A stretch of 64,000 nucleotides of DNA from Flavobacteriaceae bacterium (GTDB taxonomy: Bacteria; Bacteroidota; Bacteroidia; Flavobacteriales; Flavobacteriaceae): assembly GCA_027073495.1 (NCBI GenBank), contig JALSVQ010000017.1, positions 1-64,000 on the forward strand. The letters run 5' to 3'. Position numbers and translations under genes: made by a program. A model generated the notes under the pieces. It saw only the letters and a list, made by a program, of their open reading frames with translations. It was not told the DNA's origin and ran no database searches. Positions within the stretch are counted from its first letter, which is position 1; every line of letters starts with the position of its first letter. Shown one piece after another: positions 1 to 64,000 of this stretch.

Positions 1-983
1 GAAACATTAAATGTAGCACTATACTTTATTTTTAAACCCATATAACTTCCTTTTATTTTCATTTGCCACAGTATCGAGGCATCTCCACAAGATACCGATT
101 GTAATCCTTTTGTTTCTGGATATGAAAACTGCAAATTAGGGTTTGAATTAAAATTGGGCACTTTCATTTTTTTAGAGACATATAGTGTTTCTTTAGATGT
201 TGAGGTTGATGTTCCTCTTTTGTCTACTACTATTTCAGTTATTTCATAATGTATAGAAGGCGATATTAAATTAAAACGTCTTGTTTTTATCAGTTTACAG
301 GTAAAGCCATCTTTACTTCTTAATGTTTGCATAGAAATATCACCTAATGCCTTTGCTATAAAATTGGTTGTTAGGTATATTATAAATCCAAGAGAAATAA
401 AACCTAATATAATGTTTAATAAATTAAACTCACGATTAAAGTATATATAAGTTCCAACCACTAATGCCAATGCTACAATCACAAGAAGTAGATTGGGTGA
501 TATAATAAATTTTGTTGTAGCTTCCTCAACGTGATAATTGTCTGTTGCGTTTTTAACATCAAAATATTCAGAAGCGTTTATGGTATGTGTATAATCATTT
601 GTTACAAATGATTTCACTTTGGAGAAGACACTTCTTTCTACTTTTTCAATATCATTGCTGTTTATGTCGATCTGAATTTCAATTTTGTAAGAAAAAGTTA
701 CATTTTTACCTTGGTAGCTATCTATCTCAAAACTTGATGCATCAAATGTAAATGGGATTTCGTAGGTTTGGTTTGCGGTTAATACTTTGTTATTTTCTAT
801 GTGAAGTGTCATTAACTCCTTTTTATAACCTCGCATTCTACCTCTAGCTTCAAAAAGAATTTTCCCATTAACACTATCTATAGTGATTGTTTCTGATGAT
901 TTTAAACGGATATGTCCTGAAATGATTTTAGAATCAGTAGATTTATCTATAATTATATTTTTTTCAAATGTTGTTTTGGTCAT
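1..983 (-). CDS. Arrestin-fold-like membrane protein, 3' end beyond window
   Basis: I read this frame directly: ATG at 983-981 opens 327 codons without a stop to the left edge, so the C-terminus is missing. The first 145 residues or so are beta-rich and hydrophilic (start MTKTTFEKN), with alternating strands and a 'YEIPFTFDA' stretch that resembles SpoOM/arrestin-type sandwich domains. Two adjacent membrane segments follow (about residues 165-215), then a second beta-rich domain with three cysteines. The ATG overlaps the TGA of the upstream ATPase gene (ATGA, 983-980), so the two are probably translationally coupled. I do not recognise a named family; the arrestin reading is by fold-like pattern only. 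Function unknown. Confidence 0.7.
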   Translation of the reverse strand, partial: MTKTTFEKNIIIDKSTDSKIISGHIRLKSSETITIDSVNGKILFEARGRMRGYKKELMTLHIENNKVLTANQTYEIPFTFDASSFEIDSYQGKNVTFSYKIEIQIDINSNDIEKVERSVFSKVKSFVTNDYTHTINASEYFDVKNATDNYHVEEATTKFIISPNLLLVIVALALVVGTYIYFNREFNLLNIILGFISLGFIIYLTTNFIAKALGDISMQTLRSKDGFTCKLIKTRRFNLISPSIHYEITEIVVDKRGTSTSTSKETLYVSKKMKVPNFNSNPNLQFSYPETKGLQSVSCGDASILWQMKIKGSYMGLKIKYSATFNV

Positions 984-1561
984 TGGTATTGCTTGTAAAG
1001 ATGATTGATTATTCCTCTATAATTATCTCCAAAGTTATCGATTAATTTGTTTATTTCACTATTATGTATGGTGTTTTTATTAGAATCATCTCGAGAAGCA
1101 AGTTCTAATCTTTTATTTATTATTTCGTGGAGTGTTTCTTTATTTATTCCTTTAAATCGTAATGTAAGTTTGTTTTTCTGAGCTAGCAAACAAGCTATTT
1201 TTCGAGACCAATGTGTAGTATAAATCACTATTTTTTTTGCTTTAAATATTTTAACGCGTTCTAAAAAATTAAGATGGTGAATACTATCAATAAAAACTAC
1301 ATCTGATTTATTGTTTATTATATCATTGACATTGGTATTTTCATCACATAAAAATAGCGGATAATGTTCCATTTTTTTATGAAGATATACAAGGTGTGTC
1401 GTCTTGCCACGTCCTTGTTTTCCTATAAATTCTATAGCAAGTGATTTTGTATTATGTATTTGATGTATAAGATCATCAACATTAAATTTAGGAACTAAAA
1501 TAGTTTCAATATCTTCTTCAAATACGCCTGCAAATGGATTGTGTTTATAGTTTTTATTCAA
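980..1561 (-). CDS. Small P-loop (AAA-like) ATPase
   Basis: A 193-residue soluble protein. It has a clear Walker A, GKQGRGKTT (about residues 47-55), a Walker B VVFIDS (about 88-93), a sensor-like strand KIVIYTTH (about 110-117) and a helical C-terminal part, as expected for a minimal AAA+/STAND-type nucleotide-switch module. It lacks a recognisable nuclease, protease or DNA-binding domain. It is the first gene of a pair with the arrestin-like membrane protein, overlapping it by four bases. A near-consensus -7 element (TATCTTTA, minus strand near 1590-1597) lies upstream. I infer that it energises or regulates its membrane partner; the actual role is unknown. Confidence 0.75.
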   Translation of the reverse strand: MNKNYKHNPFAGVFEEDIETILVPKFNVDDLIHQIHNTKSLAIEFIGKQGRGKTTHLVYLHKKMEHYPLFLCDENTNVNDIINNKSDVVFIDSIHHLNFLERVKIFKAKKIVIYTTHWSRKIACLLAQKNKLTLRFKGINKETLHEIINKRLELASRDDSNKNTIHNSEINKLIDNFGDNYRGIINHLYKQYQ

Positions 1562-1650
1562 TTTTATTTTTTAATTAATGAACAATTATAAAGATACAAA
1601 AAATAATAAATACTGCTTATCTATTTTTTAATTTTCTCAAACTTTTAGTA

Positions 1651-3399
1651 CTACTTTATACGAAATCCATTCTTATCAAAAGTGATAGCTGTAGAATCCT
1701 TGCTATCACTTTTTACTTTTATATCAAGTCCATTATGGTCTATTTTTACCTTAAAAGAGCCTTTGTTGTGTTTTTTAGATGTTTTCCATTCGTTATCTTG
1801 ATTGTCATTGCCTTTTTTGCAATCCGTACAATCAAAACCTTGGGCAGTCATCTTAAAATAATGATTAATCATATCATCATCATTGATTTGCTGAATATTA
1901 CGAACATCATCGAGACAGTCTGCTGTAGTATCATCAAAAAATACCGTTACGCCTTGTGGCACATAGAGAATAACAGTTACCTGCTGACTAAAGCGTTGCT
2001 TTCTTAGTATTGCTGTTAGATAATTATCCAAAACAAGCTGCTTATCTTTGATAGTATAATGATAGCTAATAGTTTCCGCATTGTTTTTTGCATTTTTTAA
2101 GTTTTTACCAGAAGCACGTTTTATTATTTTTAAGTATGAATTTATAGAATCTTTAGTTTCGCGTACAGCTACAGTAACGTGATTATTGTATCGTTTTTCA
2201 ATATTGTTTTCTAGTATTGTTTTTTGACCATATTTTTGTGTGTAAGTCAAATTCTCTTTACTGTGCATTTGTATTGTTATTGTGTCATTGGCTTTAATAT
2301 TTAAAGTTTTTTTGACCGAAACAATATTCGATTTTGATTGATGATTCAAACCCAATTCTATTGCCGAAACAGCAATTCCTAAAATAGCAACTAGCCATAA
2401 TCCTGTTAAGACCGATTTTGTAGTACGCGATAAACGCTTGTTTTCTTTGGATAGAATACGTAAACCTAATGTAAATAAAGATATAGAAGGTATCGCTATA
2501 GCTACAAAGAGCAGTACGTTAAGCATCCACATCGGAAAAATAGAATTATAGAAAAACGGTGGATACTCGATAGCAGAAACATTCAAAAACTCTAAACTAC
2601 CTAAAGAAAAACTACCAATAAGCAATGAAACTAAGGTTATAAATGCTATAATTATAAGAAGAGCTCCAACTGTTTTTTCTACAAATTGGAATAGTATATT
2701 GACCAGTTTTATGATAAAATCAATAACTTCTTGCAATCCCGATTTTACATTACTATAGTCCTTTTTTTTTAAGTTTTCGTATTCAGATTTTATTCTATCT
2801 GATACATCACTTAGTTCTTCTTTTATCTTTTTTTCGATATTAGAAACTGTTACTGGATCACCTTGCATTTGTAATTTTTCTGCTGTTGTTTTGGCTTCAG
2901 GAAGGATAATCCAAAGTATTAAGTACGCTAAAGCTCCTGTTCCGTAGCCAAAGATAGAGATAAACCATATCAAGCGTATAATGGTTACATCAATATCAAA
3001 ATAATGTGCTAGTCCAGAAGAAACACCACCAAGAAACTTATCTTCGGTATCACGAAAGAGCTTTCTTGTTTTGGTATTATGTGTTTTTTGTTTGTGTTGT
3101 TTTGATTTCAACTCTTCATCAAAGAGCGCTTCATCACCAGCATAATCTTCTGGTTTTCCCATTATATTAATGACACGTTCTATAGCAGCCATATTAACAA
3201 CTTGTCTGTCATTTTTCTTTTGCTCTTCGAGCAATTCGCCTATACGCGCTTCAATATCGTGTAATATTTCATCTTTACCTTGTGGATCATCACTAAGTGA
3301 ACGGCGTATAGCGTCCAAGTATTTTTTGAGCTTAATATAAGCATCTTCGTCAATATGAAAGAAAATGCCACCTAGATTTATATTTACTGTCTTATTCAT
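1651..3399 (-). CDS. PspC-domain membrane protein with C-terminal beta domain
   Basis: 582 residues. The N-terminal ~95 residues form a charged helical region, then a PspC domain (about 112-170: KFLGGVSSGLAHYF, then a hydrophobic hairpin ending ILWIILPEA). Three more hydrophobic segments lie around 245-350. The C-terminal ~220 residues are periplasmic and beta-rich, resembling the GIN/adhesin-like part found with PspC in Bacteroidota. PspC proteins are inner-membrane partners of envelope stress sensing in other bacteria; here the family is common but little studied. It overlaps the upstream PadR gene by eight bases and sits in the GIN-PadR-PspC operon, so it is probably repressed by that PadR protein. 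Confidence 0.88.
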   Translation of the reverse strand: MNKTVNINLGGIFFHIDEDAYIKLKKYLDAIRRSLSDDPQGKDEILHDIEARIGELLEEQKKNDRQVVNMAAIERVINIMGKPEDYAGDEALFDEELKSKQHKQKTHNTKTRKLFRDTEDKFLGGVSSGLAHYFDIDVTIIRLIWFISIFGYGTGALAYLILWIILPEAKTTAEKLQMQGDPVTVSNIEKKIKEELSDVSDRIKSEYENLKKKDYSNVKSGLQEVIDFIIKLVNILFQFVEKTVGALLIIIAFITLVSLLIGSFSLGSLEFLNVSAIEYPPFFYNSIFPMWMLNVLLFVAIAIPSISLFTLGLRILSKENKRLSRTTKSVLTGLWLVAILGIAVSAIELGLNHQSKSNIVSVKKTLNIKANDTITIQMHSKENLTYTQKYGQKTILENNIEKRYNNHVTVAVRETKDSINSYLKIIKRASGKNLKNAKNNAETISYHYTIKDKQLVLDNYLTAILRKQRFSQQVTVILYVPQGVTVFFDDTTADCLDDVRNIQQINDDDMINHYFKMTAQGFDCTDCKKGNDNQDNEWKTSKKHNKGSFKVKIDHNGLDIKVKSDSKDSTAITFDKNGFRIK

Positions 3400-3733
3400 T
3401 TTGGTTGGTTTTTGTAGTTACTATATTTACGGCTTTTGATAAATTATGCCAAGTTGTATTTAGTTCTTTTAAAAATAGCGCACCATTTTCTGTAATGGCA
3501 TAATATTTCCGTGGAGGTCCAGATGTTGATTCTTCCCATTTGTAACTGAGTAATCCTGCATTTTTTAAGCGTGTTAGAAGCGGGTATATGGTACCTTCTA
3601 CAACAAGCAGTTCAGCATCTTTTAGTACGACCAATATCTCTGAGGTATAGGCAGGTTTTCGTTCCAATATACCAAGGATGCAAAACTCTAAAATGCCTTT
3701 GCGCATTTGTGCTTTTGTATTTTCTATTTTCAT
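3392..3733 (-). CDS. PadR-family transcriptional regulator
   Basis: 113 residues with the PadR winged-helix pattern: an N-terminal helix (KGILEFCILGILERKPAYTSEI), recognition helix, then 'VVEGTIYPLLTRLKNAGLL' followed by the beta wing with 'SGPPRKYYAITENGA'. Length fits the short PadR subfamily that acts as a dimeric repressor. It is the middle gene of the GIN-PadR-PspC operon: 15 bases downstream of the GIN lipoprotein gene and overlapping the PspC gene. The promoter of the operon carries a perfect 9-bp inverted repeat (4536-4558) typical of PadR operators, so autorepression is likely. The inducing ligand or signal cannot be seen. Confidence 0.93.
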   Translation of the reverse strand: MKIENTKAQMRKGILEFCILGILERKPAYTSEILVVLKDAELLVVEGTIYPLLTRLKNAGLLSYKWEESTSGPPRKYYAITENGALFLKELNTTWHNLSKAVNIVTTKTNQNE

Positions 3734-3748
3734 GTGTTTATTTTTTTC

Positions 3749-4459
3749 TTATTCCTTAGAAACGCTTGCTCCTGAAGATGCTTTCAGTGTTTTTGTATTT
3801 GGATTTCCTTTGTAGCTAATGTTGGCACCGCTGCTCGCCTTCGCCTTGATTGCTTCTTGTGCGAGCACATCAATACTTGCTCCACTACTTGCTTGGCTTG
3901 TTACGGTTTGAGCTTTCAATTGGTATGCGTCTATATTAGCACCACTACTTGCTTTTGTATCCAAAAGTTTTGTTTTACCTTGTAATGTTACGCTTGCGCC
4001 ACTACTTGCTGATGTTTTTAAATCATAAGATTCAATATGGAAATTAACATTGGCACCACTGCTCGCATCTAGTGTAAATAATTTTTCATTGAAAGTACCT
4101 TTGTTTTGTATATCACAACCACTCGATGCTTGTAGCATTTTTAGTTTTGGCAGATAAACACTTACTTTTTTAGCAGTCGATTGCCCAATGTTTTCTGTTG
4201 TGTAGATACGCAGCATATCATCTTTTATATCTGTTTTGATAAGTGCTTGTAAGTTTTCATCAGCTTCTACTATTATTTTTGGGGTGTTGCTTTGGTGTAG
4301 TTCTATACGAAGCCCATTACTAGCCTTGATGGTTGTAAAATCTGCTGTTACGCTTCTGTTTATTACTTGTACATTACCATCGCCTTGTACGCCCATATTA
4401 CAAGCACTAAGGCTTATAATAAATAATAATAATGCACTTTGTTTTAGTATTACTTTCAT
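3749..4459 (-). CDS. GIN-domain (DUF2807) lipoprotein
   Basis: 236 residues. A lipoprotein signal peptide ends at FIISLSAC (Cys20). The rest is a head GIN domain: an N-terminal strand-rich segment ('FTTIKASNGLRIELHQ') followed by at least six repeats containing SSGA/SSGC every 17-22 residues, which are the turns of a right-handed beta-helix. Proteins of this family are cell-envelope lipoproteins of unknown function, frequently beside PadR and PspC genes as here. It is the first gene of that operon; its promoter and operator lie at 4516-4558. The SSGA repeats are structural and are not evidence for flavin attachment. Confidence 0.9.
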   Translation of the reverse strand: MKVILKQSALLLFIISLSACNMGVQGDGNVQVINRSVTADFTTIKASNGLRIELHQSNTPKIIVEADENLQALIKTDIKDDMLRIYTTENIGQSTAKKVSVYLPKLKMLQASSGCDIQNKGTFNEKLFTLDASSGANVNFHIESYDLKTSASSGASVTLQGKTKLLDTKASSGANIDAYQLKAQTVTSQASSGASIDVLAQEAIKAKASSGANISYKGNPNTKTLKASSGASVSKE

Positions 4460-4515
4460 AGTATTAGGTTTTTTTAATTCATTTAACTAAAGCATTATAT
4501 TGCTTGTTGACTATG

Positions 4516-4558
4516 CAAAGATACAGTTTAAAAACAGTACTATGCAAAACATAGTACT
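4516..4558 (-). promoter_or_regulatory. Promoter and probable PadR operator of the GIN-PadR-PspC operon
   Basis: Read on the minus strand, a -7 element TATCTTTG (4523-4516) is preceded by TTTG (4548-4545) with 21 bases between, matching the Bacteroidota promoter. Centred on the upstream TTTG is a perfect inverted repeat, AGTACTATG (4536-4544), five-base spacer, CATAGTACT (4550-4558). Binding there would block the -33 contact. The symmetry, dimension and position fit a PadR-type repressor, and the operon it controls encodes one. Confidence 0.75.
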
Positions 4559-4666
4559 ATAATTTAACATAAATTTAACAATAACAAATTTAATATTTTT
4601 AGTAAAACACTGATTAACAATACTTTCTATATTTAACATTTTTTCAAATACAGTTGTGAAAGTAAG

Positions 4667-4706
4667 TGTTATTTCAACAACACGACATAGGCGTAACGAG
4701 AATCTT
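4667..4706 (+). repeat. Diverged copy of dispersed GAGAAATCTC-type repeat
   Basis: Reads TGTTATTTCAACAACACGAC..GGCGTAACGAGAATCTTC on the plus strand, alignable with the copies at 15718-15744, 41580-41619 (minus) and 61574-61612 (minus): a TGaCATTTCgA-like block, then a CG-containing middle, then GAGAAATCT. Divergence is considerable, so this copy is tentative. Confidence 0.45.
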
Positions 4707-4776
4707 CTCCATTTACGTTTTAATCTTCAGGTTTCTTACAATATCAATTTAAATTTTGTTTTTCGTGAAGTAGTCT

Positions 4777-4807
4777 TTTGACTGTGATTATTTAATACGT
4801 ATCTTTG
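4777..4807 (+). promoter_or_regulatory. Promoter of the DUF4836-ABC operon
   Basis: TTTG at 4777-4780, 19 bases, then TATCTTTG at 4800-4807: a full match to the Bacteroidota consensus. Transcription would begin near 4812, which excludes the in-frame TTG at 4805 as a start codon and supports the ATG at 4832. Confidence 0.8.
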
Positions 4808-4831
4808 CTACTAAAATTTATTTATAACACT

Positions 4832-6457
4832 ATGAAGACCCTTATAACCAAACTTAGTATTTTATTATTTATCATTTCATTAACTTCTTGTTCCAAATCG
4901 GAGCGTTTGAGCGTGATACCAAAAGACAGTAATTTTGTGATGACCGTTGATGCCAAATCATTAATATATAAAGCAGATTTAGCAGACTTACAAGACTTGA
5001 AAATCAGCAAAAAATTTACTGAAACGGTCAAAAGTGAGAGTAAAGCGACTTCAAAATTATTAGACAAATTAAAAAAAGACCCTTTTTATACGGGTTTAGA
5101 TATATTTAATGATGTTATTATTTATACTTCTTCACCTGATGATAAAGCCGATTTTATCTGTTATACTATGGGTGTAAAAAATGAAGATAAATTCAATAAA
5201 TTTGTTTTAGAACTTAATGCTAATTTAGAACTTGACTACAAAATAGCTGCTGGAGCAAATTTTAAATACATGCACAATCAAGGTAAGGAAATTTTAGCTT
5301 GGGATGATGACAAATGTGTCTTGATGCGAGCAAACAATTATGCTAGTAGAAAAGGCTTATTAGACGAGATTACGCGTTTATTTACTTTAAAAGAAGACAA
5401 TCAAATTTTAAAAAATGATGCTTTTAATAGTTTTTATAAAGACCGAGAAGATATTAGCATGTTTTTCTCCAGTAATCTTTTTAAAAACAGCTCTGATTAT
5501 AAAAAAGCACAACGAAAAACCAAGTATGATTTGAGTGATAATTATATCAAAATGCACCTTGATTTTGATGATGAAGCCATTGTACTCACTTCTAATGTTG
5601 CTCTTAATAAAAGTTTACGCAAAGCATTAAAAGAAAATAAATTACTAAAAAACAATTTTAATAGTGATTTACTCGATTATATGCCAAAAAAATATTTAGG
5701 CGTACTTAGCACATCCATTGATACTAAGGTTTATTATGATTTTCTTAAAAAACAAGATGATTATGAAGATATTAAAAAACAGTTTCAAGATGAATATCAT
5801 TTAGACCTTGATGCTGTTGCTGCTATAGTAAAAGGAAGTACCATTCTAAACTGGAGTACTATGCAGAAACAAACCATTTCATATAAAAAATATGATTATT
5901 TTACAGGAGATTATACCAATGCAACACGAGAAGACTTAATAGGTATTGTGAGTTTTGCTTTTGATATTAACGATGAAGACACGGCTAATAATTTTATAAA
6001 AAAACTCTTAGAAAAGCAACAAATAACTACTAAAGATAGTTATTACACATTTAAAATTGATGATAAATTTCCGACCTATTTTGCTGTTAATAATAAGCAA
6101 GTATTATTTACCAATGCAGAAGAAAACATCAAACTATTTACCGAAGGAAAAGCATTAAAAGAAGATTTAAGCGATAATAGTATAAAAAAAGAAATCAAAT
6201 CAAGTCCTGTTTTTGCATCGCTTATTGTAGATACAGACCAATATCCTAAAGAATTAACTCAAGATAATTTTCTCTTACGTGGTGCTAAACCACAAGCTGC
6301 ATTGCTTAAATGGAATGCCTTTGCATCACACCTTGATTATGTACAAAATGATGAGAAATCGGCTACATTAGCTTTAAAACTAAAAGATGGTGACGGCAAT
6401 AGCTTAAACCGATTAATTCATACTATTGACAACATCTACAATACCTTGATGAACTAA
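4832..6457 (+). CDS. DUF4836-family lipoprotein
   Basis: 541 residues from the ATG at 4832. The start is chosen because the promoter -7 element occupies 4800-4807 and because the protein then begins with a proper lipoprotein signal (MKTLITKL..FIISLTSC). The mature part starts 'SERLSVIPKDSNFVMTVDAKSL', the hallmark of the DUF4836 family, and continues as a large mixed alpha/beta domain with no catalytic motif that I recognise. The stop codon overlaps the next ATG by one base (TAATG), so it is coupled to the ABC ATPase and permease. It is likely the periplasm-facing lipoprotein component of that transporter-like complex, but the biochemical role is unknown. Confidence 0.82.
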   Translation: MKTLITKLSILLFIISLTSCSKSERLSVIPKDSNFVMTVDAKSLIYKADLADLQDLKISKKFTETVKSESKATSKLLDKLKKDPFYTGLDIFNDVIIYTSSPDDKADFICYTMGVKNEDKFNKFVLELNANLELDYKIAAGANFKYMHNQGKEILAWDDDKCVLMRANNYASRKGLLDEITRLFTLKEDNQILKNDAFNSFYKDREDISMFFSSNLFKNSSDYKKAQRKTKYDLSDNYIKMHLDFDDEAIVLTSNVALNKSLRKALKENKLLKNNFNSDLLDYMPKKYLGVLSTSIDTKVYYDFLKKQDDYEDIKKQFQDEYHLDLDAVAAIVKGSTILNWSTMQKQTISYKKYDYFTGDYTNATREDLIGIVSFAFDINDEDTANNFIKKLLEKQQITTKDSYYTFKIDDKFPTYFAVNNKQVLFTNAEENIKLFTEGKALKEDLSDNSIKKEIKSSPVFASLIVDTDQYPKELTQDNFLLRGAKPQAALLKWNAFASHLDYVQNDEKSATLALKLKDGDGNSLNRLIHTIDNIYNTLMN

Positions 6458-7080
6458 TGCATTTTAGCTTACAAAATACAAAACCGAGTTATATGGAACG
6501 TTCAGAACTAGAAGGTTCTGAGGTTTACCTTCAAGAAAATGTTGTTTTTGAACAAGGCAAAAAATATTTGATAAAAGCACAATCGGGCAAAGGGAAATCA
6601 TCATTATTAAACTTTGTTTATGGGCTCAATACCACTTTTGAAGGGCAAATAAAATATGCTAATTCCCTTTCTTTTTCAGTAAGTTGCCAAAGGCGATTTA
6701 GCTATGTTTTTCAAGATTTTAAACTCTTTGAAGATTTAACGGTTTTGGAAAATATTGTATTAAAAAATCAATTGACACAGCATAAAACACAAGAAGCTAT
6801 TGAAACGATGCTTCAAACGGTTGGTTTATTAGCTAAAAAAGATACACTTTTGGGCAAATTATCATTAGGGCAGCGCCAACGTGTTGCGGTAATACGCGCT
6901 TTGTGTCAGCCTTTTACTTTTTTGCTTTTGGACGAGCCGTTTAGCCATTTGGATGCTGTAAATATCAAAATTTTAACCACATTAATCAATCAAGAACTTG
7001 CTGCTCAAAATGCAGGATTACTATTAACCTCTTTAGGAAGTGAATACCTGTTTGATTATGATAAAATTTTGCTTCTATGA
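6457..7080 (+). CDS. ABC transporter ATP-binding protein (LolD/MacB-like)
   Basis: 207 residues with all core ABC motifs: Walker A QSGKGKSS (about 44-51), Q-loop FQDFKLF, signature LSLGQRQRV (the usual SGG is replaced by LGQ), Walker B FLLLDEPFSHLD. The Q-loop context and size match ATPases that pair with FtsX/MacB-type permeases (type VII, mechanotransmission class), not importers. It overlaps the upstream lipoprotein gene by one base and the downstream permease gene by four (ATGA). The N-terminal part is short, lacking the usual 'I.L.NV.K.Y' start, but the nucleotide-binding fold appears complete. Confidence 0.9.
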   Translation: MHFSLQNTKPSYMERSELEGSEVYLQENVVFEQGKKYLIKAQSGKGKSSLLNFVYGLNTTFEGQIKYANSLSFSVSCQRRFSYVFQDFKLFEDLTVLENIVLKNQLTQHKTQEAIETMLQTVGLLAKKDTLLGKLSLGQRQRVAVIRALCQPFTFLLLDEPFSHLDAVNIKILTTLINQELAAQNAGLLLTSLGSEYLFDYDKILLL

Positions 7081-8255
7081 TTCAAAAATTATTACGAAAA
7101 ACACTGATGCCAATACAGCTTGCAGGTTATAGTTTAGCGCTTTTTGTAGGCGCTACACTACTGTTGTTAATTGTACAGTTTTATTATGATGTCAAGCCCA
7201 TCATAAAGCAAGAGGCTGCTGTTTTTGATCAAACCACAGCAGTGATTAACAAAGAAGTTTCACTTTTCAAAACATTAGACAAATCAAAAATATATTTCTC
7301 TGATAAAGAAATCAAAAAACTAAAAAAACAGCCTTTTATAAAAGACTTAGCACCTTTTGATTATGCACAGTTTGAAATAAAAGCATTTACCAATGGGAGT
7401 GGCGATGTCCCTGCTTTTTATACCGATTTGTTTTTTGAAAGTATCCCTGACCAATACCTTTCGGTGGATGACAATGCTTGGAAATGGCAAGAAAAAGACA
7501 GTTTGATACCTATTATTATACCCGAAAACTACCTCAAATTATACAATTTTGGTTTTGCAGAAAGTCAAGGACTTCCTGTTTTTTCCAAAAACACCATTAA
7601 AGACTTCACGTTTAATATCAAGCTTATAGGACAAGGGCAAAACGAAACGTTCAAAGGGCGTATTGTCGCTTTCTCAGGTAAGATTAATTCTATTTTGGTG
7701 CCGCATAACTTTATGAAATGGGCAAATAAGCGTTTTGCAAACAAAACTGCAGTACCTATAAACAAAGTTCTACTTACTTTCAATGACCCTTCAGATGAAC
7801 GTATTGTTTCGTATTTCAATAATCATAATTATAGTATCAATCAAGATAAATTAGCCTTAGGAAAACTTACTTTTTTCTTCAAATCGGCGTTATTTTTTGT
7901 ATTCTTTATTGCAGTAGTAATTTTAGTTTTAGCACTAGCATTTGTATTGATGAGTATTAATTTAATGCTTCAAAAAAATAAAAAAATGCTTCAAAACTTA
8001 ATAAGTATTGGTTATGCAGCACAAAAATTTATTTATTTTTATCAAATGGTACTTGCGGTATTGAGCGCAGTTACTATTGGTATTGCTACTTTTGTAGTGT
8101 TTAAAATACGCCATTTTTATTTAAACAAACTCTACACAATGTTTGATTTTGAGGATAATACAAATTTTTTATTGCTTCATGCATTGTTACTTTTTGCAGT
8201 TGTAGTAGTTTGCTATTATATTTTATTGAAGCAAAAAATGAAAAAAATAATTTAA
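7077..8255 (+). CDS. FtsX-like ABC permease
   Basis: 392 residues. One membrane segment near the N-terminus (about 15-37), a ~230-residue extracytoplasmic domain, then three C-terminal membrane segments (about 265-292, 315-340, 360-388). This is the four-helix FtsX/MacB topology. The last segments are separated by a short basic loop (QKNKKMLQNLISIGY), where FtsX permeases contact their ATPase. Operon context with an ATPase and a DUF4836 lipoprotein suggests an envelope machine, for example lipoprotein handling, cell-wall hydrolase control or export; the sequence does not decide which. Confidence 0.86.
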   Translation: MIQKLLRKTLMPIQLAGYSLALFVGATLLLLIVQFYYDVKPIIKQEAAVFDQTTAVINKEVSLFKTLDKSKIYFSDKEIKKLKKQPFIKDLAPFDYAQFEIKAFTNGSGDVPAFYTDLFFESIPDQYLSVDDNAWKWQEKDSLIPIIIPENYLKLYNFGFAESQGLPVFSKNTIKDFTFNIKLIGQGQNETFKGRIVAFSGKINSILVPHNFMKWANKRFANKTAVPINKVLLTFNDPSDERIVSYFNNHNYSINQDKLALGKLTFFFKSALFFVFFIAVVILVLALAFVLMSINLMLQKNKKMLQNLISIGYAAQKFIYFYQMVLAVLSAVTIGIATFVVFKIRHFYLNKLYTMFDFEDNTNFLLLHALLLFAVVVVCYYILLKQKMKKII

Positions 8256-8312
8256 TAGAAAAAAATTTTTTTATTCAATAAAAACACTTTTTTGTATTTT
8301 TTATTCAAAATA

Positions 8313-8355
8313 TGATAAATGTCATTTTTTTAACAGCTTAATTGTCCGAAATTTG
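8313..8355 (+). promoter_or_regulatory. Candidate CRP/FNR-type site and -7 element of the fasciclin-cytochrome c-nosZ operon
   Basis: ATGATAAATGTCAT (8312-8325) contains TGA-N6-TCA, the half-site geometry bound by CRP/FNR regulators. A -7-like element GAAATTTG lies at 8348-8355; transcription would begin near 8360, placing the palindrome centre at about -41.5, the class II activator position. There is no TTTG at -33, consistent with activator dependence. The palindrome is imperfect and short, so this is suggestive only. Confidence 0.4.
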
Positions 8356-8406
8356 CATAGAAATTAACAGATTATTAACTAAATCAATCAATTTAAATAT
8401 TTTATT

Positions 8407-9033
8407 ATGAAATTTTATTACGGAATTTTAGCAGTAGTATTCGCAACCCTTGTATCTTGTGGTGGCGGAACGAAAACAGAAACAAAAGCTCCAGCTCATA
8501 AAGCTGCTGCAACACCAGCAAAAACCGAAACAGCAAAAACCGAAACAGCACATCACGGACAGGCTTCAGTAGCAGCTGGAAAAAATGAAGATGCCAATGT
8601 ATTGCAAACAGCAATGACCTACAAAGACAAAGATGGTAATAAACCATTTTCAACACTTGTAGCAGCAGTACAAGCAGCAGGAGTAGGAGATGCTTTAGTA
8701 AACGCAGGTCCTTTGACTGTATTTGCGCCAGTTAATGCAGCCTTTGACAAATTGCCAAAAGGGACAGTAGAAACCTTGTTAAAACCAGAAAACAAAACAA
8801 AACTAGGTTTTATACTTAAAAATCATGTTGCACCTTCTAATTACCCAATCAAACAATTAAAAAAAGAGGCCAAAAAAGGACGTAAGCTATATATGGCTTC
8901 TGGTAAATATCTAGTAGTAGAAAATAAAGATGGTAAAATATATGTTGGTGGAGCACCAATCTTAATGTCAGTAAAAGTATCAAATGGTTGGATACACGTA
9001 ATTGACCAAGTATTAGTACCTTCTGATAAATAA
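8407..9033 (+). CDS. Fasciclin-domain lipoprotein of the nos operon
   Basis: 208 residues. Lipoprotein signal with lipobox TLVSC, followed by an Ala/Thr/Lys/Glu-rich linker with a short repeat (KTETAKTETA), then one FAS1 domain (about 75-206): 'FSTLVAAVQAAGV', 'GPLTVFAPVNAAFDKLP', and 'VSNGWIHVIDQVLVP' are the conserved H1/H2-type motifs. FAS1 domains usually mediate adhesion or protein contact. It lies 36 bases upstream of a cytochrome c gene and 0.5 kb upstream of nosZ with no terminator between, so it is cotranscribed. In this setting it may be a periplasmic scaffold or copper/electron-transfer accessory; that part is inference. Confidence 0.92.
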   Translation: MKFYYGILAVVFATLVSCGGGTKTETKAPAHKAAATPAKTETAKTETAHHGQASVAAGKNEDANVLQTAMTYKDKDGNKPFSTLVAAVQAAGVGDALVNAGPLTVFAPVNAAFDKLPKGTVETLLKPENKTKLGFILKNHVAPSNYPIKQLKKEAKKGRKLYMASGKYLVVENKDGKIYVGGAPILMSVKVSNGWIHVIDQVLVPSDK

Positions 9034-9069
9034 AATGAATATCAAATAATTAATCTAAATAAAAAGTAA

Positions 9070-9558
9070 ATGAAACTAAAATTTTTGACTGTAGTAGCTC
9101 TTGGAGCACTAATGATGACAAGTTGTGGTGGTGATGACAAAAAAGCAGCAAAACCTGCTGAAAAAGCACCAGCTAAACAGGAAGCACCTAAAAAATCAGC
9201 TAAAATAGATTTAACTGCACCAACTCTAGACAACAAAGGGATTGGTAAATTTAAAGATGTAAAAATAGCAGATAAAATAGATGACGCTATGGTTGCCAAA
9301 GGAAAAGAAATTTATAAAACACACTGTACTACTTGTCATAAAATTAAAAAACGCTATATTGGTCCTGCTTTAAAAGGAGCTACTAAAAGACGTTCTGCGG
9401 AGTGGATTATGAATATAATAACAAACTCTAAAGAAATGTTGGAAAAAGACCCTGTAGCCAAAGCTTTAATTGCAGAATATCATGCGCCAATGGCTGAGCA
9501 AAAGCTTAAAGATGAGGAAGTTCGTGCAATTTATGAATACCTTAGAACAAAAAATTAA
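9070..9558 (+). CDS. Monoheme cytochrome c lipoprotein
   Basis: 162 residues, lipobox MMTSC, then a Lys/Ala/Pro-rich linker and a single class I cytochrome c domain. Heme is attached at CTTCHK (about 86-91); a plausible methionine ligand is in 'YHAPMAEQKL', and the C-terminal helix 'EEVRAIYEYL' is typical. In clade II nitrous oxide reductase clusters a membrane-anchored cytochrome c of this kind delivers electrons to NosZ, and the nosZ ATG is only 33 bases downstream. The cytochrome sits in the periplasm, anchored by its lipid. Confidence 0.93.
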   Translation: MKLKFLTVVALGALMMTSCGGDDKKAAKPAEKAPAKQEAPKKSAKIDLTAPTLDNKGIGKFKDVKIADKIDDAMVAKGKEIYKTHCTTCHKIKKRYIGPALKGATKRRSAEWIMNIITNSKEMLEKDPVAKALIAEYHAPMAEQKLKDEEVRAIYEYLRTKN

Positions 9559-9591
9559 TACAAATTTTAACAACAATTAATTTATATCAAA

Positions 9592-11589
9592 ATGAAAACA
9601 ATTTTAAAAAGTATATTTGCTTTTTTGGTAACAGCTACATTTTTAGTGAGTTGTGCACCTACGGAAGCAGGTAAGGAAACAAGAGGAAATGCTAAAGGAG
9701 CTATTTCGGGTTCTGCAGCAGAAAAAACATATGTTGCCCCAGGTAAATATGATTCGCATTATGCATTTATTTCTGGTGGTTTCTCTGGTCAATTAGCTGT
9801 TTATGGTTTGCCTTCTGGTAGATTATTTAGAGTAATACCTGTTTTTTCTCAAGATCCTGAAAAAGGATATGGTTATAATGAAGAAACAAAACCGATGTTA
9901 ATGACTTCTCACGGTTTTGTGCCTTGGGGAGATTCACACCATCCAGACATTTCACAAACTAATGGTACAGTTGATGGACGTTGGGTATTTATCAACGAAA
10001 ACAACACACCACGTATTGCACGTATTTCTCTAAAAACATTTGAAACAGAAGAAATTATTGAGATTCCTAACTCAGCAGGTAACCACTCATCTTCTTTTGT
10101 AACAGAAAATTCAGAATATGTAGTTGCAGGTACACGTTTTGCTGTGCCAATTCCACAACGTGATATATCTATAAAAGATTATAAAGGAAATTTCAAAGCT
10201 TCTTTATCATTCTTAAAAATAGATAAAGAATCAGGTCATATGAATATTGCATTCCAAATTAGAATGCCTGGTTTCAACTATGATTTATCACATCCAGGTC
10301 GTGGAAAATCACACGGATGGTTCTTCTTCTCTACGTATAACACAGAAGAAGCAAATACATTGTTAGAAGTTAATGCATCGCAAAATGATAAAGATTATAT
10401 AGCAGCAATTAACTGGAAAAAAATTGAAGAATATGTAGCTAATGGTGGAGGTAAAAAAGAGCCTGCTCGTTATGCGCATAACCTTTGGAATGATGACGCA
10501 CATTCAGCAACTAGTACTATAGAAAAACAAGTATTAGTAGTTGAGCCTAAAGATGTACCAGGAGCAATATACTTCTTGCCAACAGCAAAATCACCACACG
10601 GTTGTGATGTAGATCCAACAGGAGAATACATTATTGGTAATGGTAAATTGGCTGCAGCAATGACTGTACACTCATTTACTAAAATGCAAAAAGCAATAAA
10701 AGACAAAGCTTTTGATGGTGATGCGTATGGTATTCCAATCATTAAATTTGAAGCGGTAAACTATGGCGTTTTAGACCAACCAGGTTTAGGACCACTACAT
10801 ACTGAGTTTGATACAAGAGGAAATGCATATACAACATTCTTTATCTCTTCTGAGGTTGTAAAATGGAATATAAAAGACCTTAAAGTTATTGACAGACATG
10901 CTGTTTATTACTCAGTAGGTCACTTAATGATACCAGGAGGAAACTCTAGAACACCAGATGATAAATATTTGGTTGCAATGAACAAAATTACCAAAGACCG
11001 TTATTTACCAACTGGTCCTGAAGTGTGTCAATCGGCGCAATTATTTGATATTTCTGGAGAAAAAATGGAATTATTGTTAGATTTCCCTACTATTGGAGAA
11101 CCGCATTATGCAGCAGGTATTGCCGCTGATAAAATAATGGGTAAAACTACAAAAATCTATAAATTAAGTGAAAACAAACATCCTGATGCTGTAAAATCTG
11201 AAGCAGAAACAAAGGTTGTTCGTAAAGGTAATGAAGTACACATCTATATGTCTATGATTCGTTCACACTTCTCACCAGATAATATTGAAGGTGTACGTGC
11301 TGGAGACAAAGTGTTCTTCCATATTACAAACTTAGAGCAAGATTATGATGTGCCACATGGTTTCTCAATGATTGGGGCAAATACTTCTGAATTATTGGTT
11401 ATGCCAGGTAGAACAGCTACTGTAATTTGGGAACCAAAAGAAGTTGGTGTATGGCCATTCTACTGTACAGACTTCTGTTCTGCATTGCACCAAGAAATGC
11501 AAGGATATGTTCGTGTATCAGCTAAAGGTGCAAACACACCTTTAACATACACTTTAGATAGTGATGTACCAGGTGCTGAAGAAGAATAG
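9592..11589 (+). CDS. nosZ: Nitrous-oxide reductase, Sec-dependent clade II
   Basis: 665 residues; reduces N2O to N2 in the periplasm. The N-terminus is a Sec/lipoprotein signal (FLVSC), not a twin-arginine signal, which marks the clade II ('atypical') enzymes. The seven-bladed propeller carries the CuZ histidine motifs GDSHHPDIS, KSPHGCDVD, PLHTEFDTRG and IRSHFSP. The C-terminal cupredoxin domain holds the CuA motif CTDFCSALHQEM (about 625-636: C-x3-C-x3-H-x2-M), complete. Copper loading should require the downstream nosL/D/F/Y products. A strong terminator follows, so the accessory genes have their own promoters. No frameshift or missing ligand seen. Confidence 0.98.
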   Translation: MKTILKSIFAFLVTATFLVSCAPTEAGKETRGNAKGAISGSAAEKTYVAPGKYDSHYAFISGGFSGQLAVYGLPSGRLFRVIPVFSQDPEKGYGYNEETKPMLMTSHGFVPWGDSHHPDISQTNGTVDGRWVFINENNTPRIARISLKTFETEEIIEIPNSAGNHSSSFVTENSEYVVAGTRFAVPIPQRDISIKDYKGNFKASLSFLKIDKESGHMNIAFQIRMPGFNYDLSHPGRGKSHGWFFFSTYNTEEANTLLEVNASQNDKDYIAAINWKKIEEYVANGGGKKEPARYAHNLWNDDAHSATSTIEKQVLVVEPKDVPGAIYFLPTAKSPHGCDVDPTGEYIIGNGKLAAAMTVHSFTKMQKAIKDKAFDGDAYGIPIIKFEAVNYGVLDQPGLGPLHTEFDTRGNAYTTFFISSEVVKWNIKDLKVIDRHAVYYSVGHLMIPGGNSRTPDDKYLVAMNKITKDRYLPTGPEVCQSAQLFDISGEKMELLLDFPTIGEPHYAAGIAADKIMGKTTKIYKLSENKHPDAVKSEAETKVVRKGNEVHIYMSMIRSHFSPDNIEGVRAGDKVFFHITNLEQDYDVPHGFSMIGANTSELLVMPGRTATVIWEPKEVGVWPFYCTDFCSALHQEMQGYVRVSAKGANTPLTYTLDSDVPGAEEE

Positions 11590-11617
11590 TATCTTAAATT
11601 AGTATAAAAATTCAATT

Positions 11618-11651
11618 AGCGGGTAATTAAGAATTGATTACCCGCTTTTTT
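11618..11651 (+). terminator. Terminator after nosZ
   Basis: Perfect 10-bp stem AGCGGGTAAT (11618-11627) / ATTACCCGCT (11637-11646), nine-base loop, then a run of T. Confidence 0.9.
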
Positions 11652-11727
11652 AATACTGATATTTATCATTTTTTACAAATAAACTATTGATAATTAATAT
11701 TTTATATAAAATACTTTTTACTGTTTT

Positions 11728-11774
11728 ATGTAACAAACATTACCTTAATAATAGGTCGAAAAATTGTAAATTTG
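11728..11774 (+). promoter_or_regulatory. Promoter of the nos accessory membrane-protein gene, with candidate palindrome
   Basis: A -7 element TAAATTTG is at 11767-11774, with transcription expected near 11779. GTAA-N6-TTAC (11730-11743, overlapping ATGTAACAAACAT) is centred about 42 bases upstream of that point, and no TTTG occurs at -33. The palindrome is weak evidence for an activator site; the -7 element is good. Confidence 0.5.
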
Positions 11775-11812
11775 TAGTACTAAATTAAAAGAAACAAATA
11801 AAAAATTATATC

Positions 11813-12433
11813 ATGAAAAAATCACAACTATTAATGTTTGTAGGTGCTTTATTGTTAGGCGCATTATATCTATTTCCTTTATGGAAAATCACTTTGATTG
11901 CACCACAATATCCAGAACCACTAGGTTTAAATATTCATATTACACACCTATCAGATGGTGTGCAGTATAATGATGTTAAAAACATTGACTTATTGAACCA
12001 TTATATTGGTATGGCACATCTTCCAACAGAAGAAAATGTAGCAAAAAAAGAAGTAAAACCATTTATTGAGTTTACTATTTTTCCTATCGTTATAGGTGTT
12101 ATGATTGCTTTAGGTATTCTTGTGGCATTCAAAGGAAATAAAAAATGGTATCTGTATTGGCTTATCATTATGATTTTGCTCGGTATAGCAGGGCTTACCG
12201 ATTTCTATCTGTGGTTAGATACGTATGGACATAATCTTGACCCTAATGCTATTCTGAAAATTACCGATAAAGTAACAGGAAAACCAATGGGATATCAACC
12301 GCCGTTCTTTGGTTACAAAAAGCTTTTAAACTTTGAAGTATATTCATATCCAGCACTAGGAGCCTATTTTATTGCTGCAGGTATGGCACTTTCTTTCTTA
12401 GCTTTTATAACGGGAAAAAAAGAAACAAAATAA
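11813..12433 (+). CDS. Four-helix membrane protein of the nos cluster
   Basis: 206 residues with four predicted membrane segments (about 5-25, 82-105, 112-135, 180-200). The first periplasmic loop (about 26-80) is polar with conserved-looking 'PQYPEPLGLNIHI' and two histidines ('NHYIGMAHLP'); the third loop has 'PPFFGYKKLLNFEVYSYP'. Genes of this type sit between nosZ and nosL in flavobacterial clusters. I do not recognise a characterised family; some clade II clusters have a NosB membrane protein at an equivalent place, but I cannot establish homology. Copper handling or NosZ maturation is inferred from position only. It has its own promoter and terminator. Confidence 0.85.
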   Translation: MKKSQLLMFVGALLLGALYLFPLWKITLIAPQYPEPLGLNIHITHLSDGVQYNDVKNIDLLNHYIGMAHLPTEENVAKKEVKPFIEFTIFPIVIGVMIALGILVAFKGNKKWYLYWLIIMILLGIAGLTDFYLWLDTYGHNLDPNAILKITDKVTGKPMGYQPPFFGYKKLLNFEVYSYPALGAYFIAAGMALSFLAFITGKKETK

Positions 12434-12454
12434 CACTAAATTTTTCAAATAATA

Positions 12455-12490
12455 ACGAGTATTTTTTTAACTAAGAATACTCGTTTTTTT
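12455..12490 (+). terminator. Terminator between the nos membrane gene and nosL
   Basis: Nine-bp stem ACGAGTATT (12455-12463) / AATACTCGT (12476-12484) followed by a run of T. Confidence 0.85.
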
Positions 12491-12492
12491 TG

Positions 12493-12500
12493 TATCTTTG
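12493..12500 (+). promoter_or_regulatory. -7 element of the nosLDFY operon
   Basis: TATCTTTG, exact match, immediately after the preceding terminator and 20 bases before the nosL ATG. Confidence 0.7.
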
Positions 12501-12520
12501 ATGTACAAATAAAAAATCTT

Positions 12521-12964
12521 ATGAAAACTACATATAAAGTACTTTTGCTACTAGCAGTAAGTCTATTTTTTACAGCTTGTGGTATAGAGCCAAAGCCCCT
12601 AGCTTATGGAGATGATCACTGTTCACTCTGCGATATGACTGTGGTAGACAAGACGCATGCGGCTGAATATACAACCAAAAAAGGAAAGTCTTTTCCTTTT
12701 GATGCTGTAGAATGTTTGGTTTGGAAAATCAATAAAACACATAACGAAGATGAACTTGCGTTTATACTTGTAGCAGATTATCTGCACCCTGGGAAACTTA
12801 TCAATGCAAAAGATGCAACGTATCTTATTTCTGAAGGTATTCAAAGCCCTATGGGAGCCAATCTTTCTGCTTTTGCTACAAAAGAAGCAGCGCAAGCAAA
12901 ACAAAAAGAATTTAAAGGTGACCTGTTTAATTGGGAACAGTTAAAAAACCATTTAAAAAAATAA
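12521..12964 (+). CDS. nosL: NosL copper-chaperone lipoprotein
   Basis: 147 residues. Lipobox LFFTAC, then the NosL signature 'DHCSLCDMTVVDKTHAAEY' with the C-x2-C-x-M copper-binding motif at about residues 33-38, and 'FPFDAVECLVW' downstream. NosL is an outer-face lipoprotein that delivers Cu(I) for CuZ assembly in NosZ. It starts the nosLDFY operon: nosD follows one base after its stop. Slightly shorter than many homologues but contains the whole core. Confidence 0.96.
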   Translation: MKTTYKVLLLLAVSLFFTACGIEPKPLAYGDDHCSLCDMTVVDKTHAAEYTTKKGKSFPFDAVECLVWKINKTHNEDELAFILVADYLHPGKLINAKDATYLISEGIQSPMGANLSAFATKEAAQAKQKEFKGDLFNWEQLKNHLKK

Positions 12965-12965
12965 T

Positions 12966-14234
12966 ATGCGTTATCTTTTAGGTCTTTTTTTATTGTTTAG
13001 CTTTCAGCTTCAAGCAAAAACCATTACTGTTTGTAGTACTTGCAAGGTAAAAACTGTTGCAGCAGGTGTTGCCTTGGCAGCAGATGGTGATACCGTATTG
13101 GTCAAAGCTGGTCTATACAAAGAAACCAACATAGAAATAACCAAAGCCATTAAAATCATAGGCGAAGGGTTTCCTGTATTGGATGCTGAAGGAAAGAAAG
13201 CAAATATTTTTCATAGTGAAAACACAGCAGGTTTCACCATATCAGGTTTTAAGTTTATTAATGTTGGTATGAGTTATACCAAAGAAATAGCAGCTGTTTT
13301 TACCTATCGTTGTGATGATTTTACGATAAGTAATAATAAAGTAGATATGTGCTTTTATGCATTTATGATGCAACGTGCTAATTCTTCACAGCTTATCAAT
13401 AACAAAATTCACGGTAAGGCTGTAAAAGAAACAACTTCTGGTAATGGTATTCACCTTTGGAAATGCGATGATATGAATATTATTGGCAATGTAGTAGATG
13501 GCATGCGTGACGGTATTTATTTGGAACACGTGACCTGCAGTTTGATTACTAACAATATAAGTAAAAACAATGTACGCTACGGTTTGCATTTTATGTTTTC
13601 TGATAATAATGATTATTATGACAATGAATTTATGCGTAGTGGTGCCGGTGTAGCTGTGATGTTCTCAAAGCATATCACCATGAGAAACAATCTGTTTCAC
13701 CTCAATTGGGGAACTGCCTCTTATGGTTTGTTACTCAAAGAAATATACGATGGCTTTATTTATGACAATATATTTGATCAAAACACCATTGGTATTAATA
13801 TTGATGGTTGTAACCGTATTAATTATAACAATAATAAATTTATAAAAAATGGTTGGGCATTAAAATTTACAGGAGGATGCTATACCAATATTTTTAATAC
13901 CAATGATTTTATGTCTAATGCCTTTGATTTATCCTATAATAGTCATTTAAATGATAATGAATTTAAATACAATTACTGGAGTGAATATACTGGTTATGAT
14001 TTGGATAGAGACGGTATTGGTGATGTGCCATTTCGTCCTGTAAAATTATTCTCTTATGTAGTGAATAAAACACCAGAAAGTTTGATATTACTCAGCAGTT
14101 TGTTTGTAACGATTATTAATTTTTCGGAGAAAGTTTCGCCTGTATTTACCCCAGACAATTTAAAAGATGCTACGCCAATGATGAAACCAGTAGTTAGTAT
14201 AATAAAACCTTCAAACAAAGATTTGACCCAATGA
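12966..14234 (+). CDS. nosD: NosD, periplasmic nitrous-oxide reductase maturation protein
   Basis: 422 residues. Cleavable signal peptide (about 1-17, ending LQAKT) followed by a right-handed parallel beta-helix of carbohydrate-binding/sugar-hydrolase (CASH) repeats, visible as 'GISGFKFINV', 'NNISKNNVRYGLHFMFSDNN', 'NYWSEYTGYD..RDGIGDVPFRP'; the last is a strong NosD signature. With NosF and NosY it forms an ABC-type complex required for CuZ cluster biogenesis. The start ATG is one base after nosL; the stop overlaps nosF by four bases. Confidence 0.96.
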   Translation: MRYLLGLFLLFSFQLQAKTITVCSTCKVKTVAAGVALAADGDTVLVKAGLYKETNIEITKAIKIIGEGFPVLDAEGKKANIFHSENTAGFTISGFKFINVGMSYTKEIAAVFTYRCDDFTISNNKVDMCFYAFMMQRANSSQLINNKIHGKAVKETTSGNGIHLWKCDDMNIIGNVVDGMRDGIYLEHVTCSLITNNISKNNVRYGLHFMFSDNNDYYDNEFMRSGAGVAVMFSKHITMRNNLFHLNWGTASYGLLLKEIYDGFIYDNIFDQNTIGINIDGCNRINYNNNKFIKNGWALKFTGGCYTNIFNTNDFMSNAFDLSYNSHLNDNEFKYNYWSEYTGYDLDRDGIGDVPFRPVKLFSYVVNKTPESLILLSSLFVTIINFSEKVSPVFTPDNLKDATPMMKPVVSIIKPSNKDLTQ

Positions 14235-14938
14235 TTCAAATAGAAAAATTACATAAGAAATTTGGAAAACTTACCGTTTTAGATGGTTTGGATTTAACAA
14301 TACAAAAAGGCGGAATATTTGCCATTTTAGGACCTAATGGTTCGGGTAAAACTACTTTAATAAAATGCTTACTAGGGATGGTAGTTCCAGATAAAGGAAA
14401 TATCATTTTAGATGGCAAACCCATTTTAAAACAATGGAAATACCGTAATGATTTAAACTATTTACCACAAATAGCCAATTTTCCTGTTAACCTTAGCGTT
14501 AAAGAATTGATAGCTATGGTCAAAAATTTACGACCAAAAGCTTCCAATGAGCAAGAATTAATAGATTTGTTTGGACTCAACCCTTTTATGAAAAAGAAAT
14601 TGGGAAATCTCTCTGGAGGAACCAAACAAAAGGTCAATTTGGTACTTACCTTTATGTTTGATAGTGATTTAATCATTCTCGATGAACCAACAACAGGACT
14701 TGATCCTATAGCGCTTATCTATTTAAAAGAATTGATAGCCAAAGAAAAAGCCAAAGGGAAAACCATATTAATCACCACACACATTATGAGTTTGGTCGAT
14801 CAAATGGCAGATGAAATTGTATTTTTATTAGACGGAAAAATCTATTTCAAAGGGAGCGTATCAGCACTCAAAACACAAACAGAACAAGACAGTTTAGAAC
14901 ATGCCATAGCGCATTTAATCTCAAAACAATATGCTTAA
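14231..14938 (+). CDS. nosF: NosF, ABC transporter ATP-binding protein
   Basis: 235 residues with Walker A GPNGSGKTT, Q-loop LPQIANFP, signature LSGGTKQKV and Walker B LIILDEPTTGLDP, all intact. The sequence is of the ABC-2/drug-type class used by NosF. It lies between nosD (four-base overlap) and nosY (eight-base overlap), so identity rests on both motifs and cluster. It powers NosDFY, which remodels NosD/NosL to load copper and sulfide into NosZ. Confidence 0.96.
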   Translation: MIQIEKLHKKFGKLTVLDGLDLTIQKGGIFAILGPNGSGKTTLIKCLLGMVVPDKGNIILDGKPILKQWKYRNDLNYLPQIANFPVNLSVKELIAMVKNLRPKASNEQELIDLFGLNPFMKKKLGNLSGGTKQKVNLVLTFMFDSDLIILDEPTTGLDPIALIYLKELIAKEKAKGKTILITTHIMSLVDQMADEIVFLLDGKIYFKGSVSALKTQTEQDSLEHAIAHLISKQYA

Positions 14939-15713
14939 AATATTAAAATACAGTATTTACGATCTTTTACGTAGTAGATGGAGTTATGTTTACTTTTTCT
15001 TCTACCTTATCTTGGGTTTTGTATTGTTCTTTTTGAACAATAATCTAGACAAAGCCATTACGACCATAATGAACATCATCGTGATTCTCACGCCGCTTAT
15101 CGGGACTATTTTTGGAGTGATGTATTACTATAATTCCAAAGAATTTACAGAACTACTATTGGCGCAACCCATTAAACGAAGTACTATTTTTATGGGACAA
15201 TATTTAGGAATTTCTTTATCACTAACCTTGAGTTTGGTATTGGGACTTGGTATTCCTTTTGCTTTGTATGGTTTGTTCCGTTCAGCTGCTATATTTGACT
15301 TTAGCTTACTGCTACTCGTTGGTTTTTTCTTAAACTTTATCTTTGTAGCATTAGCCTTTAATATAGCTATTACGGTAGATAATAAAATAAAGGGCTTTGG
15401 TTATGCTATCTTGATGTGGTTATTTTTTGCTGTAATCTATGATGGTATTTTTATGATTACTCAAAATATTTATAATGAATATCCAATTGATAAATTTTCA
15501 TTGGCAGCCACTATGATTAACCCTATAGATTTATCTCGTATTTTGATAATGCTAAAGCTTAATTTGTCGGCATTACTAGGTTATACTGGCGCTATTTTTA
15601 AACAGTTTTTTGGAAGTAACCTTGGATTTTTTATATCTATGGCAGTACTCATACTTTGGATTGTACTTCCTGTACTGCGTATGCGCGTAAAGTTAAAAAA
15701 GAAAGATTTTTAA
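14931..15713 (+). CDS. nosY: NosY, ABC-2 type permease
   Basis: 260 residues with six membrane segments (about 17-36, 45-68, 95-125, 130-160, 165-190, 230-252) in the ABC-2 pattern, including a motif like 'FTELLLAQPIKRSTIFMGQYLG'. It overlaps nosF by eight bases and is the last gene of nosLDFY. It is the membrane subunit of the NosDFY complex. No terminator of usual form follows; a dispersed repeat (15718-15744) lies just after the stop. Confidence 0.95.
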   Translation: MLKILKYSIYDLLRSRWSYVYFFFYLILGFVLFFLNNNLDKAITTIMNIIVILTPLIGTIFGVMYYYNSKEFTELLLAQPIKRSTIFMGQYLGISLSLTLSLVLGLGIPFALYGLFRSAAIFDFSLLLLVGFFLNFIFVALAFNIAITVDNKIKGFGYAILMWLFFAVIYDGIFMITQNIYNEYPIDKFSLAATMINPIDLSRILIMLKLNLSALLGYTGAIFKQFFGSNLGFFISMAVLILWIVLPVLRMRVKLKKKDF

Positions 15714-15717
15714 TTAT

Positions 15718-15744
15718 CATTTCCGTACGAAGGGAGAAATCTCA
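15718..15744 (+). repeat. Dispersed GAGAAATCTC-type repeat, short copy
   Basis: TCATTTCCGTACGAAGGG followed by AGAAATCTC, between nosY and the convergent gene. It matches the reverse complement of the copies at 41580-41619 and 61574-61612 in both end blocks (TCATTTC..., GAGAAATCTC), with a shorter middle. Confidence 0.6.
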
Positions 15745-15769
15745 TGATTGAAAATAAAACAGGTAGCTT

Positions 15770-16588
15770 TTATTTTTTACCTATATTTATTACGCCACCA
15801 AATACAATATTCCATTGCGAAAACATAAAATGTTGTTTGGCAATATCTGACGCATCCATTGTGGTGCGTATACTAGGCATATTGATATAGCCTGTTTTAA
15901 ATTCACTTTGAACAAATAGTTTTTTGTTAAATGTAATACGTCCAGCGGTGAGGATGCTCAAGCCATATCCAGCAAGATGAAACTCATCATAGCGAGGTTT
16001 GTTTATTAAAGTAGTGTTTGTTCTTGGATACAAAAAACCTAAACCAGCACCTCCAATAAGATCAAAATCAAATTTTTTGATTTGGTACAAATTATAGGTG
16101 TAGCGCATTTCGGCATTAATATAGTTTAAGCCGTCAGTATGCTCAAAAAAGAGAAAATCATCTGTAATTACAATAGGATCATTGGCATATGTATTATCAT
16201 AAACGGTTCCTGTTCCTGCTATAGTTCCATTTATTTTTACGGTTTGATTGCGTGCTACTACGTACTTCATATGATCTACTCCTATAGAAACATCCCATTT
16301 ATCATCCAAATAATAACCTAATCGGAAGTTGTATTGTGGAATAGTCATACGCAGAGGATTAAAATAGGGGTCAATACCAAATTGAGACTGACGGTCATTT
16401 CCTACTACATCTTGCAATGTAAAATTGTAAGTATCACCTTTGAATTGAATGTCTGATTTAGCATATTTACTACCATTCCATCCCCAATAAAAATAAAACT
16501 TTCCTTTTCGTGTATTGCTGGTTTCTTCTTGTCCAAAACTAGTTAAATGGAACGCTAATAATAGACTTAATAAAAATATTTTTTTCAT
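15770..16588 (-). CDS. Outer-membrane beta-barrel protein, uncharacterised
   Basis: 272 residues with a signal peptide (MKKIFLLSLLLAFHLTSFGQ) and a body of alternating amphipathic strands ('NFRLGYYLDDKWDVSIGVDHMKY', 'GGAGLGFLYPRTNTTL'), ending in a strand VFGGVINIGKK as barrels do. I recognise no specific family. It is 11 bases downstream of the SpoU-type methyltransferase gene, so it may be cotranscribed, but nothing links them functionally. Confidence 0.8.
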   Translation of the reverse strand: MKKIFLLSLLLAFHLTSFGQEETSNTRKGKFYFYWGWNGSKYAKSDIQFKGDTYNFTLQDVVGNDRQSQFGIDPYFNPLRMTIPQYNFRLGYYLDDKWDVSIGVDHMKYVVARNQTVKINGTIAGTGTVYDNTYANDPIVITDDFLFFEHTDGLNYINAEMRYTYNLYQIKKFDFDLIGGAGLGFLYPRTNTTLINKPRYDEFHLAGYGLSILTAGRITFNKKLFVQSEFKTGYINMPSIRTTMDASDIAKQHFMFSQWNIVFGGVINIGKK

Positions 16589-16599
16589 TTTGATGTGTT

Positions 16600-17145
16600 T
16601 TAATTCTGTTTTAATTTATTGATTTTACTAAAAATATCCCATAGCACTACACCGCAGCTTACTGAAATATTAAGCGAGTGTTTTGTGCCTATTTGAGGTA
16701 TTTCAATAACGGCATCGCACATAGAAACTATTTCTTGCTGGACGCCTTTAACTTCGTTACCCATTACTATGGCATATTTTTGCTGTTTTTTAGGCGAAAA
16801 TGTGTCGAGCATTATACTGTTTTCAGCCTGTTCAATTGCAAGGCAAGTGATGTCTTGCTCTTGTAGTTTCTCGATCACGGTTTTAGTGTCTGCTGCATAT
16901 TCCCAAGCAACAGTATCTGTAGCTCCCAAAGCTGTTTTGTGAATATCTTTATGTGGAGGTTGTGCTGTAATACCACAAAGATATATTTTTTCTATGCGGA
17001 AAGCATCTGAAGTACGAAATACAGAACCGATATTGTTTAGACTGCGTATATTGTCTAAAACAACTAGTATTGGTGTTTTTTTACTGGCTTTAAATTCGGC
17101 AATCGTTTGCCTTTTGAGTTCACTGTTTTTTAATTTTCGATGCAT
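16600..17145 (-). CDS. SpoU/TrmH-family RNA methyltransferase
   Basis: 181 residues covering a SPOUT domain. Motif 1 is 'DNIRSLNNIGSVFRTSDAF', motif 2 'YAIVMGNEVKGV', motif 3 'IEIPQIGTKHSLNISVSCGV', which together form the SAM-binding trefoil knot and the catalytic Arg/Asn/Ser set. The short length and lack of an N-terminal RNA-binding extension suggest the TrmH/TrmL-like group that 2'-O-methylates tRNA or rRNA; the exact substrate is undetermined. The ATG at 17145 is only four bases after a perfect -7 element, implying a leaderless transcript. Confidence 0.92.
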   Translation of the reverse strand: MHRKLKNSELKRQTIAEFKASKKTPILVVLDNIRSLNNIGSVFRTSDAFRIEKIYLCGITAQPPHKDIHKTALGATDTVAWEYAADTKTVIEKLQEQDITCLAIEQAENSIMLDTFSPKKQQKYAIVMGNEVKGVQQEIVSMCDAVIEIPQIGTKHSLNISVSCGVVLWDIFSKINKLKQN

Positions 17146-17149
17146 TGTG

Positions 17150-17157
17150 CAAAGATA
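17150..17157 (-). promoter_or_regulatory. -7 element immediately before the SpoU-type gene
   Basis: TATCTTTG on the minus strand (17157-17150), then CACA, then the ATG. Expected transcription start coincides with the start codon, so the mRNA would be leaderless. Confidence 0.65.
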
Positions 17158-17195
17158 TTATTTAAAAAGATGCTTCACAATAATTTTAAATAAAT

Positions 17196-17226
17196 AAAGC
17201 GCCAAAAATAATTTTTGACGCTTTTT
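17196..17226 (-). terminator. Terminator after the 162-residue barrel gene
   Basis: Inverted repeat AAAGCGCCAAAAAT / ATTTTTGACGCTTT (plus-strand reading). The single mismatch becomes a G-U pair on the minus strand, and the minus-strand tail is T-rich, so it ends the gene at 17241-17729. Confidence 0.75.
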
Positions 17227-17240
17227 ATATTTTTTGTTGA

Positions 17241-17729
17241 TTATTTAAATGTATAGCGTATTGCTACACCACCATTGATATGAAATCCATCATAAAAATC
17301 TCCAAAAGCAAATTCAGGTCTAGCATCTATAGATATAAGAATAGGAGAATCAAATTTATATTCTAAACCAACAGTTCCTCCTGCTACAATGTAAGTACCA
17401 CTATCGTTATAATCATAGTAACTATAATAGTATTTAGAGTCATATTTCCAAATACCAACACCACCACCAGCTCCATAAAACCAATTCATTTTATCTACAG
17501 ATTCAAAATTAAGAACTTTTTGATAATATGCATCTATTTTTATATCACTATATGTACTATATCCTCTCCACGAAACGCCTAATTCAATACGGCTTGAAGT
17601 ATCGAGTTTCTTTTGGTATGACGCGCCATAATAATTACCCAAACGTAAACCTATGGTATTATCTGCAATTTCCTGTGCATTAGTAAGTGTTGCTACTAAT
17701 AGAACTAAAACTAAAATTCCTTTTTTCAT
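17241..17729 (-). CDS. Small outer-membrane beta-barrel protein
   Basis: 162 residues with a signal peptide (MKKGILVLVLLVATLTNAQ) and a body of alternating beta strands rich in Tyr/Gly ('FYGAGGGVGIWKYDSKYYYSYYDYND', broken here for brevity), ending GGVAIRYTFK, a typical barrel C-terminus. No named family recognised. It has its own promoter (-7 element 17755-17762) and terminator. Its start faces the cytidine deaminase remnant. Confidence 0.8.
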   Translation of the reverse strand: MKKGILVLVLLVATLTNAQEIADNTIGLRLGNYYGASYQKKLDTSSRIELGVSWRGYSTYSDIKIDAYYQKVLNFESVDKMNWFYGAGGGVGIWKYDSKYYYSYYDYNDSGTYIVAGGTVGLEYKFDSPILISIDARPEFAFGDFYDGFHINGGVAIRYTFK

Positions 17730-17754
17730 TATTTTTTTTTTTGATTTATAGAAA

Positions 17755-17762
17755 CAAAGATA
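17755..17762 (-). promoter_or_regulatory. -7 element of the small barrel gene
   Basis: TATCTTTG on the minus strand, exact match, 25 bases before the ATG at 17729. Confidence 0.65.
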
Positions 17763-17795
17763 TAAATTTTAATCAATAAACTGGTATTTTTAATT

Positions 17796-18122
17796 AAAGT
17801 AGCTTGTGATAAAGCGTACGCTCCCTATTCAAAGTTTAAAGTAGGTGTGGCATTATTATTAGAAAAAGGCAAAATAATATTGGGTAACAATCAAGAAAAT
17901 GCTGCTTACCCTTCAGGAATGTGCGCAGAGCGTGTAGCCATTTGGAAAGCGCATTCCGATTTTCCAGATGTCAAAATGGTTAAAATGGCACTAACCATAA
18001 AATCAGAGAAACAAGTGATTAAATCACCCGTTCCTCCTTGTGGTGCTTGCAGACAATCCATTGCTGAATACGAAGTGAAACAAAAAAGCCCTATAGTCAA
18101 TTTATTCTCGAATATTGGCTAA
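17796..18122 (+). pseudogene. cdd: Cytidine deaminase remnant, truncated at both ends
   Basis: The translated frame contains the complete zinc and catalytic core of cytidine deaminase: 'AYAPYSKFKVGVALLL', 'NAAYPSGMCAERVAIW' (Cys ligand and catalytic Glu), 'VPPCGACRQSIAEYE' (two Cys ligands). No ATG precedes the core: the frame is blocked by TAA at 17763 and only a GTG at 17847 is available, which would remove the 'YAPYSKF' strand. The usual ~30 N-terminal residues are absent, and the C-terminus stops at 'SPIVNLFSNIG' where homologues continue about 25 residues to a 'LLPFMF' end. Its upstream sequence is the promoter of a divergent gene. I read it as an internal fragment left by deletions, recent because the core is undamaged. 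Confidence 0.75.
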
Positions 18123-18260
18123 TTTTTATTTTAATATGTTATTCAAATAAATTCAAACAAGGACTAGACCCCATTTCAACCCTATCACAACTTGTTTTTC
18201 TCATTTTTATTAAGATGTTTGTCGTCCTGAATAACAGGAATAACTTTAAATAATTTTAGA

Positions 18261-18674
18261 ATGAAAAAATTAATGAAATCCGTAGTTGTAGCACTTCTTT
18301 TTGTGGCTACATTACAAGCACAAGAACTAAACAGTATTTCTAATACTGTAGTTAACGTAGAAAAAATGGGAATTTTTGAATTTCAAGAAAAGACCATAGA
18401 TTATGGTGTTATTAAGAAAAATGCTGATGGTGCCCGTGAATTTACATTTAAAAATGTAGGGCAAGCACCTATTATTATCACCAAAGTAAAAGCAAGTTGT
18501 GGTTGTACAGTACCTACTAAGCCTGCAAAAGCTATTATGCCAGGAGAAAAAGCTGTTATCAAAGTATCTTATGATACCAAAAGATTGGGTGCTTTTTCAA
18601 AAACGATTACGGTATCTTCTAATGCAAAACAAAAACAATATGTTTTGCATATCAAAGGAACAGTAGTACAATAA
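18261..18674 (+). CDS. DUF1573-family secreted protein
   Basis: 137 residues with a signal peptide (about 1-20, ending LQAQ) and one immunoglobulin-like DUF1573 domain: 'IDYGVIKKNADGAREFTFKNVGQAPIIIT', then 'SCGCTVPTKP' and 'MPGEKAVIKVSYDT', all diagnostic of the family (quoted in parts). These abundant periplasmic or surface proteins of Bacteroidota have no settled function. Monocistronic, followed by a very strong terminator. Confidence 0.93.
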   Translation: MKKLMKSVVVALLFVATLQAQELNSISNTVVNVEKMGIFEFQEKTIDYGVIKKNADGAREFTFKNVGQAPIIITKVKASCGCTVPTKPAKAIMPGEKAVIKVSYDTKRLGAFSKTITVSSNAKQKQYVLHIKGTVVQ

Positions 18675-18682
18675 GGCAATAA

Positions 18683-18727
18683 AAAAGAGTCAACAAAAGA
18701 ATAATTATTTTGTTGACTCTTTTTTGT
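18683..18727 (+). terminator. Strong terminator after the DUF1573 gene
   Basis: Perfect 16-bp stem AAAAGAGTCAACAAAA (18683-18698) / TTTTGTTGACTCTTTT (18708-18723), then T residues. Confidence 0.92.
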
Positions 18728-18921
18728 TTACACTATTGCAATATAGTGTTGTCCGACTAAAATCATTCCATTTTCTGTGAAGTCAATCTATTATCTCATG
18801 TGTTCTAACGAAGCGGTCTTTTGTCTTTTATCGAATACTAATGTGAATTTATAAACTATTACAATAGTCTTTTACTATTAAATTTACTAATTTGCACAAG
18901 TCTTAAACTTTAAAATACCAA

Positions 18922-19977
18922 ATGCAAAAACTATTATTAACCCTTTTCTTATGCTTTAGTAGTATAGCAAACGCACAATTTATCTTTTCGGGAAAAGTAA
19001 ATGCTGATTTTCAAGACGCTACCGCATACTTAAGTATAGTGGATGATTGTAATAAGAAATCACTATTTATAACCGAAGCGATACTTATGGAAGCGCCAGT
19101 TGATAGTGTTGGAAGTTTTAATTTTCAAGGAACTATTCTTGACCAGAAAAATAAGATTTACAAAATACATATTGACAAATGCAATGAGAATGTCACCGAT
19201 TTTAAGCATTTAATGAATCATTGTGATGCGAGTCGTGAGATTCTTTTCATTGCGAATGTTAATGATAGCATTTTCTTTCCATTAAATGATTTGGAACAAG
19301 TTTTTTGTACTGTGAGCACTAAAAAATCATATCATAATGCCTTGTTAGAAATAGATGACTTACACGAAAAACTCTTTGCAGATTTACAATTTTCAAAAAG
19401 TGATTTGCAACGTCATACCATCTACAAAAACCATTTTTTGAGCTTACAAAAATTTGCTAAAACCTTTCACGAACCTCTTGCTGAACTGTATGCTTTTCAG
19501 TTGTATGCCGATGAAAAATCGTTTAGTCGTACAGCGTATTTAAAAGATTTAAAAAAATCAAATTATTATAAAGAACTTCTTTTACAGCTAAAGAAAAAGT
19601 ATCCTAAATCTACTTATCTAACGAATTATCAATATGCTCTGAAACGAGATAAACACCCTTTTCTTGACAAAAGTGCTGTTTTTTCCAAAAAAACACTATT
19701 TATTGTATTATTTATATCACTTTTAATTAATGTGCTATTTTTTTATAAGCAGTTCCAATCTAAAAATAAAATAAAGCATAAAGAAGTAGATTACAAGAAA
19801 GTATTGACCAATCAAGAACAAAAAGTTTTTGAATTAATGTTATCGCAATCAAACAAAGAGATTGCAGCATCATTATTTGTAAGTGTGAGCACAGTCAAAA
19901 CGCATATCAATAATATTTACTCCAAATTAGGTATTGCTTCACGTCGCGAAATCGAACACTTTTTTAATGCCGATTAA
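18922..19977 (+). CDS. Membrane-anchored LuxR-type regulator with extracytoplasmic domain
   Basis: 351 residues. A signal peptide (MQKLLLTLFLCFSSIANAQ) precedes a ~245-residue extracytoplasmic domain with a beta-rich start resembling the DUF4369 domain ('FIFSGKVNADFQDATAYLSI') and a helical remainder. One membrane helix (about 255-275: FIVLFISLLINVLFFY) leads to a short linker and a C-terminal GerE helix-turn-helix (about 292-348: 'LTNQEQKVFELMLSQSNKEIAASLF', 'STVKTHINNIYSKLGI'; quoted in parts). The layout implies one-component signalling across the inner membrane. Alone on its strand; targets unknown. Confidence 0.88.
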   Translation: MQKLLLTLFLCFSSIANAQFIFSGKVNADFQDATAYLSIVDDCNKKSLFITEAILMEAPVDSVGSFNFQGTILDQKNKIYKIHIDKCNENVTDFKHLMNHCDASREILFIANVNDSIFFPLNDLEQVFCTVSTKKSYHNALLEIDDLHEKLFADLQFSKSDLQRHTIYKNHFLSLQKFAKTFHEPLAELYAFQLYADEKSFSRTAYLKDLKKSNYYKELLLQLKKKYPKSTYLTNYQYALKRDKHPFLDKSAVFSKKTLFIVLFISLLINVLFFYKQFQSKNKIKHKEVDYKKVLTNQEQKVFELMLSQSNKEIAASLFVSVSTVKTHINNIYSKLGIASRREIEHFFNAD

Positions 19978-19991
19978 AAAATTTATTTCTT

Positions 19992-19999
19992 TATATTTG
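19992..19999 (+). promoter_or_regulatory. -7 element of asnS
   Basis: TATATTTG, exact match, 23 bases before the asnS ATG at 20023. Confidence 0.6.
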
Positions 20000-20022
20000 C
20001 CCTTTAATCTTAATACAAGCAC

Positions 20023-21450
20023 ATGGCATCTATAAAAGAGATATTGGCACTAGCGCCAACAGAACAAGAAATAGCAATTAACGGTTGGGTACGTACTTTT
20101 AGAAGTAATCGTTTTGTAGCACTAAATGATGGTTCTACAATACACAATATACAATGTGTGCTAGATTTTGAAAACTATGAAGAAGCACTACTTAAACGCA
20201 TAACTACAGGAGCATCACTAGCTGTTATAGGTAAACTGGTAGCGAGTCAAGGAAAAGGGCAAAAAGTAGAGTTACAAGTAGAAAAACTTACTATTTTAGG
20301 AGATTCTGATCCTGATAAATACCCGATACAACCAAAACGCCATACTTTGGAGTTTTTGCGAGAAAATGCCCATCTTCGTGTGCGAACCAATACGTTTTCT
20401 GCAGTGATGCGCGTGCGTTCAACACTAGCTTTTGCAGTACATCAATATTTTCAAGAGCATGGATTTTTCTATGTAAACACACCTATTATCACAGGTTCAG
20501 ATGCCGAAGGAGCAGGAGAAATGTTTCGTGTCACCAATTTAGATTTAAACAATATTCCTAAAGCAGAAGATGGTAAAATAGACACAAGAAAAGACTTTTT
20601 TGGAAAAGAAACAAACCTTACTGTTTCGGGACAATTAGAAGCCGAGACCTATGCTATGGGTCTTGGAAAAGTATACACTTTTGGTCCTACTTTTAGAGCA
20701 GAAAATTCCAATACAACACGCCACTTGGCAGAATTTTGGATGATAGAACCTGAAGTAGCATTCAATGATTTGGAAGATAATATGACGCTTGCCGAAGACT
20801 TTATAAAATATGTATTAAAATACACTTTGGAGCACTGTGAAGCTGATTTAGCCTTTTTAGAGCAACGTTTAATACAAGAAGAAAAGTCAAAACCACAAAA
20901 AGACCGCAGTGATATGCCATTGCTAGAAAAACTACGTTTTGTTGTCGATAATGATTTTGTACGTCTTTCATACACCGATGCTATAGAAATATTGAAAAAC
21001 TCAAAACCCAATAAGAAAAAGAAATTTCAATTTCCTGTTAATGAATGGGGCGTTGATTTGCAAAGTGAACATGAGCGCTTTTTGGTAGAAAAACATTTTA
21101 AAAAACCCGTAGTTTTATTTGATTATCCAGCAAACATCAAAGCATTTTATATGCGTATGAACGAAGATGGTAAAACCGTTCGTGCTATGGATGTACTTTT
21201 CCCTGGTATTGGAGAAATGGTTGGTGGTTCACAACGTGAAGAACGTTTGGATGTGCTCCAAGAAAAAATGAAAACGATCGGTATTGACCAAGAAGAATTA
21301 TATTGGTATTTAGATACGCGCCGATTTGGCTCTGCTGTACATTCAGGCTTTGGATTAGGTTTTGAACGTTTGGTGCTTTTTGCTACTGGAATGGGTAATA
21401 TACGTGATGTGATACCTTATCCACGTTACCCTAAAAATGCAGCCTTTTAA
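20023..21450 (+). CDS. asnS: Asparaginyl-tRNA synthetase
   Basis: 475 residues; charges tRNA-Asn in the cytoplasm. N-terminal OB-fold anticodon-binding domain (about 1-105: '[20 protein letters not shown]'), then the class IIb catalytic core with motif 2 '[21 protein letters not shown]' (in part) and motif 3 '[12 protein letters not shown]'. The ~70-residue insertion with '[17 protein letters not shown]' is normal for bacterial AsnRS. Full length. A window-spanning consensus promoter of the next gene begins directly after it, so it is probably monocistronic. Confidence 0.98.
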
Positions 21451-21475
21451 AAGTCGAAAATAAGATATAAAACAT

Positions 21476-21506
21476 TTTGATTTTTCAATCAAATTTAGTA
21501 TATTTG
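21476..21506 (+). promoter_or_regulatory. Promoter of the SPFH gene
   Basis: TTTG (21476-21479), exactly 19 bases, TATATTTG (21499-21506): complete consensus, 34 bases before the ATG. Confidence 0.82.
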
Positions 21507-21540
21507 AGCAGATATAAACATAAATTTAAAACAAACAACT

Positions 21541-22449
21541 ATGGGGCCATTTTTAGGATTTTTATTAATTTTAGTGCTAATAACGATAATTTCCACAGCA
21601 TTTACAGTAAAACAACAAACGGCTGTAATCACGGAACTTTTTGGGAAATTCAAATCGATAAGACAAGCAGGGTTACACTTCAAGGTGCCTTTTTTTGAAC
21701 GTATAGCGGGTAGAATAAGTTTAAAAATACAACAGCTAGACGTAATAGTAGAAACAAAAACAAAAGATGATGTATTTGTACATCTTAAAATATCTGTTCA
21801 GTTTTTGGTGCAACGTGAGCATGTATATGATGCATTCTATAAGCTTCAAAATCCGCATGAGCAAATTACAGCATTTATTTTTGACGTAGTACGTGCAGAA
21901 GTGCCAAAAATGATATTGGATGATGTTTTTGAGAAAAAAGAAGAAATAGCACTAGCAATACAACGTGACCTTAAGGAAGCGATGCTTAATTATGGTTATG
22001 ATATCATTAAAGCTTTAGTAACAGATATTGACCCAGATGAAAATGTAAAAATAGCGATGAACCGTATTAATGCGGCAGAACGTGAAAAAGTTGCAGCACA
22101 ACATGAGGGAGACGCTCAACGTATTTTGATAGTAGAACGTGCCAAAGCCGAAGCAGAAAGCAAAAGGCTACAAGGTAAAGGTATAGCTGATCAACGTAGA
22201 GAAATAGCACGCGGTTTGGAAGAATCTGTAGATGTATTGAACCGTGCAGGTATTAACTCACAAGAAGCATCAGCATTGATTGTTATTACACAACACTATG
22301 ATACTTTGCAAAGTATTGGTGCAGATACCAATTCAAACTTAATACTTTTACCAAACAATCCAACGGCAGCCTCTGGTCTGTTGACTGATATGGTAACGAG
22401 TTTGGTAGCAGCAAACAAAATGAATGATGCAGAGAAGAAAAATAAGTAA
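21541..22449 (+). CDS. SPFH/Band 7 (stomatin-like) membrane protein
   Basis: 302 residues. N-terminal membrane segment (about 3-21), then the Band 7 domain (about 25-175: 'VKQQTAVITELFGKFKSIRQAGLHFKVPF' region, 'DDVFVHLKISVQFLV', 'VRAEVPKMILDDVFEKK'; quoted in parts), followed by an Ala/Glu-rich coiled coil (about 175-235: AAEREKVAAQHEGDAQRILI) and a C-terminal 'LLPNNPTAASGLL'. SPFH proteins form oligomeric cages in the inner membrane and organise proteases or lipid domains. No NfeD partner is adjacent. A terminator follows. Confidence 0.95.
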   Translation: MGPFLGFLLILVLITIISTAFTVKQQTAVITELFGKFKSIRQAGLHFKVPFFERIAGRISLKIQQLDVIVETKTKDDVFVHLKISVQFLVQREHVYDAFYKLQNPHEQITAFIFDVVRAEVPKMILDDVFEKKEEIALAIQRDLKEAMLNYGYDIIKALVTDIDPDENVKIAMNRINAAEREKVAAQHEGDAQRILIVERAKAEAESKRLQGKGIADQRREIARGLEESVDVLNRAGINSQEASALIVITQHYDTLQSIGADTNSNLILLPNNPTAASGLLTDMVTSLVAANKMNDAEKKNK

Positions 22450-22470
22450 TTATTTTTAACAATATTTCAA

Positions 22471-22498
22471 AGCGTGTATGATATACACGCTTTTTTTA
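22471..22498 (+). terminator. Terminator after the SPFH gene
   Basis: Nine-bp stem AGCGTGTAT (22471-22479) / ATACACGCT (22483-22491), then seven T. It overlaps the in-frame ATG at 22478, which therefore cannot be the start of the next gene. Confidence 0.88.
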
Positions 22499-22506
22499 TA
22501 CCTTTG
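22499..22506 (+). promoter_or_regulatory. -7 element immediately before the 82-residue gene
   Basis: TACCTTTG, exact TAnnTTTG, then TTTT and the ATG at 22511. Predicts a leaderless transcript. Confidence 0.6.
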
Positions 22507-22510
22507 TTTT

Positions 22511-22759
22511 ATGAAACGTTTTCTACAAATATTCTTTTTAGCAAATATTATACTCTTAGTTTTTGGCTATTATATCAAGGCTGATGATATCATTCAAGGC
22601 AATCGTTATATTGGTATAGCAGTGGTTGTGTTTGCTTTTGTGTTTTTACCTTTATTTCTTTACTATCGCTATAAAGGGCGGACATTGAAAGAATATACTG
22701 ATTTGGATAAACTTATACGTGAACATTCTGAAATCTATCCTAAAGATAAGCAAGAATAA
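22511..22759 (+). CDS. Small two-helix membrane protein
   Basis: 82 residues from the ATG at 22511 (MKRFLQIFFLANIILLV). Two membrane helices (about 5-22 and 32-53) and a charged cytoplasmic tail with 'KEYTDLDKLIREHSEIY'. I chose this start over the ATG 33 bases upstream because the terminator and promoter occupy that stretch. No family recognised; no functional hint from neighbours. Confidence 0.75.
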   Translation: MKRFLQIFFLANIILLVFGYYIKADDIIQGNRYIGIAVVVFAFVFLPLFLYYRYKGRTLKEYTDLDKLIREHSEIYPKDKQE

Positions 22760-22790
22760 GGATTTTCTTATAAAAAATATATACACAAAA

Positions 22791-22815
22791 AAAGACCATC
22801 AATTTGATGGTCTTT
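22791..22815. terminator. Bidirectional terminator between the small membrane gene and rpmA
   Basis: Stem AAAGACCATC / GATGGTCTTT with A-run before and T-rich sequence after; serves the plus-strand gene and, with a better T-run, rpmA on the minus strand. Confidence 0.85.
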
Positions 22816-22837
22816 GTTGTTGTTGTTTTGTTTGCTA

Positions 22838-23098
22838 TTAAGCCTCAAAAGGAACAATAGAAACATAAGATTTGTTATCTCTCTTTTTAGTGAATTTCAC
22901 TAATCCATCAACTTTGGCGTGCAATGTATGGTCTTTTCCCATATATACATTTTCACCAGGATGATGTTGTGTTCCGCGTTGTCTAATAATGATGTTACCA
23001 GCAATAGCTGCTTGGCCACCAAATATTTTTACACCGAGTCTTTTACTTTCTGACTCTCTACCATTCTTCGAACTACCTACACCTTTCTTATGTGCCAT
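22838..23098 (-). CDS. rpmA: 50S ribosomal protein L27
   Basis: 86 residues. Starts [20 protein letters not shown], the mature bacterial L27 N-terminus that reaches the peptidyl-transferase centre, with '[22 protein letters not shown]' (in part) in the core. No extra N-terminal leader, unlike Firmicutes. Second gene of the rplU-rpmA operon, 46 bases after rplU. Confidence 0.98.
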
Positions 23099-23144
23099 AA
23101 TGTTTTATGTTTTAGGTTAATTATTTTATTTAATAAAAATCAGA

Positions 23145-23879
23145 TTACGCTTTACCGCCATCTAATTCATCTTGCCATTTTTTTAAAGCATCCCAATCAC
23201 CTTCTGCAGCCATTTTAGCTTGTGCAGGCCAAGTTGTTGGGTCGTGCATTCTATATCTGCTACCTGCAGCATCTAAGATAGCTTGGATATCTGCTAAATC
23301 TGCAGCAGCTAATTTTGCAAATGTTTCAAAACCTCCATCGGTTAATAAACCTGCTATTTTTGGCCCAATACCTTCTATTTTTTTAAGATCATCACCTTTG
23401 CTAACTTTTTTTGTAGCTTTTTCTTTGGTAGCTGGTTTTTCAGCTTTAACAGCAGTTTCTTTTTTCACTGGGTTTTTAGCAGCTGGTTTTACAGCGGCAA
23501 CCGTTTCTTTTTTTACTGCTTTTTTAGCAACTGGTTTAGCTTTAGCAGCTTTTTTAGTTGATTTGTGACCAGAAGCAACAATGCTTTCGATAACTAATTC
23601 AGTTAAATACTGACGGTGTCCATTTCTAAGTTTGTAACCTTTTCTTCTTTTCTTTTTGAAAACGATTACTTTATCTCCTTTTAAGTGTTTTACCACCTTG
23701 GCAGTCACTGCTGCTCCTTCGATAGCTGGGGCGCCAATGGTTACTGCTCCATCATCTATAAGAAGTACATTATCAAAGGTCACATTTGCGCCTTCATCTT
23801 CTTTTAAACGATGTACAAATAACTTTTGATCTTTAGCAACTTTAAATTGCTGCCCTGCTATTTCCACTATTGCGTACAT
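23145..23879 (-). CDS. rplU: 50S ribosomal protein L21 with long C-terminal helix-hairpin-helix extension
   Basis: 244 residues, against about 103 for classical L21. Residues 1-100 are a normal L21 ([19 protein letters not shown], then '[17 protein letters not shown]'). A Lys/Ala/Pro-rich linker of about 65 residues follows (repeats of [16 protein letters not shown]), then a folded domain with a helix-hairpin-helix motif '[15 protein letters not shown]' and '[21 protein letters not shown]', ending '[16 protein letters not shown]'. The hairpin resembles DUF4332/nucleic-acid-binding HhH domains. I believe similar tails occur in other Flavobacteriia, so it is probably not a misassembly. The continuous frame has no internal break. 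Confidence 0.95.
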
Positions 23880-24189
23880 ATAATACAGTTTAATTTGTTA
23901 TTAAATACATTAAAAATTGTCTGCAAAGATAATAAAAATAATTAAAACACAATATTGTTTTTAATTATTTAAAACTTAAACGTTTTAAATAAAGCTAAAT
24001 AATTCTTTGCAAGAATATGTTTATTCTAAAAAAAATGCTACTTCAAAAGCACACTTCAATTGAGTACGATGTGTTTTTTGAGGGGAATCACATCAGAAGC
24101 TATTTTTGAGAGGAAAATAGTGTTAAGTTTTGAAGGGCTGTCTAATGACAACCCTTCTTTAATTATATGTACCGCTACAGATAGACAAA
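23880..24189. other. Intergenic region between korB and rplU
   Basis: 310 bases between two minus-strand operons. It contains the rplU promoter (23924-23931) and a hairpin AAGGGCTGTC (24133-24142) / GACAACCCTT (24147-24156) whose one mismatch is a G-U pair on the minus strand; this may end the kor transcript, although no clear T-run follows. A 30-codon frame at 24018-24110 has no other support. I see nothing else. Confidence 0.55.
23924..23931 (-). promoter_or_regulatory. -7 element of rplU-rpmA
   Basis: TATCTTTG on the minus strand, with TATTG about 18 bases upstream; 45 bases before the rplU ATG. Confidence 0.6.
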
Positions 24190-25197
24190 TTACACTTCGT
24201 AGGTTTCTCCACTAAAAAACAAATCATCTACTTTAGTAAATTTAGAATTTGCCTTAACTTCTTTGGTTAAAGCATCTTCACGTTGTTCATAGGTTAACTC
24301 TTCAGAAGCTCTAATAATACCCGTAACCATTGGATATTCTAATTTTGCCAACATGGTATGCAATGTATTATCGTGTTCTTTTGCATTATGAATTAATATA
24401 TCTTCTTCTTTAACACCATTTTCGCCAATAGTAACAACTTCTAATTTTAATCCGTTAAGTATTAAACCTTTGTTTTTTTCTTTACCAAAAATCATTGGTT
24501 TTCCATGCTCAACAAGTAGTTGTTTATCTTCTCTAACCGTTTTATCTGTATATTGTGTAAAACATCCATCATTAAAAATAACACAATTTTGCATCACTTC
24601 TATTAAAGACGTTCCTTGAAATTTTTCCGCTTCAATAAAAGTTTTAGTCATTTCTTTAGGATTATTTCCTGCTAATCGCGCAAAGAATCGCGCATTAGCT
24701 CCCATTGCTAAAACACCAGGAGAAAACGGTGGTTGTGTATTTCCGTAAGGTGAAGTTTTTGTTTTTTGACCGATTAATGAAGTTGGCGAAAATTGCCCTT
24801 TGGTCAAACCATAAATTTCATTATTAAAAAGAATAATATTAATGTTAACATTTCTTCTTAACACATGTATAAAATGATTTCCTCCAATAGCCAATGAATC
24901 ACCATCACCTGTTATAGTCCAAACACTTAATTCTGGATTGGCTAGTTTAGTACCAGTAGCAATTGCAGCTGCTCTACCGTGAATACTATGCATCCCATAA
25001 GTATCCATATAATACGGAAAACGCGAAGAACACCCAATACCAGATATAAATACCACATCTTCTTTTTTTATGCCCATTTCAGGAAGTGCTTTTTGCATCG
25101 ATCTTAAAATTACATAGTCATCACAACCAGGACACCATCTTACTTCTTGATCACTTGCAAAATCTTTAAATGTATATTTTTTTACTGCTGTATCCAT
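24190..25197 (-). CDS. korB: 2-oxoacid:ferredoxin oxidoreductase subunit beta (probably 2-oxoglutarate)
   Basis: 335 residues. Contains the thiamine-pyrophosphate motif 'TGDGDSLAIGGNH..' ending in 'NNEIYGLTKGQ', the first cluster cysteines 'WCPGCDDY' and 'GIGCSSR', and a third cysteine in 'VMQNCVIFNDGC', as in the beta subunits that carry TPP and one [4Fe-4S] cluster. With KorA it oxidatively decarboxylates a 2-oxoacid with CoA and reduces ferredoxin. Genes of this pair in Flavobacteriia are annotated as 2-oxoglutarate oxidoreductase; pyruvate cannot be excluded from sequence by eye. Start overlaps the korA stop (TAATG). Confidence 0.93.
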   Translation of the reverse strand: MDTAVKKYTFKDFASDQEVRWCPGCDDYVILRSMQKALPEMGIKKEDVVFISGIGCSSRFPYYMDTYGMHSIHGRAAAIATGTKLANPELSVWTITGDGDSLAIGGNHFIHVLRRNVNINIILFNNEIYGLTKGQFSPTSLIGQKTKTSPYGNTQPPFSPGVLAMGANARFFARLAGNNPKEMTKTFIEAEKFQGTSLIEVMQNCVIFNDGCFTQYTDKTVREDKQLLVEHGKPMIFGKEKNKGLILNGLKLEVVTIGENGVKEEDILIHNAKEHDNTLHTMLAKLEYPMVTGIIRASEELTYEQREDALTKEVKANSKFTKVDDLFFSGETYEV

Positions 25198-27044
25198 TAT
25201 AGTAGTGTTTTAAATTTTTGAGTTAATTCATTTGCACCAAAAGGCAAGCCTTGAATTTTATTGTATTGTGAAAATATAAATTCAGGAAAGTTACTTCGTA
25301 ATAGCATAACTAACTGTCCATTATTTAATTCACAAACTATTATTTTTTTAAATTTAGCAAATACTGCTGCTGTATTTTTTGGCATCGGATTGATATAATT
25401 AAAATGCGCATGACCTATTTTAAGTCCTTCGTCTTCTGCTAATTTTTTTGTAGCCGAATGTAACGAACCAAATGTTCCTCCCCAACCAACAACGAGTAAG
25501 TCACCTTCTTCATTAAAATCTGCTTTTAAATCTGGGATACTATTTTGTACGCGTTGTACTTTTTCAGCTCTTATTTTGGTCATATATTCATGGTTCTTTG
25601 GAACATATGATACATTTCCTGTAGTTTTATCTTTTTCTAACCCACCAACACGATGCTCAAAACCCTCTGTGCCGGGAATAGCCCATGCTCTAGCTAAAGT
25701 TTCCGTATCTCTATCATATACATTCCATGCTTCAGAATTGCTACCTGCTGCAATTTTTTTATTCGAAATACTAGGCATATCATTAATCGATTTTATTTTC
25801 CAAGGCTCAGAACCATTAGCAATATATCCATCGGTTAATAATAAAACAGGTGTCATATGCTCTAAAGTGAGCTTTGCCGCTTCGTAAGCCCAATCAAAAC
25901 AATTGGCAGGCGTACTTGCAGCAATAACGATTAATGGACTTTCTCCATTACGACCATACATAGCTTGTAGCAAATCCGATTGTTCCGTTTTTGTAGGTAA
26001 TCCTGTTGAAGGACCACCACGTTGCACATCGACAATTACTAAAGGTAATTCTAAAATCATGGCTAAACCAACAGCTTCACCTTTTAAGGCTAAACCTGGT
26101 CCAGAAGTAGTAGTAATGGCCAAATCTCCAGCAAAAGAAGCGCCAATAGCAGACGTAACCCCTGCAATTTCGTCTTCTGCCTGAAAAGCTTTTACACCAA
26201 AATGTTTATGTTTTACCAATTCGTGTAATATATCAGAAGCAGGCGTAATAGGATAAGAACCTAAAAACAATTCCAATCCAGATTTTTCAGCAGCAGCTAA
26301 AAATCCCCAAGCCGTTGCTGTATTACCATTAATAATACGGTATTGCCCTTTTGGCATTTTTGATGGCGCAATAACATATGAATTTGGAATTAACTCTAAT
26401 GTTTCAGCAAAATAGAAACCAGTTTTTAATACTTTTGAATTTGCCTCAGCTATAATTGGCTTTTTAGCAAATTTCTTTTTAAAGAAATCTAAAGTATGTT
26501 CCATATCGCGATGGTACATCCAATAAACCATTCCTAAAGCAAACATATTTTTACTTCGTGTAATAGATTTATTATCTAATCCCATTCCAGATAATGCTTC
26601 TTTGGTTAATGAAGTCATAGCAACTTCGATAACGCGATAATTATTTAAACTTCCATCTTCTAGTGGATTACTTGCATAAAGTGCTTTTTCTAAATTCTTT
26701 TTTGTAAATGAATCGGTATCAACTATTATGGTATGACCGGGTTTTAATGCCTCAATATTGGTTTTTAAAGCCGCAGGATTCATACAAACTAATAAATCTA
26801 AATCTTCACCAGGAGTACATATCTCCACACTACCAATATGTACTTGAAAGCCACTTACACCATAAAGACTCCCTTGAGGTGCTCTAATTTCTGCAGGATA
26901 GTTTGGGAATGTAGCTACATCATTTCCAAACATAGCCGAAGTATCGGTAAACTGCATACCTGTAAGTTGCATGCCATCGCCAGAGTCACCAACAAAACGG
27001 ATAACTACATGATCTAATGCTTCTTCTTTATTTTTTATTGCCAT
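25197..27044 (-). CDS. korA: 2-oxoacid:ferredoxin oxidoreductase, fused gamma-alpha subunit
   Basis: 615 residues. The N-terminal ~200 residues are the gamma domain ('RFVGDSGDGMQLTGMQF', 'EIRAPQGSLYGVSGFQVHIGS'; in parts), fused to an alpha/pyrimidine-binding domain ('GNTATAWGFLAAAEKSGLELFLGSYPITPAS', 'AEDEIAGVTSAIGASFAG', 'TTTSGPGLALKGEAVG'; in parts). This gamma-alpha fusion is standard for the KorA of Bacteroidota. It is the first gene of the korAB operon, with a -7 element at 27102-27109. No ferredoxin or delta subunit gene is adjacent. Confidence 0.94.
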   Translation of the reverse strand: MAIKNKEEALDHVVIRFVGDSGDGMQLTGMQFTDTSAMFGNDVATFPNYPAEIRAPQGSLYGVSGFQVHIGSVEICTPGEDLDLLVCMNPAALKTNIEALKPGHTIIVDTDSFTKKNLEKALYASNPLEDGSLNNYRVIEVAMTSLTKEALSGMGLDNKSITRSKNMFALGMVYWMYHRDMEHTLDFFKKKFAKKPIIAEANSKVLKTGFYFAETLELIPNSYVIAPSKMPKGQYRIINGNTATAWGFLAAAEKSGLELFLGSYPITPASDILHELVKHKHFGVKAFQAEDEIAGVTSAIGASFAGDLAITTTSGPGLALKGEAVGLAMILELPLVIVDVQRGGPSTGLPTKTEQSDLLQAMYGRNGESPLIVIAASTPANCFDWAYEAAKLTLEHMTPVLLLTDGYIANGSEPWKIKSINDMPSISNKKIAAGSNSEAWNVYDRDTETLARAWAIPGTEGFEHRVGGLEKDKTTGNVSYVPKNHEYMTKIRAEKVQRVQNSIPDLKADFNEEGDLLVVGWGGTFGSLHSATKKLAEDEGLKIGHAHFNYINPMPKNTAAVFAKFKKIIVCELNNGQLVMLLRSNFPEFIFSQYNKIQGLPFGANELTQKFKTLL

Positions 27045-27101
27045 TTTAAGCTAATTTTAAGTTTGTTGATAAATAGTATTAATGGACTATTTATTAATTG
27101 G

Positions 27102-27109
27102 CAAATTTA
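27102..27109 (-). promoter_or_regulatory. -7 element of korAB
   Basis: TAAATTTG on the minus strand, exact match, 57 bases before the korA ATG. Confidence 0.55.
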
Positions 27110-27156
27110 GAATAAATAAGTGTAATGATTCCGTTCTTACAGCAATATTTTAAGAA

Positions 27157-27300
27157 ACTATTTAGTCACCAATAAATTTTAATCCAACACTTATAATATT
27201 AGCTTTAAAACCGTTGCATCATTTCTATATGATTAAAATTAAATCTCGTATTTTTATGCCATATTTTCCGATTTGGAATTTTGTAAATATATCATAACAT
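27157..27300 (-). pseudogene. Decayed copy of the DUF3570 gene 3' end
   Basis: On the minus strand this stretch aligns with the last ~140 bases of the intact DUF3570 gene (28015-28155). It ends in the same way: translated, FKLGVSIINAKFGN with DGI before the stop corresponds to FKMGISVINAKFGN in the intact copy, and the blocks GATTAAAATTAA and GGAATTTTGTAAA are shared. Upstream of that the frame holds stop codons and a one-base insertion compensated later by a deletion, so it is not translated. The similarity fades near 27300. It fills most of the gap between korA and the LysE-type gene. Confidence 0.75.
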
Positions 27301-27365
27301 TTTATACTCGTTAAATAATGTAATTTTAATCAATTAATAACGACTTACAATTTAAAACCAACCAA

Positions 27366-27980
27366 ATGCTATTAGTATTACATTTTATTTTAGGAATAAT
27401 CACTTCTTTTTTAGGTTCATTAGCACCAAGCATGCTCAATATGACTGCTGCAAAAATTAGTTTAACCAAAGGTAAAAATGAAGCTATGAAATTTGCTTTT
27501 GCAGTTTCTATTATAGTATTGATACAAGCTTATGTTGCCACTTTATTTACACGCTATTTACGTAAAAATCCTACTTTTGTTCAGTCTTTGCAAAAAATAG
27601 CCTTAGTTATTTTCGCTTTGTTAGCAGTTTATTTTTACTTGCAATTTAAAAAAGATAAAGTAAAAACTACCAAAGATAAAGGTTACAAAAATGCATTTTT
27701 AGTTGGTCTGCTACTTTCGTCTTTAAATATGTTTTCCATTCCATTTTATTGTGGTATTACTACCGCTTTAGATCTTGCAGGTTGGTTGGAGTTTTCGCAA
27801 GTCTATATCATTGCATTTGTTTTTGGTTCGGCTATTGGCACTTTTTTACTTTTATTTATGTATTTAAATTATGCAGAAAAAATACAAGCTAAATCAAAAG
27901 GATTATCAAAAAATTTAAATCTAATTTTAAGTATTTTAACAGGAGTTTTGGCTTTGGTTACTTTGTTTAAAGTGCTTTAA
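27366..27980 (+). CDS. LysE-type translocator family membrane protein
   Basis: 204 residues with six membrane helices. The N-terminus 'LHFILGIITSFLGSLAPSMLNMTAAK' (in part) corresponds to the LysE/RhtB start in which a proline-containing first helix is followed by a small-residue loop; helices 4-6 contain 'GYKNAFLVGLLLSSLNMFSIPFYCG' (in part), again LysE-like. The family exports amino acids or other small metabolites; the substrate is unknown. It stands alone between the decayed and intact copies of the DUF3570 3' end, with no clear terminator after it. Confidence 0.82.
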   Translation: MLLVLHFILGIITSFLGSLAPSMLNMTAAKISLTKGKNEAMKFAFAVSIIVLIQAYVATLFTRYLRKNPTFVQSLQKIALVIFALLAVYFYLQFKKDKVKTTKDKGYKNAFLVGLLLSSLNMFSIPFYCGITTALDLAGWLEFSQVYIIAFVFGSAIGTFLLLFMYLNYAEKIQAKSKGLSKNLNLILSILTGVLALVTLFKVL

Positions 27981-28014
27981 TAAAATTTTAAAACAGTAGC
28001 AACACATCCATTAT

Positions 28015-29454
28015 TTAATCACCTACAAACTTCATCCCAATACTAACAATATTAGCTTTAAAACCGTTGTCTCGTTGATAATGATTAAAATTAAGTGTCA
28101 TGTTTTTCATTCCAAATTTTCCAATATGGAATTTTGTAAAAATATCACGGTACTTTACACCAAGACCAAACTGGTTAGATGAAAAAGGTGACAAATCATA
28201 ATCTGAAGTGTAATATTGCTCTGTAGAAAGATGTTTCTCATAAGGTGCAAAATAATCAATAGCTGTTTGCGTATAATAACGATAGTTTGGGTAGAGTGTA
28301 AATTTATCACCAAGTTTAATGGGCAATTCTAATTTGACTGTATGAGAGCGCATGCCCCAATCATCGGTATAATAGCGGTAATAGGTTTTAAACACCAAAT
28401 GTTCATTAATATATTGATGAAAACGCATGCCAAAAGGCAATTTTAATCTGCTGCTAGGCAGACGTTCAATATCATCGGAAAGCTGAAAAACACCTTGATT
28501 TTGTTTGGTAGTATAAACAGGGATGTAAGCTGGTGTTCCGATATAAAAATTGGCTTTATCAGCAAAATAAACACGCTGCATCGGACTTGACAACCACCCT
28601 TTTTGCATCACAATATCTGTAAAAAATGAAATTTGAGATTTTTTGCTCAATATTTGAGAAAAACTGAGTGAAACTGAATAGGTATTTCGTGCATTATTCT
28701 CAACTAAATTGGTGCTTACAGCACGCCAAGCATTGGGCGCGCTTTTATTAATGATATAGCCATTTTGATTATAAATTTTCTCGCCATTGAAAAAACCATA
28801 ATTAAGGTTTCCTCCACTGTGTTTGTATTCTATTATTTCAGTTGGATAAACAGGGCGCCAATTGTCTAAATAAATTGTTGCGCTAAGTCCTATTTCGGTA
28901 TTTTTTTGATTGAACTGCTTGCTCAATCCACCTCCAAAACCAAAAGAGAAATAATCAAATTCATTAGAAATACTCATATGTGCTGTACTTATAGTATTTC
29001 TATCATCAGAAGAATGACTGTAGCTAAAATTACCACTTGTCCAAACATCTGATTTTGAAGCTCCAGAAGAAATCAACCAAGGTGAACCGTTTGTGGTGCC
29101 ACCGCCACTATATTCACTAGTGGATGCTCCAGAAAAAGGATTGAGATTGCTCGAAGAAGCTGAACTATACGCAGAAATAGTAGCATCTATAGCCAGTACA
29201 TCGTCATCATTGAGTGGTATAGAAACAGAAATATCTGTGGCTGCATCAACTAACTCTTCTGAGCCAATACCACCGGTAACTGCTGCATTATCTCCATTTT
29301 GTCCATACACACTTCCTAATAAATCTATTTCGGTAGTTTCTAATACGCGTTTTTTATAGGTTTCCGTTTCTTGAGCATAGCTTGTAGCCATACTAATTAC
29401 AAAAAATAATATGCTAATTATTTTTATTTTTATATCGTTTAATTGCATCCACAT
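28015..29454 (-). CDS. DUF3570-family outer-membrane protein
   Basis: 479 residues. Signal sequence (about 10-27, ending ATSYAQ) and a long beta-barrel-like body; the start 'YKKRVLETTEIDLLGSVYGQNGDNAAVTGG' (in part) and 'NDDDVLAIDATISAYSSASSSNLNPFSGAS' (in part) are the DUF3570 hallmarks. The start ATG at 29454 overlaps the DUF4266 gene by 16 bases; an ATG two codons later is an equal candidate. Last gene of the thioredoxin-ApbE-DUF4266-DUF3570 operon. Two SGAS tetrapeptides (about residues 108-111 and 130-133) loosely resemble the ApbE target core but lack the preceding Asp. Function unknown; a decayed duplicate of its 3' end lies at 27157-27300. Confidence 0.92.
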   Translation of the reverse strand: MWMQLNDIKIKIISILFFVISMATSYAQETETYKKRVLETTEIDLLGSVYGQNGDNAAVTGGIGSEELVDAATDISVSIPLNDDDVLAIDATISAYSSASSSNLNPFSGASTSEYSGGGTTNGSPWLISSGASKSDVWTSGNFSYSHSSDDRNTISTAHMSISNEFDYFSFGFGGGLSKQFNQKNTEIGLSATIYLDNWRPVYPTEIIEYKHSGGNLNYGFFNGEKIYNQNGYIINKSAPNAWRAVSTNLVENNARNTYSVSLSFSQILSKKSQISFFTDIVMQKGWLSSPMQRVYFADKANFYIGTPAYIPVYTTKQNQGVFQLSDDIERLPSSRLKLPFGMRFHQYINEHLVFKTYYRYYTDDWGMRSHTVKLELPIKLGDKFTLYPNYRYYTQTAIDYFAPYEKHLSTEQYYTSDYDLSPFSSNQFGLGVKYRDIFTKFHIGKFGMKNMTLNFNHYQRDNGFKANIVSIGMKFVGD

Positions 29455-29651
29455 CCGCCACCAGCTTTACCACCATTGGCACCAGCAGCACCCTCACGAT
29501 AGACTTGAAATGTTGTTTCAAATTTTTGTTCTTTACGAGTTGACAAAGTCATATCAGGATCGTTAATTGTTACTTTCTCATACGGTTTTACTGCTACACA
29601 AGATGATAGGAGTGTAAGCAGTAGCACTGCTGTTAATAATTTATTGACCAT
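29439..29651 (-). CDS. DUF4266-family small lipoprotein with Cys-Gly-Cys tail
   Basis: 70 residues. Lipobox LLSSC (Cys18), then 'AVKPYEKVTINDPDM', the DUF4266 signature, a short polar stretch 'EQKFETTFQVYREGAAGANGG' (in part) and a glycine-rich end GGGCGCN with cysteines at 67 and 69 just before the stop. A lipid-anchored peptide with an exposed CGC tail could bind metal or act as a thiol/redox substrate. It overlaps apbE by 11 bases upstream and the DUF3570 gene by 16 downstream, the tightest packing in this window. Function not established. Confidence 0.9.
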   Translation of the reverse strand: MVNKLLTAVLLLTLLSSCVAVKPYEKVTINDPDMTLSTRKEQKFETTFQVYREGAAGANGGKAGGGCGCN

Positions 29652-30627
29652 TAGTTTTTAGTTTTATAGTATTAGAAGTATGTATTTTTCCTTGATCATC
29701 AATAAGGATGCAAGCTGTATTTTTTAATTGATTAATTCTGTTTAAACCCGTTTCTACACCCATTACAAAAAGTGATGTAGCCAACGCATCTGCAAGTTCT
29801 GCACTTGATGCAAAAACACTCGCACTGATTATACCCGAAGCAGGAACACCTGTTCTCGGATCAATAATATGCGAATAGCGTTTGCCATTAAAAACAACGT
29901 ATTTTTCATAGTTTCCCGAAGTTACAATAGCACCTCGTTTTAAAGGCAATACAGCAAATGCTTTGTGTTTATTCATTGGGTTGGTTATTGCTACTTCCCA
30001 ATACTTCCCATTAGGTTGTTTGCCCCAAGTGTTCATATCTCCAGAAGCATTAATTATACCTGCTTTTACTCCTTTAGATTGTAAGAGTTTTTTGGCAGTA
30101 TCAGCTGCATAGCCTTTACCAATAGCTCCAAAACCGATACGCATTCCTTTTAGTTTAAGAAATACACTGTGGTCTTGACCATTCATTATGATGTTTTTAT
30201 AACCTACTTTAGATACAGAAGCAGCGATAGCTGCAGCACTAGGAAAAGTCTTCATAGAACCATCAAATTTCCATATTTTATCCATTGATGCGTAACTAAT
30301 ATCAAATGCGCCATCGGTAAGCTTCGATATTAATTTTGCACGGCTAATGAGATTAAACAGCTCTTCACTTACAACTACAGGTTTAATACCTGCATTGGCA
30401 TTGATTCGAGAGGTTTCTGAAGTGCTATCCCAAGAAGATATCAGTTTTTCTATACGTTTTATCTCAGTAATAGCGTCTTGAATACGCAACTGGGCAATAC
30501 TATCATTTTGGCAAACTACTGTTATTCCAAAATCGGAACCCATAAGGAGTAACTTTTTTTGAAAAACCTGCTGTGCTTGTGTTGTGTTTACAAAAGTAAA
30601 TAGGAATAGTATCAATGCTTTTTTCAT
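29641..30627 (-). CDS. apbE: ApbE-family FAD:protein FMN transferase
   Basis: 328 residues with a signal peptide (FVNTTQAQ). ApbE features: 'MGSDFGITVVCQ', 'EIKRIEKLISSWDSTSETSRIN', 'DGAFDISYASMDKIWKF', 'GFGAIGKGYAADTAKKLL', 'INASGDMNTWG', and the Mg-binding 'YSHIIDPRTGVPA' (in parts). ApbE covalently attaches FMN to Ser/Thr of extracytoplasmic proteins. Cotranscribed with a thioredoxin-fold protein (four-base gap) and two DUF proteins. No Nqr/Rnf subunit or FMN-binding protein with a clear DxxSGAT motif is encoded nearby, so the target is not obvious. Confidence 0.95.
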   Translation of the reverse strand: MKKALILFLFTFVNTTQAQQVFQKKLLLMGSDFGITVVCQNDSIAQLRIQDAITEIKRIEKLISSWDSTSETSRINANAGIKPVVVSEELFNLISRAKLISKLTDGAFDISYASMDKIWKFDGSMKTFPSAAAIAASVSKVGYKNIIMNGQDHSVFLKLKGMRIGFGAIGKGYAADTAKKLLQSKGVKAGIINASGDMNTWGKQPNGKYWEVAITNPMNKHKAFAVLPLKRGAIVTSGNYEKYVVFNGKRYSHIIDPRTGVPASGIISASVFASSAELADALATSLFVMGVETGLNRINQLKNTACILIDDQGKIHTSNTIKLKTNGQ

Positions 30628-30631
30628 GGTA

Positions 30632-31066
30632 TCAGAATGCGTTTAATAATTCAAAGTAATCTGTTGGTGTTCGGTTTCTATCATAGCTTGTACTGCCTAA
30701 AACCTTACCGTTTTTATCCAATACAACAACATAAGGAAAATAGCCATGAGGATTGTATTGCGCTGCTAAGATATCATTTTTTTCTTGTTGTGCTTTTGCT
30801 AATTGGTTTTTCTTTTTTCTTGGAAAATCTGCTTTAAGCATTACAAATTTACCTTTAGCCAGTTTTTGAAAAGTCGTTGAATTCCAAATGGTACGTTCGA
30901 GTTTTATACAAGGCGCGCACCAATCAGAACCTTGAAACACGAGTATTATTTTTTGATTATTATTTTGTGCTTTTTTTTGCGCTTGTGCAAGGTCGTAATT
31001 CCAGTCTTGCGCTTGTACGTTGATTATGCTTAATAATAGAATAAATAAGAAGATTGCTTTTTTCAT
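30632..31066 (-). CDS. Thioredoxin-fold periplasmic protein
   Basis: 144 residues with a signal peptide (MKKAIFLFILLLSIINVQAQ) and a thioredoxin domain; the active site is 'GSDWCAPCIKLE' (CxxC, about residues 51-54), with a cis-Pro equivalent in 'HGYFPYVVVLD'. The sequence style ('LAKGKFVMLKADFPRKKKN') is that of the thioredoxin_7/DUF255-like group. First gene of the ApbE operon. It probably keeps thiols of a partner reduced or exchanges disulfides; the CGC tail of the DUF4266 protein is a natural candidate, by inference. Confidence 0.92.
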   Translation of the reverse strand: MKKAIFLFILLLSIINVQAQDWNYDLAQAQKKAQNNNQKIILVFQGSDWCAPCIKLERTIWNSTTFQKLAKGKFVMLKADFPRKKKNQLAKAQQEKNDILAAQYNPHGYFPYVVVLDKNGKVLGSTSYDRNRTPTDYFELLNAF

Positions 31067-31289
31067 GTTTTTTTAGTTTTAGTCTCTTGTTTATATAAAG
31101 GTTAGCCCATTGTTAACCAACTTTTATACGCTTTTTCATATATTGTTTTAACGTAGTATTCATTTATATAGTCTGTAGTAAGTAGTAAAACTTACACTAC
31201 TACAACGAGTAATAAAACAAATACCCTACCAATTATTACTCAAAAGCTAAAAATATCATTAAAAAAAACCAATTAACTGCAACTATTGA

Positions 31290-31297
31290 TATATTTG
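31290..31297 (+). promoter_or_regulatory. -7 element of the TonB receptor operon
   Basis: TATATTTG, exact match, 37 bases before the receptor ATG. Confidence 0.6.
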
Positions 31298-31334
31298 CTC
31301 GTCTATCTAAATAAACGTAAATAAGAAAATTGTT

Positions 31335-33698
31335 ATGAAAAAGGTTTTAGTATTATTAGTGCTTATAAGCTTGCAAAGCTATGGGCAAGAACACACCTTT
31401 AGTGGTAGAATAGTCAATCAATTAGACGGTGAAACATTATTTGGCGCAACGGTTTCCACTTCAGATTTTAAATATGGAACGGTTACCAATGAATATGGCT
31501 ACTATACATTAAACATTCCTGATGGAAATTATACCATAGTTTTTAGTAACATGGGCTTTGAAACACTACAAAAAGAAATTACTATAAATAATAATCAAGT
31601 TCTTAATGTAGCACTCAAAGAGGCTATTAACCAAATAGAAGGAGTAACAATATCTGCTCAAGAAGCACACGTCAAAGACAAGATACGCAAACCACAAATG
31701 AGTGTAACCAAACTCAGTGTCAAAACCATAAAACTGGCTCCTGTAGTACTAGGAGAAACTGATATTTTAAAAACCATCACCTTACTGCCTGGAGTAACCA
31801 ATAGTGGCGAAGGAAGTTCAGGATTTAATGTTCGTGGCGGCGCTGCCGATCAAAACCTTGTGTTATTAGATGAAGCTACTATCTATAATACGTCACATCT
31901 TTTTGGTTTTTTCTCTGTTTTTAATGCTGATGCTATTAAAGACATAAACCTTTACAAAGGAGGTATTCCTGCCAAATATGGAGGTCGCATTTCATCGGTT
32001 TTAGATGTTCGCCAAAAAGATGGAAACAATAAAGCATTTCATACTAATGGTGGTATAGGACTTATATCAAGCAGATTACTAGTAGAAGGACCGCTCAAAA
32101 AAGATAAAGCGTCATTTCTTTTTGCAGGACGTACTTCTTATGTCAACGTTTTTCTCAAATTAGCCAACAAAGAACCTCGTACTTCTTTTTATGATTTGAA
32201 TACTAAGCTTTCTTATCTGTTTAATACGAATAATAAATTGTATTTATCAGGGTATTTTGGTAGGGATAATTTTAAATTACCTTTTTTTGATAATAGCTAT
32301 GGTAACAACACGTTCAATTTAAGATGGAATCATTTATTTAATCCACGATTATTCTCCAATCTATCATTAATTTATAGTAAATATAATTATAGATTGTCAT
32401 TTAATACACTTGATTTTCAATGGGATTCTGATATCGTTGACCTCAACATAAAATACGATTTCAAATACAGTATCAATGAGCAATATAAACTGAATTTTGG
32501 ATTGAATTTTAACAAATACACCTTTAATCCAGGTGAAATAACAGCTACAAGTAGTACATCAGTCATTAACCCGGAAAAACTTGCAGATAAATATGCTTAT
32601 GAACCTGCACTCTATGCCGAATTAGAACATAAGATTTCTAACAAACTAAATCTACGTTATGGCTTACGCCTAAGTTCTTTTTTTAGAATGGGCAAGCAGA
32701 CCTTAAACGTATATCAAAACAATCAAGCCGTAGTCTATAATAGCAATCTTGATATTTATGAAAGTGGTACTGTCATTGGCGAAAAAAACTATACTAAAGG
32801 CGAAACAATACAATCTTTTGCTGGCTTAGAACCTCGCTTTTCTTTGGCGTATCAACTTAATGAAAAGAGTTCTTTTAAGGCAAGTTTCCAACACATCAAC
32901 CAATATTTACATTTAATATCCAATACCAATTCAGCAACTCCTCTTGATGTTTGGGCACCAAGTGGAACGTTTATAGCCCCTGAAAAATCAAATCAATATG
33001 CTATTGGCTATTTTAAAAATTGGAAAGACGATACGTATTCTTTAGAAGTAGAAAGTTATTATAAAACCATTACAGACAAACTAGATTATAGAGATGGTGC
33101 TGACCTTATAGCTAATGATCATCTTGAAACCGAAATTTTGGCAGGAGATGCTCGTGCTTATGGTTTAGAGGTTTTAGTGCGAAAGAATAAAGGCAAACTA
33201 ACCGGTTGGGTAAGCTATACATTGAGCAAATCAGAACAACGTGTTTTAGGGCGAACACCGTTAGAAACTGGTATTAATAACGGAAACTGGTATAATACGC
33301 CTTACGACAGAACACATGATATTTCTATAACAGGAAGCTATGCACTCAATAAAAAATGGAAATTTAGTAGTAATTTTATTTTTCAAACAGGAAGACCTAC
33401 TAACTACCCTTCGGGACGCTATCAATTTGGAGGAATTACTGTTCCTGTTTTTGTAACGCGTAATGCAGAGCGTTTGCCTGCTTACCATCGCTTGGACATT
33501 GCTGCTACGCTTACACCAAGTAATAATAAAGGACGCAACTGGAAGAGCGAATGGGTTTTTGGTATTTACAATCTCTATGGTAGAAAAAATGCAGCTTCTA
33601 TTACCTTTCAAGAGAATCCAACAACGCATCTTAATGAAGCTGTTCGTACATCAATTTTTGGTTTTATGCCAGCAATAACTTACAATTTCAAATTCTAA
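31335..33698 (+). CDS. TonB-dependent receptor with carboxypeptidase-like N-domain
   Basis: 787 residues: signal peptide (about 1-17), a CarboxypepD_reg-like domain (about 20-105: 'FSGRIVNQLDGETLFGATV', 'YGYYTLNIPDGNYTIVFSNMGFE' in part), a plug domain (about 120-230: 'LPGVTNSGEGSSGFNVRGGAADQNLVLLD' in part) and a 22-strand barrel ending 'GFMPAITYNFKF'. It imports a large substrate across the outer membrane with TonB energy; the substrate is not predictable. The next gene, a DUF4249 lipoprotein, is its usual partner. Fully intact. Confidence 0.95.
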   Translation: MKKVLVLLVLISLQSYGQEHTFSGRIVNQLDGETLFGATVSTSDFKYGTVTNEYGYYTLNIPDGNYTIVFSNMGFETLQKEITINNNQVLNVALKEAINQIEGVTISAQEAHVKDKIRKPQMSVTKLSVKTIKLAPVVLGETDILKTITLLPGVTNSGEGSSGFNVRGGAADQNLVLLDEATIYNTSHLFGFFSVFNADAIKDINLYKGGIPAKYGGRISSVLDVRQKDGNNKAFHTNGGIGLISSRLLVEGPLKKDKASFLFAGRTSYVNVFLKLANKEPRTSFYDLNTKLSYLFNTNNKLYLSGYFGRDNFKLPFFDNSYGNNTFNLRWNHLFNPRLFSNLSLIYSKYNYRLSFNTLDFQWDSDIVDLNIKYDFKYSINEQYKLNFGLNFNKYTFNPGEITATSSTSVINPEKLADKYAYEPALYAELEHKISNKLNLRYGLRLSSFFRMGKQTLNVYQNNQAVVYNSNLDIYESGTVIGEKNYTKGETIQSFAGLEPRFSLAYQLNEKSSFKASFQHINQYLHLISNTNSATPLDVWAPSGTFIAPEKSNQYAIGYFKNWKDDTYSLEVESYYKTITDKLDYRDGADLIANDHLETEILAGDARAYGLEVLVRKNKGKLTGWVSYTLSKSEQRVLGRTPLETGINNGNWYNTPYDRTHDISITGSYALNKKWKFSSNFIFQTGRPTNYPSGRYQFGGITVPVFVTRNAERLPAYHRLDIAATLTPSNNKGRNWKSEWVFGIYNLYGRKNAASITFQENPTTHLNEAVRTSIFGFMPAITYNFKF

Positions 33699-33708
33699 AA
33701 ACATAATT

Positions 33709-34542
33709 ATGAAAACACTAAAAATAATAGCAATATCACTTTTTTTAATATCACTTAATGCCTGTGAAGATGTGGTAGATGTAGATTTACAAACTGGACA
33801 CGAACGCCTTGTTATTGAAGCTTTCATTGGATGGGATGAAGGTACAGCAGGAAATGAACAATCTATTCTGTTGACCAAAACAGCTTCTTTTTATACCAAT
33901 GAGATTGTTTATGCAACAGGAGCTCAAGTGAAAATAACAAATCTAGATACTACAAGTGAATTCGTTTTTACAGAAAATACGCCTGGAAACTATGAAACAT
34001 CAAGTTTTGTACCAATAGCAGGAAACCACTACCGTTTGGATATTGTTTATAATGGCGCATCATATAGTGGAGAAGAAACGCTATTGCCAACTCCAACTAT
34101 TAGCACGGTAGATCAATCTGTTACAGATGGATTTAGCAGTACTGAACCTGAGATAAACATCTATTTTCAAGATTATGCTAATGAAGAAAATTTTTATAGA
34201 ATAGTAATCGATCAAAGCAGGCCGAGTTCAAGTGATGTATTTCCTACGGATCAATACAACTATAGTGATGAATTTCAAGATGGTGCACTATTAAAAGATT
34301 TTTATGAAAGTGATGATATAGAGGTTGGAGATGTTTTTGATATTACACTATATAGTATTTCTCCAAGATTTAATTATTTTTTAGAGCTTATTACAGAACA
34401 ATCAAATAGTGGTTTTGGACCTTTTTCTAGTCCACCTGTTAATGTAAAAGGTAATTGTGTGAACACATCAAATCAAGAGGATTATCCTTATGGTTATTTT
34501 GCATTAACGCAAGTAAGTCATGCCTCATATATTTTTCAATAA
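33709..34542 (+). CDS. DUF4249-family lipoprotein, partner of the TonB receptor
   Basis: 277 residues. Lipobox SLNAC, then the DUF4249 start 'EDVVDVDLQTGHERLVIEAFI' (in part), which is highly characteristic, a beta-rich N-terminal half and a less conserved C-terminal half ending 'GYFALTQVSHASYIFQ'. DUF4249 proteins are surface or periplasmic lipoproteins that accompany TonB receptors in Bacteroidota, analogous in position to SusD. Ten bases downstream of the receptor gene. Its stop codon is one base from the convergent dinB stop. Confidence 0.9.
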   Translation: MKTLKIIAISLFLISLNACEDVVDVDLQTGHERLVIEAFIGWDEGTAGNEQSILLTKTASFYTNEIVYATGAQVKITNLDTTSEFVFTENTPGNYETSSFVPIAGNHYRLDIVYNGASYSGEETLLPTPTISTVDQSVTDGFSSTEPEINIYFQDYANEENFYRIVIDQSRPSSSDVFPTDQYNYSDEFQDGALLKDFYESDDIEVGDVFDITLYSISPRFNYFLELITEQSNSGFGPFSSPPVNVKGNCVNTSNQEDYPYGYFALTQVSHASYIFQ

Positions 34543-34543
34543 T

Positions 34544-35617
34544 TTAAAAATCAAATCGTAGTTGTACTGACATTGATTTTTTGGAAACATTGTCCAAGTT
34601 TGAAACAGAAATACCTAATAGGCGCACCGATTCTTTGGGTTTTTCTTGATACAATAACGCTTTGGCAATACTAAACAACATGGAAGCATTATTGGTGAAT
34701 GTGTTTGTGGTTTTACTCCGTGTTTGTATCGAAAAATCGCTGTATTTTATTTTTAGTGTAATGGTTTTTCCCTTTATGTTGCTTTTGGTCAAACGCTCTT
34801 GAAGTTTTTTTGCTATTTTTTCTAGTTCAGCTTCCATATAAACCTCAGAAGTGAGATTGGTTTCAAAAGTGTGTTCTGCCGCAATAGATTTGGTGGTTCG
34901 GTTGGGTTTTACAGCACTCTCATCTATACCACGTGCCAACTGATAATAGCGCACGGCTGAATTGCCAAAATTTTGTTCTAAAAAATCTAGTGATTTATCA
35001 CGCAGTTCTTTTCCTGTAAAAATACCAAGGTTAAGCATTTTCTTAGCTGTAACTTTGCCAATACCAAAGAATTTTTGAATGGGTAAATCTGCCACAAAAT
35101 CTAAAATTTCATTTGGTGCTACGGTCTTTTGACCATTGGGTTTATTGTAGTCTGAAGCTATTTTTGCTATAAATTTATTGCTTGATATTCCTGCAGAAGC
35201 AGTTAATCCTGTTTCGTTATAAATCTGTTCACGAATATCACGTGCTATTAGTGTTGCCGAAATACGTTTTTTTTTATTGAAGGTAACATCCAAAAAAGCT
35301 TCATCAAAAGACAAAGGCTCTATAAGGTCTGTATATGTTCTAAAGATTCCGCGTATTTGGTTAGATAATAATTTGTAGCGTTTAAAATCTGATGGTACAA
35401 AAATAAGTTCGGGACATCGTTTTTGCGCCACAACACTACTCATTGCTGATCGGATACCAAACTTACGTGCTTCATAACTCGCTGCAGAAATAACGCCGCG
35501 TTGATGTGGCGAACCTACAACTACAGGTTTTCCTCGTAGTTCTTCATTGTCTAATTGAGCCACAGCAGCAAAAAAAGCATCCATATCGACATGTATTATT
35601 TTTCGCTGCTGTGTCAT
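34544..35617 (-). CDS. dinB: DNA polymerase IV (Y family)
   Basis: 357 residues. Catalytic acidic residues in 'IIHVDMDAFFAAVAQLDN' and 'PLSFDEAFLDVT'; palm motif 'SYEARKFGIRSAM' and the helix-hairpin-helix thumb 'FFGIGKVTAKKMLNLGI'; a little-finger domain follows. The C-terminus 'SVQLRFDF' differs from the usual beta-clamp peptide QxxLxLF but SVQLRF could serve. Error-prone translesion synthesis in the cytoplasm. Six bases downstream of the BNR-repeat gene; whether it is cotranscribed is unclear. Confidence 0.96.
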   Translation of the reverse strand: MTQQRKIIHVDMDAFFAAVAQLDNEELRGKPVVVGSPHQRGVISAASYEARKFGIRSAMSSVVAQKRCPELIFVPSDFKRYKLLSNQIRGIFRTYTDLIEPLSFDEAFLDVTFNKKKRISATLIARDIREQIYNETGLTASAGISSNKFIAKIASDYNKPNGQKTVAPNEILDFVADLPIQKFFGIGKVTAKKMLNLGIFTGKELRDKSLDFLEQNFGNSAVRYYQLARGIDESAVKPNRTTKSIAAEHTFETNLTSEVYMEAELEKIAKKLQERLTKSNIKGKTITLKIKYSDFSIQTRSKTTNTFTNNASMLFSIAKALLYQEKPKESVRLLGISVSNLDNVSKKSMSVQLRFDF

Positions 35618-35623
35618 TATTTA

Positions 35624-38600
35624 TTACTTCAATAGTATCTTTTTAGTAAATTGTCCTTGGTCACTTTTTACTTTTAGCAAATACATGCCTTTTGACAGCT
35701 CGTTCATATCAAGATTATAATTGTTTCCTTGAAATGAATGTGTTATTGTTTTTACTAACTGCCCTGTTATAGTATAGACTTGTAAGTTTTTTATAGCTGT
35801 ATTCGAATTCCAAGAGAGTGCAAAAACACCATTAGAAGGGTTGGGTTTAATCGTTATAGTGTTTTCAATGGAATTTGCTACACCCAATGTACCAGAAATT
35901 GTAAAATCATCGATAACCACACCTTGTTCATTAACATACGAATCTGATAAGAATACAAATCGAAATTGAATACTAGTTGTGGTTGTAAAATCTTCTAAAT
36001 CATAAGAATAAAGTTGTAGTGTATCTGCTATTCCTGTCCATTGTTTTCCTGGAAGACCATTAGCTGTAGTAGCGCTATTATACCAATTGGGGTCTGAAGC
36101 ATTTCCTAGTATTTGCCAATTATTACCATCAGTACTAAATTCCATATATAAATAATCCCAATCTAATTCAGTACGGAATGCCATTTTGAAATTCAATATT
36201 GGCGATGTAATGGTAGTTAAATCATAACAAGGTGAATATAAATACGCATGTGTTCCAGGTAAATAATCTGCAGTAGCACCAATACAGTAGGCTTTTGTAC
36301 CTGAAGAGACTGTATTCAAATTTGCAGATGCAGGACTTGCTATTTGCCAAGCTGCTCCTGTTGTCATAAAAGTATCTGTAGTACTATCTTCAAAGGAGAA
36401 CAAAGTAGTTGGCACATCACTTCTGTTGATTATAAAAGTTGAATATCCTGAATTATTATCAACATAAGCATCATTAGCTATAGTTGATGAAACTTGAAGT
36501 TCATGATCTCCAATATTTAATGATTGGCTTGGTAAAGCTATTGCTATTGTTTGCCCAGCAGTCAATGTTCCATTCCATTGAAAGCTTTGCGAAGCATCGT
36601 TATCATAATTATATGTAAAGTCTATTTGATTAATATTATTTTGACCATTATTAAACACTTCTACATTTGGTGTAACTGTAGTGCCACAAGAAATAATTTT
36701 ATTAGGGGCAATAATTTTATTATTTTTAACATCATCACTGGCTACTTCGCTAGAAATAGGAGATTGCCATACGCCTCTTCCATAAGTTGCAGCTGTTATT
36801 GTATGATTATAACTATTTATTTCTAAATCGCTAACAGAAACGTTAGGTAAATTGGTATCAAATACTTGCCAAGTAGTAGGATTGGTATCATCAAGATAAT
36901 AAACTCCAAGACTGGTTCCTACATAAATAGGATTATCTGAATGATGGTTTTGATGTCTAACAACATTCTTTGAATCAGCAGGTAAATTATAGGTAATGTC
37001 TATCCAAGTAGCAGCATTATCAGTAGTTTTATATACTTTTCCACTAGTTCCATAAGTGCTAATATAAATAGTGTTACTATCCAAATTATTAACCTCTATT
37101 GAAGATATTGCGTTAGTGAATGTATGGATATTTGTAAAACTAACACCTGAATCTGTACTTTTAAATAAATTAGAATCTTTAGAAACATAAATAATAGCAT
37201 TGTCTAAAGGGTCAACCTCTATATTTTCTATTTTCCCACCAAAATCAGCTCCAGAAACAGCTATAAAAGTTTGATTTTCTATTTTATATAGTTTATTATA
37301 ACCGGCGTATAAAACACTTTGCTTGTTTGCTACCAAAGGTGTAATCCAATTCCCTGTTACTCCTGAAGGTGGAGAAGCATAAGAAGCACCAGAAGCACCA
37401 CCATCTTGTGTTGTATAGAGTGTTAAACCACTTTGGATAAAACCATAATAGGTATTAGGATTGTTTGGATCAACAGCACAATCCATACCATCTGCACCGT
37501 GATAAACTCCCCATGAGCCATTATTATACCCAAAACCTCCATTATCTTGAAGACCTCCTACAACATGGTTATTCACATCTTTTGATACAGAAACACGGTA
37601 AAATTCTCCAATAGCCAAACCATTAACGGTTAAATCTGTAAAATTAGCTCCGTCATCAGTAGATCGATAAATACCGCCATCTGTTCCTGCAAATAAAACA
37701 CCATTATAGTATCTTAAAAAATGAATATCAGCATGAGTATAACTACTAGTATTTGGTGAAGACCAATTATTAAGCGCTATAAAATTATCGCCACCATCTG
37801 TAGATTTCCAAATATTTAATACACCTACAAAAACAGTATTTACATTGGTGTCAGAAACTGTTATTGCCATATCATACCAGGATTGATCACTTTCAAAAAT
37901 ATCATCAGTTTCTAGTGTTTTAGTAAAATTAGCACCACTGTCAGTAGATTTATAAACACCTTCAAAATTACTATTTGCAGCATTAAGCAAATAGACAACC
38001 GTATTATCTGCTGGAGTAACTGCTATTGCCATTCTTGAAGTATTTGTAGGCATTCCTGCACTTGTTATAGCAGTAAAGGTTTCACCAAAATCTGTGGATC
38101 GGTAAAACGTATTATTCAATGCAGCATAAATTGTATCCGGGCTATTGGGCTTTAATTTTAAATCTTTACAATTTCCTGCTAGTACTAAAGTCCAATTAAC
38201 ACCTGCATCTGTGGTTTTATAGATTCCATCATCAGTTGCTACCCAAAGCATATTACTATCATTGGGATTAATATAAATATCATTTGATCGGTTATAAGTT
38301 GTGTTAAAAACTAAGCCGGTTGTATTCCATGTAGTTCCGCCATCTGTAGATTTCATCACTCCGATACTGTATGTATCTCCTGCATCATCATCTCCTGTTG
38401 CGATATAAATCGTGTTAGAATTATTAGGATCTATAGCTATACCTGAAACTCCAAGCTGAGGTAGGTCATCACTTTTTGCTGTCCAACTTTGTCCAGCATC
38501 TGTAGATTTCCAGATACCACCTGCTGGTGTTCCTACATAATAGGTGTTTGCATTATTAGGGTCTATAATAGCAAAATTAACACGCCCTTGACCTGGTGAC

Positions 38601-38986
38601 CAAGAACTTGAATTGTTATGACTGTACGGCCCAATTGAAGTCCAGTTGCTTGTAGCTGTGGCTGCACTTCTATTTGTAGTTGTATTTTGCATGGCTTGTT
38701 TTTGTTGCCAAGCTTGCCAAATAGCTTCACGCGTCATTAAATGACCGCTACTATCTAATTGTGAAGACCAAAATTGTTCCCAACGTTTAAAGGGTTTATA
38801 GCCACTTCCTTTTTTGTCTTTATCGTGATTTTCCCAATACTGATCAAAAGAGGCATGTAATTCTGATAATGTAGGATTTGTTACTCGCGCTTGAGCGTTT
38901 GTTTGCATCCAAGGAGCATCTGTGGCTAGCTGTGCTTGCAAAACAATTGCTGATAAAAGTAAGAAGTATAGTAGTAATTTCTTCAT
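35624..38986 (-). CDS. Large secreted BNR/sortilin-like repeat protein with T9SS sorting domain
   Basis: 1120 residues from the ATG at 38986 (MKKLLLYFLLLSAIVLQAQ signal); the longer frame from TTG two codons earlier adds nothing. From about residue 110 to 730 it carries many repeats of the BNR/VPS10 type: 'GGIWKSTDAGQSW', 'GVMKSTDGGTTW', 'DGIYKTTDAGVNW', 'GGIYRSTDDGANF', each with an Asp-box. A CARDB-like region and a domain ending 'QGVVIDDFTISG' follow, then a type A type IX sorting domain (about 1045-1120: 'IKPNPSNGVFALSW', 'LNMNEL'-like 'LDMNELSKGMYLLKV'). Secreted and cell-surface attached, probably a glycan-related or adhesive propeller protein; substrate unknown. Confidence 0.92.
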   Translation of the reverse strand: MKKLLLYFLLLSAIVLQAQLATDAPWMQTNAQARVTNPTLSELHASFDQYWENHDKDKKGSGYKPFKRWEQFWSSQLDSSGHLMTREAIWQAWQQKQAMQNTTTNRSAATATSNWTSIGPYSHNNSSSWSPGQGRVNFAIIDPNNANTYYVGTPAGGIWKSTDAGQSWTAKSDDLPQLGVSGIAIDPNNSNTIYIATGDDDAGDTYSIGVMKSTDGGTTWNTTGLVFNTTYNRSNDIYINPNDSNMLWVATDDGIYKTTDAGVNWTLVLAGNCKDLKLKPNSPDTIYAALNNTFYRSTDFGETFTAITSAGMPTNTSRMAIAVTPADNTVVYLLNAANSNFEGVYKSTDSGANFTKTLETDDIFESDQSWYDMAITVSDTNVNTVFVGVLNIWKSTDGGDNFIALNNWSSPNTSSYTHADIHFLRYYNGVLFAGTDGGIYRSTDDGANFTDLTVNGLAIGEFYRVSVSKDVNNHVVGGLQDNGGFGYNNGSWGVYHGADGMDCAVDPNNPNTYYGFIQSGLTLYTTQDGGASGASYASPPSGVTGNWITPLVANKQSVLYAGYNKLYKIENQTFIAVSGADFGGKIENIEVDPLDNAIIYVSKDSNLFKSTDSGVSFTNIHTFTNAISSIEVNNLDSNTIYISTYGTSGKVYKTTDNAATWIDITYNLPADSKNVVRHQNHHSDNPIYVGTSLGVYYLDDTNPTTWQVFDTNLPNVSVSDLEINSYNHTITAATYGRGVWQSPISSEVASDDVKNNKIIAPNKIISCGTTVTPNVEVFNNGQNNINQIDFTYNYDNDASQSFQWNGTLTAGQTIAIALPSQSLNIGDHELQVSSTIANDAYVDNNSGYSTFIINRSDVPTTLFSFEDSTTDTFMTTGAAWQIASPASANLNTVSSGTKAYCIGATADYLPGTHAYLYSPCYDLTTITSPILNFKMAFRTELDWDYLYMEFSTDGNNWQILGNASDPNWYNSATTANGLPGKQWTGIADTLQLYSYDLEDFTTTTSIQFRFVFLSDSYVNEQGVVIDDFTISGTLGVANSIENTITIKPNPSNGVFALSWNSNTAIKNLQVYTITGQLVKTITHSFQGNNYNLDMNELSKGMYLLKVKSDQGQFTKKILLK

Positions 38987-38988
38987 AA

Positions 38989-39486
38989 TCAATTTATAGT
39001 CGTTAACAAGCTGTTATTTAAACGTTTATTTATATTAATTATTGTATCAATAGTTTTATTTGGAATAGTGAGAGATAATACATAATGTTTGATTTTCCAA
39101 GTATTATTAGTATTGACTAACACACCCGAACCACGACAAATGCCCATCCAAGTGTTGAGCCGCTCATCAAATCAAGCTGTTTTTTTGGATTGGGCAAAGT
39201 AAATATTTCGATCAAGTACTTTGAAATTCCATGCTTTCCCTTTATCAAAAAAAGGTTTTGAAAATTTCATAAAATCTGTTTTGTTCCAATTTTCTGTTGC
39301 ATCAGTTCCTATAAAATGTGCATCATCAGTCATTATTGAAAAATACGTGTCAAAATCTGCATTAGCTGCTGCCTGATGCCATTGGTTCATTACTGTATTA
39401 ACTGCCACTATACTTTCTTGTTTAGAAACCGTATTGTTGCATGAATACAATAAGGCAAAGATTAAAAAATAAAAGTAATGCTTCAT
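38989..39486 (-). pseudogene. SnoaL-like (NTF2-fold) lipoprotein gene with premature TGA
   Basis: The frame starts at ATG 39486 with lipobox LLYSC and a SnoaL_3 domain ('VNTVMNQWHQAAANADFDTYFSIMT', in part). It stops at TGA (39174-39172) after QSKKTA, giving 104 residues. Reading on in the same frame, the remainder of the domain follows without interruption: FDERLNTWMGICRGSGVLVN and WKIKHYVLSLTIPN, to a stop at 38991-38989 (165 codons in all). Family members have Trp where the TGA lies (TAWFDE), so TGG to TGA is the simplest explanation. The rest of the gene shows no decay, which suggests a recent mutation. Start overlaps the upstream lipoprotein gene by four bases (ATGA). Confidence 0.85.
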
Positions 39487-40064
39487 TGTGTACTATATTT
39501 TTTTATTTCTTCTAAGTCTTTACTAAAATTTGGGTGCTCTTCGAGTTCAAATTTTATAGCATTGGTAAATTGCTCAAAAACATGTGCCAATTGTGTTGCT
39601 TCTTCTACTGCTTGTTTTTTATCTTTTTGTTTTAATGTTTTTCGGGCTAATTTTTCACTAAGCACTTCAAGCAATGTTATTTTACTTTTTATAAGCGGTG
39701 TATCTATAGGTTTAGGTATTTTTGACTTAGCAAGTTTTAATACGGCTTGATAGGTTTCTTCTGCAAACACATCTATGGTAACTATATCTTGACTTTTTGT
39801 TTTTTTAATTAATTTAGCAACAGTCAAAAGTGCCTTCCAAGAGACTATAGTTTGAGCATTTTTACCTTTTAAATCTAAAAAAGATGCTAATATGTTTTGT
39901 GCTTCTTGCTTTGAAAAAGCAATGGAGTCTTTTTTATTATTTTCATCTTTTTTTGTTGCAGCTTGATTTTTTTTAATATGTTGTTTTTTTGGTTTTTGAT
40001 TGAAAAATTGACAACTACTAAAGCCTAGCATTAAAAGAAATACAAAAAATACAGTTTTTTTCAA
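39483..40064 (-). CDS. Helical lipoprotein of unknown function
   Basis: 193 residues. Lipobox LGFSSC, a Lys/Asn/Gln-rich linker (about 22-50) and an all-helical, lysine-rich body ('LTVAKLIKKTKSQD', 'LSEKLARKTLKQKDKK'). No family recognised. First gene of an operon with the broken SnoaL-like gene and, two bases beyond that, the BNR-repeat gene, so all three may share the promoter at 40091-40098. Confidence 0.8.
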   Translation of the reverse strand: MKKTVFFVFLLMLGFSSCQFFNQKPKKQHIKKNQAATKKDENNKKDSIAFSKQEAQNILASFLDLKGKNAQTIVSWKALLTVAKLIKKTKSQDIVTIDVFAEETYQAVLKLAKSKIPKPIDTPLIKSKITLLEVLSEKLARKTLKQKDKKQAVEEATQLAHVFEQFTNAIKFELEEHPNFSKDLEEIKKYSTQ

Positions 40065-40090
40065 AATATGTTTTATTATGAATAATAGTG

Positions 40091-40098
40091 CAAAATTA
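40091..40098 (-). promoter_or_regulatory. -7 element of the helical lipoprotein operon
   Basis: TAATTTTG on the minus strand, exact TAnnTTTG, 26 bases before the ATG at 40064. Confidence 0.55.
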
Positions 40099-40133
40099 CA
40101 TTATTAATTTTAACGAATCCTTTTTATTATTAT

Positions 40134-40141
40134 TATCTTTG
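40134..40141 (+). promoter_or_regulatory. -7 element of the threonine dehydrogenase gene
   Basis: TATCTTTG, exact match, 45 bases before the ATG at 40187. Confidence 0.6.
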
Positions 40142-40186
40142 TTTGCCAAATGCTAATTAAGCAAAATAGAATTAATTTTTACAATT

Positions 40187-41131
40187 ATGAACAACAATAT
40201 ATTGATAATAGGCGCTAGCGGTCAGATTGGTACAGAGTTAGCATTATACCTTAGAAAACGCTATCCAGAGGCACAAATTGTAGCTTCCGATATTAAAGAA
40301 GGTATTCCTGAACTAGTAGAAAACACTACATTTGAGTTGTTGGACGCTACAGACACTGATCAGGTTCTTAATATTCTTAAAAAATATAATATTAATACTG
40401 TTTATATTATGGCTGCCATGCTATCAGCAGTAGCAGAAAAAGTTCCTATGAAAGCTTGGGATTTGAATATGACAATACTTCTTAATATACTTAATATTGC
40501 AAAAACGCATAGTGATTTAAAACTTTTTTGGCCAAGCTCTATTGCTGTGTTTGGTAAAACAACACCCAAAAACGCAAAACAGTACACTATCACAGAGCCA
40601 AACACCGTTTATGGTATCAGTAAATTAAGTGGAGAACGTTGGTGCGAATATTTTAAAAACAACTACAATGTGGATATTAGAACCATCCGTTATCCAGGTA
40701 TTATTAGTTGGAAAGTAGCTGCTGGTGGAGGTACAACAGATTACGCTGTTGATATTTTTTATAAAGCTTTAGAACAAAATAATTATGAATGTTTTTTGCG
40801 TAAAGATAGCAAACTTCCTATGATGTATATGGATGATGCGCTCAAAGCAACTACTGATATAATGGCTCATAAGGAGTTCAAAAACTACATTCCTTATAAT
40901 GTTGCTGCTATGAGTTTTACACCAGAAGATTTGGCTCATGCCATTCGAAAAGAACGTCCTGATTTTAGTATTAGTTACGCACCCGATAGCAGACAGCAAA
41001 TTGCTGATACTTGGCCAGCATCTTTTGATGATGATTATGCACGTCAAGATTGGAATTGGAATCACCAATTTGATATTGACTCAATGACCAAAGAAATGCT
41101 ATTTCATCTCAATAAAAAAATGACAATATAA
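40187..41131 (+). CDS. tdh: L-threonine 3-dehydrogenase, short-chain (epimerase-like) type
   Basis: 314 residues of the extended short-chain dehydrogenase fold. NAD site GASGQIG (about 9-15), active-site pair 'YGISK' (about 140-144), and the substrate-domain stretch 'GGGTTDYAVDIFYKALE' with 'LPMMYMDDALKAT', which I associate with the epimerase-like threonine dehydrogenases first characterised in Flavobacterium frigidimaris. Converts threonine to 2-amino-3-oxobutyrate. Its stop overlaps folB by one base; no glycine C-acetyltransferase gene is adjacent. Confidence 0.88.
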   Translation: MNNNILIIGASGQIGTELALYLRKRYPEAQIVASDIKEGIPELVENTTFELLDATDTDQVLNILKKYNINTVYIMAAMLSAVAEKVPMKAWDLNMTILLNILNIAKTHSDLKLFWPSSIAVFGKTTPKNAKQYTITEPNTVYGISKLSGERWCEYFKNNYNVDIRTIRYPGIISWKVAAGGGTTDYAVDIFYKALEQNNYECFLRKDSKLPMMYMDDALKATTDIMAHKEFKNYIPYNVAAMSFTPEDLAHAIRKERPDFSISYAPDSRQQIADTWPASFDDDYARQDWNWNHQFDIDSMTKEMLFHLNKKMTI

Positions 41132-41487
41132 TGGGAATTATCAAAGTAGAAAAAATACAACTTTTTTCCAATCACGGATGCTTAGATGAAGAAGATAAGA
41201 TCGGTTCTGCTTACGAGGTAAACCTTGAAATTGAAGCAGATTTAAAACCTGCATCGCATTCTGATGAATTGCAAGATACAGTAGATTATGTTTTGCTTAA
41301 TAAAATAGTAACAGAAGAGGTTGCTATCCGATCTAAACTGCTAGAAACTGTTGTCAATCGTATATTAAATCGTATATTTAGAGAAGCGCCACAAGTGACT
41401 AAAGCCACTGTTGCTTTGTCTAAGATAAATCCGCCCATTGGTGGTAATGTAGCTCGGGTTACAGTGGAAATGACTAAGCATAGATAA
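41131..41487 (+). CDS. folB: Dihydroneopterin aldolase
   Basis: 118 residues, full FolB length. 'IQLFSNHGCLDEEDKIGSAYEVNLEIE' (in part) has the conserved Gly-x-x-x-x-E near the N-terminus, 'DTVDYVLLNKIV' the D-T-V-D-Y motif, 'LLETVVNRIL' and 'KATVALSKINPPIGG' the K-x-x-P segment. It splits dihydroneopterin to 6-hydroxymethyl-dihydropterin in folate synthesis. Coupled to the threonine dehydrogenase gene by a one-base overlap; the pairing has no obvious pathway logic. Confidence 0.96.
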   Translation: MGIIKVEKIQLFSNHGCLDEEDKIGSAYEVNLEIEADLKPASHSDELQDTVDYVLLNKIVTEEVAIRSKLLETVVNRILNRIFREAPQVTKATVALSKINPPIGGNVARVTVEMTKHR

Positions 41488-41504
41488 TATGATTTTGAAA
41501 GAAA

Positions 41505-41542
41505 AAAAGCCAAAGAAAAAATAGAATTCCTTTGGCTTTTTT
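41505..41542. terminator. Bidirectional terminator between folB and the M16 genes
   Basis: Stem AAAAGCCAAAG (41505-41515) / CTTTGGCTTTT (41530-41540) with A-run before and T-run after; works in both directions between convergent genes. Confidence 0.85.
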
Positions 41543-41550
41543 ATTATTTG

Positions 41551-41619
41551 ATTGAGAATCTTTCATTACCAAAAAATATAGATTTCTCAGTGTTCGTTCC
41601 TCACTTTGTCAAAACAACA
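41551..41619 (-). repeat. Dispersed GAGAAATCTC-type repeat
   Basis: The block 41580-41619 (AGATTTCTCAGTGTTCGTTC...) matches 61574-61612 at most positions, including AGATTTCTC, GTTCGTTCCT, ACTTTGTC and AACA/GACA at the end. A left arm TTGAGAATCTTTC at 41553 forms an imperfect inverted repeat with AGATTTCTC. Orientation is opposite to the copy at 15718. Confidence 0.65.
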
Positions 41620-41620
41620 A

Positions 41621-43702
41621 TTATTTAAAATCTCCTTCAGTTACGTCTTTGTTAAATACTACAGATTTTACTGTTGCAGGCATTTCTTGACTCATTTTTC
41701 CCATACTTTGTTTTGTATTGACAGCAAAAGGAACTTTAACACCATCTACATCACGATAATCAGAAAAATCAACTGTTACATTTACTATTTTCCCTCTTGC
41801 TTTTTCAGATTTAGTCATTTTCATTTTTAAACCAGTAGCAACATCATAATACACTTTTGATTTATCTTCAAGTACCACAACATACATATCTTTACCAGCT
41901 ACATTTTCTATTCCGTCTAGTTTAGCGCCATTTTTTAAATAACCAAATTCTTTAAACGGTTGAGTTTCTTTCTTTGCTTCAGCAACGGCTTCAGCATCCA
42001 TAGGATCAGAACCTGCCATACCTTTTGGTTTGTAGCCTTTTTCACCATCAAACATTGAAACCATTTTCATACCCATTACAGACACTGTAGATTTTGTTTT
42101 GTTTGGAGCCATAGCAAGGTTTTCTATTTCCATACTCATTTCGCCTTGAGGTCCTTTTACTTTCATTTCTAAAAGCATTTTTTCGGTTTTTATGCTTGCT
42201 ACTTTATCTTTACCCCCGATGGCTTCAAAATAGTTATCAATAACTGTAGCGATTGTTACACCTTTAGGAACTTCTTTTTTAAGTTCTGGTTTGTCTGTAG
42301 GGTTTCCTTCTTTATCAAAATAATTAATAGTATAAGGTAGTTTTTCCAAATTTGGCAATACATCTATAGCTTTACCAACTACTAGAATACGTGTATTGTC
42401 ATAGTTGAAATATTTTTTTGCGACACGCATTACATCCTCTGCTGTTACAGCATTGATTTTGGCTAAATAGTTTTTGTAAAAATCTGCTGGAAGCTCATTC
42501 TTTTTGATATTTAAAGCATAGCGAGCTACTGTTTCAGGTTTTTCAACTTTCATAACAAACTTACCTGTGTAACTTGCTTTTACTGTTTTTAATACATCAT
42601 CAGCTACTTTTTCGGTACGGATGCGTTTTAACTCTTTGAGTATTTGAACCACAGTACTGTCAGTAACTTCATTTCGTACGCTTGCACCTGCGGTAAAAGC
42701 AGAAATATATTTATCTGGATTGATGCTTGAACGCGCTCCATAAGTATAAGCATGTGCTTCACGAAGATTCATATTTAGGTATGAATTAAAATCGCCTCCA
42801 TAAATTTTGTTAGCTATAAGCACAGGAAAATAATCTGCATCATTCATTGTCAAATGTGTTGTGCTCATGGCGTACACTTTTGACTGTACTGCGTCGGGAA
42901 GATTGACAAAATCTATTTCTATTTCATCTGGATTTTTTACAGAAGGCATTGCTGCTTTTGGTGTTGAATCGGCTTTTTTCCATTTTTTAAAGGCTGTTTT
43001 AACTTGTTTTTTAACGGTTTTAAAGTCCACATCACCAACTATAACAAGATATGCATTGTTTGGTCTATAGTAAGCATTATAATAGTCTTTTATATCTTGA
43101 AGTGTTCTTTTTTCAGCAGTTTTTAATGTTTCAAACTCACCATACGGATGGTTTTTACCAAATAATAACGCACCTTGCACATTCCTTTTTATAGCATCTG
43201 CATTTTTTTCGCTAGATTTTAATTCGGTGATGTATTTGTCTTTTTCAGCTTTAAAATCTGCTTCATTAAATTGTGCTGTACTAATAGCATTTGCCATCAA
43301 ACCCATTATTTTTGGGTAATATTTAGACAAACTACTCATACGCGCTCCAGAACTCCAAAAGTTAACACGAGCGCCGTGATAATCTACCGCTTCGTTAAAC
43401 TCATCTTTGGTCATACCATCCATCCCTGTACCAAGCATTGCGCTTAACAATGAACTTGAGCCAATTTTATCACCTTCAAAGGCAGGTCCATTGTCTATAG
43501 ACAAAGTCATAGAAACACGAGGTAATTTATGATTTTCTACTACTAAAACGGTCAATCCGTTTTTTAATTTAAACGCTTGGGGTGTTCCCAAATTTATCTT
43601 TGGAGCAGGTCCTGCTGCAGGAGCTTTACTTCTATCTACTTGTGCTTGCATACTGATAGTTAGAAAAAAAGATAATACTATTGTTAATATTCTAAATTTC
43701 AT
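41621..43702 (-). CDS. M16-family protein lacking the zinc motif, with C-terminal LolA-like domain
   Basis: 693 residues, signal peptide ending SMQAQ. Residues ~40-455 are two M16 peptidase halves ('FKLKNGLTVLVVENHKLPRVS', 'YNAYYRPNNAYLVIVGDVDF', in parts), but where HxxEH is expected the sequence is 'LLSAMLGTGMDGMTKDEFN', so it has no zinc site. The C-terminal ~215 residues ('TVIDNYFEAIGGKDKVASIKTEKML', 'YYDVATGLKMKM', in parts) look like a LolA/outer-membrane lipoprotein-sorting or DUF4292-type fold. It is three bases downstream of the catalytic M16 gene and is its likely inactive partner in a periplasmic heterodimer. Confidence 0.92.
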   Translation of the reverse strand: MKFRILTIVLSFFLTISMQAQVDRSKAPAAGPAPKINLGTPQAFKLKNGLTVLVVENHKLPRVSMTLSIDNGPAFEGDKIGSSSLLSAMLGTGMDGMTKDEFNEAVDYHGARVNFWSSGARMSSLSKYYPKIMGLMANAISTAQFNEADFKAEKDKYITELKSSEKNADAIKRNVQGALLFGKNHPYGEFETLKTAEKRTLQDIKDYYNAYYRPNNAYLVIVGDVDFKTVKKQVKTAFKKWKKADSTPKAAMPSVKNPDEIEIDFVNLPDAVQSKVYAMSTTHLTMNDADYFPVLIANKIYGGDFNSYLNMNLREAHAYTYGARSSINPDKYISAFTAGASVRNEVTDSTVVQILKELKRIRTEKVADDVLKTVKASYTGKFVMKVEKPETVARYALNIKKNELPADFYKNYLAKINAVTAEDVMRVAKKYFNYDNTRILVVGKAIDVLPNLEKLPYTINYFDKEGNPTDKPELKKEVPKGVTIATVIDNYFEAIGGKDKVASIKTEKMLLEMKVKGPQGEMSMEIENLAMAPNKTKSTVSVMGMKMVSMFDGEKGYKPKGMAGSDPMDAEAVAEAKKETQPFKEFGYLKNGAKLDGIENVAGKDMYVVVLEDKSKVYYDVATGLKMKMTKSEKARGKIVNVTVDFSDYRDVDGVKVPFAVNTKQSMGKMSQEMPATVKSVVFNKDVTEGDFK

Positions 43703-43705
43703 GAT

Positions 43706-45022
43706 TTATTTATTTTCTTTTGGTAAATAGTTAAGTCTAAGACGTTGATTAGGTTTCAAATATTTATTTGCAACGGCTTTAATCTCTTCGCGTGTGATAG
43801 AACGGTAGATTTTTATTTCATCATTGATCAAATTGGTATCGCCATAAAGCATTTGATAACGCGCCAGTGAATTTGCTATTCCTTCTACACTTGCATTTTG
43901 GTTAACAAAATTATTTTCGAATTTATTTTGTAATTTTTCATATTCTTTTTCAGAAATCAACTCGGTTTGTAGACGTGTTATTTCATTATCTATAGCTGTA
44001 CCTAGCTCATCAAGAGGTGTATCTCCAACAGGCATAGCAAATATAATGTACATACTATAATCTTCTTGACTCATATTGAAAGCGCCAACCATCATTGCTT
44101 TTTTAAGCTTGTCAACCAGTTTTTTGTGCAAACGTGAGCTTTTTCCGCTAGACAAAATAGATGAAATCATATCAAGCACATAGGCATCTCGCGTTTTCAT
44201 TGACGGTGTTCTGTAAGCATACATCAATGCAGGCAATTTGATATTTGGGTCGTGATATTCAGCTTCAATAGCTTCAATTATTGGTTCTTCTTTTACAGTA
44301 GTACGCGTTACTGGTTTTCCTGCTGGTATTGGAGCGAAATATTGCGCTATCAATTCTTTTGTTGGTGCTATTTCAATATCTCCAGCCACTACAAGCGTTG
44401 CATTATTGGGCAGATAAAACTTTTTGTTAAATGCTTGAAACTCTTCTAAAGTAGCAGCATCAAGATGTGCCATTTTACCAATAGTAGTGTGTTTATAAGG
44501 ATGTTTGTCAAATAAGTGTAACTTTACTTGCTCTATAAAATGTCCGTAAGGACTATTATCCACACGCAAACGCTTTTCTTCTTTTACCACTTCATTTTGG
44601 GTATCTACACCTATTTGATTAATAATTGGGTGCATCATACGCTCTGATTCCATCCAAAGTCCTGTTGCGAGATAGTTAGAAGGAAATACTTCATAGTAGT
44701 ATGTTCTGTCATCTGTTGTGTTGGCATTATTCACACCACCGTTTTTCGATACTATTTTAAACCATTCGCCACGACCGATATTCTCAGTCCCTTCAAACAG
44801 TAAATGTTCAAAAAAGTGTGCAAATCCTGTACGTTCAGGATCTTCGTCTTTTGCTCCTACATGATACATTACCGAAGTAACTACCACTGGTGCAGATTTG
44901 TCTTGATGTAAGATAACATGTAAACCATTATCTAAATCATACTCTGTAAATTCTACTTTTTGCGCCATAGTCATTAAACTAATTAACATTGCAAAAACAA
45001 GCGTAAGCTGCTTTAATTTCAT
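43706..45022 (-). CDS. M16-family zinc peptidase, catalytic subunit
   Basis: 438 residues, signal peptide ending LMTMAQ. Zinc motif HFFEHLLFEG (HxxEH, about residues 68-72) with the downstream glutamate region 'EVVKEEKRLRVDN' about 75 residues later, as in pitrilysin-type enzymes; 'FYLPNNATLVVAGDIE' is the standard following strand. Two-domain length. Degrades peptides in the periplasm, probably with the 693-residue partner encoded next. -7 element TATATTTG at 45061-45054. Confidence 0.95.
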   Translation of the reverse strand: MKLKQLTLVFAMLISLMTMAQKVEFTEYDLDNGLHVILHQDKSAPVVVTSVMYHVGAKDEDPERTGFAHFFEHLLFEGTENIGRGEWFKIVSKNGGVNNANTTDDRTYYYEVFPSNYLATGLWMESERMMHPIINQIGVDTQNEVVKEEKRLRVDNSPYGHFIEQVKLHLFDKHPYKHTTIGKMAHLDAATLEEFQAFNKKFYLPNNATLVVAGDIEIAPTKELIAQYFAPIPAGKPVTRTTVKEEPIIEAIEAEYHDPNIKLPALMYAYRTPSMKTRDAYVLDMISSILSSGKSSRLHKKLVDKLKKAMMVGAFNMSQEDYSMYIIFAMPVGDTPLDELGTAIDNEITRLQTELISEKEYEKLQNKFENNFVNQNASVEGIANSLARYQMLYGDTNLINDEIKIYRSITREEIKAVANKYLKPNQRLRLNYLPKENK

Positions 45023-45053
45023 AATTGATTCTAATTTATATTTTAAACTCCAA

Positions 45054-45061
45054 CAAATATA
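45054..45061 (-). promoter_or_regulatory. -7 element of the M16 operon
   Basis: TATATTTG on the minus strand, exact match, 31 bases before the ATG at 45022. Confidence 0.55.
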
Positions 45062-45124
45062 ACAAATCTAAATACTAAAGTGAAGTGTTAATAAGGTTTT
45101 AACGTTTTATTAAGAGCTTAATAC

Positions 45125-45153
45125 ACGGTCTTAACTGTAACTAACGGTCTTAA
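45125..45153. repeat. Direct repeat ACGGTCTTAA between divergent genes
   Basis: ACGGTCTTAA occurs at 45125-45134 and 45144-45153, 19 bases apart start to start (close to two helical turns). It lies between the M16 promoter and the ABC-F gene, where a dimeric regulator could bind. Confidence 0.55.
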
Positions 45154-45209
45154 TACAATAAAACCTTAAGTTTTTTATTTACCTTGCAGCCATTAAATAA
45201 TTTGGATTA

Positions 45210-47072
45210 ATGAATTTACTTGCAGTAGAAAATATAAAGAAATCTTTTGGTGAGCGTGTGCTTTTCGAAAACATCACTTTTGGTATAAATAAACATCAAA
45301 AAATAGCTTTTTTGGCCAAAAATGGTACAGGAAAAACAGCTTTATTAAACATTATAGCAGGCAAAGATGAACCGGATACAGGTCAAGTTGTTTTTCGTAA
45401 AGGCATCCGTTTTGAATTTGTATCGCAAGAAGATGATTTTAATCCAGAACTTACCATAGAAGAAGCTATTTTTGATAGTGATACGATTTTGCTTCAAGTC
45501 ATAGCTGAATATGAGAAAGCACTCCAAAACATGGATGATAGCGATGCGTATCAGAAAGCTTTTGAACGCATGGAGCAATACCAAGCTTGGGATTTTGAAA
45601 CACAATACAAACAGATTATTAGTAAGTTTAAACTTACTGATCATTTGCATCAAAAAATCAGTAATTTGTCTGGAGGACAGCGCAAACGTTTGAGCCTTGC
45701 CATAGCATTAATTCATCAACCTGATATATTGATACTTGATGAACCAACCAATCATTTGGATTTAGAAATGATAGAATGGTTAGAACACTATTTTGCAAAG
45801 ACCAAAATAACACTGCTTATGGTGACGCACGACCGTTATTTTCTAGAGCGTGTTTGTGATGAAATTATCTCATTAGAAAATGGAGAAATTTTTCGTTATA
45901 AAGGAAACTATTCGTATTATCTACAAAAGAAAGAAGAGCGCGTAGCATTGGATCAAACCGTATTGAACAAAGCCAAAAATCTCTTTAAAAAAGAATTGGA
46001 TTGGATGCGCAGACAACCCAAAGCACGAACAACAAAATCAAAATCACGTATTGATGATTTTCATAAAATCAAAGAACAGGCATCCAAAAGACGTTCGGAG
46101 CACAAAGTGCAACTAGAAATCAATGTAAAGCGTATTGGAAACAAAATTTTGGAACTGCATAATGTGTGTAAATCGTATGATGAATTGACCATTTTAGACC
46201 ATTTTAATTATACCTTCAAAAAAGGTGAACGCATTGGTATCATTGGTAAAAACGGAACAGGAAAATCTACACTACTCAAGCTTATCAATGGTTTTGAACA
46301 GCAAGATTCCGGAAAAATAATAAAAGGCGAAACCATACAATATGGTTATTATTCACAAGAAGGAATCAAAGTCATACCAGGTCAGAAAGTAATTGAAGTG
46401 ATTCAAGAATTTGGCGAATATATACCGCTTTCTAAAGGTAGAAAAATAACTGCAGGTCAGCTCTTGGAACGTTTTATGTTTTCGAGAAAACAGCAACATG
46501 ATTATGTAGAAAAACTAAGTGGAGGCGAGCAAAAAAGGCTTTATCTATGTACGGTTTTGATACAAAATCCAAACTTTTTAATTTTGGATGAGCCCACTAA
46601 TGATTTAGATATTTTAACGCTTCAAGTATTAGAAGCATTTTTATTGGATTTTCCTGGTAATATCATTGTGGTTTCTCACGACAGGTATTTTATGGACAAA
46701 ATTATTGATCACCTTTTTGTTTTTGAAGGAAAAGGGCAAGTCGGTATTTTTCCAGGTAACTATTCTGATTATCGTGTTTATGAAGATTCGAAGCCTAAAG
46801 AAATAGAGGAGCCCAAAGACAAAAAAACGGTAGCGCGAGTTAAAACAGTGAGCAAAAAACTATCGTATAATGATCAAAAAGAGTTTGAAAAGTTAGAAAA
46901 AACTATTCCAAAACTTCAAGCAGAAAAAAAGTCGTTGGAAGAACGATTTGCTACCGAAACATTAGATAATGAAACTATTCAAGAGCTTTCTCAAACCTTA
47001 GAAACTATCATAAAATCACTTGAAAGCAAAGAAGAACGTTGGTTAGAATTGTCTATGGAGTTGGAGGATTAA
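45210..47072 (+). CDS. ABC-F family ATPase (Uup-like)
   Basis: 620 residues with two ABC domains and no membrane segment. Walker A: AKNGTGKTA and GKNGTGKST; signatures LSGGQRKRL and LSGGEQKRL; Walker B: ILDEPTNHLD and ILDEPTNDLD. The linker between them ('LFKKELDWMRRQPKARTTKSKSRID', in part) is the basic ribosome-contacting P-site motif; the C-terminal coiled coil (about 555-620) is Uup-like. ABC-F proteins act on ribosomes or on nascent-chain/DNA processes in the cytoplasm, not in transport. Its stop is one base from the convergent dgt stop. Confidence 0.95.
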   Translation: MNLLAVENIKKSFGERVLFENITFGINKHQKIAFLAKNGTGKTALLNIIAGKDEPDTGQVVFRKGIRFEFVSQEDDFNPELTIEEAIFDSDTILLQVIAEYEKALQNMDDSDAYQKAFERMEQYQAWDFETQYKQIISKFKLTDHLHQKISNLSGGQRKRLSLAIALIHQPDILILDEPTNHLDLEMIEWLEHYFAKTKITLLMVTHDRYFLERVCDEIISLENGEIFRYKGNYSYYLQKKEERVALDQTVLNKAKNLFKKELDWMRRQPKARTTKSKSRIDDFHKIKEQASKRRSEHKVQLEINVKRIGNKILELHNVCKSYDELTILDHFNYTFKKGERIGIIGKNGTGKSTLLKLINGFEQQDSGKIIKGETIQYGYYSQEGIKVIPGQKVIEVIQEFGEYIPLSKGRKITAGQLLERFMFSRKQQHDYVEKLSGGEQKRLYLCTVLIQNPNFLILDEPTNDLDILTLQVLEAFLLDFPGNIIVVSHDRYFMDKIIDHLFVFEGKGQVGIFPGNYSDYRVYEDSKPKEIEEPKDKKTVARVKTVSKKLSYNDQKEFEKLEKTIPKLQAEKKSLEERFATETLDNETIQELSQTLETIIKSLESKEERWLELSMELED

Positions 47073-47073
47073 T

Positions 47074-48399
47074 CTACAATTCCATACCTTTTATTTTACG
47101 ATAAAACAGCAATGCTGTACCGTCTGAAAGACTTGCTACATAGCTAGAAACATGGAGTAAACGCGTGTATAAATCGGCGTGAGGCGTTTGCATATTTTCA
47201 GGTAATAATTGTAAAATTAATTTATCATAATTACTCATTGTACCATCGGCTTTATTATTAATGGTTTGGATGAATACGTCAAGTAATTTGCCTAAAATTT
47301 GATAACCTGCAAGTTCTTTTTCAATAACTTCTTTAGATTTATAAATATTTTTTACACTAATACGTATGATGTCATTTATTTGTGCTTCGTACTGGCATTT
47401 ATCAAGCAATGAATATGTAAATTCACCATTTAATATAGCTTTTTCATTTGCTTTAAACACCACAATAGCTTCTGTAATTAATGTGCTAATGGCAAGTGCT
47501 CTTAGATAGCTCATGCGTTCTTTAGTAGTTTTTAAAGCATAGTATTTGTCATTATTTATACTTTTACTTACCAATTTAATCAAATATTCTAAGGCAAAAT
47601 CTTCTGGGATAAGCCCGAGGTTGATACCATCTTCAAAATCGATTATGGTATAACAAATATCATCTGCAGCTTCTACCAAATAAGCCAAAGGATGTCTTGC
47701 ATAACTATTTTTCCCAATGTTTTTTAAACCTAATTCATTGACTACATCATCAAAAAGAGTAGTGTCAGCTTGAAAAACATTATATTTTTTGTGTGCAATA
47801 TGCGTACTTGGTTTTTTAGGTAATGCATATTTTGGATATTTTAAAAAAGCACCAATTGTAGCATAAGTAAGGCGTATGCCTGTTCCGTTTTTACCATCAT
47901 TGAGTATCTTAAAACCATTGGCATTTCCTTCAAAATCAATGAGGTCTTGCCATTGTGTTTCGTTAAGTTTATCTTTAAATTGTTGTCCTCTCCCAAGGGC
48001 AAAAAACTCCCCTATAGCTTTTTCACCACTATGTCCAAAAGGCGGATTACCAACATCGTGAAACAAGGCAGCTGCGGCAACAATGGCGCCAAAATCATTG
48101 ACTTGATAACCGAGAGACTGTAATACTGGATTTTGTTTCAAGACATAAGAACCTATTTCACGACCAAGCGTTCTTCCAACTACAGAAACTTCTAAACTGT
48201 GCGTTAAGCGTGTGTGTACAAAATCTGTCTTAGATAGCGGAATAACCTGCGTTTTGTCTTGTAAACTCCTGAATTCGTTTGAGAATATAATACGATCAAA
48301 ATCGACTTCAAAACCAACACGTGTATTCAGTTCGCTGACACGTGTTCGTTTATTCTGGTCGCCATATTTTTTTAATGATAATAATTTTTCCCAATTCAT
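47074..48399 (-). CDS. dgt: Deoxyguanosinetriphosphate triphosphohydrolase (HD domain)
   Basis: 441 residues. HD-domain metal ligands: 'TRLTHSLEVSVVGRTLG' (H), 'ALFHDVGNPPFGHSGEKAI' (HD plus H), and 'YLVEAADDICYTIIDFEDG' (D), all in the order of dGTPase type 1. Hydrolyses dGTP to deoxyguanosine and triphosphate. The start lies 15 bases after nrdA, so nrdB-nrdA-dgt may be a dNTP-balance operon. The name follows family resemblance; related enzymes act on other dNTPs. Confidence 0.92.
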   Translation of the reverse strand: MNWEKLLSLKKYGDQNKRTRVSELNTRVGFEVDFDRIIFSNEFRSLQDKTQVIPLSKTDFVHTRLTHSLEVSVVGRTLGREIGSYVLKQNPVLQSLGYQVNDFGAIVAAAALFHDVGNPPFGHSGEKAIGEFFALGRGQQFKDKLNETQWQDLIDFEGNANGFKILNDGKNGTGIRLTYATIGAFLKYPKYALPKKPSTHIAHKKYNVFQADTTLFDDVVNELGLKNIGKNSYARHPLAYLVEAADDICYTIIDFEDGINLGLIPEDFALEYLIKLVSKSINNDKYYALKTTKERMSYLRALAISTLITEAIVVFKANEKAILNGEFTYSLLDKCQYEAQINDIIRISVKNIYKSKEVIEKELAGYQILGKLLDVFIQTINNKADGTMSNYDKLILQLLPENMQTPHADLYTRLLHVSSYVASLSDGTALLFYRKIKGMEL

Positions 48400-48414
48400 A
48401 AATATGATATTCTA

Positions 48415-50781
48415 CTATGATCCACACATTAAACAATCATCTGGATTTTCTCGAGAATCAATGAGTAATTGTTGTAATTCTTCTTCGGTTAAAGGTGCCT
48501 CTTTTGCTTCTTCTTTTTTGGCTATTGTAAATTTGATAGCATCTACAGCAGATTTCGTACGGAGGTAATACATGCCTGTTTTAAGACCTGCTTTCCAAGC
48601 ATAGAAATGCATTGATGTCATTTTAGAAAAATCAGCATCTTCTAAGAATAGATTCAATGACTGTGATTGATCTACAAAAAAACCACGCTCCCGGGACATG
48701 TCTATAATATCTTTCATACTCATTTCCCATACTGTTTTATACAGCTCTTTCAAGTCTTGAGGAATGGCATCAATGTGTTGAATTGTTCCATTAGCACGCA
48801 TTAATTCTTCTTTCATATCATCGTTCCAAAGCCCAAGTTCTACGAGGTCTTCTAGTAGATGTTTATTTACTACTATAAACTCTCCTGAGAGTGTTCTTCT
48901 AGTATAAATATTTGAAGTATAGGGTTCAAAAGCTTCATTGTTTCCAAGTATTTGCGATGTAGAAGCAGTTGGCATAGGCGCTAGTAATAAGGAGTTTCTC
49001 ACACCATGGGTTTTGATATCATTGCGTAGTTTTTCCCAATCCCAACGGCCACTTAGTTCACTTGCATCAACACCCCAAAGGTCAAATTGGAATTTACCTT
49101 GCGAAATAGGTGAGCCTTCATAACTTTCATAAGTTCCATCGCGCTTAGCCTCTTCCATAGATGCGGTAAGTGCAGCATAGTAGATGGTTTCAAAGATATC
49201 TTTGTTTAAAGCTTTTGCTTGTTCAGAGGTAAAAGGCATGCGTAACTTAATAAAAGTATCTGCTAGTCCTTGTACGCCAATACCAATAGGTCTGTGACGC
49301 ATGTTCGAGTTTCTAGCCTCTTGTATAGGATAAAAATTCACATTGATAACTTGATTTAAGTTACGCGTGATTTTGTGAGATATATCAAATAGTTTTTGAT
49401 GATTAAATCCGTTTTCATCGATAAACATTGGTAGTGCTATAGAAGCGAGATTACAGACAGCTACTTCATCTTTAGAAGTATATTCTAATATTTCTGTACA
49501 CAGGTTTGATGATTTGATAGTCCCTAGATTTTGCTGATTTGATTTTCTATTAGCAGCATCTTTGTACATCATATATGGTGTACCTGTTTCTATTTGAGAT
49601 TCTATTATTTTTTCCCAAAGGTCACGTGCTTTTACTGTTCTACGTCCTTTTCCTGCGGCTTCATAGCCAAGATAAAGTTTTTCAAATTCAGAATTGTGTG
49701 TTTCGTGTAGCCCAGGACATTCATTTGGACACATAAGTGTCCAATCTTCATCTTTTTCTACACGGTGCATGAACAAATCTGGAATCCACATGGCATAAAA
49801 TAAATCACGTGCACGCATTTCTTCTTTACCGTGATTCTTTTTTAAATCAAGAAATTCAAAAACATCAGGATGCCAAGGTTCTAAATAAATAGCAAAAGCG
49901 CCTTTTCTTTTTCCACCTCCTTGATCTACATAGCGAGCGGTATTATTAAATACTTGTAGCATCGGTATAATACCATTAGAGTTTCCATTAGTTCCTCTTA
50001 TATAAGAACCTGTGGCACGCACATTATGTATTGATAGTCCAATGCCTCCTGCAGATTGCGAAATTTTTGCTGTTTGTTTTAAGGTGTCATAAATGCCGTC
50101 AATACTATCATCTTGCATAGCAAGTAGAAAACAAGAAGACATTTGTGGCACAGGTGTTCCTGCATTAAACAACGTTGGTGTTGCGTGAGTAAAATAGCGC
50201 TTAGACATCAATTCATAAGTTTCTAGTGCATCATCAATATTTTCTTTGTGTATTCCTATTGAAACACGCATTAGCATATGTTGGGGGCGCTCTACAATAA
50301 CACCATTTATTTTTAATAGATAAGAACGTTCTAATGTTTTGAATCCAAAATAATCATAACCAAAATCACGGTTATAGATTATAGCAGCATCAAGACGCGC
50401 TCTGTTATCCATAATTATTTGATACACATCATCAGCAATCAGCGGTGCTTCTTTTCCAGTACGCGGATTGATGTAGTGATACATATCTTCTACTGTTTCA
50501 CTAAAATTCTTTTTGGTGTTTTTATGAAGATTAGATACGGCGATGCGTGCTGCTAGTTTGGCATAATCGGGATGTATTGTTGTCATAGTAGCTGCTATTT
50601 CAGAAGCTAAAATATCAAGTTCTGAGGTAGTTACACCATCGTAAAGCCCTTCAATGACACGCATTGAGACTTTGATAGAATCTACAAGAGGGTTTAAACC
50701 ATAGCACATTTTACGTATACGTGCTGTGATTTTATCAAACATTACAGCTTGGCGTTGTCCATTTCTTTTTATTACATCCAT
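48415..50781 (-). CDS. nrdA: Ribonucleoside-diphosphate reductase, alpha subunit (class Ia)
   Basis: 788 residues. N-terminal ATP-cone (about 1-90: '[20 protein letters not shown]'), barrel with the active-site 'SNLCTEI' cysteine and 'NPAS'-type finger region represented by '[17 protein letters not shown]', and C-terminal thiol pair 'DDCLMCGS' (C-x2-C) that is reduced by thioredoxin/glutaredoxin. The sequence is closer in style to eukaryotic R1 than to E. coli NrdA, as usual in Bacteroidota. Makes dNDPs with NrdB. Lies 121 bases downstream of nrdB and 15 upstream of dgt. Confidence 0.97.
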
Positions 50782-50902
50782 AATAATAGTGTTTTTAGTA
50801 CCACAAGGGTGTTAAGTTTATTGATTACTTCTCATTTATTATTGAATTAAAAGAGAAGCTAGGTTTTGTTGAAAAAAGTTTTAATCTTTACTATGCTTTT
50901 GT

Positions 50903-51880
50903 CTAAAAATCGGCATCAAAGGTGATTTTTCCTTTGGTTCCAGATTTAACACCTGCTTTTTGGTATTCACTGACACGTTTTTCAAAGAAATTTGTTTTTC
51001 CTTGGAGTGAAATCATATCCATAAAATCAAAAGGGTTTTTGGCATTATATACTTTAGGACAACCATATTCCACGAGTAATCTATCAGTGACAAACTCTAA
51101 ATATTGAGACATAAGCTTGGCATTCATACCAATCAAACTTACGGGAAGTGATTCAGTAATAAATTCGCGTTCTATTTCCAATGCATTGGTTAAAATCTCC
51201 GTGATACGTTGCGGAGAAACTTTGTTGACAATATGATTGTTATGTAGGAATACAGCAAAATCTGCGTGTAATCCCTCATCACGGTTTATTAATTCATTAG
51301 AAAAGGTAAGTCCTGGTAATAGGCTTCGTTTTTTCATCCAGAAAATAGAGCAGAATGCTCCCGAAAAGAAAATACCTTCTACAGCAGAAAAAGCCACCAA
51401 ACGCTCTTCAAAACTTGGACTTTCTATCCAACGTAATGCCCATTCCGCTTTTTTCTGTATAGCAGGGAATATTTCTATAGCACGAAATAATTCATCTTTT
51501 TCTTTTTCATCTTTTACATAGGTATCTATTAATAATGAATAGACTTCAGAATGAATGTTTTCCATCATGATTTGAAAACCATAGAAAAATTTAGCTTCAG
51601 GATATTGTACTTCACTAATAAAGTTTTCTGCTAAATTTTCATTAACAATACCATCAGATGCAGCAAAAAACGCTAAAATATGCTTCAAAAAATAGCGTTC
51701 ATCAGCAGTTAATTTTTCATTCCAGTCTTTTACATCTTCATGAAGATCAACTTCTTCAGCTGTCCAAAAACTAGCTTCTTGTTTTTTGTACCAATCCCAA
51801 ATATCGGCATGTTTTATTGGAAAAATAACAAAACGATTTGGATTTGGTTTTAGAATTGGCTCTTCATGAATTTTAGACAT
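50903..51880 (-). CDS. nrdB: Ribonucleoside-diphosphate reductase, beta subunit (class Ia)
   Basis: 325 residues. The diiron ligands and radical tyrosine are visible in '[19 protein letters not shown]' (E, H and the radical Tyr in the order E-x2-H-x3-Y), plus 'EGIFFSGAF' and '[10 protein letters not shown]'. This '[14 protein letters not shown]' block is the eukaryote-like version. The C-terminus '[10 protein letters not shown]' is the tail that docks in NrdA. Provides the tyrosyl radical in the cytoplasm. Upstream gene of nrdB-nrdA-dgt. Confidence 0.97.
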
Positions 51881-52266
51881 AATAAATAGGTTTTTACAGT
51901 TATTGTTTGGTTGTTTATTGGACTAGCAAAATTGCAAAAAAAAGTTAATTTAGCCAATTGATACTTATTCACAAATCAAGGGGAGTTTTTAACAAAATGA
52001 AAAAATTCAAAAATATTTTTTTGTTTTAGCGTGTTGTAATTTGTTAAAAATCAGCATAGTATTTTTTTTAAAACAAATCACTAGCGATAAACACTAGCTT
52101 TGTTTAAAAACGCGTAAAAACACTTTTTTTGCTATTGTTTCTGAAATAAAAAAATAATTTCATCATTGCTTTTTTTGCTGATTTACCTCGTCTTCATAGT
52201 AAAGGTATTTTTTTGATAAAAACACCTTCCTTTTTATAAAAAGAAAATAATAATTATCTAAAACAA

Positions 52267-52301
52267 AAAATCCTCAAAATCAAAATGATTAAGAGGATTT
52301 T
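52267..52301 (-). terminator. Terminator after tRNA-Gln
   Basis: Stem AAAATCCTC (52267-52275) / GAGGATTTT (52293-52301), T-run on the minus strand after the stem, directly beyond the tRNA 3' end. Confidence 0.8.
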
Positions 52302-52305
52302 GTTG

Positions 52306-52376
52306 TTGGCCTACAAGGACTCGAACCTTGAATGACGATACCAAAAACCGGAGTGTTACCATTACACCATAGGCCA
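52306..52376 (-). tRNA. tRNA-Gln (anticodon TTG)
   Basis: On the minus strand the acceptor arm is TGGCCTA / TAGGCCA plus discriminator A. D-arm GTGT..ACAC with loop AATGGTA, anticodon arm CGGT-TTTTGGT-ATCG (loop centre TTG, one G-U pair), T-arm CAAGG-TTCGAGT-CCTTG. All standard features are present; CCA is not encoded. Flanked by a consensus -7 element and a terminator, so it is transcribed alone. Confidence 0.97.
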
Positions 52377-52394
52377 ATTTCCCGTTTGGGACTG

Positions 52395-52402
52395 CAAATT
52401 TA
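52395..52402 (-). promoter_or_regulatory. -7 element of tRNA-Gln
   Basis: TAAATTTG on the minus strand, exact match, 18 bases upstream of the mature tRNA 5' end. Confidence 0.6.
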
Positions 52403-52448
52403 AATTAAAATTCTATATTACAAAACAAAACAAATTATTTTTTTAAAA

Positions 52449-54752
52449 TTATTCATCCTCATCTCCCCAATCTGGAGTTGAATTGTTATGAGTTGGGTTA
52501 TCAGTATCATTAACTGCATCTTTATTACAATCTACGCGGATAGATAAATCAGCTGGTCGTGTAAACTCCTTATTAGAGATTTTCAAATCTTTATCTGCGT
52601 AAAGACTTTTGAGATATATTCCAAATATAGGTAATGCCATTGTTGCTCCCTGCCCATATGCAATAGATCTAAAGTGTGTAGCTCTATCATCAGCTCCGAC
52701 CCATACTCCTGTAGCAAGATTAGGAACTATTCCCATAAACCATCCATCAGATTGGTTTTGTGTTGTTCCTGTTTTACCCGCTATGGGATTTTTGAGCTCA
52801 TAAGGATAACCTGTCACTACTTCTTTGTAAATTTTACTTTTCTTTAAGAAAGAATGGCGCAACCTTCCTCCTGAACCAGATTGTGTTACTCCTTCCATGA
52901 GTTTAAGTACTACAAAGGCTGTTTCTGCGCTAACAGCATCTTGTGTTTTTATTTCATTAGTCCAAAGTACGGTTCCATTTTTATCTTCTACTCGTGTTAT
53001 AGCAAATGGTTCTATATATACACCTTTGTTAGCAAAAGTACTCAAAGCACCAATCATTTCGTAGAGTGTTAACGATGGTGTTCCTAATGCAATAGATGGC
53101 GCATAGGGGATCTTGTGTTTTATTCCTAGTTTTTTGGTCAAATCAATAACTGGTTGAGGTCCTGTTTTATCGATTAATTGTGCAGAAATAGTATTCAATG
53201 AGTTCGCTAGTCCTTGTTTTAAAGTAACTTTTCCTCCGTATTTTCCACCTGCATTGTTTGGTGTCCAAGATTTATCTGTTCCCCAACGTCCAGCCTCTAT
53301 AGTATAAGGCATATTTGGCAATGAGTCACAAGGAGATAAATGCAACTGATTGATAGCCGTAGCATAAATAAAAGGTTTGAATGTCGAACCTACTTGACGT
53401 TCACCTTGTTTTGCATGGTCATATTGAAAGTGTTTAAAATTAATTCCTCCTACCCAAACGCGTATTTCTCCCGTTTGAGGTACAACACTCATTACACCAG
53501 TATTTAAGAAATGTTTATAGTATTTTATGGAGTCATGAGGCGTCATTGTAGTATCTTTTTCACCTTGCCAAGTAAAGATGCGCATTTTGGTCTTTTTGTC
53601 AAAAGAGGCTATAATATCTTTATCACTTGCACCTGCTTTTTTCATCATTTTCCAGCGGTATGATGATTTCATGGCGTGTTTATAGATGTTTTCTATTTGT
53701 TTTGTCTTTAAATTAATAAATGGTGCTGTTTTGTTTTTTTTGCTTTGCTTAAAAAATGCTTTTTGCAAATTTGGCATGTGTTGTGCTACTGCATCTTCAG
53801 CATATTTTTGCATTCGTGAATCTATTGTTGTATAAACTTTTAATCCGTCGGTATAAATATTTACACCTTTAAAATTAGCATCATTTTTGACTAATTTTTT
53901 CATAAATTTACGAACATATTCTCTGAAATACGTTGCTGTACCTTGATCATGAGCATCTCTGGTAAAGTTAAGCTGTAAGGGGAGTTTTCGTAAAGAATCG
54001 TATTCTTTTGGGCTAATATCGCCTTTTTTCTGCATTTGATGCAGTACAACTTCTCTACGTTTTGTGGTTAATTCTTTTCTACGAATAGGATTGTACAATG
54101 TAGGATTTTTAAGCATAGCTACTATCATTGCGGATTCTTCTACAGTTAAATCTTTTGGTTCTTTTCCAAAATAAATACGTGCTGCAGATTGTATTCCTAC
54201 ACCATTGTAATTAAAATCTACCGTATTGAGATACATAGCAATTATTTCGTTTTTGGTGTATTGTTTTTCTAGACGTACTGCAATAACCCATTCTTTTACT
54301 TTTTGTTTTAAACGATAAAAAATATTTCCTCTGTGCTTGTGAAATAAATTTTTGGCTAATTGCTGTGTAATGGTACTCGCTCCACCATCTTTACCAAGTT
54401 TTGCAAAAGCACGTATTGTGCCGTGTACATCAATACCAGCATGGTCAAAGAAACGCACATCTTCTGTTGCTACTAATGCATCAACAAGTGATTTTGGTAG
54501 GTCTTTATAAAGCACTGGTGTTCTGTTTTCTTTAAAGAATTTACCTAATACTTTGTTATCTACTGAGATAATTTGTGTTGCTAAGTCTGATTTTGGATTT
54601 TCTAATTCTTCAAAGGTTGGCATTTCTCCAAAAGCACCAACTGAAGCAAGAAAGAATATCAATGCTACTAATAATATGCTACTGAATATAAATAACCAAA
54701 AGCGAATAATCCATTTTCTAAAAGGATTACTTTGTTTTACTTTTTTTGCCAT
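52449..54752 (-). CDS. Penicillin-binding protein 1A (transglycosylase/transpeptidase)
   Basis: 767 residues. N-terminal cytoplasmic basic stretch and one membrane helix (about 15-38), a GT51 domain with 'ATEDVRFFDHAGIDVHGTIRA' (in part) and 'GASTITQQLAKNLF', and a transpeptidase with SxxK 'GSTFKPF', SxN 'SLNTISAQ' and KTG 'GKTGTTQNQSDGWF'. Polymerises and crosslinks peptidoglycan. The C-terminal tail is short and acidic (TPDWGDEDE). It overlaps gldH by one base (TAATG) in the ricT-gldH-PBP operon. Confidence 0.96.
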   Translation of the reverse strand: MAKKVKQSNPFRKWIIRFWLFIFSSILLVALIFFLASVGAFGEMPTFEELENPKSDLATQIISVDNKVLGKFFKENRTPVLYKDLPKSLVDALVATEDVRFFDHAGIDVHGTIRAFAKLGKDGGASTITQQLAKNLFHKHRGNIFYRLKQKVKEWVIAVRLEKQYTKNEIIAMYLNTVDFNYNGVGIQSAARIYFGKEPKDLTVEESAMIVAMLKNPTLYNPIRRKELTTKRREVVLHQMQKKGDISPKEYDSLRKLPLQLNFTRDAHDQGTATYFREYVRKFMKKLVKNDANFKGVNIYTDGLKVYTTIDSRMQKYAEDAVAQHMPNLQKAFFKQSKKNKTAPFINLKTKQIENIYKHAMKSSYRWKMMKKAGASDKDIIASFDKKTKMRIFTWQGEKDTTMTPHDSIKYYKHFLNTGVMSVVPQTGEIRVWVGGINFKHFQYDHAKQGERQVGSTFKPFIYATAINQLHLSPCDSLPNMPYTIEAGRWGTDKSWTPNNAGGKYGGKVTLKQGLANSLNTISAQLIDKTGPQPVIDLTKKLGIKHKIPYAPSIALGTPSLTLYEMIGALSTFANKGVYIEPFAITRVEDKNGTVLWTNEIKTQDAVSAETAFVVLKLMEGVTQSGSGGRLRHSFLKKSKIYKEVVTGYPYELKNPIAGKTGTTQNQSDGWFMGIVPNLATGVWVGADDRATHFRSIAYGQGATMALPIFGIYLKSLYADKDLKISNKEFTRPADLSIRVDCNKDAVNDTDNPTHNNSTPDWGDEDE

Positions 54753-55231
54753 TATTGTTTATTTTTTATTATTTGAATACCAATATCGGTAATTCCTTTT
54801 AAATTTTTTACGCCATTAGTATTACCATCTTTTCTATTGGCTTGATTAATGCTAATATCATATTTCCCTTTTGTATCAAAAGTATAATTATGTTTGTAAG
54901 CAAGCCAATTTTCTTTGACAGTATTACCCGTTCCTAACCAAGAACCATCAGGATTTGCCATGAGGTATTCCAAAGTATCTAGTTCTACAGTTTTATTGGG
55001 TTTTGTAATTTTTGTAATTAAAAAAATAGAGCTAAACTCGTAATCATTGGTGTTTCGCAAGATGATATTGATATCATATTTTGCTAGAGAATCTAGTTGA
55101 TCTACTGAAAAATGTACCGTATTGTGCTCTTTCCAAATATTATCTTTGAAGTTTTTGGAAGCATCGTAAGCTAAATTATTGCTGCAAGAAGCTAATAGTA
55201 TAGTGGTTAATATGAAGATTAAACGTTTCAA
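54752..55231 (-). CDS. gldH: Gliding motility lipoprotein GldH
   Basis: 159 residues. Lipobox ILLASC; the body has GldH features: 'YDINIILRNTNDYEFSSIFLITKI' (in part), 'LMANPDGSWLGTG' and a C-terminal 'GIQIIK'. GldH is required for gliding of Flavobacterium johnsoniae and is conserved in Flavobacteriia. It begins directly after the ricT stop and overlaps the PBP1A gene, a neighbourhood that is usual for this class. Confidence 0.9.
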   Translation of the reverse strand: MKRLIFILTTILLASCSNNLAYDASKNFKDNIWKEHNTVHFSVDQLDSLAKYDINIILRNTNDYEFSSIFLITKITKPNKTVELDTLEYLMANPDGSWLGTGNTVKENWLAYKHNYTFDTKGKYDISINQANRKDGNTNGVKNLKGITDIGIQIIKNKQ

Positions 55232-56521
55232 TTATTCTTTCTTTTTTGATTGATTCGTATTTTTTTTATTCCTATTGTTTGAAAATTTTCTTTTTTTATT
55301 AGGTCTAGCAGTTTGATTTTTCTTTGTACTGTCTTGACTTTTATTAGTGTTCGGTTTTGTACTGTTTTTGTTCCGATTATTTTTGTTTCTATTGTTTCTG
55401 CGCTTGTTGTTTTTTTGTTTTGGTTTATCAAAACGTGTTAAACTATCTTGTCCTACAACGTTTTCATAGTTTGGTGTATTGTCTATAACAGCCAAATCAT
55501 CTACGTAAGTGGATAAATGTTGTGCTTTTTCACCTTTTTTATTAATTTCTTGTATTTCTTTGACTTGTTCTTTGGTTAATTGATACCAATTGAGTTGTTT
55601 ATCTTTTATAGTGTACCAAAGTAAGCCTTTAAAAATATCCATTTTCTGGTAATAAGCTATTCCGCTTTCTGTTTTTAATGGAATATCGGTACGAGGAAAA
55701 TCTTTTAAAGCATCTGTATACGTGTCTAATTCAAAATTGAGACAACATTTGAGTTTACCACATTGCCCAGCTAATTTCAAGGGGTTTAATGAGAGTTGTT
55801 GATAGCGTGCTGCACTAGTACTGACAGATCTAAAATCGGTCATCCAAGTAGAACAGCATAGTTCACGACCACAGGAACCAATACCGCCAAGACGTTGCGC
55901 TTCTTGACGCGCACCTTCTTGACGCATTTCGATGCGTATCGAAAATTGTGACGCCATATCTTTTATAAGTTGTCTAAAATCGACACGTTGATCTGCTGTA
56001 TAATAGAACGTAGCTTTGTTTCCATCGCCTTGATATTCTACATCAGAAATTTTCATTTTTAACCCTAAACGCAATGCCAATTGACGTGCTTGCATCTGCA
56101 CTTCTTTTTCTTTAGTACGTGCTTTTGCCCATACATCAAGGTCTTTTTGTGTTGCTTTTCGGTATATTTTTTTGACTAGCTCACTATTATCTTGAGCTAC
56201 TTTTTTCTTTTTCATTTGTATTTTGACCAATTCACCTGTTAGTGAAACAGTCCCAATATCATGACCAGGAGAACCTTCTACAGCAATATCATCGCCCATA
56301 TAGAGCGCTAAATTTTTAGTATTTTTATAAAAACCTTTTCGTCCATTTTTGAAACGAACCTCCAAAATATCAAAAGGTTTTTCTTGCCCACTTGGCAATT
56401 GCATATTTGCAAGCCAATCAAAGGTTGAGAGTTTGTTGCAACTATCTACACCACAAGTGCCATTGTTTTTGCATCCTTTAGGGGTTTCTCCTGTTGTTGT
56501 ACTACAACTTTCACACGCCAT
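55232..56521 (-). CDS. PSP1/RicT-like protein with low-complexity tail
   Basis: 429 residues. Cys-rich N-terminus (cysteines at 3, 6, 17, 23, 28), then a PSP1 domain with 'VRFKNGRKGFYKN', 'GRELCCSTWMTDF' and 'CGKLKCCLNFE', the conserved cysteines that bind iron-sulfur clusters in the RicT/YaaT protein of Bacillus. The last ~65 residues are Asn/Lys/Arg-rich and disordered. In Bacillus this protein joins a complex that controls RNase Y; here RNA binding through the basic tail is plausible but inferred. First gene of the operon with gldH and PBP1A. Confidence 0.93.
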   Translation of the reverse strand: MACESCSTTTGETPKGCKNNGTCGVDSCNKLSTFDWLANMQLPSGQEKPFDILEVRFKNGRKGFYKNTKNLALYMGDDIAVEGSPGHDIGTVSLTGELVKIQMKKKKVAQDNSELVKKIYRKATQKDLDVWAKARTKEKEVQMQARQLALRLGLKMKISDVEYQGDGNKATFYYTADQRVDFRQLIKDMASQFSIRIEMRQEGARQEAQRLGGIGSCGRELCCSTWMTDFRSVSTSAARYQQLSLNPLKLAGQCGKLKCCLNFELDTYTDALKDFPRTDIPLKTESGIAYYQKMDIFKGLLWYTIKDKQLNWYQLTKEQVKEIQEINKKGEKAQHLSTYVDDLAVIDNTPNYENVVGQDSLTRFDKPKQKNNKRRNNRNKNNRNKNSTKPNTNKSQDSTKKNQTARPNKKRKFSNNRNKKNTNQSKKKE

Positions 56522-56657
56522 ATTTATTTTATATTGTAATTACTTTATTATAAGTAATTTGATTATCAGAATAAAACTTAATCTTTAATCGGTAAAGATA
56601 AGATTTGTTTTTTGATGCACAAAATACATTTTTTTTTAATTAATCATTTAATTTCAT

Positions 56658-56665
56658 TACTTTTG
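56658..56665 (+). promoter_or_regulatory. -7 element of the membrane pyrophosphatase gene
   Basis: TACTTTTG, exact TAnnTTTG, 33 bases before the ATG at 56699. Confidence 0.6.
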
Positions 56666-56698
56666 CAGTCGTTTTAAAAACTAATTAATTAGAATAAT

Positions 56699-59086
56699 AT
56701 GGAATCAATGATGATTTATATGCCACTTTTCGCTGCCGTAATCGGTTTGGTGTATATGATGGTAAAAAAGTCTTGGGTAATTAAACAAGATGCAGGTAAT
56801 GGTAAAATGAAAGAAATTTCAGATCATATTTACGAAGGTGCTTTAGCCTTTTTGAATGCAGAATATCGCTTATTAGCTATATTTGTAGTTGTAGTAAGTA
56901 TTTTACTTGCTATTGTGTCTTTTGTAGTACCAACTACACATATCTTAATTGTAGTTGCTTTTATTTTTGGAGCTTTCTTTTCTGCTTTAGCAGGAAATAT
57001 GGGAATGAAAATAGCAACTAAAACAAATGTAAGAACAACACAAGCTGCTATTACGAGTTTGCCAAAAGCCTTAAAAGTATCTTTTACTGGAGGAGCTGTT
57101 ATGGGATTAGGAGTTGCAGGTTTAGCCGTTTTAGGTTTAACATTATTCTTTATTATATTTTATAATATTTTTATGGGCGGTGCTGCTGGAACTTTTACAA
57201 CAGAAAAAATGACTTTAGTTTTAGAAACTTTAGCTGGTTTTTCTTTAGGAGCCGAGTCTATTGCCTTATTTGCTCGTGTAGGTGGTGGTATTTATACCAA
57301 AGCAGCCGATGTTGGAGCAGATTTAGTAGGTAAAGTAGAAGCTGGTATTCCTGAAGATGATCCTAGAAATCCTGCTACTATTGCAGATAATGTAGGTGAC
57401 AATGTAGGTGATGTTGCTGGTATGGGAGCAGATTTGTTTGGTTCTTATGTAGCTACAGTACTTGCTGCTATGGTTTTAGGTAATTACATTATTACAGATA
57501 TGGGCGGAAGTATTCAAGATGCTTTTGGAGGTATTGGCCCAATTTTATTACCTATGTCTATTGCAGGTGTTGGTGTTATTATTTCTATGATAGGAACAAT
57601 GCTTGTAAAAATTAGCTCTAACGATGCTAAAGAAGCTCAAGTAATGGGTGCTTTAAATAAAGGAAACTGGATTGCTATTGCTTTAGTTGCAGTTTCTAGT
57701 TATGTTTTAGTAAAATGGATGTTGCCTTCTATGATGAAAATGGAATTTTTTGGTGAAGGCTTACAAGACATTTCTTCAATGCGTGTATTTTACGCAACAA
57801 TCATTGGTTTAATCGTTGGTGGTGTTATATCATCGGTAACTGAATATTATACAGGTTTAGGAAAAAAACCTATTTTAGAAATTGTACAAAAATCTAGTAC
57901 TGGTGCAGGTACAAATATTATTGCTGGTTTAGCAACAGGAATGATATCTACTTTCCCAACAATACTTTTATTTGCTGCTGCTATTTGGTCTTCTTATGCT
58001 TTTGCTGGTTTTTACGGTGTTGCTATGGCAGCTTCAGCTATGATGGCTACTACTGGTATGCAGTTAGCTATTGATGCTTTTGGACCTATTGCAGATAATG
58101 CAGGGGGAATTGCAGAAATGAGTGAACAAGACCCAATTGTTAGAGAACGTACCGATATTTTAGATTCTGTTGGTAATACAACCGCAGCAACTGGTAAAGG
58201 TTTTGCGATTGCTTCTGCTGCATTAACTTCTTTAGCGTTATTTGCTGCTTATGTAACTTTTACAGGAATAGACGGAATTAACATCTTTAAAGCACCTGTT
58301 TTAGCGATGTTATTTGTTGGTGGAATGGTGCCTGTAGTATTTTCTGCTTTAGCAATGAATGCTGTTGGTAAAGCTGCAATGGAAATGGTTTACGAAGTAA
58401 GACGTCAGTTTAAAGAAATACCAGGAATTATGGAAGGTACTGGAAAACCAGAATATGATAAATGTGTAGCTATTTCTACCAAAGCGTCATTAAAAGAAAT
58501 GATGTTACCTGGTTTATTGACTATAGGTTTCCCTCTTGTTATTGCTTTTGTTCCAATGCTATTTAGAATGGATAGAATGATGATAGCAGAAATGCTTGGT
58601 GGTTATATGGCTGGAGTTACTGTTTCAGGTGTGCTTTGGGCTATTTTCCAAAACAATGCTGGTGGTGCTTGGGATAATGCAAAAAAATCTTTTGAAGCTG
58701 GTGTAGAAATTAATGGAGAAATGACTTACAAAGGTTCTGAGGCACATAAAGCTGCTGTAACTGGAGATACTGTTGGAGATCCATTTAAAGATACTTCTGG
58801 ACCATCTATGAATATATTGATTAAATTAACTTGTCTTATTGGATTAGTTATTGCTCCTATCTTAGGTGGTCATACTGGAGATACACATGCAGCAATAGAT
58901 ACTACTCCTGCTACGACTATTACAGTTGATAACACAACTACAAGCAAAGATGCTTCTATCGTTATAAAACACGATGATGCAGGAAAATATATTGTAGTAA
59001 GTGAACCTGTAATGTTAGAAGGAAAATTAAAAATAAACACTTTTCAACTAAGAGGTGATAAAATGAATGCGTATTTGAATAAATAA
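56699..59086 (+). CDS. hppA: Membrane-bound ion-pumping pyrophosphatase
   Basis: 795 residues with about 16 membrane helices. The catalytic loop '[20 protein letters not shown]' and '[21 protein letters not shown]' (in part) is complete. '[10 protein letters not shown]' has Ala where K-independent enzymes have Lys, which indicates potassium dependence; such enzymes include the Na+ pumps, so the transported ion is H+ or Na+ or both. Hydrolyses PPi at the inner membrane. A ~65-residue hydrophilic tail (from about 730, Thr-rich, '[19 protein letters not shown]', in part) extends beyond the last helix. Strong terminator follows. Confidence 0.97.
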
Positions 59087-59112
59087 AAATTCATTATTAA
59101 TATACAACATTT

Positions 59113-59141
59113 AAGACCAATTTTTCAATTGGTCTTTTTTT
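59113..59141 (+). terminator. Terminator after hppA
   Basis: Ten-bp stem AAGACCAATT (59113-59122) / AATTGGTCTT (59127-59136), then T-run. Confidence 0.9.
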
Positions 59142-59186
59142 ATACTATAATGTAAACTTTATTCGTTTATAAATAAAAAAATAATT

Positions 59187-59618
59187 ATGAAAAAATATTT
59201 CTTACTAGCAGTATTTGCTTTAATTTTAAATGGGCTTTATGCTCAAAATTTCTCTGGAGAAGGAGATCAACGCTTATCTGGTGGTGTTTCTTTCTATGGA
59301 TATGGCAATGGTTTAAAACTTACTTATGATTATGGACTTACCGAATTATTTTCGGTAGGAGGAGGAGCTACCTTTATACTTAACAATGAATATAAAAATA
59401 ATTTTTTTATCTATGGCAGAGGAGATCTTCACTTAAACAATGTATTTAATCTTCCGAGTACTATAGATGTTTATCCTGGTATTGAATTGGGTTTGCTTAC
59501 TTCTAGCCGTTTTGGTTTACACGGACATATTGGTTTTAGATATCATTTTGCTGAGAATCTAGGTGCTTTTATAGAGCTTGGAACGAATGGTTCGGCAGGT
59601 CTGGTTTTGAAATTGTAG
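59187..59618 (+). CDS. Small outer-membrane beta-barrel-like protein
   Basis: 143 residues. Signal peptide (ending GLYAQ) and a compact set of beta strands: 'GVSFYGYGNGLKLTYDYGL', 'FIYGRGDLHL', 'LGLLTSSRFGLHGHIGFRYHF' (in part), terminating in 'SAGLVLKL'. It resembles the DUF6646 group of flavobacterial barrels, which I recall imperfectly. No known function. Monocistronic between hppA and a convergent gene nine bases away. Confidence 0.8.
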   Translation: MKKYFLLAVFALILNGLYAQNFSGEGDQRLSGGVSFYGYGNGLKLTYDYGLTELFSVGGGATFILNNEYKNNFFIYGRGDLHLNNVFNLPSTIDVYPGIELGLLTSSRFGLHGHIGFRYHFAENLGAFIELGTNGSAGLVLKL

Positions 59619-59627
59619 TATTAGGTA

Positions 59628-60866
59628 TTAAAAATTAATTTTAATACCAGTTGCTACACCAACAGAGTAGGGCTTAAACCCACCACTGTTTTGTTCAAAC
59701 ATATCTAAATAATATTTAAACGAAGGTCTAATATTTAGTTTTAAATCATTAGTGATATGATAATTAAATTCTAAGGAAGCATTGGCTGATGCATTAATAT
59801 TACTCAAATTATTTGCTTTACCAAAATAACGTTGTTGCCCATCTAAATTTAATAATGACAATTTGTTTTTAGTTAAAATTAATGAACTAAAACCTCCAGT
59901 AACTGCAAGGTCATAATGCTTAGCATCCTTAATTTGATACGAAACATTAACTGGTATTTCAATATATGCTATTTCTTGTTTGATACTTCCTTCTTGTTCA
60001 ATTCCAGTAGAGATATTTGTGCTAGTAAGTGAATTCGCATTATACACACTTGTAAATCTGTTATACTGATTGTATTCTACTCCAGTTAAACGATTTGTAG
60101 TATTAATACCATTATGATATACAATATCATAAGTACTGTAGTTTAGTTTTAATAGTGAAAGACCAGCACTAATTTTCCATTTATTATTTATGCTACGTGC
60201 TATACTTAGTCCGAAGGATTGCGAAGTTTCAAACTCTTTTTTATTGTCTTTGAGGCTCTCGTCTAATGGAGAACCTTGTTTTAATGAGCTAAAATAGGTT
60301 TGACTAACATAAGGAGTAAATCCCCATTTTTTAGAAACAATTGTTTTTTCATTCTCAAAAACAGGTTTTTCTATAGCAGTATCTGTATTTCTATCAATAG
60401 TTTTTTTATCTGGCGTATCAGTTATTGGATCAAAATTAAGACGATAATTATTAAATTTATTTAAATAATTAAAGGAATATTGGTTTAAAGCATTATCTAT
60501 TCTAAAGAAATAATAATTTTTATTTGAAGCAGAAGTACCTTGTTTATTACCTTTGTCAACCAAAACGGCATAAGGAATACTATTAAATAATGGTTGCTTG
60601 CTTTGCTTATCAAATATTGATTCTCTCTTTGTAGTAGTTTGTGAATTTTTTAAAGACTCTTGAGTTTTACTTTCTTTAGAATAATTATAAAAAGCAAGTA
60701 ATGTAAGTAGCGCAATACCACTTGTAACAAGCCAAAATGCGCCTTTAGATTTGTTTTCTTTTTTCAAATCTTTTTTGATATCGCGCCATACTGCAGAATC
60801 AGGTTTTACTTCAAAGCTATTGAAAGCTTCTTGAAATATGCGCTCTATATGTTGCGGTTCGCTCAT
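59628..60866 (-). CDS. Anti-sigma-like protein with inner-membrane helix and outer-membrane barrel (Dma type)
   Basis: 412 residues. The first ~42 residues are hydrophilic and acidic/basic ('IFQEAFNSFEVKPDSAVWRDIKKDL', in part), fitting a cytoplasmic anti-sigma segment. One membrane helix (about 43-60: GAFWLVTSGIALLTLLAFY) follows, then a polar linker (~60-180) and a C-terminal ~230-residue region of outer-membrane barrel strands ('WGFTPYVSQTYFSS', 'WKISAGLSLLKLNYSTY', 'VAYDLAVTGGFSSL'-like, ending 'VGVATGIKINF'). A single chain would thus span both membranes, as in the dual-membrane anti-sigma factors described in Bacteroides. It overlaps the sigma-factor stop by one base. Confidence 0.82.
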   Translation of the reverse strand: MSEPQHIERIFQEAFNSFEVKPDSAVWRDIKKDLKKENKSKGAFWLVTSGIALLTLLAFYNYSKESKTQESLKNSQTTTKRESIFDKQSKQPLFNSIPYAVLVDKGNKQGTSASNKNYYFFRIDNALNQYSFNYLNKFNNYRLNFDPITDTPDKKTIDRNTDTAIEKPVFENEKTIVSKKWGFTPYVSQTYFSSLKQGSPLDESLKDNKKEFETSQSFGLSIARSINNKWKISAGLSLLKLNYSTYDIVYHNGINTTNRLTGVEYNQYNRFTSVYNANSLTSTNISTGIEQEGSIKQEIAYIEIPVNVSYQIKDAKHYDLAVTGGFSSLILTKNKLSLLNLDGQQRYFGKANNLSNINASANASLEFNYHITNDLKLNIRPSFKYYLDMFEQNSGGFKPYSVGVATGIKINF

Positions 60867-61417
60867 TACCCTAATTTTGATTTAGTAGCACTATGGTGTG
60901 CTTCTATTTTTGTTTTTAATATTTTTTTAGCTCTATTGAGGTTCGATTTTGAGGTTCCTTCTGCTATTTCTAACATTGCTGCTATTTCTTTATGCGAGTA
61001 CCCATCTAAAACATAAAGATTGAATACAAGTCGGTATTGATTTGGAAGTGCTTGAATGAGTTCTAATAAAAATTTTAAATCAACTTTATTTTCATCAATA
61101 TGCACTTCTTCTTCAGTCCAATTATCATCTACTACTATACTGAATAAGCCTTTGTTTTTGTAGCGCTGTAATGCAGTGTTTATAGTAATACGTTTTATCC
61201 AACCTTCAAAAGAACCATTATAATTATACTGATCTATTTTATCAAAAATAATTATAAAACTATCGTGAAGCACATCTTGTGCCTCTTGATAGTTAGGAGC
61301 ATATTTCAAACACAATGCAAACAAACTACTAGAATAGAGTTTGTATAACTGCTCTTGTGCTTTGATAGCGCCTTGCTTACAACCTTTTATAAGATCAATA
61401 TTATTTTTCAAAAGCAA
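60866..61417 (-). CDS. ECF-type RNA polymerase sigma factor
   Basis: 183 residues, sigma-70 family without region 1 or 3. Region 2: 'YSSSLFALCLKYAPNYQEAQDVLHDSFIIIF' (in part), 'FEGWIKRITINTALQRYK'; region 4: 'LPNQYRLVFNLYVLDGYSHKEIAAML' (in part), 'GTSKSNLNRAKKILK'. Cytoplasmic, released when its membrane-bound partner encoded by the next gene is triggered. A motif AACCTTT..CATCTTA (61480-61456, minus) upstream may be its own ECF-type promoter. Confidence 0.95.
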   Translation of the reverse strand: MLLKNNIDLIKGCKQGAIKAQEQLYKLYSSSLFALCLKYAPNYQEAQDVLHDSFIIIFDKIDQYNYNGSFEGWIKRITINTALQRYKNKGLFSIVVDDNWTEEEVHIDENKVDLKFLLELIQALPNQYRLVFNLYVLDGYSHKEIAAMLEIAEGTSKSNLNRAKKILKTKIEAHHSATKSKLG

Positions 61418-61490
61418 ATTGTTTTAATTAATAGAACAACTTCTTTACCTATTTTTAAGATGAAAAAATGGATAAAGGTTGCGTAAATAT

Positions 61491-61530
61491 ATAAAAAAAA
61501 CCTTAAAATGTTGATTTTTAAGGTTTTTTT
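61491..61530 (-). terminator. Terminator after recA
   Basis: Inverted repeat around ACCTTAAAA / TTTTTAAGGT with a long T-run on the minus strand; located between recA and the sigma-factor gene. Confidence 0.75.
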
Positions 61531-61540
61531 TAATGTATTG

Positions 61541-61612
61541 CGAGAAATCTTTTGAATTTAGAAAAAATCAAAAGATTTCTCGGCGTTCGTTCCTTACTTT
61601 GTCGAAATGACA
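61541..61612 (-). repeat. Dispersed repeat with perfect 15-bp inverted repeat
   Basis: CGAGAAATCTTTTGA (61541-61555) and TCAAAAGATTTCTCG (61568-61582) are exact reverse complements with a 12-base loop. The adjoining 61583-61612 (GCGTTCGTTCCTTACTTTGTCGAAATGACA, in two 15-mers) is shared with the copy at 41580-41619. This is the best preserved copy in the window. Confidence 0.75.
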
Positions 61613-61694
61613 GTAATTTTCAACCTTAGCAGATATTTCTTGAAAGAAGCTAAATGCAATTCTCAATTAATAGAGTAAATTTTATCGGAGATTA

Positions 61695-62708
61695 CTAAAC
61701 AGCATCTCCTTTTATGGCTGCAGTTATTTTTTCTTCTAGTTCATCCATTAGATCTGGATTTTCTTTGATTAGATTTTTTACAGCATCACGACCTTGTCCT
61801 AACTTGGTATCACCATAGCTAAACCACGAACCGCTTTTTTTGATAATGTTTAAATCTACACCAATATCTAATATTTCTCCTACTTTAGAAATACCTTCAC
61901 CATACATAATATCAAATTCGGTCAAACGGAAAGGCGGCGCCACTTTGTTTTTAACAATTTTTACACGTGTTTTATTACCTTTTACTTCACCATCGGTACT
62001 TTTTATTTGTGTAGAACGGCGAATGTCAATACGAATAGAAGCATAAAATTTTAATGCATTACCTCCAGTTGTTGTTTCTGGGTTTCCAAACATTACACCT
62101 ATCTTTTCACGTAATTGGTTAATAAATATAACCGTACACTTGGTTTTGCTTATTGAACCAGTAAGTTTTCGCAATGCTTGTGACATCAAACGGGCGTGTA
62201 ACCCCATTTTTGAATCACCCATTTCGCCTTCTATCTCACTTTTTGGTGTTAATGCAGCTACCGAGTCAATCACTACAATATCTATTGCTCCAGAACGAAT
62301 CAAATTATCTACAATTTCAAGTGCTTGCTCTCCATTATCAGGTTGTGAAATAATCAAATTGTCTACATCAATACCTAGATTTTGTGCATAATAACGGTCA
62401 AAGGCGTGTTCTGCGTCTATAAACGCTGCGATACCTCCTTGTTTTTGTGCTTCTGCAATGGCATGCAAGGTTAAGGTAGTTTTACCCGAAGATTCTGGAC
62501 CGTATATTTCTATTACACGACCTCTAGGATATCCTCCAACACCAAGTGCTAAATCTAGCCCAAGTGATCCCGAAGGGATAACATCTACTTCTACCACTGG
62601 CGCATCGCCCATTTTCATTACGGTACCTTTACCATAAGTTTTATCGAGTTTGTCTAAGGTTAATTTTAGTGCTTTTAATTTTGCTTCTTTTTCTTTGTCC
62701 GTGCTCAT
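61695..62708 (-). CDS. recA: Recombinase RecA
   Basis: 337 residues. Walker A 'GPESSGKTT', Walker B '[12 protein letters not shown]', loops '[22 protein letters not shown]' (in part) and '[17 protein letters not shown]', C-terminal acidic-lysine tail shortened. Full-length for Bacteroidota. Forms the ATP-dependent filament on single-stranded DNA for recombination and SOS signalling. No SOS box is evident upstream by eye. It follows the saccharopine dehydrogenase family gene on the same strand, with a 65-base gap. Confidence 0.99.
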
Positions 62709-62773
62709 TTTTCTGTATTTATTTATGGTGCAAGTTACTAATTTATTTAATGCCTTTTTATACTGTTGATAAA

Positions 62774-64000
62774 TTATAAATTCAAATGATTATAACCTAA
62801 GTATGGTAGTGTCTCTTCTTTAAAAACAACACCATAATCTTCCAATTCTTTTAGTATTGGAGTGTAAACCTCTTTACTTATTGGCAGTTGCACTCCTGGT
62901 GTTTTTATTTTTTTATTTAAAATATGTAATGTTGCCATTGCCACAGGAAGCCCTACGGTTTTAGCCATAGCAGTGTAGGTTTGATCATCGCCAATAACAA
63001 CCATTTTGGAGTCTATTTGTCGTTTTTCGCCATCAATTTTGTAGCCAAATTTATGATACATCACTATCATATCTTTATCAGTTTCTTGCAATGTCCATTT
63101 GTCCATCAGTATTTTTTGAAGGACTTGTGCTGGTGTAGCATCTTTGAGTCCTACAATTTTATTAGGGTTAAAAATATCAAGTTCAAGTAATTTATCCCAG
63201 ATAATATCATCTTGTTCAATTCTTAAATAATGACGCAATTTTAACTCCACAGAATCTGTTGGACTATAAGGTAAAAATGAATTGATAAATGAACGATAGC
63301 TCATAGTTTCTGTATTTTCCATTATATAAGAATCATCGGTAACACCGAGTTGCACAAAGATATTCCAAGCACGTGAGTAGCCGACGCGTCGTATAGTACC
63401 ACGATATAAGGTAGGAATATTATCCAAACCATAAATAGAACGGTATTTTAATGAATCCCGATTTGCTAGAGCTTCAAATTTACCATAACCTTCTACTTCC
63501 AAAAATTCTGTTCGTCTAAATAAGCGGTGGTATGGTATATATTTATATTGTCCTTCTTGAATGAATTTGGCAGCACCTCCTTGACCTGCTACGACTACAT
63601 TACGAGGGTTCCAAGTGAATTTATAATGCCATAAATTATCATCACTCTCAGGGGCAACCAAGCCGCCTGTAAATGATTCAAAGAGTATAAGCTCTGCGCC
63701 ACGATCACGGATTCTATCGATAACCTGCATAGCACTCATATGATCAATGCCTGGGTCAAGTCCTATTTCGTTCATAAAGACGAGCCCTTTAGCTTTTACC
63801 TCTTCATCTAATGCCATTAATTCATCAGAAATATAAGAAGCCGTCACGAGACTTTTTGAAAACGCTACACAGTCTTTGGCTACATTGAGGTGAAAACGAG
63901 CTGGAAGCATAGAGATAACTATTGAAGCATTTTTTATAGCTTTTTGTCTTGCACTTTCATCAAAGATATCTAAGATGAAGGCTTCACCATTTGGGTGATT
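62774..64000 (-). CDS. Saccharopine dehydrogenase family protein, 5' end beyond window
   Basis: The frame stays open from the stop at 62774 through the right edge; the ATG at 63910 is internal, because residues upstream ([31 protein letters not shown]) continue the Rossmann domain of the family. About 409 residues are present; the missing N-terminus should hold the NAD(P)-binding 'GAG' motif. The C-terminal domain is typical ('[14 protein letters not shown]', '[14 protein letters not shown]', '[15 protein letters not shown]'). It may act in lysine metabolism, but flavobacterial members next to recA have not, to my knowledge, been tested. Confidence 0.88.

Follow-up and report, generated by a model that had tools for sequence, protein, structure and literature searches.

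A Thioredoxin–ApbE–DUF4266–DUF3570 Operon of Bacteroidota as a Candidate Thiol and Flavin Electron-Transfer Module of the Cell Envelope

Introduction

ApbE, DUF3570, a thioredoxin-like family (PF13899) and DUF4266 have been described as parts of one system (Méheust et al. 2021, eLife; PMC8238504). In the "DsbD systems" of that work the same four Pfam families are clustered, and they include a variant without adjacent DsbD, for which 316 clusters of the four-family set were counted. The authors noted a conserved C-terminal CXC in DUF4266, showed that the DUF3570 protein of Chlorobium luteolum is flavinylated by its cognate ApbE at two [S/T]GA[S/T] sites, and proposed DsbD as the electron source, together with redox cycling of the CXC cysteines. 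The main text of PMC8238504 contains none of the words "barrel", "lipoprotein" and "Rieske", does not describe DUF3570 as a barrel of the outer membrane and reports no fixed spacing between the lipid anchor and the tail cysteines of DUF4266. In a 2024 follow-up on flavinylation structures, DUF3570 is not treated.

Two further kinds of known system invite comparison. The FMN_bind proteins flavinylated by ApbE (NqrC, RnfG) carry FMN on Ser or Thr, as the flavinylated DUF3570 of C. luteolum does, but they have another fold and belong to another membrane. Porin–cytochrome conduits of the MtrCAB type combine an outer-membrane barrel, redox cofactors and a periplasmic donor, and DUF3570 would be alike in mode of action if the proposal made below is right. 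These conduits use haem, in a multihaem cytochrome inside the barrel, whereas the proposed route would use flavin and a dithiol, and no cytochrome was found among the four operon genes; the likeness is one of mode of action, and beyond the generic barrel fold no homology was seen or sought.

Gene Organization and Conservation of the Operon

The window analyzed here, a stretch of 64,000 nucleotides from a Flavobacteriaceae bacterium, contains genes for a thioredoxin-like protein, ApbE, DUF4266 and DUF3570, whose order and position on the minus strand (31066–28015) were verified from the open reading frames and their coordinates. The genes follow one another with a 4-base gap and then overlaps of 11 and 16 bases, and all four proteins have a signal-peptide-like N-terminus, as read from the sequence (Table 1).

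Table 1. Coordinates of the operon genes and of the sites discussed in the text (window positions).
Feature	Position	Strand	Evidence
Exported thioredoxin-like protein, 144 aa, GSDWCAPC, DsbH-like	30632..31066	-	PF13899 Thioredoxin_7, E=5e-14
CxxC active site CAPC, residues 50-53 of the thioredoxin-like protein	30908..30919	-	Sequence; conservation
ApbE, exported FAD:protein FMN transferase, 328 aa	29641..30627	-	PF02424, E=1.8e-85
DUF4266 lipoprotein, 70 aa (53 aa after maturation)	29439..29651	-	PF14086, E=8.7e-21
Lipobox Cys18 of DUF4266 (lipid anchor)	29598..29600	-	Invariant 61/61
Tail CGC (C67-G68-C69) of DUF4266	29445..29453	-	Invariant 61/61 and 80/80
DUF3570, 479 aa, predicted outer-membrane beta-barrel of 16 strands and predicted ApbE substrate	28015..29454	-	PF12094, E=1.8e-41
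Predicted flavinylation site 1, SSAS, DUF3570 residues 97-100, extracellular end of strand 3	29155..29166	-	
Predicted flavinylation site 2, SGAS, DUF3570 residues 130-133, same extracellular-side loop	29056..29067	-	
Extra SGAS, DUF3570 residues 108-111, variable insert; possible third site, not conserved	29122..29133	-	

The clustering of ApbE, DUF3570, Thioredoxin_7-like and DUF4266 proteins is the same as in PMC8238504, and the C-terminal CXC of that system is present as CGC in the window DUF4266 and in all 141 DUF4266 sequences compared. The four-gene system is thus already described, and the window copy is a member of it with a degenerate first flavin site: its DUF3570 has SSAS and SGAS, as against the two [S/T]GA[S/T] sites of the published protein. 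The first-pass annotation had proposed a possibly undescribed thiol and flavin redox system. Its redox character agrees with PMC8238504 and with the tests reported here, but its novelty has to be given up, as the four families were named there as one system and flavinylation of DUF3570 was tested; the suspicion that the gene set might be listed in surveys of ApbE neighborhoods is borne out by the same paper. Within the open-licence main texts, the features that look new are the geometry of the barrel and the constant length of the DUF4266 arm.

Among 396 sampled genomes of the phylum, DUF4266 occurs in 113 and DUF3570 in 118. When the two lists were compared by eye, all 113 DUF4266 genomes fell within the 118, and no DUF4266 without DUF3570 was found in the sample; the two genes are adjacent in nearly all loci. 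Gene order was followed in 61 loci located with the DUF4266 profile and in 80 named loci fetched by peptide patterns; because one pattern includes the tail, this set is biased for it. The second set spans Flavobacterium, Chryseobacterium, Pedobacter, Mucilaginibacter, Chitinophaga, Cyclobacterium and others. The two sets have a few loci in common, and their counts follow shared descent rather than independent events. The order thioredoxin–ApbE–DUF4266–DUF3570 is found in 44 of the 61 and 67 of the 80 loci, and 10 deep-branching loci of the 61 have the order DUF4266–DUF3570–ApbE, in several cases with DsbD next. In family f18, the cluster is followed by a gene for DsbD fused to a thioredoxin domain. 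The co-occurrence of the four genes, on which the earlier reading had been staked, holds across the loci examined and is not accidental.

An expansion of the DUF3570 family is suggested in the genomes of family f18, where up to nine profile matches per genome were recorded (e.g., G197 and G328), some of them probably split matches. A gene for a Rieske [2Fe-2S] lipoprotein-like protein lies directly upstream of the thioredoxin gene in 10 of the 61 loci (L038, L040, L044–L048, L051, L053 and L060), and also in L160 and L174; PF00355 is matched in L045 and L040, and the protein of L060 lacks one cluster ligand.

Flavinylation Sites in DUF3570

Since the Chlorobium DUF3570 is flavinylated by its own ApbE (PMC8238504), the target of the window ApbE is very probably DUF3570, in which the usual ApbE motif has degenerated. 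In 54 aligned DUF3570 sequences, A99 and S100 of site 1 are invariant while the rest of the loop varies, and the site reads [ST]SAS in 49 sequences and TAAS in the other five. The SSAS of the window copy is a Gly-to-Ser variant which also lacks the motif Asp. It is a plausible flavinylation site as judged from its sequence, since replacement of the motif Gly by Ala keeps about 50% of flavinylation and replacement of the Asp by Ala has a minor effect (PMC12052999). Site 2 (residues 130–133) reads SSAS in 20, SGAS in 16, TSAS in two and TGAS in one of the 54 sequences, and in deep-branching relatives both positions are occupied by an intact Dxx[S/T]GAS.

The first-pass annotation had pointed to two SGAS sites without Asp in DUF3570 and to a non-canonical flavinylation target. 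The SGAS at 130–133 is conserved, whereas the one at 108–111 lies in a variable insert (missing from 40 of 54 sequences, SGAS in eight) and the invariant SSAS at 97–100 had been overlooked. DUF3570 stands as the probable target, but its motif is a worn form of the usual one rather than a different kind of site.

It had also been allowed that a canonical target elsewhere might fully explain the operon apbE. The window genome has two ApbE genes, one in the operon and one on contig C28, a single FMN_bind protein (NqrC, contig C7) and a single VIT1 (contig C67). The second ApbE on C28 and the NqrB/NqrC pair on C7 do not account for the operon gene, and this explanation was set aside. On contig C7 (L034), NqrC has DAISGST and the preceding NqrB-like protein DAISGET, the motif Ala being replaced in both.

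Predicted Barrel Structure of DUF3570

The window DUF3570 was modeled with AlphaFold2 from the 54-sequence alignment as a 16-stranded barrel (mean pLDDT 84.4, pTM 0.81), and a second DUF3570, 34% identical, also gave 16 strands (pLDDT 86.9), with the flavin loop after strand 3 in both; the alignments behind the two models overlap, and the models are not fully independent. In the window model the mean length is about 24 residues for the loops that follow odd strands and about five for the turns that follow even strands, and parts of the flavin loop have pLDDT below 50. The barrel is closed and has an even number of strands in both models, its turns being short on the periplasmic side and its loops long on the outer side, as in outer-membrane beta-barrels. 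DUF3570 is likely a 16-stranded outer-membrane barrel, in agreement with the "barrel-like" protein of the first-pass annotation. No solved relative was found by sequence. Foldseek searches with the model returned FadL, OccK, OmpG and AlgE, with E about 1e-9 for FadL and porins; these matches indicate resemblance to a barrel and not a family assignment, because the TM-scores, at about 0.35–0.45 over the query, are no more than modest.

The usual rule for barrels, by which long loops lie outside and short turns inside, would probably place the flavin loop (residues 99–132) on the extracellular side, as the odd-numbered loops are long and the even turns short. Conservation of lumen-facing positions is 0.84 in the outer half of the barrel vs. 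0.65 in the inner half, and about 0.55 at lipid-facing positions, with inward and outward positions assigned from hydrophobicity and not from coordinates.

These data bear on a relay confined to the periplasm, in which the flavins of an outer-membrane DUF3570 would act towards the periplasm. Together with thioredoxin and DUF4266 they would supply or remove electrons for a periplasmic enzyme, and no electrons would cross the outer membrane. Every partner of DUF3570 is predicted to be periplasmic, and the Rieske lipoprotein gene upstream of thioredoxin in 10 of the 61 relatives would fit a periplasmic chain. Nevertheless, both models have the flavin loop after an odd-numbered strand, where the long loops lie, and the lumen is better conserved towards that end. 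We regard the periplasmic relay as rather unlikely, although it is the strongest of the alternatives.

The DUF4266 Lipoprotein Arm

The C-terminus of the window DUF4266 reads GGGCGCN. The distance from the lipid-anchor Cys to the first tail Cys is exactly 49 residues in 140 of 141 DUF4266 proteins, and 138 of them have 53 residues when mature; the thioredoxin tail in the same set ranges from 94 to 104 residues, a ten-residue spread. The conservation of the tail cysteines, which the first-pass annotation had put up for examination, is complete in both locus sets, and its view of the CGC lipoprotein as a thiol partner agrees with this and with PMC8238504. For the metal-carrier role that had been offered beside it, the evidence neither supports nor excludes it.

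Surface-exposed lipoproteins of Bacteroidota carry an acidic export signal (LES) after the lipidated Cys (PMC5080379), and DUF4266 differs from them in this respect: a paired acidic signal at +2 to +7 was found in none of the 141 sequences. Because of this, DUF4266 is probably anchored on the periplasmic face. As a matter of arithmetic, a chain of fifty extended residues could span the barrel.

The Thioredoxin-Like Protein and Its Electron Supply

In the thioredoxin-like protein the motif GSDWCxPC is invariant in 47 relatives, with C50, P52 and C53 present in 47/47, and the nearest PDB neighbor is 2ju5, a thioredoxin disulfide isomerase (E=1.5e-14). DsbD lies outside the cluster in the window locus, and neither DsbD_TM nor DsbD_N was matched in the window genome, the assembly of which is 88.6% complete; a search of the genus for further assemblies bearing on this point returned only the window genome. 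It might be supposed from this result that thioredoxin is fed otherwise in the window organism, for example from the quinol pool through a putative membrane protein, or that the chain runs in the oxidizing direction. This seems improbable, as DsbD_TM is present in 51/51 relatives tested and about 11% of the genome is missing from the assembly, which makes a missing contig a simpler reason than absence of DsbD from the organism. Loss of DsbD in this species is not claimed here, given the incomplete assembly.

A Proposed Electron Relay across the Outer Membrane

On balance, we favor the operon as an envelope electron-transfer module, in which electrons would pass from thioredoxin through a dithiol arm to flavins and, by a proposed last step, across the outer membrane. 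By analogy with C. luteolum, ApbE would very probably act in the periplasm and attach FMN to the Ser residues of SSAS and SGAS before or during insertion of the barrel; placement of FMN in an extracellular loop would mean that ApbE must act before insertion. In the 16-stranded barrel so modeled, the flavins would lie either on the loop at the extracellular side or within the lumen, in its outer half. The thioredoxin-like protein, for which DsbD is normally the reductant, would then reduce the CGC of DUF4266, a step that we hold to be reasonably likely. DUF4266, anchored in the outer membrane and facing the periplasm, might bring its CGC to or into the barrel by means of the 53-residue, fixed-length arm and pass electrons to the flavins; this is a tentative suggestion, for which the length and the anchoring of DUF4266 are the evidence. 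Finally, the flavins could conceivably pass electrons to a substrate outside the cell or in the outer membrane, ferric iron being one candidate, although we consider this doubtful; iron is named because of VIT1 neighbors, a weak inference, as VIT1 is near the operon in only 13 of the 61 and 17 of the 80 loci and does not adjoin the operon of the window.

In its most specific form, the proposal is that DUF3570 and DUF4266 make up a haem-free outer-membrane conduit, with the lipid-anchored dithiol arm reaching into the flavinylated barrel and delivering thioredoxin electrons to the surface, and it is put forward as a speculative possibility. If the barrel flavins do face outward and are fed by the dithiol lipoprotein, many Bacteroidota would have a haem-free electron route to the surface. 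With the outer-membrane geometry and the fixed-length arm, a function that had been uncertain becomes a specific proposal open to test.

Least probable is a thiol repair or biogenesis module, in which thioredoxin would keep the CGC of DUF4266 reduced for assembly of DUF3570 or for delivery of a metal (copper, iron or zinc), leaving flavin as the sole redox center of the final product: CGC resembles small metal-binding thiol motifs, DUF4266 does not occur without DUF3570 in any sampled genome and its fixed length suits a docking arm, but the window DUF3570 and, in all, 29 of the 54 sequences have no Cys and hence no disulfide to repair, the recurrent neighbors were not noticed to include a copper gene, and the lineages with DsbD in the cluster better fit a steady electron supply.

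Genes Adjacent to the Operon

A divergent TonB-dependent receptor with a carboxypeptidase-like domain, followed by a DUF4249 protein, occupies positions 31335–34542 of the window; these genes were rejected as operon members on account of their divergent transcription and their absence among recurrent neighbors. On the other side, a gene convergent with the operon (27366–27980) encodes a membrane protein of 204 aa with no Pfam match above the cut-off, which by eye we take to be LysE-like. It was discarded as a substitute for DsbD, having one Cys and no family match above the cut-off. In the clade of L035–L042, a response regulator and a sensor histidine kinase are encoded directly downstream of DUF3570 on the same strand.
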